Of a stretch of DNA of 38,134 bases, positions 1 to 38,134 are shown in pieces. Numbering within the stretch: the stretch's first letter is position 1; each line of letters starts with the position of its first letter. A program made the translations under genes and the position numbers. The stretch lies in NCBI GenBank assembly GCA_026393975.1, contig JAPKZD010000015.1:62640-100773 (forward strand), given 5' to 3'. The notes beneath the pieces are model-generated. The model saw only the letters and a list, made by a program, of their open reading frames with translations. It was not told the origin of the DNA and did no database searches. The stretch comes from Candidatus Aminicenantota bacterium. Lineage in GTDB: Bacteria; Acidobacteriota; Aminicenantia; Aminicenantales; Saccharicenantaceae.

Positions 1-630
1 GGCGAAGAGATCGAGTTCATCCCCGCGACCCCGCCGTCCGGGGAGGAGCCGCCCAAACAGCCGACGACCCCGCCAGCCGTAGAGAAGACGGAAAAGAAGG
101 AGCCGGACGACAAGGCCGCCTCGCACGAGGGCTCCCGTCACCTCAAGGAAAAGCTGAGGAAAAAAGAGGCCGAGGCGAAGCATCTCAAGAAAGAGCTCGA
201 CGAACTCAAGGAACAGTATCTCCGCAAGCTCGCCGATGCCGAGAATCTGCGCAAGCGCTTCGAGCGCGAAAAGAGCGATTACTTCCAGTACGCCCTGAGC
301 GAGCTCCTGCTCGAACTGCTCGCCATCTCGGACAACTTCGAACGGGCCCTCCAGAGCGCCCCCGCAGAAACGGACGGAAAGACGTTCCGGGACGGCGTCG
401 AACTCATCCACAGGATGCTCCAGAGCCTCCTCGTTAAGAACGGCGTCCAGCCGATCGTCCTCAAGGACCGGGCTTTCGATCCGAACCTGCATCACGCCAT
501 GATCATGGAGGAATCCGAGAACGTCCAGGAGCCCGAGGTCGCGGAGGAGCTCCAGAAGGGCTACATGCATCACACCCGTCTCCTGCGTCCGACGATGGTC
601 AAGGTTTGCGTTCCGAAGAAAGGGCAATAA
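1..630 (+). CDS. grpE: GrpE nucleotide exchange factor (5' end outside window)
   Basis: GrpE exchanges ADP for ATP on DnaK in the cytoplasm. The reading frame is open from base 1, so the start lies upstream; 209 residues are visible. The first ~45 residues are Pro/Glu/Lys-rich and probably disordered. They are followed by a long charged helix (about residues 47-90, containing [19 protein letters not shown]) typical of the GrpE dimerisation coiled coil. Then come the conserved SDNFERAL segment and the C-terminal beta-domain, with FDPNLHHAM and a closing LLRPTMVKV motif. These are hallmark GrpE segments. It ends 4 bp before dnaK and is followed by dnaJ, the classical chaperone operon order. No HrcA/CIRCE element can be assessed because the promoter is outside the window. 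Identification is firm; only the N-terminus is missing. Confidence 0.95.
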
Positions 631-634
631 CGAC

Positions 635-2223
635 ATGGGACACGTCATCGGCATCGACCTCGGCACCACGTATTCCTGCATCGCTTGTCTCGAAGGCGGC
701 CGGCCGGTCGTCATCCCCAACGTGGAAGGGCTTCCCACGACGCCTTCCGTGGTTTCCTTCACGGGTTCCGGGGAACGCCTTGTCGGGACCCTGGCTATGC
801 GCCAGGCCGCCACCAACCCCGCCAACACCTTCTACGCGGTCAAGCGCCTCATCGGTCAGAAATTCAACTCCCCCGAGATCCAGGAAGCTCAGAAAAGACT
901 GCCCTACAAGCTGAAGGAGGCCCCCAACGGCGACGTCCTCGTCGTCCTCGGCGCCAAGACCCTGAGCCCGCCTGAAATCTCCTCGATGGTCCTGGGTTAC
1001 CTTACCTGAAGTCCTGCGCCGAATCCTATTTCGGCGAACCGGTCTCGGACGCCGTCATCACCGTGCCGGCCCATTTCAACGACGCCCAGCGGCAGGCGAC
1101 CAAGGACGCGGCCACGATCTGTGGGCTCGAGGTCCAGCGCGTGATCAACGAGCCGACGGCCGCCGGGCTCGCCTACGGGCTCGACACCAAGAAAAACGGC
1201 CTGGCCGCGGTCTTCGACTTGGGCGGAGGGACGTTCGACATCACCATTCTCGAATTCAGTGACGGCGTGTTCCACGTCCTGGCCACCAACGGCGATTCCT
1301 ATCTCGGCGGCGAGGACTTCGACAACCGCATCCTGGAATGGCTCTACGAGGATTTCCTGACCGAAACGAAGATCGACCTGAGCGCGGACAAGCTCGCGCT
1401 CCAGCGCGTGAAGGAGGCCGCGGAAAAGGCCAAGAGGGAGCTGTCGTTCACCATGGAGACGGAGATCAACCTGCCTTTCATCTCCTCCGACAAGACCAGC
1501 TCGAAGCACATCCGCAAGGTGCTCAGCCGGCAGACCCTCGAAGCCATGACCGGCGACCTCGTCGAGCGGACGATCCCGCGCATCGAGCAGGCGCTCGCGG
1601 ACGCCCGGCTGAGCCCCGACCGGATCGCCCACGTCATCCTCGTCGGCGGCCAGACCCGGATGCCTCTGGTCCGGCAGAGGGTCACCGAGTTCTTCGGCAG
1701 GAAGCCGGAAGAACATGTCAACCCCGACGAGATCGTAGCCATGGGCGCGGCCATCCAGTCGGGGATCCTCGACGGCCAGATCCGGGATCTCGTCCTGCTT
1801 CTCGACGTCACGCCATTCGCGCTGGGGATCGAGACCGAAGGCGACGGCTACGAAAGGGTCATCGAGAGGAACATGACCCTCCCGACGCACAAGGTCAAAG
1901 CCTTCACGACCGTGGAGCACAACCAGAGGCGGGTCCGCATCCATGTCCTGCAAGGAGAAGGCCTCCTGGCATCCATGAATAAATCGCTGGCCGTCTTCGA
2001 GCTCGTCGGGATCGAGCCCGCCCCGGCCGGGGTACCTCAGATCGATGTCACCTTCGAGATCAACGCCGACGGCCTGGCCCGGGTCTCGGCCAAGGATAAG
2101 GAGACCGGCCTCGAGCAGAAGGTCGAAGTCAGGCCGTCCTCGGGCCTCATGCCGACGGAGGTCGAGGAGATGCGGCGGCGGCAGACCGGCCAGGAAGTCA
2201 TCAAGCTGGGGCCGAATGGCTAA
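635..2223 (+). pseudogene. dnaK: DnaK (Hsp70) chaperone, interrupted by a 5-bp duplication and lacking the C-terminal lid
   Basis: Hsp70 ATPase/peptide-binding chaperone partnered by the flanking grpE and dnaJ. The first frame (635-1009, ATG) carries the phosphate-1 motif [10 protein letters not shown] and stops at TGA 1007. The protein resumes from about 1006 in the +1 frame with [34 protein letters not shown] and [14 protein letters not shown]. The break coincides with TTACC repeated at 997-1006. Removing one unit restores [15 protein letters not shown] and gives one protein of about 527 aa. That is about 100 residues shorter than usual: it contains the whole ATPase domain and the beta-sandwich, then ends about 18 residues after the SSGL motif, so the helical lid is absent. 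dnaJ starts inside the last codons, leaving no room for a lid. The frameshift may be an assembly or strain-level error; the missing lid is not explained by it. A downstream GTG at 1063 could start a fragment. Confidence 0.88.
997..1006 (+). repeat. 5-bp tandem duplication TTACC x2 that shifts the dnaK frame
   Basis: The sequence reads GGTTACCTTACCTGAAG where the DnaK family would need GGT TAC CTG AAG (Gly-Tyr-Leu-Lys). One extra TTACC unit accounts exactly for the frame change and creates the TGA at 1007-1009. It is either a genuine slippage or duplication mutation, or an assembly artefact. Confidence 0.85.
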
Positions 2224-3337
2224 TAAGGATTATTACCAGGTCCTCGGTGTGGCCCGGGACGCCTCCGTCGAGGACATCAAGAAGGCCTACCGCCAACACG
2301 CCCTGAAGCACCACCCGGACCGCAATCCCGGCAGCAAAGAGGCCGAGGAGAGGTTCAAGGAAGCGGCGGAAGCCTACAGCGTCCTGGCCGACGCCGGGAA
2401 AAGGTCTGCCTACGACCGCTTCGGGCAGGACGGCTTGCGCGGCGATGGCTTCTCCGGGTTCGACTCCTCCGTTTTTGAGGGCTTCGAAGACATCCTTGGG
2501 AATTTATTCGGGTTCAGCTTCGGCGATTTCTTCGGCGGACGGAGCGCCGGCCGAGGCGGCCGGCGGGGGGGCCGCGACCTGGCCCTGGAGGTCGAGATCG
2601 GCCTCGAAGAGGCCGCCGCTGGCGTGGAGAAGGAGATCAAAATGAACCGGGCGGAGACCTGCCCGGCCTGCCGGGGCTCGAAACGGAAACCGGGGACCCG
2701 GGCGACGTCGTGCCCGACCTGCGGGGGCACGGGACAGGTCCGTTATCAACAGGGCTTCTTCACCCTGGCCAGGACCTGCCCGCGATGCCAGGGCGGGGGG
2801 GAAATCAACGTTTCGCCGTGCGAATCCTGCCAGGGGAAAGGGCACGTCAGGGAGAAACGCTCCCTCAAGGTTCGCATCCCGGCAGGCGTCGCGGACGGGT
2901 CGCGGCTGAGGCTCGTCGGCGAGGGCGAGGCCGGGGAGGAAGGCATGCCGGCCGGGGACCTTTATGTCGTGACCCGGGTCCGCAAGCACCCCTTCTTCGA
3001 ACGGGAGGCGACCGACCTCGCCTGCGAGATCACGGTCTCCTTCACCCAGGCCGCCCTCGGCGCGCGGGTCGAGATCCCCACGCTCGAAGGGAGCGAGATC
3101 CTGAGGGTCCCGGCCGGGACCCAGCCGGGCGAGATCATCCGCCTCAAGGGGAAGGGCATCCAGGACGTCGCCGGGCGGCGGAAGGGCGACCTTTTCGTCA
3201 AGGTCCAGGTGCGGACGCCCGAAAACCTTACTAAAGACCAAAAGATCCTGCTGACGAAACTGGCCGAAGTCCGGGGCGAGGACATCGAATCGGTCGACAA
3301 GAGCGTCATCCACCGGATGAAGAATATTTTCCAGTGA
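2216..3337 (+). CDS. dnaJ: DnaJ (Hsp40) co-chaperone
   Basis: Type I DnaJ, 373 aa, which delivers clients to DnaK and stimulates its ATPase. The J-domain starts at the N-terminus ([12 protein letters not shown]) and has the invariant HPD ([10 protein letters not shown]). A Gly/Phe-rich linker follows (about residues 75-120, [18 protein letters not shown]). The zinc region has [24 protein letters not shown] and CESCQGKG; the first deviates from CxxCxGxG at its last Gly but keeps both cysteines. The C-terminal client-binding domains are complete ([22 protein letters not shown]). The chosen ATG overlaps the end of dnaK by 8 bp (ATGGCTAA), so translation is probably coupled. Open sequence upstream of this ATG in the same frame is only the dnaK gene read out of frame. 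Confidence 0.95.
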
Positions 3338-3426
3338 GCCGGCCACGAGCGTGAGCGCGAATCCGTTTTACGTCCCCCGCATGTCGCAAGAGGCGTCGCG
3401 GACCGTCCGTTTCTGGATCGAGTGAC

Positions 3427-4365
3427 ATGTTTCTCCAAGGGCAGAAAGTCGGGAAATACGAAATCATCCGGTCCCTCGGCAGCGGCGGGTTCGGTTCCGT
3501 ATACCTGGCCAAGGACACCTGGCTCGACATCAAGGTGGCCATCAAGGTCCCCCACAAGCAGTCCGCCGAACTCTACAAGCTCCTTAAGGAACCGCGCCTC
3601 CAGGCCGCCCTCAGCCATCCGAACATCGTCCGGATGCTGGCTGCGGAGAAGGAGAAGAACGTCTTTTTCATGGTCATGGAATACATCAAGGGGCCGACCT
3701 TGGAGAAGATCCTGGACAAGGAGCGGATCCTGGGGACGGATCAGGCTATCGACTTCATCAAGCAGATCTCCTACGGCGTCGACCACGCCCACAAGGCCAA
3801 GATCATCCACCGCGACCTCCGGCCCTCGAACATCATCGTCTCTGAGGAAGGGACGGCTAAGATCACCGATTTCGGGACGTCGGCCTGGCTCAACGCGGTG
3901 CCCTACGCCTCGACGCGGATCGGCTCGCCGCCCTACATGGCACCCGAGCAGTTCATGGGCAAGGCCGGCTATGCCGCCGACCTCTACTCCCTGGGCTGCA
4001 TATTCTACGAGATGATCATCGGCCGGCCGCCGATCTTCGACCCGGACCCGTTCAAGATCCTGGAGATGGCCCAGCAGGGGAAGATCACCCCGCCGAGGAT
4101 CAAGAACAACCGCGTCCCCAAGGAGATCGACGCCATCATCATGCGGGCCCTGGCGCCGAAGGTCGAGGACAGGTACCAGAGCGCCTCCGAGATCATCCGC
4201 GATCTATCCCTCTTCAAGGGCAAGGCGCCCAAGACCTCGGAAATCGACGACATCATGCTCCGGATCAAGGCCCGGGAGCAGAAAACGACCGCCCTTTGCA
4301 GGAACTGCCGACGGCCTCTCCCCCCCAAATCCCGCAACTGCCCTCACTGCGGAGAGAATGTCTGA
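3427..4365 (+). CDS. Soluble Hanks-type Ser/Thr protein kinase with C-terminal zinc ribbon
   Basis: 312 aa cytoplasmic kinase. Visible motifs are the Gly loop GSGGFGSVY (18-26), ATP lysine in VAIK (K40), HRDLRPSN catalytic loop (D130), DFG (148-150) and APE in MAPEQ (172-174). The residue two after the catalytic Asp is Arg132 where Ser/Thr kinases normally have Lys; Arg at this place is seen in some tyrosine-kinase loops, so activity is possible but specificity is uncertain. No transmembrane segment or PASTA/TPR sensor is present. The protein ends in a CxxC-x10-CxxC zinc ribbon (C291, C294, C305, C308). It lies 89 bp after dnaJ with no clear promoter or strong ribosome site between, so it may be transcribed with the chaperone operon. 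Substrate unknown. Confidence 0.88.
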   Translation: MFLQGQKVGKYEIIRSLGSGGFGSVYLAKDTWLDIKVAIKVPHKQSAELYKLLKEPRLQAALSHPNIVRMLAAEKEKNVFFMVMEYIKGPTLEKILDKERILGTDQAIDFIKQISYGVDHAHKAKIIHRDLRPSNIIVSEEGTAKITDFGTSAWLNAVPYASTRIGSPPYMAPEQFMGKAGYAADLYSLGCIFYEMIIGRPPIFDPDPFKILEMAQQGKITPPRIKNNRVPKEIDAIIMRALAPKVEDRYQSASEIIRDLSLFKGKAPKTSEIDDIMLRIKAREQKTTALCRNCRRPLPPKSRNCPHCGENV

Positions 4366-4382
4366 TTCCCCCCTGGAGGCGA

Positions 4383-4410
4383 TTGACTTCGGCCTCGGGG
4401 ATGAGATAAC
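4383..4410 (+). promoter_or_regulatory. Putative sigma70 promoter for ilvE-pilT-alaS
   Basis: TTGACT (4383-4388), 16-bp spacer, GATAAC (4405-4410), 40 bp before the ilvE ATG. AAGGAG at 4439-4444 supplies the ribosome site. This is a pattern match only. Confidence 0.45.
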
Positions 4411-4450
4411 ATGAGGCCTTCGTGACCAGAGGACGACGAAGGAGCGGCCG

Positions 4451-5374
4451 ATGAGCCCATTCACCGAAAACGGCATCGTCTGGATGAACGGCAGGCTGGT
4501 CGCCTGGAAAGACGCGACGATCCATCTCGCCTCCCATGTCATCCATTACGGGAGCTCGATCTTCGAAGGCCTGCGGGCCTACGACACCCCCCGCGGGACG
4601 GCCCTCTTCCGCCTCCCGGACCACACCCGACGGCTCTACAATTCGTGTAAGATCTACCGGATGGAAGTCCCGTATTCCCAGGACGAGTTCAACCGGGCCG
4701 TCATCGAGACCGTCCGGGCCAACAGTCTGAAATCCTGCTACGTCCGGCCCATCGTCTATCGGGGGTACAACAGCTTGGGCGTCAATCCCTTCCCCAACCC
4801 CGTCGACTGCGCCGTCCTTGTCTGGGAGTGGGGCAAGTACCTCGGCCCTGACGCCATGGAGAACGGCGTGGACGTCTGCGTGTCCTCCTGGTGGCGGATC
4901 GCCCCGAACACCTTCCCGGCCTTGGCCAAGGCCGGCGCCAACTACATGAACTCCCAGCTCATCAAGATGGAGGCCCTGCTCGACGGTTACGAGGAGGGCA
5001 TCGCCCTGAACATCCGCGGCCATATCAGCGAGGGGAGCGGCGAAAACCTCTTTTTGGTCAAGGACGGGACCGTCCTGACGCCGCCGCTGTCCTCCTCCAT
5101 TCTGCCGGGGATCACCCGGGACTCGGTCATGACGCTGCTTCGCGAGATGGGCGTGCGCTGCGTCGAGGAGACCATTCCCCGCGAGATGCTCTACATCGCC
5201 GACGAGGTCTTCTTCACCGGCTCCGCGGCCGAGGTCACGCCTATCCGGTCGATCGACAAGATCGTCATCGGGAACGGCAAGCGGGGACCCGTGACCGAGA
5301 AGGTCCAGAAGGCCTTCTTCGACGTCATCGGCGGCAAGCGGGAAGACGCCCATCATTGGCTGACCTTAGTTTGA
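4451..5374 (+). CDS. ilvE: Branched-chain amino acid aminotransferase (PLP fold type IV)
   Basis: 307 aa, the usual length of bacterial IlvE. It catalyses reversible transamination between Leu/Ile/Val and their 2-oxo acids with 2-oxoglutarate, the last step of branched-chain synthesis or the first of degradation. Family signatures include HYGSSIFEGLRAY near the N-terminus and RPIVYRGYNSLGV. The PLP lysine is in LAKAGANYMNS (K160), followed by EEGIALNIRGHISEGSGENLF and PGITRDSVM. The closing TGSAAEVTPIRSID segment is typical of IlvE rather than of D-amino-acid transaminase or ADC lyase. The ATG is preceded by AAGGAG with 6 bp spacing. It is followed after 22 bp by the PilT-like ATPase on the same strand. 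No other branched-chain pathway genes are nearby. Confidence 0.93.
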   Translation: MSPFTENGIVWMNGRLVAWKDATIHLASHVIHYGSSIFEGLRAYDTPRGTALFRLPDHTRRLYNSCKIYRMEVPYSQDEFNRAVIETVRANSLKSCYVRPIVYRGYNSLGVNPFPNPVDCAVLVWEWGKYLGPDAMENGVDVCVSSWWRIAPNTFPALAKAGANYMNSQLIKMEALLDGYEEGIALNIRGHISEGSGENLFLVKDGTVLTPPLSSSILPGITRDSVMTLLREMGVRCVEETIPREMLYIADEVFFTGSAAEVTPIRSIDKIVIGNGKRGPVTEKVQKAFFDVIGGKREDAHHWLTLV

Positions 5375-5396
5375 CAAACCTTACGAGGAGGCTCTC

Positions 5397-6554
5397 ATGG
5401 TCATCGATGAATTCCTGAAGATCGCGATTGAACGGGACGCGTCGGACCTTCACTTCAAGGCCGGCAACAACCCCATGATCCGCGTCCACGGGACGCTCAC
5501 GCCCCTGACCGGGTTCCCCCGGCTGACGGCCCCAGACTGCGAGGAGTTGGCGAACCAGTTGATGACCGAATTCCAGAGGAAGAGGCTGCAAGAGGACCTC
5601 GACCTCGACCTCGCCTACAGCCTCCCCGGGTTCGGGCGCTTCCGCGGCAGCATCTACCGCCAGAGGGGCTCCCTGGCCATCGCCCTGCGCATCATCCCTC
5701 TCGAGGTCAAGACGATCCGCCAGCTCCTTCTGCCCGAAGTCCTGGAGAAGGTCGCCTTCTACCAGCGCGGCCTCGTCCTCGTGACCGGGACGACAGGGAG
5801 CGGCAAGACGACCAGCCTGGCGGCCATGGTGGAATACATCAACACCTTCCGCCGGGAGAACATCATCACCATCGAGGACCCCATCGAGTACCTCCACAAG
5901 GACAAGAAGAGCACGATCAGCCAGCGGGAAGTCGGGATGGACGTCATGAGCTTCGCCCGCGGGCTGCGCGGCTGCCTCCGCGAGGACCCCGACGTCATCC
6001 TCGTCGGGGAAATGCGCGACCTGGACACGATCGAGACGGCGCTCCTCGCCGCGGAAACGGGCCACCTGGTCCTGAGCACGCTCCACACCCTCGACGCCCC
6101 CGAGAGCATCAACCGGATCATATCCGTCTTCGCCCCCCACCACCAGCGCCAGATCCGGCTCCAGCTGGCCAGCATCCTCAAGGCCATCATCTCGATGCGC
6201 TTGGTCCCGCGGATGGACGGTCAGGGCCGCGTGCCCGCCGTCGAGGCCATGATCGCGACCCCCTACATCCAGGAGTGCATCGCCGAGAAGGACAGGACCA
6301 TGATGATCCGCGACGCCATCGCGGCGGGCGTTTCCCAGTACGGCATGCAGACGTTCGACCAGTCCATCTACCAGCTCTACCGCGACGGCTACATCTCCTT
6401 CGAGCAGGGGATGAAGTACTCTTCTAATCCGGACAATTTCAAGCTCCGCATCATGGGCATCCAGTCGACCATCGACATGGCGACCGAGGAGATGGAGAAG
6501 GGGATGAGCAAGATCGACCGGGCCGAGGGGGGGCCGGAAGAAGATCATAAATGA
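5397..6554 (+). CDS. pilT: PilT/PilU-family twitching motility ATPase
   Basis: 385 aa hexameric ATPase that powers retraction of type IV pili at the inner-membrane base. It shows the N-terminal DASDLHFKAGNNP motif of the family, Walker A GTTGSGKTT (131-139), Asp box TIEDPIEY (158-165), Walker B DVILVGEMRD with catalytic Glu205, and His box HLVLSTLHT (223-231). The C-terminal MQTFDQSIYQLYRDGYIS segment resembles PilU more than PilT, so it could be the accessory retraction ATPase. No PilB, PilC or pilin gene is in the window. GAGGAG lies 6 bp before the ATG. The stop overlaps the alaS start (ATGA), implying translational coupling with a housekeeping gene. Confidence 0.9.
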   Translation: MVIDEFLKIAIERDASDLHFKAGNNPMIRVHGTLTPLTGFPRLTAPDCEELANQLMTEFQRKRLQEDLDLDLAYSLPGFGRFRGSIYRQRGSLAIALRIIPLEVKTIRQLLLPEVLEKVAFYQRGLVLVTGTTGSGKTTSLAAMVEYINTFRRENIITIEDPIEYLHKDKKSTISQREVGMDVMSFARGLRGCLREDPDVILVGEMRDLDTIETALLAAETGHLVLSTLHTLDAPESINRIISVFAPHHQRQIRLQLASILKAIISMRLVPRMDGQGRVPAVEAMIATPYIQECIAEKDRTMMIRDAIAAGVSQYGMQTFDQSIYQLYRDGYISFEQGMKYSSNPDNFKLRIMGIQSTIDMATEEMEKGMSKIDRAEGGPEEDHK

Positions 6555-9208
6555 AGGCGCAGCGCGTCCGCGAAACCTTCCTCCAATATTTCGCCGACCG
6601 GGGCCACAAGGTCGTCAGGAGTTCGCCCCTCCTGCCCAAGGACGATCCGACCATCCTATTCACCAACGCCGGGATGAACCAGTTCAAGAGCCTTTTCCTG
6701 GGGCTCGAGAAACGCAGCTACAAGAGGGCGGCTACGGTCCAGAAGTGCATGCGGGTCAGCGGCAAACACAACGACCTCGAGACCGTCGGCCGGACGGCCA
6801 AGCACCACACGTTCTTCGAGATGCTCGGCAACTTCTCGTTCGGCGATTACTTCAAGCGGGAGGCCGTCGGCTTCGCCTGGGAGCTCGTCACCGGCGTCTT
6901 CGGCCTGCCCGCGGACCGGCTGTACGCGACGGTCTACCTCGACGACGACGAGGCGTTCAGGATCTGGGCGGACGAGGTCGGCGTCCCGAAAAAGAGGATC
7001 TTCCGCTACGGGAAAAAGGATAATTTCTGGGCCATGGGCGACACCGGCCCGTGCGGCCCGTGCTCCGAGCTCCACTACGACCTGGGCGAGGACATCGAGC
7101 CGGGCGACCCCTTCGCCCTGATCGAGAAGGGGAGCGACCGCTTCCTCGAGCTCTGGAACCTCGTCTTCATGGAGTTCGACCAGGACGAAAAGGGCGTTCT
7201 GCGGCCGCTGCCGTCACCGTCGATCGATACCGGCATGGGCCTCGAACGCATGGCCGCGGTCGTCCAGGGCAAACGCAGCAATTTCGACACCGACCTGTTC
7301 GCACCCCTCATCGAGAGCGCGAGCGAGCTGGCGAAAAGGGAATATCCGGCCGGGGATGAGGGAGACGTCTCGATCAGGATCATCGCCGACCACATCCGGG
7401 CCGTCACTTTCCTCATCTGCGACGGCGTCACTCCGGCCAACGACGGGCGGGGCTACGTCCTGCGCCGCCTCATCCGCCGGGCCTGCCGGCAGGGGAACCT
7501 CATCGGCATCGACAGGCCTTTCCTCTACGGACTGGTCGGCCGTGTCGGCGACATCATGAAAGACGCCTATCCGGAGCTTCTGGTCTCGGTCGAATACATC
7601 TCGAAGGTCTGTCTTTCCGAGGAGGAGCGGTTTTCGTTCACGCTCTCGTCGGGCCTGCGCTATTTCGACCAGGTCGTCCGGGAGACCCGGGACCAGGGCG
7701 GTGCGGTCCTCCCCGGAGACAAGATTTTCAAGCTTTACGACACCTTCGGCTTTCCCCTCGACCTGTCGCAGGAACTGGCCCGGGAGAAGAGCCTGACCGT
7801 CGACGAGCCCGGCTTCGGGCGGGAGCTCGAGGAGCAGAAGCAGAGAGCCCGGCTTTCCTGGAAGGGCGATGCCAAGCGGAAGGAGAAACTGGCCTACGAG
7901 GTGTTCAAGGACCTCAAGGTCCGCTCTCGGGTCCATGAGGCCGGGGCACTCATGGACATCCGCGTGACCGGTCTCCTCAAGGACGGCCGACGGACCGAGG
8001 TCCTCCGGGCCGGCGAGACCGGCGAGGTCATCCTCGAGGAAACGCCGTTCTACGCCGAGGCGGGAGGCCAGGTCGGCGACACCGGGTCGCTCAAAGGGGC
8101 GAGGTTCTCTGCCATCGTCGAGAACGCGTTCTATATCATGCCCGAGATCGTCGCCCACGGCGTCAAGGTCCTTTCCGGAGAGGCGCGCGAAGGCGACCGG
8201 GTCGATGCCGCGGCCGATCTCGTCCGCCGGCAGGCGATCTCGAACAACCACACAGCGACGCACCTCCTCCACGCGGCCCTCCGGCAGGTCCTGGGTGACC
8301 ACGTCAAACAGGCGGGTTCGCTCGTCGCGCCGACGCGCCTGCGCTTCGATTTCACCCACTTCGCCGCCCTCTCGCGCGAGGAGCTCAAGCGGGTCGAAGA
8401 GATCGTCAACGAGAAGGTCCGGGCCGACATCCCCCTCGAGACCCGGACGACCAGCATCGAGGAAGGGATTCGCGAAGGCGCCATGGCCATCTTCGAGGAA
8501 AAATACGGCGAATCCGTGCGGGTGGTCGGGATCGGCGACTTCAGCAAGGAGCTCTGCGGCGGCGTCCACGTCCACGCCACGGGCGAGATCGGGGTGTTCA
8601 AGATTCTGTCCGAGACGAGCGTCGCCTCGGGCATGCGGCGCATCGAGGCCGTCACCGGGGAAGGGGCCTATCTCTACATCCGGGAGCTCGAAGACCTCGT
8701 CTCCGGCCTGGAGAAGGGCTTGGGCGTCTCGCGGAAGGACCTTCCGACGAGGGTCGACAAACTCCTGTCCCGGGCCGAGGAACTGGAGAGGGAGAACCGG
8801 GGCCTGCGCAAAAAAATGGCCGCCGGCACCGGCGCTGAAAGATCTTCCGTCGACGGAAGGACCGCCGTCAAAACAACGGTCAAGGGAGTCAACGTCCACG
8901 TCCAGAGGATAGACGGATTGACCATCGCCGAGCTCCGCGACATGGCCGATTCCCTGAAGCAGAAGATGGCGAGCGGTGTCGTCGTCCTGGGCGCTGCCGG
9001 CCCGGACAAGGCCTTCGTCGTCGTGTCCGTGACCAAGGACCTGACTGTCCGCATCCAGGCCTGCGCGCTCATCAAGGAGATCGCCCCGGTCATCGGCGGG
9101 GGCGGGGGCGGCAGGCCCGATTTCGCCCAGTCCGGCGGCTCGCGCATAGGAGAACTCGACAATGCCCTTGGGCTCATTCCCGGACTCGTCGAGAGACTGG
9201 CCATCTGA
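6551..9208 (+). CDS. alaS: Alanyl-tRNA synthetase
   Basis: 885 aa class II synthetase charging tRNA-Ala. The N-terminal catalytic domain has RSSPLLPKDDPTILFTNAGM, KHHTFFEMLGNFSFGDYF and DTGPCGPCSE. The editing domain carries the zinc-binding HTATH (H567, H571) and CGGVH (C669, H673) motifs that clear Ser- and Gly-tRNA-Ala. The C-terminal part has a short coiled coil (about 735-760) and the C-Ala/DHHA1 domain ending in a Gly-rich GGGGGGRPDFAQSGG segment. All three modules are present and the length is standard. Its ATG overlaps the TGA of the preceding ATPase gene by 4 bp. Nothing unusual is seen apart from this operon placement. Confidence 0.97.
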   Translation: MKAQRVRETFLQYFADRGHKVVRSSPLLPKDDPTILFTNAGMNQFKSLFLGLEKRSYKRAATVQKCMRVSGKHNDLETVGRTAKHHTFFEMLGNFSFGDYFKREAVGFAWELVTGVFGLPADRLYATVYLDDDEAFRIWADEVGVPKKRIFRYGKKDNFWAMGDTGPCGPCSELHYDLGEDIEPGDPFALIEKGSDRFLELWNLVFMEFDQDEKGVLRPLPSPSIDTGMGLERMAAVVQGKRSNFDTDLFAPLIESASELAKREYPAGDEGDVSIRIIADHIRAVTFLICDGVTPANDGRGYVLRRLIRRACRQGNLIGIDRPFLYGLVGRVGDIMKDAYPELLVSVEYISKVCLSEEERFSFTLSSGLRYFDQVVRETRDQGGAVLPGDKIFKLYDTFGFPLDLSQELAREKSLTVDEPGFGRELEEQKQRARLSWKGDAKRKEKLAYEVFKDLKVRSRVHEAGALMDIRVTGLLKDGRRTEVLRAGETGEVILEETPFYAEAGGQVGDTGSLKGARFSAIVENAFYIMPEIVAHGVKVLSGEAREGDRVDAAADLVRRQAISNNHTATHLLHAALRQVLGDHVKQAGSLVAPTRLRFDFTHFAALSREELKRVEEIVNEKVRADIPLETRTTSIEEGIREGAMAIFEEKYGESVRVVGIGDFSKELCGGVHVHATGEIGVFKILSETSVASGMRRIEAVTGEGAYLYIRELEDLVSGLEKGLGVSRKDLPTRVDKLLSRAEELERENRGLRKKMAAGTGAERSSVDGRTAVKTTVKGVNVHVQRIDGLTIAELRDMADSLKQKMASGVVVLGAAGPDKAFVVVSVTKDLTVRIQACALIKEIAPVIGGGGGGRPDFAQSGGSRIGELDNALGLIPGLVERLAI

Positions 9209-9234
9209 CCCCCCAAATTCACCCCCGGCGGGGA

Positions 9235-9263
9235 TTGCCAAACGGCCCGGTTTTTGTCAAGAT
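9235..9263 (+). promoter_or_regulatory. Putative promoter for the lytic transglycosylase
   Basis: TTGCCA (9235-9240), 17-bp spacer, CAAGAT (9258-9263). Transcription would start only a few bases before the ATG at 9278, giving a very short leader. No convincing Shine-Dalgarno sequence is visible. Confidence 0.4.
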
Positions 9264-9277
9264 AGCGTCAACGAACG

Positions 9278-9838
9278 ATGAAGAACGTCAAAAAGGTTCT
9301 CGCGGCCTTCCTCATCCTGGCCCTCGGACCATGCCTGTTCGCGGCCTCGGCCGCAGACCTCCGGAAACTCTATGACCCGGTCATCAAGAAAGTGGCCGGG
9401 AAATATCGGATCGACCCGGCGCTCGTCCACATCATCATCAGGGCCGAATCGAACTACGACAGTTTCGCCATTTCGGAGAAAGGGGCGATGGGCCTGATGC
9501 AGCTGATGCCCGCCACGGCCAAGCAGTACGGGGTGAATAACATTTTCGACTCGTCCCAGAATATCGAAGGCGGCATCCGCTACATCGGGGATTTAGTCAG
9601 ACTCTACGACGGCCAGACCCGGCTCGTCCTCGCGGCCTATAACGCAGGACAGGAGGCGGTCAGGAAGTACAAGGGTATCCCGCCCTATCCGGAGACAAGA
9701 GCCTATATCGCCGGGATCATGAAGAACTACAAGAAGCCCTCGGTCTTGGCGAAAAACCCCGTTTTCATGGGCCGGGATGCCTCCGGGCGGATGCTCCTGA
9801 CGAACGACCCCCGGCTCGTCGAGAAAAAGAAAGACTGA
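9278..9838 (+). CDS. Secreted lytic transglycosylase (SLT domain)
   Basis: 186 aa with an N-terminal signal peptide (lysines, then LAAFLILALGPCLFAASA, about residues 8-26). A single Slt70-like catalytic domain follows. The catalytic glutamate is Glu57 in the IIIRAESNYD motif, followed by GAMGLMQLMPATA and LAAYNAGQEAV, all diagnostic of family 1 transglycosylases (MltC/MltE/Slt type). The enzyme cleaves peptidoglycan to 1,6-anhydromuropeptides in the periplasm, for remodelling or insertion of wall-spanning machines. A Cys within the signal sequence (GPCLFA) does not match a lipobox, so a lipoprotein is unlikely. It is monocistronic and converges on the minus-strand lipid kinase gene. Confidence 0.9.
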   Translation: MKNVKKVLAAFLILALGPCLFAASAADLRKLYDPVIKKVAGKYRIDPALVHIIIRAESNYDSFAISEKGAMGLMQLMPATAKQYGVNNIFDSSQNIEGGIRYIGDLVRLYDGQTRLVLAAYNAGQEAVRKYKGIPPYPETRAYIAGIMKNYKKPSVLAKNPVFMGRDASGRMLLTNDPRLVEKKKD

Positions 9839-9840
9839 CG

Positions 9841-9869
9841 CCCTCTCCGCCGCGGGCGGGGAAAGGGAG
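9841..9869. terminator. Hairpin between convergent genes, possible bidirectional terminator
   Basis: CCCTCTCCGCC and GGCGGGGAAAGGG form an imperfect GC-rich stem around a GCG loop just after the transglycosylase stop and before the lipid kinase stop. No U-tract follows, so intrinsic termination is uncertain. Confidence 0.35.
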
Positions 9870-9871
9870 CG

Positions 9872-10816
9872 TCAGCGGACGGACTGGAGGAAACCCTTGA
9901 TCAGCAGGTTCCGGGGGAGAATTTCAAACGTCGCCGGGAGCCGGCCGAGCTGATCCCCGTCGAGCTCGAGCAGGACATCCTCGCCCTCATCCGGCCAGGC
10001 CTCGATCCGCCGGCCCCTGACGACCGTGACCTTCGGATGGGTGATGTGGCTGCCGTTCATGAGCTTCCAACCGTGGCGGCAGAATTCGAGGAATTTGAAC
10101 CCCTTGACGAGGACGGCGTCGAAGAGCCCGTCGTCCAGCCGGGCGTCCGGCGCGACCTTCATGCCCTTGCCGAAGATCTTGCCGTTGGCCACGGCGCCGA
10201 TGAGATATTCGCCTTCCGGCAGGTCTTCTCCGTCCACCCGGATCCTGACGCGCTTGTTCTTGTACTGGACCATCGTCGTCACCAGGCAGCGGACGTAGGA
10301 AGAGGCCTTGCGCTGGAGACGCCGCTCGGCGACCCGGCGAACGACCTCGCCGCCCAGCCCGAAATCGGCGACGTTGAGGAAAAAACGGTCTTCCTCGCCG
10401 CCGGCATTCGACCGGTAGCGGACCTTGCCCACGTCCATCAGCACGGACGGGGCTTGCGTGATGACCTTCAGGGCATCCTTCAGCCCGGCCGGGATGTTCA
10501 GGCTTTTGATGAGGTCGCAGCCGGTTCCGGAGGGGACGACGCCGAGCGTCGCGTCCGGGTTGATGATACGGTGGTCCTCGAAAAAGCCGTTGGCGATCTC
10601 GTTCATCGTCCCGTCCCCGCCCACGCCGATGACGAGTTCGGTCCCATCCTTGATGGCCTGCCGGGCGAGGTCGGTGGCGTGCAGCGGCTTCTCCGTGAAC
10701 TCGAACTTGAACTCCCGGATAAAGCTCTTCAGTCCGTCGCGGATCTCCCCCCAGCGTTTCCGCGTCCGGCCCCGGTTCGATTCGGGGTTGACAATGACCT
10801 GTGTTTTAAGCCGCAT
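9872..10816 (-). CDS. Diacylglycerol/sphingoid-type lipid kinase (DagK/YegS family)
   Basis: 314 aa soluble lipid kinase of the DAGK_cat superfamily, which phosphorylates diacylglycerol or related lipids to feed them back into phospholipid synthesis. The family hallmarks are the N-terminal VIVNPESNRGR, the nucleotide-binding GGDGTMNE (66-73), PSGTGCD (96-101) and the FGLGGEVV and AVANGKIFGKGMKVAPDA segments of the C-terminal domain. The ATG at 10816 overlaps the stop of the upstream membrane-protein gene by 11 bp, so the two are translationally coupled. The exact lipid substrate cannot be read from sequence; YegS-like and DgkB-like enzymes share these motifs. Confidence 0.9.
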   Translation of the reverse strand: MRLKTQVIVNPESNRGRTRKRWGEIRDGLKSFIREFKFEFTEKPLHATDLARQAIKDGTELVIGVGGDGTMNEIANGFFEDHRIINPDATLGVVPSGTGCDLIKSLNIPAGLKDALKVITQAPSVLMDVGKVRYRSNAGGEEDRFFLNVADFGLGGEVVRRVAERRLQRKASSYVRCLVTTMVQYKNKRVRIRVDGEDLPEGEYLIGAVANGKIFGKGMKVAPDARLDDGLFDAVLVKGFKFLEFCRHGWKLMNGSHITHPKVTVVRGRRIEAWPDEGEDVLLELDGDQLGRLPATFEILPRNLLIKGFLQSVR

Positions 10817-11327
10817 CGCCGGATCCCTGTGGGGCCGAGGGCGGCGCGGCCTGGCGCTTTTTCTTCGCGAAGAGGGAAACGCCGATGATCCCGCCGAGGA
10901 CGCCCACGATCGTAAAAACCGCGGCCGAGAGGAACAAGCTCAGGAGGAACCAACCCGGCGACAGAATGCCCGAGCCGCTGTCGAGGAAACCATTCAGGTT
11001 CGAAGGCATGTCGGTGCCGAGCTCGGAGACCTTGCCCATCACCCGGCGGGCCAGCTCCATGTTGAAGGGCCGGAGGGGGATGGCCATGAGGGCGTTGACG
11101 ATGGCGGCCACGATCCCGGTCAGGGCGCCGACGATGGCCCCGTCGCCGGAGGTCAGGACGCCGCCCGCGCTCTTCGCCAGGAGGTTCACGGCCAGCGCGG
11201 CGCCGCCGACGATCCAGAGGCAGCAGAGGCAGTTGCCGGCGCTGACGAAGGGGAGGCCCGACAGGACGCCGGCAATGGCGCCGGCGATGAGGGCGGGACG
11301 GAGGTACTCGGGCTTCTGCGGGTTCAT
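10806..11327 (-). CDS. Small integral membrane protein of unknown function
   Basis: 173 aa that I do not assign to a named family. It has about four hydrophobic segments (roughly residues 12-30, 33-52, 63-83 and 122-150) rich in Gly and Ala. A CLCC cluster lies at the start of the second segment, after GLPFVSAGN. The C-terminus is a short basic then Ala/Pro/Ser-rich tail, probably cytoplasmic. AAGGAGG sits just before the ATG. A TTGAAA-N18-TAGAAT promoter is present upstream. It overlaps the lipid kinase gene by 11 bp, hinting at a shared membrane-lipid role, but that is inference from position only. Confidence 0.75.
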   Translation of the reverse strand: MNPQKPEYLRPALIAGAIAGVLSGLPFVSAGNCLCCLWIVGGAALAVNLLAKSAGGVLTSGDGAIVGALTGIVAAIVNALMAIPLRPFNMELARRVMGKVSELGTDMPSNLNGFLDSGSGILSPGWFLLSLFLSAAVFTIVGVLGGIIGVSLFAKKKRQAAPPSAPQGSGDAA

Positions 11328-11351
11328 GGCGCCTCCTTTAGCGGCTGGGCC

Positions 11352-11882
11352 CTATTCTACGTTGTTTACCCGGATTTTTTCAAGTGCCCGGGCGGCGGCC
11401 CTTCTCCGCTTCGCGAGGAGGAGGTCGGCGAGGCCGGTCACGAAAAAGAAGGGCAGGATCGTCCCCCAAACGACCCCGGTGACGAAACGGACCCGTATGG
11501 GGCTCGCCCAGATCCCCAAAATGCCCGCCGCCCCGTCGACGGCCATCGGCAGGGTCAGAAGCAGGAAAATGCGGGCGGAAGGGAGTTCGAGCTTCGAGAA
11601 ACCGCGGACAAAAGGATAGAGAACGAGTCCGGCCGCGAATCCTGTGTAGATCCCCAGGCAACGTCCGCAGACGGCGAGCGGATGGCCATGGAATGTGAAA
11701 CACCTCCCCGGGACCTGGTGGCAGATGGGCGAAAACGCGGCATAAATGAGGCGGGCGGCCCCGTCCGCCCCCCGGCCGGCGAGGACGGGGGCCAGGAAAA
11801 TGGCCGAGAGCCAGATCGCGGTGCCGGCGACGGTCAGGAGATATACGGCGAGTACTGTCCGGGATATTCCAGGGCGCGACAT
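11352..11882 (-). CDS. DUF2085 family membrane protein
   Basis: 176 aa with four to five hydrophobic segments. It carries the DUF2085 signature: FSPICHQVPGRCFTFHGHPLAVCGRCLGIYTG (about residues 50-81, read in two overlapping parts: SPICHQVPGRCF and GHPLAVCGRCLGIYTG). The conserved Cys and His residues suggest metal or heme binding at the membrane face, but no function is established for the family. The ATG is only 7 bp after a TACAAT -10-like hexamer (minus strand, 11895-11890) with no ribosome-binding site between, so the mRNA may be leaderless. It ends 24 bp before the next minus-strand gene, which has its own promoter. Confidence 0.82.
   Translation of the reverse strand: MSRPGISRTVLAVYLLTVAGTAIWLSAIFLAPVLAGRGADGAARLIYAAFSPICHQVPGRCFTFHGHPLAVCGRCLGIYTGFAAGLVLYPFVRGFSKLELPSARIFLLLTLPMAVDGAAGILGIWASPIRVRFVTGVVWGTILPFFFVTGLADLLLAKRRRAAARALEKIRVNNVE
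11354..11383 (-). promoter_or_regulatory. Promoter for the membrane protein-lipid kinase pair
   Basis: On the minus strand, TTGAAA (11383-11378), 18-bp spacer and TAGAAT (11359-11354) lie inside the 3' end of the DUF2085 gene, 27 bp before the ATG at 11327. AAGGAGG lies between. Confidence 0.5.
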
Positions 11883-11889
11883 GCGCCGT

Positions 11890-11895
11890 ATTGTA
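11890..11895 (-). promoter_or_regulatory. -10 element TACAAT implying a leaderless DUF2085 mRNA
   Basis: TACAAT on the minus strand lies 7 bp before the ATG at 11882. A good -35 at 16-18 bp is not visible. Confidence 0.35.
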
Positions 11896-11957
11896 GCACG
11901 GAACCCGGGACCCGGCGATGCCGGAGAATTTCAGATTGACCCGTTCGCCGAGCTAAG

Positions 11958-12079
11958 CCCCGCCTTTCAAGGCGGGGATGAGAAGCGAGGCCCCGGTCTT
12001 GTTAGGACCGGGACTGCCGGTTTCCAGCACCGGCACTGCAAAGCCGGTGGGAAGCCCTGCCCCGGCATTCATGCCGGGG
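11958..12079. repeat. Structured intergenic repeat, locus A (four hairpins)
   Basis: Four GC-rich hairpins stand in a row. A1 is CCCCGCCTT-TC-AAGGCGGGG (11958-11977). A2 pairs CCCGGTC with GACCGGG (11992-12012). A3 is a 37-bp core (12014-12050) in which GCCGGT, ACCGGC and GCCGGT can pair in two mutually exclusive ways. A4 is CCCCGGCAT-TC-ATGCCGGGG (12060-12079). A1 and A4 share a 9-bp stem with a 2-nt loop. The A3 core recurs on the opposite strand at 22930-22966 with one mismatch, as does the linker TGGGAAGCCC. The end hairpins resemble subterminal hairpins of IS200/IS605-type elements or REP sequences, but no transposase or TnpB gene is present. Confidence 0.75.
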
Positions 12080-12089
12080 AGTTTAGGGA

Positions 12090-12119
12090 TTGACAGGAGA
12101 GGGCGTCCTTGGGTAAATT
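12090..12119 (+). promoter_or_regulatory. Promoter for the protease-fold/TPR gene
   Basis: TTGACA (12090-12095), 18-bp spacer, TAAATT (12114-12119). It begins 10 bp after hairpin A4. AGGAGG at 12153-12158 is the ribosome site for the ATG at 12164. Confidence 0.55.
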
Positions 12120-12163
12120 AGGGCTATCCGAGCTGCGCAATTTCCGTTGGATAGGAGGACGCG

Positions 12164-13996
12164 ATGACCGGATTCCGGAAGGGTACCCTGGTTCTGATCT
12201 GCTCGATCATCTTGGCCTCGTCTTGGGCCTTCTGCCAGACCGAGGAGGCGAACAACATCCTGGGGCAGGCCGGCGGAGGCGTGCTGACGATCATCGGCTA
12301 CGGTGCCGACAAGGCCGAGATCATCAAGGGATCGGCCTTGGCCCTGGCCGAGGACGTGGTCGTTACGGCCTATCACGTCATCGCCCAGGCGTTCGATGTC
12401 GAAGCCGTCAACGTCAAGGGGAAGAAGATCAAGATCGAGGGCATTCTCGGCGTCGACAAGGCCCGTGACATCGCGCTCCTCAAGCTGAAAGGCAAGGTCC
12501 AGGCCCTGCCCATCGGCACGATCGACAACTTGGCCGCGGGCGCGCGCATCTTCGCCTTGGGCTCCAACGAGTCGGGCCAGATCGTCATCTCCGAAGGCAC
12601 CTTGCGCCGGACCGTGGACCTCGACGGCGCAGTCAAGATCCTCGAGATCACGCTGTCCGCCCCGGAACAGTTCCGCGGCGGGCCGGTCCTCGACGTCAAC
12701 GGCCAGCTCGTCGGGATGCTCCTCGTCATGGAGCGGTCGCTCAAGTTCGGGCTTCCCATCGGGGCCCTGGTGAGCGTCCCCCGGACGGGGAAGGTCGTCG
12801 AATTCAAGTCCTGGACCCGGGAGAATTATTTCGAGACGATCGAAGGGAATGTCTTCGCGGGGCGGGCGGCGGCGGCCCTGGACGAACAGCTGACGGCCCG
12901 GCTCTACCTGGAGAAGGCGGTCAAGCTCAACCCCTCCTATCTCGATGGATATGTGAAACTCGCCGATATCTACGCCAATCAGCGCGATTACACCGCGGCC
13001 GCCGCGGCCTACAAGAAAGTGACCGAGCTCGACGCCTCGCGGGCCGACGCCTTTTACGGGATGGGCTCCGTCCTGATGAGACAGACGAAGTTCAAGGAAG
13101 CGGTCGAAGCCTTGGAAAAAGCCATCGCCTTGAACGTCGCCAACAAGGAGGTCCAGTTCGACCTCGGGACGGCCTACGAGGAGCTCCAGGAGTTCGATAA
13201 GGCCGCGGGGGCCTACGAGAAGTTCATCGCCCTCGCCCCGGCCGTCACATGGACCGCCTACCAGCGCCTGGGGATCTGCCGAACGAAGCTCGGGCAATTC
13301 GATGCGGCCATCGCCGCCTTCCTCGAGGCCCAGAAAGCTCAGCCCAAGGACCTCAAGGTCAATTTCAGCCTGGCCGAGACCTACGAGAAGGCCGGCCAGC
13401 TCGAGAAGGCCGAGGCCGTTTACAACATCCTGGCCGAAATCAATCCGGCCGAGGCCAAGACCTACCACCGCCAGTCATTCCGGATTTACGACGTTGCCGG
13501 GAATTACGAGCGAGCCATCACGCCGGCCAAGAAAGTCATCGACCTCGAACCGAAGAACGAGACGAATTATTACTACCTCGGGCTGACGTATTTCAAGCTC
13601 CAGAAGTACGACGAGGCCATCGCCGCTTTTCAGCAGGGTCTGGCCGTCAAGCCGGATTTCGCCCACGCCTGGTTCCAGATCGGCTCCGCTTATTTCAACC
13701 TTAAAAAATTCAAAGAGGCTGCGGCGGCCTACAAGAAATACACCGAGTTCAGCCCGGACGACCCGTCGGGCTGGCTGAGCATCGGCGTTTGCTACATGCA
13801 GCTCAAGGACCACGAATCCGCCCTGGAGCCGATGAAGAAAAGCGTCGAGCTGAAGCCGGACAACGCGGTCGCCCAATTCAACTTGGCCATCATCTACATC
13901 AACCTCAAGGACAACTTCAGCGCCAAGGAGATCTACAACAAGCTCGTCACCCTGGATCCAACCCTCGCGGAAAAGCTGAAAAAATACCTCCGCTGA
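12164..13996 (+). CDS. Exported trypsin-fold (pseudo)protease fused to a TPR array
   Basis: 610 aa. A signal peptide (about residues 5-24, LVLICSIILASSWAFC) precedes a chymotrypsin/HtrA-like domain (about 35-215). It keeps the catalytic His (H71 in TAYHVI) and Asp (D102 in ARDIALLKL). The position of the nucleophile reads EQFRGGPVLD instead of the usual GNSGGP, so Ser is replaced by Arg171. The domain is therefore probably inactive and may act as a binding module. The rest (about 235-610) is a run of about ten tetratricopeptide repeats with the usual A/Y/A/P pattern (for example YYLGLTYFKLQKYDEAIAAF), suited to protein-protein contacts in the periplasm. AGGAGG precedes the ATG. No PDZ domain is seen. 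It is monocistronic. Partner unknown. Confidence 0.85.
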   Translation: MTGFRKGTLVLICSIILASSWAFCQTEEANNILGQAGGGVLTIIGYGADKAEIIKGSALALAEDVVVTAYHVIAQAFDVEAVNVKGKKIKIEGILGVDKARDIALLKLKGKVQALPIGTIDNLAAGARIFALGSNESGQIVISEGTLRRTVDLDGAVKILEITLSAPEQFRGGPVLDVNGQLVGMLLVMERSLKFGLPIGALVSVPRTGKVVEFKSWTRENYFETIEGNVFAGRAAAALDEQLTARLYLEKAVKLNPSYLDGYVKLADIYANQRDYTAAAAAYKKVTELDASRADAFYGMGSVLMRQTKFKEAVEALEKAIALNVANKEVQFDLGTAYEELQEFDKAAGAYEKFIALAPAVTWTAYQRLGICRTKLGQFDAAIAAFLEAQKAQPKDLKVNFSLAETYEKAGQLEKAEAVYNILAEINPAEAKTYHRQSFRIYDVAGNYERAITPAKKVIDLEPKNETNYYYLGLTYFKLQKYDEAIAAFQQGLAVKPDFAHAWFQIGSAYFNLKKFKEAAAAYKKYTEFSPDDPSGWLSIGVCYMQLKDHESALEPMKKSVELKPDNAVAQFNLAIIYINLKDNFSAKEIYNKLVTLDPTLAEKLKKYLR

Positions 13997-14014
13997 GGGG
14001 CGTCCGTCCGGAAA

Positions 14015-14043
14015 TTGACAGGGCCGGACTTCGGGCCTAGAAT
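14015..14043 (+). promoter_or_regulatory. Strong sigma70 promoter for tRNA-Leu and tig
   Basis: TTGACA (14015-14020), exactly 17 bp, TAGAAT (14038-14043). Transcription would start near 14050, about 95 nt before the tRNA. Confidence 0.7.
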
Positions 14044-14145
14044 GGACGTCCGGCCGGCGGCTCCGCGACCCCCGCATGCGAGGGGAGGCCTCGGCGTTTC
14101 ATCCTCGCATCGTGTTCATTCGACAAGAGATGGGCCGAGAAGAAA

Positions 14146-14230
14146 GGGCAGACGGCGGAATTGGCAGACGCGCTAGGCTTAGGACCTAGTTCCTGATGAA
14201 GGAGTGCGGGTTCGAGTCCCGCTCTGCCTA
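14146..14230 (+). tRNA. tRNA-Leu (anticodon UAG)
   Basis: 85 nt folding as a class II tRNA. The acceptor stem is GGGCAGA/TCTGCCT with a G-U first pair. The D arm is GCG/CGC around AATTGGCAG. The anticodon stem CTAGG/CCTAG holds loop CTTAGGA, giving anticodon TAG at 14180-14182. A long variable arm (TTCCT-GATG-AAGGA) follows. The T arm is GCGGG-TTCGAGT-CCCGC and the discriminator is A14230. CCA is not encoded. The long variable arm and A73 fit tRNA-Leu; it reads CUA and, by wobble, other CUN codons. It lies 44 bp before tig, downstream of a single strong promoter, so it may be processed from a tRNA-mRNA precursor. Confidence 0.95.
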
Positions 14231-14274
14231 CTGATGTCCGGTACCAAGATCCACGGAGAAGAAGAGAAGAAGAA

Positions 14275-15549
14275 ATGAACGCACCAGGAAGACAGAGTCG
14301 CCTCACGGATGTCAGCCCGAGCCGCAAGGAGATCGAGCTCGAGATCCCTCCCGAAGAGGTCCGGAAGGAATACGAGAAGATCCTCGGCGAATACGCCGGC
14401 AAGGTCAAGCTCTCCGGTTTCCGCAAGGGTCACGCGCCCCGGGATATGGTCCGCAGTCTCTTCGAACACGATATTAAGCACGACGTCTACGATTCCCTCA
14501 TCCCCCGCGTCCTCGAAGAGGAACTGCGGGGACTTCGGCTGAACCCCGTCAACATACCGGTCCTCCGGGACCTGAAGCACGAGGAGGGACAGCCCCTGCG
14601 GTGCACGGCCGCCTTTGAGGTCCTCCCGGAATTCGAGCTTCCCGACTACCGGACGATCCAGGTCCCCGAGCGGACACCCGAGGTCGGCGAAGAGGACGTC
14701 GACAAGGTCCTCGAGGACATCCGGGCGAGGGCCGCCGAGTACGTGCCCGTCGAGGGCAGGGGAGTGGGGGACGGGGACTATGCCGTGGTCGAGATGCAGG
14801 GTCGGGACCGGCGGACGAATCGCTTTCTGCCCGTCGAGAAGGCCGTCGTTCTGGCCGGGCACGCCGAGAACGAGCCCGCCCTGAACGAAAAGATCAAGGG
14901 CATGAAGACGGGCGAGGAGGGCGCCTTCGAGGTCTCGTATCCGAAGGACCACCCCAACCGGCGCGTGGCCGGGAAGGACATCGCCTACAGCCTCAAGGTC
15001 CGGGAGGTCAAGGAGAAAAAGGTCCCCGAGCTCAACGATGAGTTTGCCCGGACGGTCGGATCTCCCGAAGGCCTCAAGGACCTCCGCGAGAAAGTCCGCA
15101 AGGAGCTCGTGGAGGCCCGGGAGAAGGCCGGGCGGAACGAAACGGCCACCGCGGTCCTGGCCGAGGTCGCCAAGCGGGTTTCCCTGGAATTGCCCGAATC
15201 CGTGGTCGAGCAGGAATCCCTGGCCGTCCTGAAGCGGTTCCTTTCCGCTTCCCGGGACCGGCGGATCGCCCCGGACGCCCTCGAGGGGCTGAAGGCCCAG
15301 GCCCGGCGCCAGGCAGAAGATCACCTGAAAAACCACCTGATCCTCGAGAAGATCGCCAAAAAAGAGGATTTCGGGGTCACCGAGGAGGAGATCCAGGCGG
15401 AAATCCGGGACCTGGCCCAGGCCAATCACGTCTCTGAAGCCTACTTGACGGACATGCTCAAACGGGAGGACCGCCGGGAGGAGCTCGTCGAGACCCTCCT
15501 CTTCCGGAAGACGGTTGACTTTCTGGTGAAAACGGCTATAATTAGTTGA
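14275..15549 (+). CDS. tig: Trigger factor, ribosome-associated chaperone/PPIase
   Basis: 424 aa. It binds nascent chains at the ribosome exit tunnel. The ribosome-docking signature GFRKGHAPRDMV (about 48-59) is intact in the N-terminal domain. An FKBP-like prolyl isomerase domain follows (about 155-245, VGDGDYAVVEMQGR to SYPKDHPNRRVAGKD). The C-terminal helical cradle runs to residue 424. The ATG is preceded by purine-rich GGAGAAGAAGAG, which serves as ribosome site. The 3' end contains the promoter of lon. In many bacteria clpP and clpX lie between tig and lon; here they are absent and lon follows directly. Confidence 0.95.
   Translation: MNAPGRQSRLTDVSPSRKEIELEIPPEEVRKEYEKILGEYAGKVKLSGFRKGHAPRDMVRSLFEHDIKHDVYDSLIPRVLEEELRGLRLNPVNIPVLRDLKHEEGQPLRCTAAFEVLPEFELPDYRTIQVPERTPEVGEEDVDKVLEDIRARAAEYVPVEGRGVGDGDYAVVEMQGRDRRTNRFLPVEKAVVLAGHAENEPALNEKIKGMKTGEEGAFEVSYPKDHPNRRVAGKDIAYSLKVREVKEKKVPELNDEFARTVGSPEGLKDLREKVRKELVEAREKAGRNETATAVLAEVAKRVSLELPESVVEQESLAVLKRFLSASRDRRIAPDALEGLKAQARRQAEDHLKNHLILEKIAKKEDFGVTEEEIQAEIRDLAQANHVSEAYLTDMLKREDRREELVETLLFRKTVDFLVKTAIIS
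15515..15542 (+). promoter_or_regulatory. Promoter for lon inside the 3' end of tig
   Basis: TTGACT (15515-15520), 16-bp spacer, perfect TATAAT (15537-15542). The predicted start is about 130 nt before the lon ATG. Confidence 0.65.
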
Positions 15550-15558
15550 CCTAGGTCA
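15547..15558. promoter_or_regulatory. 12-bp palindrome TGACCTAGGTCA at the lon transcription start
   Basis: A perfect palindrome begins 4 bp after the TATAAT box, overlapping the predicted start site and the tig stop codon. The position suits a repressor operator. It does not match CIRCE or CtsR sequences I know. Confidence 0.45.
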
Positions 15559-15677
15559 CATGCTCACGGCTCCCCAGAGCGCGTCAGATCACCGATAAAA
15601 CGGCTCAATTCTCGATGCCGCGTGAGCCGCGCACGGTTAAGCCGGCCGGGGGCCCCAGCGGGCCCGGAGTGTAAACC
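15559..15677 (+). promoter_or_regulatory. Structured 5' leader of lon
   Basis: The leader contains GCTCACG near its start and CGTGAGC about 50 nt later, which can pair, followed by a GC-rich GGGCCCC-AGC-GGGCCC hairpin just upstream of the GGAG ribosome site (15666-15669). Such a fold could control ribosome access, for instance with temperature, but no known thermometer family is recognised. Confidence 0.3.
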
Positions 15678-18131
15678 ATGCAGGATTCCAACGAGCACAT
15701 CGAGGTCCTGAGGAACATCCCCCTCATCCCATTGAGGGACCTCGTCGTCTTCCCCGCGACCCTCGTCCCGTTCATCGTCGGGCGCTCGTCCAGTATCCAG
15801 GCGCTGGAGAAGGCCGCCGAGAAGGACAAGATGATCTTCCTGGCCGCCCAGATGGATGCTTCGGTCGACAATCCGACGCCTAAGGACATCTACTCGGTCG
15901 GCGTCACGGCCAAGATCATACGGACCGTCAAGAGCGACGAACGCAACATGAAGGTCATCGTCGAGGGGAAAAGCCGGGCCCGGATCGTCGAGTACCTCAG
16001 CACCTTCCCTTACTACCAGATCCTGGCCAAGGTCGTCAAAGAGGTCGAGGACAACGTCCCCGAATCCCGGGAGCTGCTGAAACGGGTCCTGGCCCTGTTC
16101 GAGGATTACCTCAAGCTCAACCAGAACACCAACTTGGATTCGATCATCCCCGCCCTGAGGGAGAACACCCCGGAGCGGATCACCGACATCATCGCCTCTC
16201 ACGTCTACATGCCTCTCGAGGAGAAACAGAACCTGCTCGAGACGGTCAACAGCTTCGAAAGGCTGAGGCGGCTCAACTACGTCCTGGAGAACGAGATTCT
16301 GAAGATCCACGCCTCCTTCCAAAAGGACCCCCAGCGGGCCGCCCGGCGCCGAACGGGCTTCAAGGACCAGCAGCCCGGTCAGAAGGGCGGATTCCCGCCC
16401 GGGTCGCCGAATTTGCGCAAGGAAGACCAACCCAACGAGATCGAGGAGCTGCGCCAGAAGGTGGCCAAGGCCAAGATGCCCCCGGACGCCGAGGAAAAAG
16501 CCTACAAGGAGATCGAGCGCCTGGAATCCATGCCGCCGATGTCGGCCGAGGCCACGGTCAGCCGGAACTACCTGGATTGGCTCCTCTCCCTGCCCTGGAA
16601 CAAGAAATCGAGAGAAAAACGGGAGCTCAAGGAAGCCGAGCGGATCCTCAACGAGGACCACCACGGTCTGGAGAAGGTCAAGGAGCGTATCACCGAGTAC
16701 CTGTCCATCCGCCAGTTGGTGAAGAACCCGAGGGGGATCATCTTAGGGCTCGTCGGGCCGCCCGGCGTCGGCAAGAGCTCGCTCGGAAAGTCCATCGCCC
16801 GGGCCATGGGCCGGAAATTCGTCCGCCTGTCCCTGGGCGGCGTCCGCGACGAAGCGGAGATCCGGGGACACCGGCGGACCTACATCGGCGCTTACCCCGG
16901 GCGCATCATCCAGATGATCAAGCGCAGCGGGACGAAGAACCCCGTTTTCCTCTTGGACGAGGTCGACAAGATGAGCATGGATTTCCGGGGCGATCCGGCC
17001 TCGGCCCTGATGGAGGTCCTCGACCCGGAGCAGAACAGCACCTTCCTCGACCATTACATCGACACCGATTTCGACCTGTCCCATGTCATGTTCATCGTCA
17101 CGGCCAACATGGTCGATCCCATCCCCAAGCCCCTGATCGACCGGATGGAGATCATCCGCATCCCGGGCTACATGGAGGACGAGAAGGTCGAGATAGCCAA
17201 GCGCTTCCTCCTGCCCAAACAGATGTCCGCCCACGGGCTGACCGAGGAGAACATCAAGATCACCGACCAGGCCCTGTTCAAGCTCATCCGCGGCTACACC
17301 CGCGAGGCCGGCGTCCGGAACCTCGAACGGGAGCTCACCACGATCTGCCGCAAGATCGTCAAGCGTGTCGTCGAGCAGGGCAAGGACCACAAGGAGAAGA
17401 TCACGCCCAAGAACCTCGAGGGGTACCTGGGCGTTCCCAAGTTCCGCCGGTCCGAGTTCGACAAGAACGACGAGGTCGGGGTCGGCACGGGCATGGCCTG
17501 GACGGAATTCGGCGGGGAACTCCTGAGGTTCGAGGCGACGAAGATCCACGGCAAGGGAAATTTCACCCTGACCGGCCAGCTCGGCGAGATCATGCAGGAG
17601 TCTGCCCAGACGGCTTTCTCCTTCGTCCGGGGGAAGATCTACGAGCTCGACATCGCCCGGGACCTCCACCGGAATTCCGACATCCACATCCACGTGCCCG
17701 AGGGTGCGACGCCCAAGGAAGGCCCCTCGGCGGGGATCACCATCGCCACCGCCATCATCTCCCTCCTGACCGACATCCCGGTGAGCAAGAAAGTGGCCAT
17801 GAGCGGCGAGATCACGCTGAAGGGCAAGGTTCTGCCCGTAGGCGGGATCAAGGAAAAGCTCCTGGCGGCCTACCGGGAAGGCATCCGCGAGGCCATTCTT
17901 CCCCTCGACAACCGGCCCGACCTGAAGGACCTCCCCAAGGCCATCAAGACGGGGATGACCATCCATCTCGTCGAGACGATGGACGACGTCCTGAAGGTCG
18001 CCTTGACCCGCGAACTGCCGAAGAAACCCGCCGAGGCCCGGGACAAGAAGGCGGCGCCCGCCGCCGAGGCGGAGCGGCTGGCCCGCAAGGCGGAGGACGA
18101 AGCGGCCAAGGAGCCGCCCCTGACCAACTGA
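15678..18131 (+). CDS. lon: Lon ATP-dependent protease
   Basis: 817 aa LonA. It has the N-terminal substrate-binding domain ([13 protein letters not shown]), AAA+ module with Walker [10 protein letters not shown] (K366), Walker [10 protein letters not shown], and a C-terminal Ser-Lys protease domain. The nucleophile is Ser684 in KEGPSAGIT and the general base Lys727 in [10 protein letters not shown]. It degrades misfolded and regulatory proteins in the cytoplasm. A Pro/Gln/Gly-rich insertion (about residues 215-250) lies between the N-domain and the coiled coil. An Ala/Lys/Glu-rich tail (about 780-817) follows the protease domain; both look like low-complexity linkers. GGAG lies 8 bp before the ATG. 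It has its own promoter within tig. Confidence 0.97.
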
Positions 18132-18187
18132 AGCCGTTTTGACCGATTAACCTATATCGACAATCCATCTTGGGAGAAAAGCCACAC

Positions 18188-19504
18188 ATGGTGACTAAAA
18201 AGAACGATATCGAAACGAACCCTAACAAGGAGTACAACCTTGTCGACCTCGAGGAGAAGGACGTTGCGGCCCTGAAGAAGGTCGCTTCGGGCATGGGCAT
18301 GGAGGATCAGGAGGTCGAAGATACCAGCAAGCACCACCTGATCTTCAAGATCCTGGAGGCTCAGGCCAAGAAACAGGGACTGCTGTTCTCGGAAGGCGTC
18401 CTCGAATGCCTGGAGGACGGCTTTGGCTTCCTGCGGGCCCCCGAATTCAGCTACCTGCCCAGCCAGGACGACATCTACGTCTCGCCGTCGCAGATCCGGA
18501 AGTTCCAGCTCCGAACCGGCGATACGATCTCGGGCGTCGTCCGGGCCCCCAAAAACGGCGAGAAGTACTTCGCCCTGATCAGGATCGAAGCCGTCAACTT
18601 CATGCACCCCGACGTCATCATCGAGGAGCGGCGGAACGTCCACTTCGAGAGCCTGACGCCGCTCTATCCCTTCGAAATGATCAAGCTCCAGGACGGCAAC
18701 CCGAAGAACATGAACGCCCGGGTCATGGAGCTTCTGACCCCCATCGGCAAGGGCCAGCGCGGCCTGATCGTCTCGCCGCCGCGGGCCGGCAAAACGACCA
18801 TCCTCAAGACGATCGCTAAGTCCATCGAGAAGAACCACCCGGAGATCTTCCTCATCGTCCTGCTCATCGCCGAGCGGCCCGAGGAAGTCACGGATTTCAA
18901 ACGTAGCGTCAACGCCGAGGTCGTCGCCTCGACCTTCGACGAGCCACCGACGCGCAACGCCCAGGTCGCCAACATCGTCCTGGAGAAGGCTAAGCGCCTC
19001 GTCGAGATCAAGCGGGACGTCGTCATCCTCCTCGACTCGATCACCCGCCTGGCCCGGGCCCACAACGCCATCGTCCCGCCCTCGGGCAAGGTCCTCTCGG
19101 GCGGCATCGACGCCAACGCCCTGCACAAGCCCAAGAAGTTCTTCGGGTCGGCCCGCAAGATCGAGGAGGGCGGCAGTTTGACCATCCTGGCTACGGCCCT
19201 GGTCGACACGGGCAGCCGGATGGACGAGGTCATCTTCGAGGAGTTCAAGGGCACAGGCAACATGGAGATCAACCTCGACCGTCGGCTCGTCGACAAGAGG
19301 ATATTTCCGGCCATCGACATCAGCCGCTCCGGAACACGGAAGGAGGAGCTGCTCATCGAGGAACTCGACCTCAACCGGATCTGGATCCTGCGCAAGGTCC
19401 TCAGCCAGATGAACGAGGTCGAGGCCGTTGAGCTCCTCATCGACAAGCTCAGCAAGACCAAGGTCAACCAGGACTTCCTCAACGCCATGAGCAAGGGCAT
19501 GTGA
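18188..19504 (+). CDS. rho: Transcription termination factor Rho
   Basis: 438 aa RNA-dependent helicase that terminates transcription. The Rho N-terminal helical region is followed by the cold-shock RNA-binding domain ([25 protein letters not shown]). The ATPase core has P-loop PPRAGKTT (K202), [28 protein letters not shown] and the Q/R-loop region [25 protein letters not shown]. The C-terminal subunit-interface helices are complete. The ATG at 18188 was chosen because GGGAG lies 11 bp upstream; a TTG at 18170 in the same frame would place that site inside the gene. No long N-terminal insertion is present, unlike in Actinobacteria or Bacteroidota. Confidence 0.96.
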
Positions 19505-19516
19505 GGCGTGCGCACC

Positions 19517-20212
19517 ATGCGAACTCTAGGCCTTATCGGAGGCATGACCTGGCATTCGACCGTCGACTACTATCGGCTCATCAACGCGGGCGTCCAGGAG
19601 AGGCTGGGGGGCTCCCACTCGGCCGATTTGCTTCTCCTGTCGATCGACTTCAAGCCGGTCGAAGACATGCAGGGGAGGGGTGACTGGGCCGGGATGGGGA
19701 AGCTCATGGGTGAGTGGGCCCGCCGTCTGGAGGCCGCCGGGGCGGAAGGCTTGGTCATTTGTACGAACACCATGCATCGGCTGGCCGACGATGTCCTCGC
19801 GGCCGTCCGTATCCCCCTCATCCACATCGCCGACGCGACCGCCGGCGCGGTCACGAAAAAAGGGCTGGCGACGGTCGGCCTGCTGGGCACCCGATACACT
19901 ATGGAACTGGACTTTTACCGCGGCCGGCTCGAAAAAGCGCACGGCTTGAAAGTCCTCATTCCCGAAGAGCCCGGCCGGACCGCGATCAACGACATTATCT
20001 ACCGGGAGCTTTCGCACGGGATTATCCGCGAGGAATCGCGGCAGGTCTATGCCGCGGTCATCCGGGAACTCGAGCGCCGAGGGGCGCAGGGCGTCATCCT
20101 TGGCTGCACCGAGATTCCGTTGTTGATCAAGGCCGCGGACAGCCCCATCCCGGTTTTCGATACGACCGCACTGCACGCCGCTGCGGCCGTCGAATTCGCC
20201 CTGGCAGGCTGA
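19517..20212 (+). CDS. Aspartate/glutamate racemase family protein
   Basis: 231 aa PLP-independent racemase of the Asp/Glu/hydantoin superfamily, YgeA-like. The N-terminus [20 protein letters not shown] is characteristic. The two catalytic cysteines are both present: Cys82 in VICTNTMHR and Cys197 in [11 protein letters not shown]. It would interconvert L- and D-Asp or Glu (or a related amino acid); substrate cannot be fixed from sequence. I chose the ATG at 19517; an in-frame GTG at 19508 would add three residues and is possible. It begins 12 bp after rho, so read-through transcription is likely. The stop is followed by the 12-bp palindrome CCGGGCGCCCGG (20215-20226). Confidence 0.88.
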
Positions 20213-20951
20213 CCCCGGGCGCCCGGTCCTGCCGGACGACCCCGTTCCCGAAAAATCCTCACAGGACGTGGCCAAAAGGCAGTTTAGGTACGTACTTTAT
20301 GAAATTTCTGCAAGACGTTAAATTATTGTAGTATCGGTTGTAATTACTCCGCGACATTCCGTATATCAAATCCTAAATTATTTAGTGTCATGTAGATACA
20401 AGACTAGTCTATCGTATCACAATGAATATAAATAAGATACAGGCGTAAAGTGCCTAAAAGCCCCGGCCGGTCCCTCGCCGGGAAAAATAATAGTTAAGCG
20501 ATCCGGCGGCGGGGGACAAGCCTGTAAAAATGAGAAATGAAGGAATCTCGCTGACAGCGGCAGTCGAAGATCAGAAAATGCGGCCATACGGGATCACACT
20601 ACGGAAGGACGCCTGAATTGGCGGGACTGCGCCGAAGGGCGTCTAGCCGCCGCTAAGCGCCCAGAAGCCTACATTTTTTAGCGGCCCGGGGAAGGCCTTC
20701 GGCCAAGAAAGCAGCGTATAATTTGTCAAATATTCGCGATAGCCTGACGGGCCAATCTTCGGGAAACAGAGAGAGCCGGATATTTCCACAAATGCCCAAG
20801 TGCTGGGCGATAGCCTTATCCACAGGATGTGGAGAAATGAATCTTATTGAAAAGAAAAGAGATGGGGCGGACACCCAGACTGAGTCGCATAAGAGTTATT
20901 ATGTCAACTAATGCTGCAGGCCAAAAAAGGCTTCAAAGGCGAGCGTATTAT
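20213..20951. other. Non-coding, AT-richer region beside parBA: candidate oriC
   Basis: About 740 bp without a credible gene. The part from 20281 to 20460 is strikingly AT-rich against the GC-rich surroundings. Near the parB side lie a perfect DnaA box TTATCCACA (20816-20824), an inverted TGTGGAGAA one mismatch away from consensus (20828-20836), and ATTTCCACA two mismatches away (20782-20790). Other structure includes AGACTAGTCT (20401-20410) nested between GATAC and GTATC, a CCCGGC/GCCGGG stem (20462-20482), and GCCGCTAA/TTAGCGGC (20649-20685). ParAB genes commonly lie near bacterial origins. Against the idea, dnaA and dnaN are absent and only one box is perfect. Confidence 0.45.
20816..20836. 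promoter_or_regulatory. Inverted pair of DnaA boxes
   Basis: TTATCCACA and TGTGGAGAA are separated by 3 bp, so the half TCCACA-GGA-TGTGGA is a perfect inverted repeat. The first is the consensus DnaA box; the second has one mismatch. Confidence 0.55.
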
Positions 20952-21809
20952 TTACCCTTTAAGGTCCGGCGCCTGGTCCTTTTTCCTGATTTGGTCGATG
21001 ATTTCCTCAAGGATGGCAATGATTTCCTGTTTCGAAACCGTCTGTTTCTTGAACTCGAGCCTCAGCCGGAACTTGTCGTTGTCGTCGGGGACGAAATTAT
21101 AGACGTAATATTTGGTTTTTTTGGTCTTCCCCTTGAGATACTTGGCCAAATCGCGTGTATCCTCGCGGGTCAGGCGCCGATCGACGATCTCCCGGGCCAG
21201 CTTGAGCATGTCCTCTTCCGATTTCTGCTTGGCGATCTCGATGATGGTCGACCGGCTGAAGACGCCGGTCTCCCGGATGATGTCCCGGACATTTTTAGGG
21301 ATTTTTGCTATGCACAGAATCTCGGTTATCGTCGACCGGGCTTTGCCGATCTTTTCCGAGATCTGCTGATGGTGGTACTGATGGATGTCAACCAAGGCCT
21401 GAAGCCCGTCGGCCTCCTCAAAAATGTCGAGGTCTTTGCGCTGGAGGTTCTCGATCAGGGCGATCTCCATGGCCTCGTTGTCTTCGACGTCCATTTCGAT
21501 ACAAGGCAATTCCTTGAGACCGATGTTTTTGGAGGCAATGAAACGCCTTTCGCCGGCGATGATCTCGAACCGGCTGCCCTTGGCCCGGACAAGGATAGGC
21601 TCCAGGATTCCCTTGCTCTTGATCGAGTCCTGGAGCTCTCCGATATTGCCGAGTTCGCAGCGGGCTTGATGGGGATTCGGATCGATTTTCTCGCTAGAGA
21701 TCATGCGGATCCTCGGCCCGAGAGATCTCGCGGAGATCAGGTCGACGAAATGCCCATCGTGTTTCATTCCAACCGTTTCAGGCAGGCCGGATCTTTTAGT
21801 TTTTAGCAC
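20952..21809 (-). CDS. parB: ParB/Spo0J chromosome-partitioning protein
   Basis: 285 aa. ParB is a CTP-dependent DNA clamp that loads at parS and works with ParA. It shows the ParB/sulfiredoxin-fold domain (NPHQAR at 45-50, GERRF at 86-90, ENLQRKDLD at 120-128) and an HTH (about 145-170, QQISEKIGKARSTITEIL). The C-terminus is lysine-rich and distinct from many Spo0J proteins. The start is a GTG at 21809, preceded on the minus strand by GAGGAG with about 10 bp spacing. It overlaps the end of parA by 14 bp, so the two are translationally coupled. No canonical parS (TGTTTCACGTGAAACA) is found in the window. Confidence 0.92.
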   Translation of the reverse strand: MLKTKRSGLPETVGMKHDGHFVDLISARSLGPRIRMISSEKIDPNPHQARCELGNIGELQDSIKSKGILEPILVRAKGSRFEIIAGERRFIASKNIGLKELPCIEMDVEDNEAMEIALIENLQRKDLDIFEEADGLQALVDIHQYHHQQISEKIGKARSTITEILCIAKIPKNVRDIIRETGVFSRSTIIEIAKQKSEEDMLKLAREIVDRRLTREDTRDLAKYLKGKTKKTKYYVYNFVPDDNDKFRLRLEFKKQTVSKQEIIAILEEIIDQIRKKDQAPDLKG

Positions 21810-22560
21810 GATGCATTATCTCCTCGGCGACTTTCTGATATTGCTCCGCCCCGATGGAATTGGGCGCATAGGTGAATATCGATTCTTTGTAGGCCGGACT
21901 TTCTTCGAGTTTGACGCTCTTCGAAATGAAGGTCTTGAAAACCTTGGCGCCAAAGACTTTCCTGATCCTCTCGACGACGTCCCGGGCCAGGTTCGTCCGC
22001 TTGTCGAAAAGGGTGATCAACACGCCCAGGACCTTGAGGTTGGGGTTGGCGATCCTCTTGACTTTCTCGATCGTCTCGAGCAGGTCGTCCGTCCCCTCCA
22101 GACAAAGATAAGAGGACTGGATGGGTATGAGAATGTAGTTCGCCGCGACCAGGGCGTTCAAAGTGATCAGGCCTAGCGTGGGAGGGGTGTCGATGAAGAT
22201 GTACTGGTACTTGCCCCGGAGCTGTTCGAGTGCGTCCTTGAGGCGGAAATGGCCGTCGAATTCACCGGCCAGCGACGGCTCGAGCTTGGCCATGGAGATC
22301 TTGGTGATGGCCATATCCAGGCCGGGGATGTTCGATCGGACGATGATGTCCTCGAGTCTTTCGGTTTTGGTCATCAGGACGTCGTAAAGAGATTTTTCAT
22401 ATTTTTCGGGGTTAGTGACCGTCGAGATGGTGCTGTGGGCCTGCGGGTCCATGTCCAGCAGAAGCACTTTTTTCCCCATCAAGGCGATGGCTGATGCGAC
22501 ATTGACCGATGTGGTCGTCTTTCCGACCCCGCCCTTCTGATTCGTTATCGCTATGATCAA
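21796..22560 (-). CDS. parA: ParA/Soj chromosome-partitioning ATPase
   Basis: 254 aa deviant-Walker ATPase that positions ParB-bound origins on the nucleoid. The N-terminus IIAITNQKGGVGKTTTSVNV carries the deviant Walker A (signature Lys9 and Lys14), followed by LLLDMDPQAHST and IFIDTPPTLGLIT. I chose the TTG at 22560, because it places the P-loop at the usual distance from the N-terminus, gives the typical Soj length, and is preceded by GGAGGGAGAG. The frame is open for 24 more codons upstream, but those residues look unlike ParA. A promoter with TATAAA lies at 22604-22632. Confidence 0.93.
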   Translation of the reverse strand: MIIAITNQKGGVGKTTTSVNVASAIALMGKKVLLLDMDPQAHSTISTVTNPEKYEKSLYDVLMTKTERLEDIIVRSNIPGLDMAITKISMAKLEPSLAGEFDGHFRLKDALEQLRGKYQYIFIDTPPTLGLITLNALVAANYILIPIQSSYLCLEGTDDLLETIEKVKRIANPNLKVLGVLITLFDKRTNLARDVVERIRKVFGAKVFKTFISKSVKLEESPAYKESIFTYAPNSIGAEQYQKVAEEIMHRAKN

Positions 22561-22603
22561 GAGGCTTCTCTCCCTCCAAGGACAAATGCCCGAATAAGAA
22601 TAT

Positions 22604-22632
22604 TTTATAGTCCTCAGGATGACAAAAAGCAA
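22604..22632 (-). promoter_or_regulatory. Putative promoter for parA-parB
   Basis: Minus strand: TTGCTT (22632-22627), 17-bp spacer, TATAAA (22609-22604), about 44 bp before the chosen TTG start of parA. Confidence 0.45.
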
Positions 22633-22760
22633 TAGGAGCAGAACATATTTTTAACGAATACATGAAATAATTATTTTTGGACGAGAATGAAGTCTCGATT
22701 ACATCGACCTCCCCTTCTAAAGAATCGCCGCAGGACCCATTTCATAGGCGGAAACAGGCG

Positions 22761-22778
22761 ATGTCGGCACGCCGACAT
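22761..22778. repeat. Perfect hairpin ATGTCGGC-AC-GCCGACAT
   Basis: An 8-bp perfect stem with a 2-nt loop lies in the non-coding DNA between the divergent parA and permease genes. No U-tract follows on either strand. Operator or structural role unknown. Confidence 0.4.
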
Positions 22779-22876
22779 TCTGCTTAACTCATTGAATATT
22801 AGGAAGATAGCCCGTAATATTTTTGAGAGTTTATAAAACAGTTCGTCAAGGGACGAGCCTTTGCGGCGGAAGTGGA

Positions 22877-22995
22877 CCCCCGGGCAAGCCCGGGGGCCGG
22901 GCTTCCCAGTCCCGGACCTGCCGGCTTCGCCACCGGCTTTGCAGTGCCGGTGCTGGCAACCGGCAGCACTGCCACCGGCTTGGCAGTGCCGGTGC
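22877..22995. repeat. Structured intergenic repeat, locus B
   Basis: B1 is a hairpin of a 9-bp stem and 2-nt loop, CCCCCGGGC-AA-GCCCGGGGG (22877-22896). It is followed by GGGCTTCCCA (22899-22908), a 37-bp core (22930-22966), and a second partial core of 24 bp (22972-22995) differing by one base. The core matches locus A (12014-12050) on the opposite strand at 36 of 37 positions. The order hairpin, GGGCTTCCCA, core is the same in both loci when A is read on the minus strand. This part of the window also reads as a spurious protein of repeated GTAKPVA units, which is only the repeat in translation. Confidence 0.75.
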
Positions 22996-23067
22996 CCCCG
23001 CCGCTGAAGAGGTGAGTGATATTCAAACGGGACTGAACGCCAAAATAAGAATATCGATGGGTATATA

Positions 23068-23113
23068 TAGGTTCATTAAAAAGTTAACAATAGGTTCATT
23101 AAAAAGTTAACAA
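23068..23113 (+). repeat. Perfect 23-bp tandem repeat, two copies
   Basis: TAGGTTCATTAAAAAGTTAA followed by CAA occurs at 23068-23090 and again, identically, at 23091-23113. It ends one base before the -35 element of the permease promoter. A 23-bp period is about two helical turns, as expected for adjacent sites bound on one DNA face. Each copy contains GTTAAC. Confidence 0.8.
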
Positions 23114-23114
23114 A

Positions 23115-23142
23115 TTGTATAAGTATATGATAATAATATAGT
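23115..23142 (+). promoter_or_regulatory. Putative promoter for the methyl-transfer operon
   Basis: TTGTAT (23115-23120), 16-bp spacer, TATAGT (23137-23142), in an AT-rich stretch directly after the tandem repeat. The predicted start is near 23149. Confidence 0.5.
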
Positions 23143-23149
23143 TAAGAGT

Positions 23150-23178
23150 ATGTTTCCTAGTATCTCTTTGGGAAACAT
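23150..23178. promoter_or_regulatory. Operator-like inverted repeat at the permease transcription start
   Basis: ATGTTTCC (23150-23157) and GGAAACAT (23171-23178) are perfect inverted arms around a 13-bp spacer. A further GAAACA lies at 23184-23189. The position at +1 to +30 suits a repressor site. The halves also resemble parS halves (TGTTTC/GAAACA), but the spacing is wrong. Confidence 0.5.
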
Positions 23179-23238
23179 GCGGGGAAACAGGATTGCCTGT
23201 TGGAACCTAACGAGATTTTGCGTACAATGAGGGTCGCG

Positions 23239-24690
23239 ATGACCATGGCCAGTGAAGACGCATCGAAACCCGGGTTTCTCAGGCGACTCGGCCTGCTGGA
23301 CACATCCTTCCTCGTCATCGGCGCCGTGGTCGGCTCGGGTATCTTCATGACGCCCGGTCTCATCGCCGCCGGCCTCCCCTCCCCCGGCCTCCTCCTGACG
23401 GTCTGGCTGGCCGGAGGCCTGGTCACCCTTTGCGGGGCCCTTTCTTTCGCCGAACTCGGGGCCATGTACCCGCAAGCCGGCGGCCAGTATGTCTACATCC
23501 GGGAGGCCTACGGCCCAACTGCGGCTTTTCTGTTCGGCTGGGCTTTTTTCGGTTTCATCATGTGCGGCGGGCTGGCGGCCTTGGCCGTTGCCTTCGCCGA
23601 GTTCCTCGGGTCCTTCGTCCCCGCTCTCTCGACGGGACACTTCCTTTTCCGGGTCGAAGCGGCCGGGCTTTCCTACAGCCTCTCGGCCGGACAGGTCGTC
23701 GCCGCCCTGTCGATCCTGGCCCTGACGTTCGTCAATTCGTTCGGCATCCGTTCCGGTGCCGTCGTCCAGAACCTCCTGACCGTTTTCCGTCTCGGCACCG
23801 TCGCCGCGCTCGTCGGCCTGGGTGTCCTCTTTGGTGTTAAGGCTGGCGGCGTGAATTTTCATCCCCTGTTCCCGCCGGGGCCGGCCTTCCCCGCAATCCT
23901 CAAGCCGCTCGGGCTGGCTTTCGTGGCCGTCTTTTGGACGTACGACGGCTGGTATTCGGTCAACTGCACGGCCGGGGAGATACGGGACCCTGAACGTACC
24001 ATTCCCCGCGGCCTGACCCTGGGCGTCCTGGCCGTCACCGTCGTCTATGTCCTTGTCAACTTCGTCTACCTGCTGGCCCTTCCCCTCGAAAAGATCAGCG
24101 GGGTCGTTCGCGTCGGCGAACTGGCCGCCTCGGCCCTTTTCGGTGGCGGCGGAGCCGCCTTGTTCTCAGCCCTGGTCATGGTCTCGGTCTTCGGCTGTCT
24201 GAACGCCAACATCCTCTTCGGCCCCCGCGTATTCTACGCCATGGCCCGGGACGGGCACTTTTTCCGGGCCATGGGCCGGCTGGGCGCCCGGAGCAGGGTC
24301 CCTACTGGGGCCCTTTGGGGTCAGGCGGCCTGGTCGGCCGTCCTCTGCCTGTCGGGGACCTACGAATCGCTCTACGAGTACATGGTTTTCGCCCTCCTCC
24401 TCTTTTTCGCGGCGACGGGGCTGGCCGTCTTCGTCCTCCGGCAGAAGCACCCGGGGACGCCCCGCCCTTACCGGACCTGGGGATATCCCGCCGTTCCTCT
24501 GGTTTTCATCGTCATGTGCCTAGCGGTATTTTCGAGCATCGTCATCTCCCAGCCGCTCAAGTCCGCGGCCGGGGCCGGGCTTCTCCTGGCGGGCTTCCCC
24601 GTCTACCTGGTCTGGAAGAACCGTAGCGGCCGCAACCCGGCCGGGACGATAAAAAAAGATTCCCCGGAAACCGAATTTCGTTTAAGATGA
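23239..24690 (+). CDS. APC-superfamily amino acid/amine permease
   Basis: 483 aa, about 12 transmembrane helices. The first helix carries the substrate-binding GSGIFMTPG motif of the LAT/APC family, followed by FAELGAMYPQAGGQYVYIREAYG and, in helix 6-7, FWTYDGWYSVNCTAGEIRDPERTIPRG. These place it near LAT-type exchangers and basic or neutral amino acid transporters. The start is uncertain: ATG at 23239 has GAGGG 5 bp upstream; ATGs at 23227 and 23245 and a TTG at 23200 are in frame. It ends 25 bp before the corrinoid-activator gene, so it is probably the first gene of that operon and a candidate importer of the methylated substrate or of methionine/homocysteine. That role is inferred from position. 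Confidence 0.88.
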   Translation: MTMASEDASKPGFLRRLGLLDTSFLVIGAVVGSGIFMTPGLIAAGLPSPGLLLTVWLAGGLVTLCGALSFAELGAMYPQAGGQYVYIREAYGPTAAFLFGWAFFGFIMCGGLAALAVAFAEFLGSFVPALSTGHFLFRVEAAGLSYSLSAGQVVAALSILALTFVNSFGIRSGAVVQNLLTVFRLGTVAALVGLGVLFGVKAGGVNFHPLFPPGPAFPAILKPLGLAFVAVFWTYDGWYSVNCTAGEIRDPERTIPRGLTLGVLAVTVVYVLVNFVYLLALPLEKISGVVRVGELAASALFGGGGAALFSALVMVSVFGCLNANILFGPRVFYAMARDGHFFRAMGRLGARSRVPTGALWGQAAWSAVLCLSGTYESLYEYMVFALLLFFAATGLAVFVLRQKHPGTPRPYRTWGYPAVPLVFIVMCLAVFSSIVISQPLKSAAGAGLLLAGFPVYLVWKNRSGRNPAGTIKKDSPETEFRLR

Positions 24691-24715
24691 AGCCGTTCGA
24701 AAAACCGAGAAGCCG

Positions 24716-26497
24716 ATGACCGACACGTCCTTCACCATCCAGGTCCTTCCCGACGGGATCAAGGTCCGGGCCCGGGCTGGCGAGGTCCTGTCCGACGTCC
24801 TCGCCCGGGCTGGGATCCCGCTCAGTCTCTACTGCCACCAGCGGGGGATCTGCGGCAAGTGCGCCGTCCGCATCCTCAACGGTCCCCTGCCCTTCCCCGC
24901 CGCGCTCGAGGCGTCCCTTCTCGAGAACCGTCGGCTCGGCCCCGACCATCGGCTGGCCTGCGGCTATGAAGTCCGCAGCGACCTCACCGTGGAAACGCTC
25001 CCGGGATCGCGCCTCGAAAAGATCGCCGTCCTCGACACGGGAGCCCCTTCGGCGGTCTTCATCGACCCGGCCGTGAAGAAGCTCTCGCTCGTCCTGGAGA
25101 AGCCGTCCCTGTACTCACCGACAGCGGTGGCGGACACCCTCCGGGCGCACCTGAAGTCGCCCGGGCTCGGCCTTCCCTTGGCGGTCCTGTCGAAGCTCGG
25201 CGGCCCGATCCTCGCCGGGGGACGGCGGGCGACCGCCGTCCTCTACGACGACCGGGAGATCCTCGACATCGAACCGGACGACACCGGGAGCGAGGCCTAC
25301 GGCCTGGCGGTCGACCTGGGCACGAGCACGGTCGTCGCCGAGCTCGTCGACCTGAGGACCGGGAAGGTCGTCGAGCGGGTCGCCGCGGTCAACGCCCAGA
25401 ATTCCTACGGCGCGGACGTCGTCTCGCGGATCACTTTCGCCTTCGAGAACCCCGATAACCTCCAGCGCCTGAAAAATGTCGCCGTCCAGCTCATCAACGA
25501 CCTCGTCGCAGGCATGTCCAGGCGGAGCGGAGTCCCCCGTCACCGCATTTACGACGCGGTCATCGCCGGGAACGCGGTCATGAACCACATCCTCTGCGGC
25601 GTCACCGTCGACACGCTCGCCCTCGCCCCCTTCCACGCCGTGTTCTCGAGCCTGCCGCCGCTCCCCGCCTCCGACGTCGGGTTCGCCCTCCATCCCCAGG
25701 CCCGGGTCTATATCGTGCCCAACATCAAGAGCTTTGTCGGCGGGGACATCACGGCCGGGCTCGTCGCCTCGGAGTTCGCCGGGAAGGCCGCGAACGAGCT
25801 CTACATCGACCTCGGGACCAACGGCGAGATCGTCCTCAAAAAGGGCCGCGAATTCGTGACCACGTCGACGGCCGCCGGCCCGGCCTTCGAAGGGATGAAC
25901 GTCAGCTGCGGCATGCTGGCGGTCGCCGGGGCCATCCACCGGGCAGAATGGGACGACGGCTTCAAGTTCCGCACGATCGACAATCTTCCTCCCCAGGGCG
26001 TCTGCGGGACCGGCCTCATCGACATCCTGGCCCTGGCCTTGGCCCGGGATGTCCTCGGCCGCGACGGCCGGATCGCCGGACCGGAAAAGAAGATCCGGCT
26101 GACCGACCGGCTTTCCCTGACCCAACAGGATGTCCGGAACGTCCAACTGGCCGTGGCTGCGGTCAGGAGCGGGGTGGGGCTGATGCTCCGGGAGTTCCGG
26201 GTTCCGATGGCGCAGCTCGACCGGGTCTTCGTCGCCGGGGCTTTCGGCGGTTCCCTGGATATCGGGAACGCCCAGGACCTGGGGCTTCTGCCGGATGTCC
26301 CCGAGAGCAAGGTCGCGTTCATCGGCAACGCGTCATTGGCCGGGGCCCGGAAGCTGCTCCTGTCCAGGCCCGACCGGACGGTCGCGGAGACCTTGGCCGC
26401 CAAGATCGCCCATGTCTCCTTGGCCACCCGTCCGGATTTTCAGGACGAGTTCGTCCAAGCCCTCGAATTCAAACGGTATTCGGGAGGGGAAAAATGA
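24716..26497 (+). CDS. RamA-like reductive activator of corrinoid proteins (ferredoxin + ASKHA, DUF4445)
   Basis: 593 aa. The N-terminal 2Fe-2S ferredoxin domain has cysteines C40, C46, C49 and C82 (YCHQRGICGKCAV, LACGYEV). A linker region (about 90-190) precedes an ASKHA/DUF4445 ATPase with AVDLGTSTVVAELVD (about 196-210), VIAGNAVMNHIL, IDLGTNGEIVL and VFVAGAFGGSLDIGNAQDLGLLP. Proteins of this type (RACE proteins; acetogen activators) use ATP to reduce inactive Co(II) corrinoid to Co(I). RamA of methanogens uses 4Fe-4S centres instead, so this is the bacterial 2Fe-2S form. It is the reactivase for the corrinoid protein two genes downstream. Its stop overlaps the next start (ATGA). Confidence 0.92.
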   Translation: MTDTSFTIQVLPDGIKVRARAGEVLSDVLARAGIPLSLYCHQRGICGKCAVRILNGPLPFPAALEASLLENRRLGPDHRLACGYEVRSDLTVETLPGSRLEKIAVLDTGAPSAVFIDPAVKKLSLVLEKPSLYSPTAVADTLRAHLKSPGLGLPLAVLSKLGGPILAGGRRATAVLYDDREILDIEPDDTGSEAYGLAVDLGTSTVVAELVDLRTGKVVERVAAVNAQNSYGADVVSRITFAFENPDNLQRLKNVAVQLINDLVAGMSRRSGVPRHRIYDAVIAGNAVMNHILCGVTVDTLALAPFHAVFSSLPPLPASDVGFALHPQARVYIVPNIKSFVGGDITAGLVASEFAGKAANELYIDLGTNGEIVLKKGREFVTTSTAAGPAFEGMNVSCGMLAVAGAIHRAEWDDGFKFRTIDNLPPQGVCGTGLIDILALALARDVLGRDGRIAGPEKKIRLTDRLSLTQQDVRNVQLAVAAVRSGVGLMLREFRVPMAQLDRVFVAGAFGGSLDIGNAQDLGLLPDVPESKVAFIGNASLAGARKLLLSRPDRTVAETLAAKIAHVSLATRPDFQDEFVQALEFKRYSGGEK

Positions 26498-27384
26498 CCT
26501 TGCCTCTGCTCGACCTCGTCAAGACACGGACCGTGCTCCTCGATGGCGCCATGGGAACCGAACTCATGGCCCGGGGACTCCCCCAGGGGACGGCTCCGGA
26601 AGCCTGGAATGTCGAACGGCCCGGCGTCGTCAAGGAGATCCATGGCGAATACTTCGCGTCCGGCGCGGATGTCGTCTCGACCAACAGCTTCGGAGGAAAC
26701 GCTCTCAAATTGGCCGGCCATGGTTTCGGGGGCCGGACCTATGAGCTGAACCTGGCGGCGGCCCGCCTGGCCCGGGAAATTGCCCCCGCCGGACGCTACG
26801 TGGCTGGAAGCATGGGCCCCACGGGAAAGTTTCTGAAACCTCAGGGGGAATTCACCGAGGAGGACTTCGCCGCCGCTTACGCCGAACAGGCCCGCGGCCT
26901 CACCGACGGCGGGGCGGATGTCCTGCTCGTCGAGACCCAATACGACCTGCGCGAAGCTCTCGCGGCAGTCCGCGGCGTGCGAAGCGTTTCTTCGCTTCCC
27001 GTCTTCGTCACGATGACATTCAACTCGGTCCCCCGGGGCTATTTCACCCTCATGGGAGACTCCGTCGCCCGGTCGGCCGCGGAGCTCGAGAAGGAAGGCG
27101 TCGGGGCCGTGGGGGCCAACTGCACGCTGAACAGCGAACAGATGGTCGGCTGCGTCCGGACCCTCAGGGCGTCGACGGCCTTGCCCATCATCGCCCAGGC
27201 CAACGCCGGCCAGCCGGTCATCGGCCAGGACGGCCGTGTCGGCTATTCCCAGGGCCTTGAAGACTACGTGCGGTTCGTCCCCGAGATCGTCCGAGCCGGC
27301 GCCGGCCTGGTCGGAGGCTGCTGCGGGACGAATCCCGCGTTCATCCGGGCCATGGCCCAAATATTCAAAAAGGAGCGGTCATGA
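26494..27384 (+). CDS. Stand-alone homocysteine S-methyltransferase domain (MetH N-domain-like)
   Basis: 296 aa TIM barrel of the homocysteine-binding family. It shows VLLDGAMGTELMARG, TNSFGGNALKL and the three zinc-ligand cysteines, Cys210 in GANCTLN and Cys276-Cys277 in GGCCGTNP. It would transfer a methyl group to the thiolate of homocysteine, giving methionine. The ATG at 26494 follows GGAGGGG and overlaps the preceding stop by 4 bp; the long open stretch upstream is the activator gene out of frame. The position between a corrinoid activator and a corrinoid protein suggests that methyl-cobalamin on that protein is the donor. Methylmethionine- or betaine-dependent homologues exist, so donor identity is inferred. 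Confidence 0.9.
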   Translation: MTLPLLDLVKTRTVLLDGAMGTELMARGLPQGTAPEAWNVERPGVVKEIHGEYFASGADVVSTNSFGGNALKLAGHGFGGRTYELNLAAARLAREIAPAGRYVAGSMGPTGKFLKPQGEFTEEDFAAAYAEQARGLTDGGADVLLVETQYDLREALAAVRGVRSVSSLPVFVTMTFNSVPRGYFTLMGDSVARSAAELEKEGVGAVGANCTLNSEQMVGCVRTLRASTALPIIAQANAGQPVIGQDGRVGYSQGLEDYVRFVPEIVRAGAGLVGGCCGTNPAFIRAMAQIFKKERS

Positions 27385-28034
27385 ACAAAGACGAGCTCTT
27401 ACGGAGCATGAACGAAGCGATCGTCGCCGGCAACAAGGCGGCGGCCGCGGCCCTCGGGGCGGAAGCCGTCCGGTCCGGGGCGGACCTTCTCGAGGTCATC
27501 GAGAAAGGGTATGTCCCCGGCCTCCAAAGAGTTGGAGAGCTCTGGGAACAGGGGGAGTATTTCCTGCCCGAGCTCATCTCGAGCGCCGAGGCCATGAAAG
27601 CGGCCATGGCCGTTCTCAAGCCGGAACTCGATCGGAAGAATATCGAGGCCCGGAGGGGCGGAAAAGTGGTCATCGGGACGGTCGAGGGCGATATCCACGA
27701 CATCGGGAAGAACTTGGTCGCTTCGATGCTTCAGGCGGGCGGCTTCGAGGTCTACGACCTCGGGGCCGACGTCAAGCTCGAGCGGTTCATCGAAAAAGCC
27801 GAAGCGGTGGGCGCGGGGATCATTTGCCTGTCCGCCCTGCTGACGACGACGATGACCAACCAGAAGCGGCTCATCGGGCTTCTCCACGAGAAGGGCCTCC
27901 GCGACAAGTACAAGGTCCTCGTCGGCGGCGCGCCTGCCAGCCATAAGTGGGCCGATGAAATCGGAGCGGACGGCTACGCCGAAAACGCAGTCGCCGCGGT
28001 CAAGCTGGTCCGGACCATGACCGGCGGGGACTGA
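27381..28034 (+). CDS. Methyltransferase cognate corrinoid protein (MttC/MtgC type)
   Basis: 217 aa. A helical cap domain (about 1-90, with YVPGLQRVGELWEQGEYFLPELISSAEAM) precedes a Rossmann B12-binding domain. The lower axial ligand is His106 in GDIHDIGKN, followed by CLSALLTTT (Ser151, Leu153) and VGGAP, the complete DxHxxG-SxL-GG signature. It shuttles methyl groups between the MttB-family methyltransferase encoded next and an acceptor enzyme, here most simply the homocysteine methyltransferase encoded just before (ATGA overlap). The length is typical of MttC/MtbC/MtgC proteins; no fused methyltransferase or activation domain is present. Confidence 0.94.
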   Translation: MNKDELLRSMNEAIVAGNKAAAAALGAEAVRSGADLLEVIEKGYVPGLQRVGELWEQGEYFLPELISSAEAMKAAMAVLKPELDRKNIEARRGGKVVIGTVEGDIHDIGKNLVASMLQAGGFEVYDLGADVKLERFIEKAEAVGAGIICLSALLTTTMTNQKRLIGLLHEKGLRDKYKVLVGGAPASHKWADEIGADGYAENAVAAVKLVRTMTGGD

Positions 28035-28084
28035 GACGGGGCCGGGCGAACGAGCTCCTGGAAAAAAAGAGAGAGAGGTTGGAG

Positions 28085-29554
28085 ATGATCAAAATAAAAA
28101 GGCCGAAACTGGAACTCCTGAGCGGGACGTTCGTCGAAATGCTCGTGGACGAGGGACTGACGCTCCTCGAAACGCAGGGGATCATGGTCGAGAACGCCGA
28201 GGCGCTTCGACTTCTCGGCGACGCCGGAGCCGTCGTCGACCTGGCCTCCCAGAGGGCTCGGCTCGGACGGCGGCTGGTCGAGGGATGTTTGGCTTCCACA
28301 CCGTCTTCCATCACCCTCTTTGACCGGAGCGGCGAGAAGGCGTTTGCCGTCGGCGGTGACGAAGTCCATTTCGACCCCGGCTCCGCGGCCGTGACCCTCC
28401 TAGATCACGACACGCAGGAGGAACGCAAGGCCGCGACGGCCGACCTCGTGGACTTCTACAAGCTCGTCGAAACCCTGGAGAATATCCATTTCCAGAGCAC
28501 GGGCCTCATCTCCTCCGACGTCCCGGCCGCGGTCTCCGACGGCTACCGGCTCTACCTCGGGCTGTGTCTTTCGGCCAAGCCGTTCGTCACCGGGACCTTC
28601 CGCGTGGAGGGTTTCCGGCCGATGAAGGACTTCCTCGTCGCCGTCCGCGGCGGCGAGCGCGAGCTTCGCCTCAAACCGCTGGCCATTTTCGACGCCTGCC
28701 CCTCCCCTCCCCTCAAGTGGAGCAACCTGACCGCCCAGAGCCTGCTCGACGCCGCCCGGGCAGGGATCCCGTCCGAGCTCATCTCCATGGGCTTGACGGG
28801 AGCGACATCGCCGGTCACGATTGCCGGGACGCTCGTCCAGCACGTGGCCGAGAACCTCTCCGGCCTGACCATCTGCCAGGTCGTCGCCCAGGGCGCGCCG
28901 GTCATCTTCGGCGGCTCCCCGGCGAGCTTCGATATGAGGAAGGGGACGACCCCCATGGGCGCCGTCGAGACGATGATGATCGACTCGGCCTACGCTCAGA
29001 TCGGCAAGTTCCTGAAATTGCCCACCCATGCCTACATGGGGCTGAGCGACGCCAAGGTCAACGACCCCCAAGCGGGGTTCGAAACGGCCATGGGGGCCGT
29101 CTTGGGGGCGCTTTCCGGGATCAACGTCATCTCCGGTCCGGGGATGCTGGACTTCGAGAGCTCGCAAAGCCTCGAAAAACTCGTCATCGACGACGGCATC
29201 TGCGCCATGGTCTACCGCCTCTTGGCCGGCATCGCCCAGCGGGACGACCCCATCGCCCTGGGCCTTTTCGAGGGGTTCACACCCGACATGCAGTTCCTCT
29301 CCCTTCCCCACACCCGCCAATGGTACAGGAAGGAGCACATCCAGGCCGGCCTCGCCGACCGCGACCCCTACGAAGCCTGGGTGACGGCGGGCCGGACGTC
29401 CATTGTCGACAAGGCCCATGCCGACGTCCGGCGGCGGCTCGAGGAGTACGATGCTTCTCCGCTCGCCGATCCCGTCCGCAAGGAGATGGACAAAATCATG
29501 GCCGCCTATGCCCGGTCCCAAGGCGTCGACCGTCTGCCGGTGTGGGACTTCTAG
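28085..29554 (+). CDS. MttB-superfamily methyltransferase without pyrrolysine
   Basis: 489 aa TIM-barrel methyltransferase of the trimethylamine methyltransferase (MttB, COG5598) superfamily. Recognisable parts are the N-terminal LLSGTFVEMLVDEG...GIMVENAEALRLLGDAGA, FQSTGLISSDVPAAVSDGYRL, and the central GGSPASFDMRKGTTPMGAVET and GPGMLDFESSQSLEKLVIDD segments. No in-frame UAG interrupts the gene, so it is a non-Pyl member like MtgB (glycine betaine), MtpB (proline betaine) or MtcB (carnitine). It should demethylate a quaternary or other methylated amine onto the adjacent corrinoid protein. The substrate is unknown. GAGAGG lies 6 bp before the ATG; a TTG two codons earlier is less likely. It is the last gene of the operon and ends with UAG. 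Confidence 0.9.
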   Translation: MIKIKRPKLELLSGTFVEMLVDEGLTLLETQGIMVENAEALRLLGDAGAVVDLASQRARLGRRLVEGCLASTPSSITLFDRSGEKAFAVGGDEVHFDPGSAAVTLLDHDTQEERKAATADLVDFYKLVETLENIHFQSTGLISSDVPAAVSDGYRLYLGLCLSAKPFVTGTFRVEGFRPMKDFLVAVRGGERELRLKPLAIFDACPSPPLKWSNLTAQSLLDAARAGIPSELISMGLTGATSPVTIAGTLVQHVAENLSGLTICQVVAQGAPVIFGGSPASFDMRKGTTPMGAVETMMIDSAYAQIGKFLKLPTHAYMGLSDAKVNDPQAGFETAMGAVLGALSGINVISGPGMLDFESSQSLEKLVIDDGICAMVYRLLAGIAQRDDPIALGLFEGFTPDMQFLSLPHTRQWYRKEHIQAGLADRDPYEAWVTAGRTSIVDKAHADVRRRLEEYDASPLADPVRKEMDKIMAAYARSQGVDRLPVWDF

Positions 29555-29600
29555 ACAGGGGCCGGGTGATATAAATCGGCGTTTTTATGAATAAGCCAGG

Positions 29601-31001
29601 CTAATCCAGGTCCCAGATTTCGAGGTATTCCGGGACCTCGACCGTCCAACCCCTCTCCTGCCGGATCCGTTCGGCGGTTTTCCGGGCGACGTCCGCGTCG
29701 CCGTGAGTGACGAAGAGGCGCCGTGGCGGGGTCTTGAACCCGTCGAGCCAGCGGCCCAGGGCCTTGCGGTCGGCGTGGGCCGAGAAGCCATTAATCTTGG
29801 CCACCCGGGCCCTGACAGGGACGGTCTGGCCGAGGAGGCGGACCTGGGCGGCTTTCTCGAGGATCTGACGGCCCAGGGTCTCCCGGGCCTGATAACCCAC
29901 GAAAAGGACGGTGGATTCGGGTCGGGTGATGTTGTGGGCCAGGTGGTGCTTGATCCGTCCGCCCGTACACATCCCCGAGCCGGCCATGATTACGGCCGGA
30001 CCGCGGGCGGTGTTGATGGCCCTGGACTCCTCGGGCGTCCGGACGATGACAAGTCCCGGGAAGCGGAACGGGTGTGCTTCCGACGCGAAGAGCTTCCGGG
30101 CTTCCTCGTCGAGGAACTCGACGTGGCGCTCGAAGGCCAGTGTCACTTCCCGGGCCATGGGGCTGTCGAGATAGACGGGCACCGGCGGAATGGCCTTGGC
30201 CCGGACGAGCCGGCTGAGATGGAACATCAGGTCCTGGGCCCGTTCGATGGCGAACGTGGGGATGACGACGTTGCCGCCCGCCGCGGCCGTGTCGCGGATG
30301 ATCCCCCCCAGCAAGTCGTCCACCCGTCCCGGGTCTTCGTGGTCCCGGTCGCCGTAGGTGGATTCCATGACGACGTAATCGGCCCGCTCGAAGAGGGAAG
30401 GATCGCGGACGAAGGGATTGCCCCACTGGCCGATGTCCCCCGAGAACACGATCGTCCGGACGTCCTCCTTGACCCCGACGCTGAGCTCGACCATGGCCGA
30501 GCCGAGGATATGGCCGGCATCCCGGAAGCGGACCGATATGCCCCGACCGAGTTCGCGGGGTTCGTCGTAGGCCGCCTCCTCGACGAGGGGCATGGTCATC
30601 TGGACGTCCTCGGTCGTATAGAGCGGGACTTCCGTGGGGAGACCGGAGCGCCCTTCCTTCTGGTGGCGTTTTTTCTTGTAGGCCGCGTCTTCCTCCTGGA
30701 TTTTCGCAGCATCCATGAGGGCGATGGCGAGAAGGTCGGCCGTGGCGGCCGTCGTCAGGATCGTCCCGGCGAACCCGTCGCGGACGACGGTCGGGATGAG
30801 GCCCGAGTGGTCCAGGTGGGCGTGGGTGAGCAGGATGAAATCGATGTCCGCCGGGGGCACGGGAAGCGGCAACCAGTTCCTCTCGAGGTACGGCCTCTCC
30901 TGGTAGAGGCCGCAGTCAACGAGGATGCGGAGCCCGTTCGCTTCGACGTAGTAACAGGATCCCGTGACCTGCCGCGCCGCTCCGAAGAACGCCAGCTTCA
31001 T
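29601..31001 (-). CDS. Beta-CASP metallo-beta-lactamase-fold protein (CPSF/RNase J-like)
   Basis: 466 aa. The metallo-beta-lactamase motif HAHLDH (H60, H62, D64, H65) is in LLTHAHLDHSGLIP. DAGHILGSAMVE, FSGDIGQWGNPF and ESTYGDRDHED follow, then the beta-CASP module (VVIPTFAIERAQDLM, YLDSPMA, IMAGSGMCTGGRIKHHL) and a C-terminal FSAHAD plus FVTHGD. This is the complete YSH1/CPSF73-like pattern of a zinc-dependent RNA endo/exonuclease. No KH domain is present. The start is ATG at 31001, overlapping the upstream membrane-protein stop (ATGA). The open sequence further upstream is that gene out of frame. RNA target unknown. Confidence 0.92.
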   Translation of the reverse strand: MKLAFFGAARQVTGSCYYVEANGLRILVDCGLYQERPYLERNWLPLPVPPADIDFILLTHAHLDHSGLIPTVVRDGFAGTILTTAATADLLAIALMDAAKIQEEDAAYKKKRHQKEGRSGLPTEVPLYTTEDVQMTMPLVEEAAYDEPRELGRGISVRFRDAGHILGSAMVELSVGVKEDVRTIVFSGDIGQWGNPFVRDPSLFERADYVVMESTYGDRDHEDPGRVDDLLGGIIRDTAAAGGNVVIPTFAIERAQDLMFHLSRLVRAKAIPPVPVYLDSPMAREVTLAFERHVEFLDEEARKLFASEAHPFRFPGLVIVRTPEESRAINTARGPAVIMAGSGMCTGGRIKHHLAHNITRPESTVLFVGYQARETLGRQILEKAAQVRLLGQTVPVRARVAKINGFSAHADRKALGRWLDGFKTPPRRLFVTHGDADVARKTAERIRQERGWTVEVPEYLEIWDLD

Positions 31002-31858
31002 TGCGACCTGTAGAATTCGGCTTGGGCGGCGAAGAACAGGGTCTTGATCCAGATCCGGAACAGCACGTTGAGCTGCATCCAGACGAAGCCCAAGAGGACG
31101 AAGAGGACCGTCGGTTCGGAGAGGAGTCCAAAGACCGCGTAGAAAACGACCGTCCCGGCGACGAATCCCGCGACGACGAGAAGATAGAGGGCCCAGGACC
31201 GGAAAAAGCGCTTTTTGAGGAAATTGAGGGCATGACGGAGGGCCCGTAGGACCTTGGTTTCTTCGTCGGCGACGACGGCGATGCGGGCGTAGTCGAAGAC
31301 CATGTGGACGATGGAGAGCAGGAGGAGGGCGACGAGGAAATGGAGGTTCCTCAGGATGACCGAAGGCCACTCCGTCCAAGCGTTCTCGAGCCAGAGGTTC
31401 ATCAAGGCCGAGAGCAGGCGCAGGATGACCCCGAAGGTCAGGATGAGGAAGACGAGCGAGGCGAGGAACAGCCGGACGAACCTCCAGAAATAGCGACCGC
31501 AGTCGCCGAAAAACGCCTGGAGCGTCGGCCGGCCTTCCTTGTCGAGGAGGCGGCCGATGATGCCGCCGTTGAGGAAGACGTAGAGCACGAGGAAGAGAAG
31601 GGCCGAGACGACGAGGCCTCCGATGATGGCCGGCATCGCGTCCTGGTACTTGAGGACGGCCTCGCCCAGCCACATGAGGTCGAACGGCCGGACGTTCGAG
31701 CCCAGGAAGGAATGACCGAGCTCCGTCTGGACGAGGAGGACGAGCGGAAAGGCGACGACCGCTGCGAAGACGATGTTGACGACCCAGAGGATGGCGAGCA
31801 GCCGAGGTTTCCGAAGCGTTATCCCCAGGCCTTTTCCGATGGCTTTGAAGACACCCAT
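30998..31858 (-). CDS. Polytopic membrane protein of unknown function
   Basis: 286 aa with about six hydrophobic helices (roughly residues 20-42, 77-98, 127-155, 170-190, 220-245 and 250-275). Short Gly-rich loops include NGGIIGRLLDKEGRPTLQAFFGDCGRYFWRF. I recognise no catalytic motif; the pattern resembles the loosely defined glycerophosphodiester-phosphodiesterase membrane domain type, but I do not claim that. AAGGAGG precedes the ATG. It is tightly coupled to the downstream beta-CASP gene (4-bp overlap) and begins 10 bp after the peptidase gene ends, so it belongs to one operon. Confidence 0.78.
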   Translation of the reverse strand: MGVFKAIGKGLGITLRKPRLLAILWVVNIVFAAVVAFPLVLLVQTELGHSFLGSNVRPFDLMWLGEAVLKYQDAMPAIIGGLVVSALLFLVLYVFLNGGIIGRLLDKEGRPTLQAFFGDCGRYFWRFVRLFLASLVFLILTFGVILRLLSALMNLWLENAWTEWPSVILRNLHFLVALLLLSIVHMVFDYARIAVVADEETKVLRALRHALNFLKKRFFRSWALYLLVVAGFVAGTVVFYAVFGLLSEPTVLFVLLGFVWMQLNVLFRIWIKTLFFAAQAEFYRSQ

Positions 31859-31868
31859 GGGACCCTCC

Positions 31869-34001
31869 TTAGCTCCATGAACTGACGAACTGAAGCAAGT
31901 TCTGGACGGTGAACAGCAGCTGCGTCAGGAGCTTGACGACGTTGCGCCGGAGCCCGTCGACGCCGCGGCTGTTGTTGGCGAGGTTCGCGTCGATGAGCCA
32001 GACGCCCTCCGGGTCGACCTGGGCGCTTTCGACCTCGACCGGCTTGATGAACTCCAGGCGGGTCCAGCGGGCCTGGCCGTCCCACCTGCGCGTTTCCGTC
32101 GTCCCGTCCTTGAACCGCACCAGGACCTTGACTTGGGCATCCCCGCGAACGCGCGCTTCGCCGAAACGCCTCAGGACGACCGTCGTCAGGTACTCGGCCT
32201 TGGCCTTCGCCTGGGGCGACTTGGCTTCCCGGGTGTCGAGTTCCTCAATTTTTTTCGAGGTCATCTCTTCGCGGGCCCCCTTGACGTCGAAGACCCCGCG
32301 CCGCGCGCGGGGGACTTTGACCGACGCGACCTCGGCGACGCCGTAGTCGAAGGCCAGGGTCGAGTCGAGAAGCTCGTCGAAAAACCAGGTCATGTCCTTG
32401 CCGGAGACCTCGTTGACGACCCCGATGAATTCGGCCTTCCCGGGGTGCTTGTAGCGATAGCGCATGTGGTAGGTCCGCATGACCCTGGCCCACGTTGGCT
32501 CGCCGAGAAGCCCTTCGAGGGTGCGGAGGAGGGTCGCCGCCCTCATGTAGACGTTGGCGGCGTAGCTTCCGGAGTTATAGAATCTCCAGGACCAGGCGGT
32601 CACCGGGTCGTAACGGACGGTGTTGATCGCCGCGAACCGGTCGAGTTCGAAATCGAAGGTCTTGGGCAGGCGGAGCAGCCAGGTCAGCGGGATCCCCTTG
32701 AAAACCATTGGCACGGCGCCCGGGCCGTAGGCCCGAGCCATGACCTGGCCCGTCGAGTAGGTGTTGAAGCCCTCGTCGAGCCAGGCCGCCTCGAATTCGT
32801 TGTTGGCGACGAGTCCATACCAGTAGCCGTGTCCGAACTCGTGGACGATGACCCCCTCCGGGGAGAGGATGTCCTTGCTCGTCAGGACCTGGGTGCCGGC
32901 GGTGAACAGGGTGGGATACTCCATCCCGCCGCTCTCGGTGCGGTAAGGCGGGTCGACCATGGTCACAGTTTCATAGGGATAGGGGCCGTACCAGAGGCCG
33001 TAGTACTTGATGGCGGCTCGGAGCGCCCGGAAATGACGCTCGATCTGCCCCTCGTGCTCGGGGGCGATGAGCAGAGTCATCTTGACGTCGGGGAGCTTGA
33101 CCTCTTCGAGGGGAAGCCCGAGCAGGTCGGCCGTCTCCCGGTATTCCTCCGGGGTCACTTCCTTGCGGGCGATGAACTCGCGTTCGACCTTGATGTAGCG
33201 GGGGTCGGCCATCCAGGCGAAATCGTGGACCATGGCCTGGCGGTATGTATAAGTGGTTTTTTTGGCCGACTCGTCGATCCGGACCTCGGTCTGTTTTCCG
33301 GACGAACCGACCATGAAATCCCGGGGCACGGTGATGTGGACGACGAAATCAGCGAAGTCGGCGAAGAACTCGGAATTCTGATGGTAGGCGTGGGCGTTCC
33401 AGCCCTTCCCCTCTTCGTAGACGCCGGGCTTGGGGAACCATTGGGCGATGAAAAAGGAGTTCTTGTAATAACCGGAGCGGGCCACGGTCCGGGGGACCTT
33501 GCTTCGGAATTCGAGCCGGAGACGGACGCTCTCTCCGGGATTGACGGGTTCGGGGAAGAGGACGCGCATGACGGTCTGGTCGTCCGGGTGCTCCGGTCCG
33601 TCAGGCGTGGCGAAGGCGAGGCCGGACTTAAGGTCCGTGCCGTCCGCCAGACGGATGTCCGTGATATCGATCCAGCCCCACTCGCCTTCGTCGGGGGCCT
33701 TGCCCCGGCCTAACATCGATTCGGCCCGGGCTTCCCGGAGAAAGGCGCTCTCCTCGTTTTTGAAGGCGTTCCAGTAAAGATGGAGGAGCATGTCGGGGAC
33801 GGCCTCCCGGGACGTGTTGGTCCAGACGATCTCTTCCTTGCCGAGGAGCATCTTGTCCGCGGCGTCGAGCTCGACCCAGATCTCGTAGCGGAGGATGGGA
33901 GCGGCGGCGACACCCGCCGCCTCCTGCCGCGGAAGCGCCCGCGGCGGCAGGACCAGGAGAGCGGCGCCCAACAAACATGCGGTGCCGATGCGTTTTCTCA
34001 T
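31869..34001 (-). CDS. Exported M1-family (gluzincin) metallopeptidase
   Basis: 710 aa. A signal peptide (about residues 1-24, RKRIGTACLLGAALLVLPPRAL) is followed by an N-terminal beta-saddle domain. The catalytic domain carries GGMEYPTL (the GAMEN-like loop, about 358-365) and the zinc site HEFGH (387-391), with third ligand Glu410 in AAWLDEGFNTYSTG. This is the M1 pattern HEXXH-x18-E. The C-terminal third is a beta-rich region (about 580-690) ending in a hydrophobic stretch (LLTQLLFTVQNLLQFV), which could anchor it to a membrane. It probably trims peptides outside the cytoplasm. A G-rich site TAGGGGG lies before the ATG. It is the second gene of a four-gene operon. Confidence 0.9.
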   Translation of the reverse strand: MRKRIGTACLLGAALLVLPPRALPRQEAAGVAAAPILRYEIWVELDAADKMLLGKEEIVWTNTSREAVPDMLLHLYWNAFKNEESAFLREARAESMLGRGKAPDEGEWGWIDITDIRLADGTDLKSGLAFATPDGPEHPDDQTVMRVLFPEPVNPGESVRLRLEFRSKVPRTVARSGYYKNSFFIAQWFPKPGVYEEGKGWNAHAYHQNSEFFADFADFVVHITVPRDFMVGSSGKQTEVRIDESAKKTTYTYRQAMVHDFAWMADPRYIKVEREFIARKEVTPEEYRETADLLGLPLEEVKLPDVKMTLLIAPEHEGQIERHFRALRAAIKYYGLWYGPYPYETVTMVDPPYRTESGGMEYPTLFTAGTQVLTSKDILSPEGVIVHEFGHGYWYGLVANNEFEAAWLDEGFNTYSTGQVMARAYGPGAVPMVFKGIPLTWLLRLPKTFDFELDRFAAINTVRYDPVTAWSWRFYNSGSYAANVYMRAATLLRTLEGLLGEPTWARVMRTYHMRYRYKHPGKAEFIGVVNEVSGKDMTWFFDELLDSTLAFDYGVAEVASVKVPRARRGVFDVKGAREEMTSKKIEELDTREAKSPQAKAKAEYLTTVVLRRFGEARVRGDAQVKVLVRFKDGTTETRRWDGQARWTRLEFIKPVEVESAQVDPEGVWLIDANLANNSRGVDGLRRNVVKLLTQLLFTVQNLLQFVSSWS

Positions 34002-34053
34002 TCTGAACCCCCTAACGGTGATGGGCGTCGGCCAGGCCGGATAATCTTCAAGA

Positions 34054-34506
34054 TCAGTCTCGCAGCCATTCCTCCCAGGCGGTCCGCCGGGGGAAATACA
34101 TGAAGACCAGGAGGAGGGAGGCGAAGACGAGGACGTAGAAATCGATGTTATACCCGCTGAGGAGGAACAAGCCGAGACCCAGTATTCCCGGGATCTCTCC
34201 CAGGACCAGGGTCACGATCGCGGCCCGCTGAAGCCTGTGGAGGGCGGTCTTGGCGTCCTCTCGGGGGGCCTTCCGGAGGAGCCGGGGACGAAGAAGGCGG
34301 ATGAGGACGATGACGACGGCGGCCCCCCCAAATACGCCGTAACGCAGCTGCTGGATGTTGGCGAGCGTGGCGAAGCCGCGGAAAGGCCTGTACACGGCCC
34401 GCAGGATTTCGACGAGGCCCAGATAGATGACCAGGCTGGCGATGATGGTCGTCGCGATCAGAATTACGGACTTGAGATGGACCCTGAGCTCGTCCTGAAT
34501 GTCCAT
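34054..34506 (-). CDS. Four-helix membrane protein of unknown function
   Basis: 150 aa with hydrophobic segments at about 12-35, 53-71, 92-116 and 120-138. A basic stretch with RLLRPRLLRKAPRED lies between the second and third, indicating a cytoplasmic loop. I do not recognise the family. GAGGAGG precedes the ATG and an excellent promoter (TTGCCA-N17-TATAAT) lies upstream. It starts the operon that continues with the M1 peptidase after 52 bp, then the multi-TM protein and the beta-CASP protein. A function in membrane support of the peptidase is possible but unsupported. Confidence 0.75.
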   Translation of the reverse strand: MDIQDELRVHLKSVILIATTIIASLVIYLGLVEILRAVYRPFRGFATLANIQQLRYGVFGGAAVVIVLIRLLRPRLLRKAPREDAKTALHRLQRAAIVTLVLGEIPGILGLGLFLLSGYNIDFYVLVFASLLLVFMYFPRRTAWEEWLRD

Positions 34507-34553
34507 GTCGGCCTCCTCGCGTGCGCGGCCTGACAGCCGGCTGCACCGACGGA

Positions 34554-34582
34554 ATTATATGAGAATCGGGAGCTGCTGGCAA
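34554..34582 (-). promoter_or_regulatory. Strong sigma70 promoter for the peptidase operon
   Basis: Minus strand: TTGCCA (34582-34577), exactly 17 bp, perfect TATAAT (34559-34554), 48 bp before the ATG of the 4-TM protein. Confidence 0.68.
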
Positions 34583-34596
34583 TTAACCCATTCGAC

Positions 34597-34618
34597 GCCC
34601 CGGTCTTAAGCCCGGGGC
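34597..34618. repeat. GC-rich hairpin, possible relic of the dispersed repeat or terminator
   Basis: GCCCCGG (34597-34603) and CCGGGGC (34612-34618) pair around an 8-nt loop in a locally AT-rich spacer. Its first 11 bases, GCCCCGGTCTT, are the same as the start of hairpin A2 at 11990-12000. It lies downstream of the rRNA methyltransferase gene, so termination is an alternative; no U-tract follows. Confidence 0.4.
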
Positions 34619-34728
34619 ATATATTCAAGGTTAATACTGAGCGGCGCTTTTTACCCCGATTATAAAACCGGGTTTTGGCGCAATCGAACGTATCAACCCC
34701 TTCGAAGCGGCGCTCCATGGTCCGGGGC

Positions 34729-35895
34729 TCAATCGACATAGAGCAGGAAGCCCTTCAAGTAGGACGTTTCCGGGTGATAGATGTTGACCGGGTGGTCGCA
34801 GGCCTGGCGGTGCTTCTGGAGGATGCGGACGCGCCTTCCCGCTTCGAGCGCCGCCTGGAAAACGACCTGCTGGAAGAGCCCTTCGTCGACGTGGTGGGAA
34901 CAGGAGAACGTCAGCACGAGCCCCGGGCTGCGGACCCGCTGGAAGGCCAGACGGTTGATGTCCTTATAGCCGCGGCAGGCGGCGACGACGTCGGCCTTTT
35001 TCTTGGCGAAGGCCGGCGGATCGAGGATGATGAAGTCGTGGTCGAGGGCCGGCTCCCTCAGGAATTCGAACACATCGGCCGTGAAGAAGACCCCGGAGTC
35101 CGCGGGAAGGCCGTTGAGATCGAAATTTTCCCGGGCTAGCGCGATGGCCGCAGCCGACGAATCGACGGAGTCGGCCCGGGCGGCCCCGCCTTTGAGAGCG
35201 CAGACCGAGAAGGCCCCTGTATAGGAGAAGGCGTTGAGGACTCGCCGGCCGGCGGCGAAGTCGCGGACGAGCTTCCGGCTTTCCCTTTGATCCAGGTAGA
35301 AACCGGTTTTTTGTCCCTGGGCGAAACTGACCCAGTAAGGGATCCCTTCTTCGAGGATGCGGACTCTGTCGACCCTCTCCCCCACGAGGAGGCCCTCGGT
35401 CTCGGCGAGGCCCTCTTCCCTCCGGGCCGGCAGGTCGGATTTTTCGAGAACGGTCCGGGGCCTGACGGCGCCGGCCAAAAGGTCCAGGATGAAAGGCTTG
35501 AGTTTTTCCATCCCCAGGGTTGCGATCTGGAGGACGAGCACGTCGTCGTAGAAGTCGGCGATGAGGCCGGGCAGGCCGTCGCCCTCGGCGTTGATCAGCC
35601 GGCGGGCGTTGGTCACGGTCGGGTCGAAAAGCCGGGTCCGGAGCGCCACGGCCCGCTCGACGCTCCTGCGGATCCCCTCTTCGGGTGGCTCGTCCCCGAA
35701 GCTGACCATCCGTCCGGTGATCGAACTTTTCCGGTTGAAATAGCCGTGGCCCAAGAGGTCCCCCGCGGCGCTGCGGACGGGAAGGACGGCGCCGTTCTCG
35801 AACTCGGGCAGATCCCGGATGGCGCCGGAGAAGATCCAGTGGTGCCTGTTCAGGACGGCCTTGTCCCGGCCGGGCATGAGGACGACGGCGTTCAT
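34729..35895 (-). CDS. rlmI: Class I SAM-dependent rRNA m5C methyltransferase, RlmI family
   Basis: 388 aa. An N-terminal PUA RNA-binding domain (about 1-75, PGRDKAVLNRHHWIFSGAI) precedes a small EEHEE-type domain. The Rossmann methyltransferase contains KTGFYLDQRESRKLV, VLNAFSYTGAFSVCAL (SAM site), IILDPPAFAKKK (catalytic DPPxF) and LTFSCSHHV with the Cys typical of m5C enzymes. This is the COG1092/RlmI architecture that methylates C1962 of 23S rRNA in E. coli; the exact target here is inferred. The ATG at 35895 is preceded by GGGGAGG and overlaps the Nudix gene stop by 4 bp. Open sequence upstream of it is the Nudix gene in another frame. Confidence 0.88.
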   Translation of the reverse strand: MNAVVLMPGRDKAVLNRHHWIFSGAIRDLPEFENGAVLPVRSAAGDLLGHGYFNRKSSITGRMVSFGDEPPEEGIRRSVERAVALRTRLFDPTVTNARRLINAEGDGLPGLIADFYDDVLVLQIATLGMEKLKPFILDLLAGAVRPRTVLEKSDLPARREEGLAETEGLLVGERVDRVRILEEGIPYWVSFAQGQKTGFYLDQRESRKLVRDFAAGRRVLNAFSYTGAFSVCALKGGAARADSVDSSAAAIALARENFDLNGLPADSGVFFTADVFEFLREPALDHDFIILDPPAFAKKKADVVAACRGYKDINRLAFQRVRSPGLVLTFSCSHHVDEGLFQQVVFQAALEAGRRVRILQKHRQACDHPVNIYHPETSYLKGFLLYVD

Positions 35896-36314
35896 CCCGG
35901 CCTCCCCGCCTTGCGTTTCCCAGGCCGGCCTCCTCGGCCGGCTAGCATTAGGACGACGGGGCGGTCGGGCTCCGAAAAGAGAGCTTCGTCCATGTCTCCG
36001 GGCGCCTGCCAGCGGACCTCGTCGTGGTCGGTGAGTCTGAAGGAGTCCGAAAGGAGCTCCGTCCGGAAGACCAGGAGCTCGAAGGCCATGAGGGCGCCCG
36101 AAAACGGTACGGAGCACAGGAAATCGCCGACCCGGGCGCGCACCCCCAGTTCTTCTTCGAGTTCCCGCTCGAGGCCCCGTTTGGGGGTTTCCCCTGCCTC
36201 GAGCTTTCCGCCGGGGAACTCCCAAAGTCTGCCGGCCGTCAGCCCCGGCTTCCGCAGAGCGACAAGGACCTTCCCGTCCTTTTCGATCACGGCGGCGACA
36301 ACCTTCGTTTTCAT
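35892..36314 (-). CDS. MutT-type Nudix hydrolase
   Basis: 140 aa. The Nudix box is complete: Gly36, Glu42 and REL-EEELG (Arg50, Glu51, Glu54, Glu55, Gly57) in the GKLEAGETPKRG...RELEEELGV stretch, matching GX5EX7REUXEEXGU. The preceding WEFPGGKLE is typical of MutT/CTP pyrophosphohydrolases that clear 8-oxo-dGTP or modified nucleotides. The extreme C-terminus is Gly/Arg/Lys-rich (GRGGRPGKRKAGRPG). A TAAGAT box lies only 9 bp before the ATG, with TTGTCA at the right distance, so the transcript should be essentially leaderless. It is coupled to the downstream rRNA methyltransferase gene (ATGA). Confidence 0.88.
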   Translation of the reverse strand: MKTKVVAAVIEKDGKVLVALRKPGLTAGRLWEFPGGKLEAGETPKRGLERELEEELGVRARVGDFLCSVPFSGALMAFELLVFRTELLSDSFRLTDHDEVRWQAPGDMDEALFSEPDRPVVLMLAGRGGRPGKRKAGRPG

Positions 36315-36323
36315 GCCCGTCCC

Positions 36324-36352
36324 ATCTTAATTCACCGCCGCCCGATTGACAA
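36324..36352 (-). promoter_or_regulatory. Promoter for Nudix-rlmI, predicted leaderless
   Basis: Minus strand: TTGTCA (36352-36347), 17-bp spacer, TAAGAT (36329-36324). The ATG begins 9 bp downstream, so the start site would be within a few bases of it. Confidence 0.5.
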
Positions 36353-36358
36353 TAGGCC

Positions 36359-36545
36359 TCGGGGATCATCCTCGTTCGCTGCGGTGATTTTTCACGTCGG
36401 CCAGTGTGCCGAACTCGGCACCAAAACAACTCGCTCGGCGTCCGCTACGCCGAGCTCAAACACGTTTTGGCGGTTTCCCCTGAAACTCCCCTCGTCCGGC
36501 ACGCTGCCCGCCTAAATCACCGCAGCGAACGGAGACGACCCCCGA
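36359..36545. mobile_element. MITE-like element with 32-bp inverted termini and three internal hairpins
   Basis: The inner 18 bp of the ends match perfectly in inverted orientation: CGTTCGCTGCGGTGATTT (36373-36390) and its complement (36514-36531). The match extends to 32 bp on each side with four transition differences. Inside are GTGCCGA-AC-TCGGCAC (36406-36421), then CCAAAAC/GTTTTGG (36421-36470) enclosing CTCGGCG/CGCCGAG, then GTTTC/GAAAC (36473-36486). No gene is encoded in the 187 bp and no clear target-site duplication is seen. It lies between divergent Nudix and glgA genes. It could be a miniature transposable element or a structured RNA; no transposase is in the window. Confidence 0.65.
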
Positions 36546-36578
36546 TGACCCTCCGCAGCCCGATCACTTTTCGGTGGA

Positions 36579-36607
36579 ATGACGGTGCCAGTGACTTATG
36601 CTAGAAT
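36579..36607 (+). promoter_or_regulatory. Promoter for glgA, predicted leaderless
   Basis: ATGACG (36579-36584), 17-bp spacer, TAGAAT (36602-36607). The ATG at 36617 is 9 bp after the -10 box and has no Shine-Dalgarno sequence. Confidence 0.5.
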
Positions 36608-36616
36608 AGCCGGGCC

Positions 36617-38065
36617 ATGAAAATAGCTTTCCTCGCTTCGGAAGTCATCCCTTACGCCAAGACGGGCGGCCTGGCCGACGTGGCCGGGGCCCTGCCCAAG
36701 TTCCTATCCGGGCTCGGCGCCGACGTCCGGGTCTTCATGCCGCTCTACCGGGAGGTCCGCAAAAAGAACCTGCCGCTCGAGCCCGTCCTCGTCGATGCCG
36801 CGCTCGACCTGGGCGGAAAGCGGGTGACGTTCTCGGTCTCGGCGCACCGCGCCGGAGGTCTGTCCGTCTTCTTCATCGACCAGGCGGCCTACTTCGACCG
36901 CGACCAGCTCTATGGGACCCCGGCGGGCGATTACCCCGACAACGCTGAACGGTTCGCTTTCTTCAGCCGGGCTTCGCTCGAAACCATGCGGGCGATCGGT
37001 TTCCGTCCCGACGTCGTCCACGGACACGATTGGCAGGCGGCCACGGCCTTCGCCTATCTCAAGTTCAGCTACGCGGGCGACCCCTTCTTCGCCGGGACGC
37101 GCTCGCTTTTCACCATCCACAACCTGGCCTACCAGGGCCTGTTCGAAAAGGACGTCCTCGGCCGTATCGGCCTGCCCGAGTCGCTGTTCAACATGAACGA
37201 CCTCGAATTCTACGGCAAGGTCAATACGCTCAAGGCCGGCATCCTCTACGCGACAGCAGTGACCACGGTCAGCCCGAGATACAGCCGTGAGATCCAGACG
37301 CCCGAATTCGGCTGCGGTCTCGACGGTCTCCTCCGACACAGGGCGGACGCGCTCCGCGGTATCCTCAACGGCGTCGATTACGAGGACTGGGATCCCGCGA
37401 CCGACCGGCTCATCCCCCGGAACTTCGGGCCCGCCGACCTGTCTGGGAAAAACGACTGTCGGGAGGAGCTCTTCCGGATGTTTGGCCTCGCGGCGCCCGC
37501 CGACCTTCCCGTCGCGGGCATGGTCACGCGGCTGGCCGGGCAGAAGGGCCTCGACATCGTCTGCGAGGCGCTGGACTCGCTCATCGGCCTCGGCCTGACG
37601 TTCGTCATCCTGGGCACAGGCGACCAAAAGATCCAGGATTTCCTCCTCGCGGCCCAGAAGATACACCCCGCCCGCCTCGGGCTCAAAATCGCCTTCGACG
37701 AGAGGATCGCCCACACGATCTACGCCGGGAGCGACATTTTCCTCATCCCCTCGCGCTACGAGCCGTGCGGGCTGACCCAGATGTACGCGCTGAAGTATGG
37801 GACGATCCCCGTCGTCCGGGCCACAGGCGGGCTCGACGACAGCATCGAGGAGTACGACCCCATCGCCGGAAGCGGGAACGGCTTCAAGTTCGTCGAGGCC
37901 GCGCCCGAAGCGCTCCTCTCGGCGGCGGCCCGTTCGGTCAAGGCGTTCCGGCGGCCGGGAGCGTGGAAGTCCCTCGTCGGGAACGCCATGGCCGCGGACT
38001 TTTCCTGGAAGCGCTCGGCGGCGGCCTACCTCGAACTTTACAAGAAGATCGCCGCGACCGCCTGA
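36617..38065 (+). CDS. glgA: Glycogen synthase (ADP-glucose type, GT5)
   Basis: 482 aa, the normal length of bacterial GlgA. It extends alpha-1,4-glucan chains from ADP-glucose. The N-terminal MKIAFLASEVIPYAKTGGLADV carries the ADP-glucose-binding KTGGL (15-19). VVHGHDWQAATAFAYLK, TIHNLAYQGLF and GILNGVDYEDWDPATD are all present. The C-terminal GT-B domain has TRLAGQKGLDIV, the ERIAHTIYAGSDIFLIPSRYEPCGLTQMYA catalytic segment (read in parts: AGSDIFLIPSRYEPCGLTQ) and VVRATGGLDDSI. No other glycogen gene is in the window. It has its own promoter and a nearly absent leader, directly after the inverted-repeat element. Confidence 0.95.
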   Translation: MKIAFLASEVIPYAKTGGLADVAGALPKFLSGLGADVRVFMPLYREVRKKNLPLEPVLVDAALDLGGKRVTFSVSAHRAGGLSVFFIDQAAYFDRDQLYGTPAGDYPDNAERFAFFSRASLETMRAIGFRPDVVHGHDWQAATAFAYLKFSYAGDPFFAGTRSLFTIHNLAYQGLFEKDVLGRIGLPESLFNMNDLEFYGKVNTLKAGILYATAVTTVSPRYSREIQTPEFGCGLDGLLRHRADALRGILNGVDYEDWDPATDRLIPRNFGPADLSGKNDCREELFRMFGLAAPADLPVAGMVTRLAGQKGLDIVCEALDSLIGLGLTFVILGTGDQKIQDFLLAAQKIHPARLGLKIAFDERIAHTIYAGSDIFLIPSRYEPCGLTQMYALKYGTIPVVRATGGLDDSIEEYDPIAGSGNGFKFVEAAPEALLSAAARSVKAFRRPGAWKSLVGNAMAADFSWKRSAAAYLELYKKIAATA

Positions 38066-38069
38066 GCCG

Positions 38070-38134
38070 CTAAGACCGCCGCAGGAACTGGGCCGCCGTT
38101 TCCGGCGGGACGGGATTGATATAGAACCCCGTCC
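38070..38134 (-). CDS. 3' end of a minus-strand gene (partial)
   Basis: The minus strand at the window edge is open and reads TGFYINPVPPETAAQFLRRS before a TAG at 38072-38070. The composition looks protein-like, and convergence with glgA (4 bp apart) fits the compact layout. Only 21 codons are visible, so no family can be assigned and the call is tentative. Confidence 0.4.
   Translation of the reverse strand, partial: TGFYINPVPPETAAQFLRRS

Follow-up and report, generated by a model that had tools for sequence, protein, structure and literature searches.

Introduction

In the quaternary-amine:tetrahydrofolate (THF) systems MtgABC, MtqABC and MthABC of D. hafniense and E. limosum, a non-pyrrolysine MttB homologue is found with a corrinoid protein and an activase, and a methylcorrinoid:THF methyltransferase passes the methyl group on to THF (PMC12155760). 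Substrates are known for only about six members of the MttB superfamily, and the donors of the known non-pyrrolysine members are mostly carboxylated quaternary amines (PMC12155760). The three-part methionine synthase of Phaeobacter inhibens carries its PF02574, PF00809 and B12 modules on separate, scattered genes, is served by a ferredoxin-DUF4445 activase and includes no MttB protein (PMC5764234). For Ruegeria pomeroyi DSS-3, which has MtgBCDE and RamA, a study in PNAS in 2025 described one MtgC-like protein that serves both methionine synthesis and amine demethylation; mtgC and mtgD mutants lose both methionine synthesis and betaine-dependent growth, and mtgD is followed by a metF paralogue, metF2 (PMC12478193). 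In the open-licence literature, covered mostly through titles and abstracts, we found no account of the operon types described here beyond the Ruegeria and Phaeobacter work.

Here we analyse a stretch of 38,134 nucleotides (the window) from a Candidatus Aminicenantota bacterium (GCA_026393975.1, contig JAPKZD010000015.1, positions 62,640 to 100,773), in which a first-pass annotation made from the sequence had proposed a direct route from a methylated amine to methionine.

A compact operon with the modules of a methionine synthase

Five genes, all on the + strand, form an operon in which the gene order, domains and coordinates given by the first-pass annotation were confirmed:

22633..23238, no strand: divergent upstream region with two tandem TAGGTTCATTAAAAAGTTAACAA copies (~23065-23111)
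23239..24690, + strand: APC-superfamily amino-acid permease (Pfam PF13520, AA_permease_2, 6e-59)
24716..26497, + strand: RACo/RamA-like corrinoid reductive activase with an N-terminal [2Fe-2S] domain (PF14574, PF17651, PF17650, PF00111, Fer2)
26494..27384, + strand: stand-alone homocysteine S-methyltransferase, like the MetH homocysteine module or MtgE (HCY; PF02574, 2e-68)
27381..28034, + strand: corrinoid protein, MtgC/MttC-like (CORR; B12-binding_2 PF02607, B12-binding PF02310)
28085..29554, + strand: MttB-superfamily methyltransferase, non-pyrrolysine, of a distinct and mostly HCY-associated clade (PF06253, 1e-86)

The spacings also stand: 25 bp, an ATGA overlap (26494-26497), a second ATGA overlap (27381-27384) and 50 bp. 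An Rfam scan of the upstream region gave no match of note, and no riboswitch was found 5' of the operon. The tandem TAGGTTCATTAAAAAGTTAACAA repeat 5' of the permease gene is possibly an operator or regulator site, and a palindromic GC-rich stretch lies upstream of the same gene at ~22900-23003. The closest related locus has 96% protein identity, and most of the other close loci are from Candidatus Aminicenantes. Among the neighbours of MttB genes no extra conserved partner was found, recurrent neighbours being mostly antisense or random frames, and the permease adjoins the MttB unit in several Aminicenantes. The permease probably imports the methyl donor.

HCY has all three zinc cysteines that had been noted earlier (C210, C276 and C277, invariant in an alignment of ten sequences), and CORR retains the cobalamin motif DIHDIG, scores 235 bits with TIGR02370 (cut-off 215) and has MttC 7xcn and 1y80 as its closest solved structures. 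The activator had been called RamA-like; a corrinoid activase it is, but with 380 bits for NCBIfam AcsV and 169 bits for RamA (cut-off 500 bits), both below the respective cut-offs, this Fer2-containing protein scores better as a RACo/AcsV-like activase than as RamA proper.

HCY could also be imagined to act without a corrinoid in the manner of BHMT or MmuP-MmuM, methylating homocysteine with betaine or S-methylmethionine brought in by the permease. Indeed, HCY scores 217 bits with a bacterial 'betaine-homocysteine' model, and an HCY-type Bmt of Phaeobacter used betaine and DMSP to form methionine in vitro (PMC12366255). However, with the MmuM-type model HCY reaches no more than 119 bits, against a cut-off of 215, its closest solved structures are those of MetH, and its gene overlaps that of the corrinoid protein, making cofactor-free transfer very improbable.

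Compared with MetH, the system contains homologues of all three chemical modules, but not in one polypeptide; MttB is added as an inlet, and the operon in the window has a RACo-like activase where MetH has its activation domain, which relatives encode as a separate gene.

Methionine synthesis in the host genome

The host genome (2.95 Mb, 95% complete) lacks MetH, MetE and acetyl-CoA synthase (ACS), the window MttB is its sole PF06253 protein and HCY is its sole PF02574 protein. Since neither MetH nor MetE nor another PF02574 protein is present, HCY is the host's sole methionine synthase candidate within the families searched, and methionine synthesis in Aminicenantes without MetH and MetE is thereby given a concrete gene set.

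The first-pass annotation had further argued that a folate methyltransferase of the MtgA/MtqA type is absent, and that the folate domain of MetH has been exchanged for MttB. The absence holds for the window, whose operon contains no PF00809 protein, but not for the genome. There a PF00809 search gave two proteins: one strong match, which we take to be dihydropteroate synthase, and a second protein encoded on a different contig from the operon. This second protein, a stand-alone pterin methyltransferase (L004 1378-2307), overlaps a metF-like gene of the MTHFR family (2300-3103), resembles methyl-THF:corrinoid methyltransferases and retains DVN, SID, LNS, IDP and SN, which we take to be the motifs of folate:corrinoid methyltransferases. 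A folate methyltransferase elsewhere that pairs with CORR had been named as evidence against a direct route, and the finding of a pterin protein beside a metF-like gene goes half of the way towards it. A split MetH-like system with MttB in the place of the folate module is supported for an operon whose host has no MetH or MetE and many of whose relatives have stand-alone activation domains; because a pterin protein is encoded elsewhere in the host, is found in 32 of the 41 class genomes that have MttB but no MetH, and lies beside HCY in six genomes (see below), the folate module appears to have been moved and MttB added, rather than one exchanged for the other. A Wood-Ljungdahl role for the pterin-metF pair was considered and rejected, ACS being absent from the host and present in only 4 of the 71 class genomes.

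We consider it reasonably probable (about 0.64) that the operon specifies a methionine synthase in separate parts, dependent on B12 and built on one corrinoid hub, with MttB and folate as its inlets and homocysteine as its outlet. CORR would be the hub and MttB one methyl inlet; the methyl group would move from CORR to homocysteine by means of the zinc-containing HCY, yielding methionine, and the RACo-like activase would re-reduce cobalamin that has slipped to Co(II). The separate pterin methyltransferase and metF-like locus would link CORR to folate in the host, so that methyl-THF could likewise feed methionine synthesis, or methyl groups of amines could drain into folate. Gene content, operon structure, catalytic motifs, the absence of MetH, MetE and ACS and the conserved association are visible in the sequence; the direction of transfer, the sharing of the corrinoid protein and the identity of the donor we infer. 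The compact operon would connect methionine with the donor side of amine demethylation.

The resemblance to the Ruegeria MtgBCDE system (PMC12478193) is considerable, and includes an MttB-family protein, stand-alone corrinoid and HCY proteins, a DUF4445 activase, an unlinked pterin protein encoded directly before a metF-like gene, and a genome without MetH and MetE, which is usual for that system but not obligatory. It also brings up a catabolic alternative, in which methyl groups from MttB are handed to folate and oxidised by way of the pterin protein and MetF, with HCY serving only housekeeping methionine synthesis and being co-located for expression with a common CORR. In Ruegeria, betaine strongly induces MetF2, encoded next to MtgD, and MetF2 is interpreted as an enzyme that oxidises methyl-THF (PMC12478193); the host has the matching pterin-metF gene pair. 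The 4-bp overlap of the HCY and CORR genes within the operon argues the other way, as do the many phyla with HCY in which a stand-alone pterin protein was not found (see below), and we regard purely catabolic demethylation as improbable.

The folate branch of the hub has a possible competitor within the host. A second corrinoid protein is followed by a UroD-family methyltransferase (PF01208), a pair (L149, G000:C21:55000-65000, 4766-6456) that recalls MtaA-like (mlp) gene clusters (PMC10418091). This second corrinoid protein, with its UroD-type methyltransferase, could be the partner of the host pterin protein, which counts against the hub model. It would also fit a direct, folate-independent route in which MttB is the sole inlet and homocysteine the sole outlet, with the pterin-metF locus unrelated and serving, for example, the second corrinoid protein. 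This is the route originally proposed for the operon; the evidence from the host genome does not support it there, and we rate it as unlikely.

Pterin proteins and MetH across the class

The class-wide survey (71 genomes) bears on the same question. Of the 43 genomes that lack MetH, 41 have MttB; of the 28 that have MetH, 9 do (Fisher p ~1e-8, not corrected for descent). MetE is present in a single one of the 71. MetH and MttB thus tend to be mutually exclusive, a tendency that rests on few independent changes: a tree-corrected test, in which independent pairs were drawn from a tree of the single gene DHPS, had only 5 supported pairs and no power. Within one sister genus, MttB is missing from 5 of 6 genomes with MetH and present in all 7 without it.

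A pterin protein, stand-alone or fused to MTHFR, is encoded outside canonical MttB clusters in 32 of the 41 MetH-less genomes with MttB, and the pterin gene directly adjoins the HCY gene in six class genomes, both of which speak against the direct route. No pterin protein was found outside a canonical MttB cluster in the remaining nine, for which incomplete assembly is a possible cause. In four of the six genomes with adjoining pterin and HCY genes (G015, G016, G053 and G054), the sole PF02607 protein is encoded next to MttB instead. In seven sister-genus genomes the operon's CORR is likewise the sole PF02607 protein, a stand-alone pterin protein is present, and MetH and MetE are absent. The simplest reading of these two sets of genomes is one corrinoid hub common to MttB, the pterin protein and HCY, a model for which Ruegeria provides genetic support (PMC12478193).

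Reactivation modules vary within the class: units of Aminicenantes mostly have a RACo-like activase, sometimes together with a MetH activation domain, and sometimes the activation domain alone. Canonical MttB clusters, in which a pterin gene adjoins, are also found in the class (G003, G004 and G005), and their MttB proteins fall outside the clade of the window MttB. In three Aminicenantes loci (L112, L113 and L114), canonical-looking amine:folate clusters that seem to use the activation domain as well, a pterin methyltransferase is accompanied by three MttB-family paralogues, two corrinoid proteins and a match to the profile of the stand-alone MetH activation domain. An 871-aa frame in Aminicenantes (L103 2433-5045) looks like a fusion of MTHFR and pterin methyltransferase, and pterin matches lie in similar frames of ~830-950 aa in several related genomes. 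Extra HCY matches in two genomes of one genus (G025:C25:106182 and G026:C12:478135) lie in frames of ~650 aa, about as long as bifunctional HCY-MTHFR proteins of the PRK08645 type.

Related loci in other phyla

Conserved adjacency of these genes without an MtgA/MtqA gene had been suggested as a check by the first-pass annotation, and the survey of related loci bears on it. Among 80 related MttB loci, 46 have an HCY gene no more than 3.5 kb away on the same strand, and they come from at least 14 phyla; the operon association is therefore more than chance; a stand-alone pterin gene on the same strand within 7 kb was found in none of the 80. Outside Aminicenantes, the usual unit has genes for MttB, for the MetH activation domain on its own, for CORR and for HCY, arranged in either of two orders; the two activation domains that were scanned match PF02965 with E ~1e-9. 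The interchange of unrelated reactivation modules within the unit, a RACo-like activase or a MetH activation domain, indicates a methionine-synthase-like function.

Through such loci we reached 37 genomes from other phyla, 33 with HCY in the cluster and four with the activation domain and CORR only. A PF00809 search found a stand-alone pterin protein in five and not in the other 32, although the assemblies are mostly incomplete and of unstated completeness, and divergent PF00809 proteins can be near the detection limit. In 20 of the 37, including the closed chromosomes of a Neomarinimicrobiota (CP070638) and a Gemmatimonadota (CP070666) bacterium, the pterin domain is present only in a long frame (at least 771 aa, and more than 1,000 aa in 19 of the 20), which we read as MetH. 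The remaining 12 have neither a stand-alone pterin protein nor a long frame; three of these match the MetE family, and one is a partial assembly of 1.1 Mb.

Together with the 0 of 80 loci, these counts favour direct transfer, and the simplest reading of the lineages without a stand-alone pterin protein would be a direct route from donor to homocysteine. The search covered the PF00809 family, with the MtrH- and UroD-type methyltransferases outside it, which tempers that reading. A strictly folate-free system is more probable elsewhere than in the host genome, and the direct amine-to-methionine route of the first-pass annotation would survive mainly in other phyla. More broadly, a widespread class of folate-independent B12 methionine synthases may exist in at least 14 mostly uncultured phyla, consisting of a distinct MttB clade with a near-invariant active site and a single common donor, CORR, an activation domain or RACo-like activase and zinc HCY, and making methionine directly alongside MetH or in its place; we hold this tentatively, at somewhat worse than even odds. 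If it is true, methylated amines or a like donor would be a direct source of the methionine methyl group for many uncultured bacteria.

A Zixibacteria genome has a different arrangement: three genes for a corrinoid protein, a pterin methyltransferase and HCY (L152 1183-3591) form a compact three-part methionine synthase, and the same genome also holds a cluster of HCY, activation domain and MttB (L016).

The MttB clade and its methyl donor

The non-pyrrolysine nature of the MttB homologue, claimed at the outset, is clear: Leu320 occupies the pyrrolysine site (MttB position 334), where members of the clade have L, F or M. The AlphaFold model (pLDDT 92.8) superimposes on MttB and MtgB with TM 0.92-0.94. 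Placement in a tree with characterised homologues, also proposed earlier, was obtained with respect to D. hafniense MtgB: in a tree of 113 sequences, the window MttB belongs to a 98-row clade (SH-aLRT 99) that leaves out D. hafniense MtgB, S. meliloti 4yyc, pyrrolysine MttB and the class's canonical clusters, the limits of the clade not being fixed by the sampling since most rows were retrieved by similarity to the window MttB.

Within the clade 86 positions are near-invariant, of which 29 are unlike both MtgB and MttB, among them S100, D107, R155, T169, F172, W212, E231, Y317, F357 and E358. S100 and E358 correspond in the alignment to Gly110 and Gly372 of MttB, residues in contact with the corrinoid and with the water bound to pyrrolysine (PMC9842639). 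In the AlphaFold model, several of the other clade-specific residues sit at barrel-strand ends. Since near-invariant, clade-specific residues include some at corrinoid- and water-contact sites and at barrel-strand ends, the clade members may share one donor, which the sequences suggest is not necessarily glycine betaine. Comparison of the 29 positions with MtgB and MttB pointed to no nameable donor. The clade is unlike MtgB at most pocket positions inspected, and a 'quaternary amine' donor is therefore suggested by family precedent; the amino-acid permease would be compatible with a carboxylated quaternary amine. Because the acceptor, homocysteine, is legible from the clade operons and the barrel residues are sharply conserved, a screen for donors would have a defined read-out.

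These features also set the locus apart from the published systems. In contrast to Ruegeria, HCY, CORR, MttB and the activase are here encoded in one operon, the clade of the window MttB lies outside D. hafniense MtgB (the Ruegeria MtgB is not in the tree), and many relatives of the window MttB have a MetH activation domain and no visible stand-alone pterin protein. Where the quaternary-amine systems have a methylcorrinoid:THF methyltransferase, the operon has HCY instead, with the pterin gene on another contig, and unlike the Phaeobacter unit it includes MttB and is compact. What is new is thus the separate MttB clade, marked by near-invariant barrel residues that are specific to it, the compact encoding, and the association with HCY in at least 14 phyla, mostly with no stand-alone pterin protein seen in the sampled genomes.

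Finally, an Ignavibacteria locus (L015 3884-9461) has an aromatic amino acid ammonia-lyase (PF00221, 535 bits), an APC permease and a clade MttB in a row, hinting that the donor could possibly be an aromatic amino acid betaine such as hercynine.
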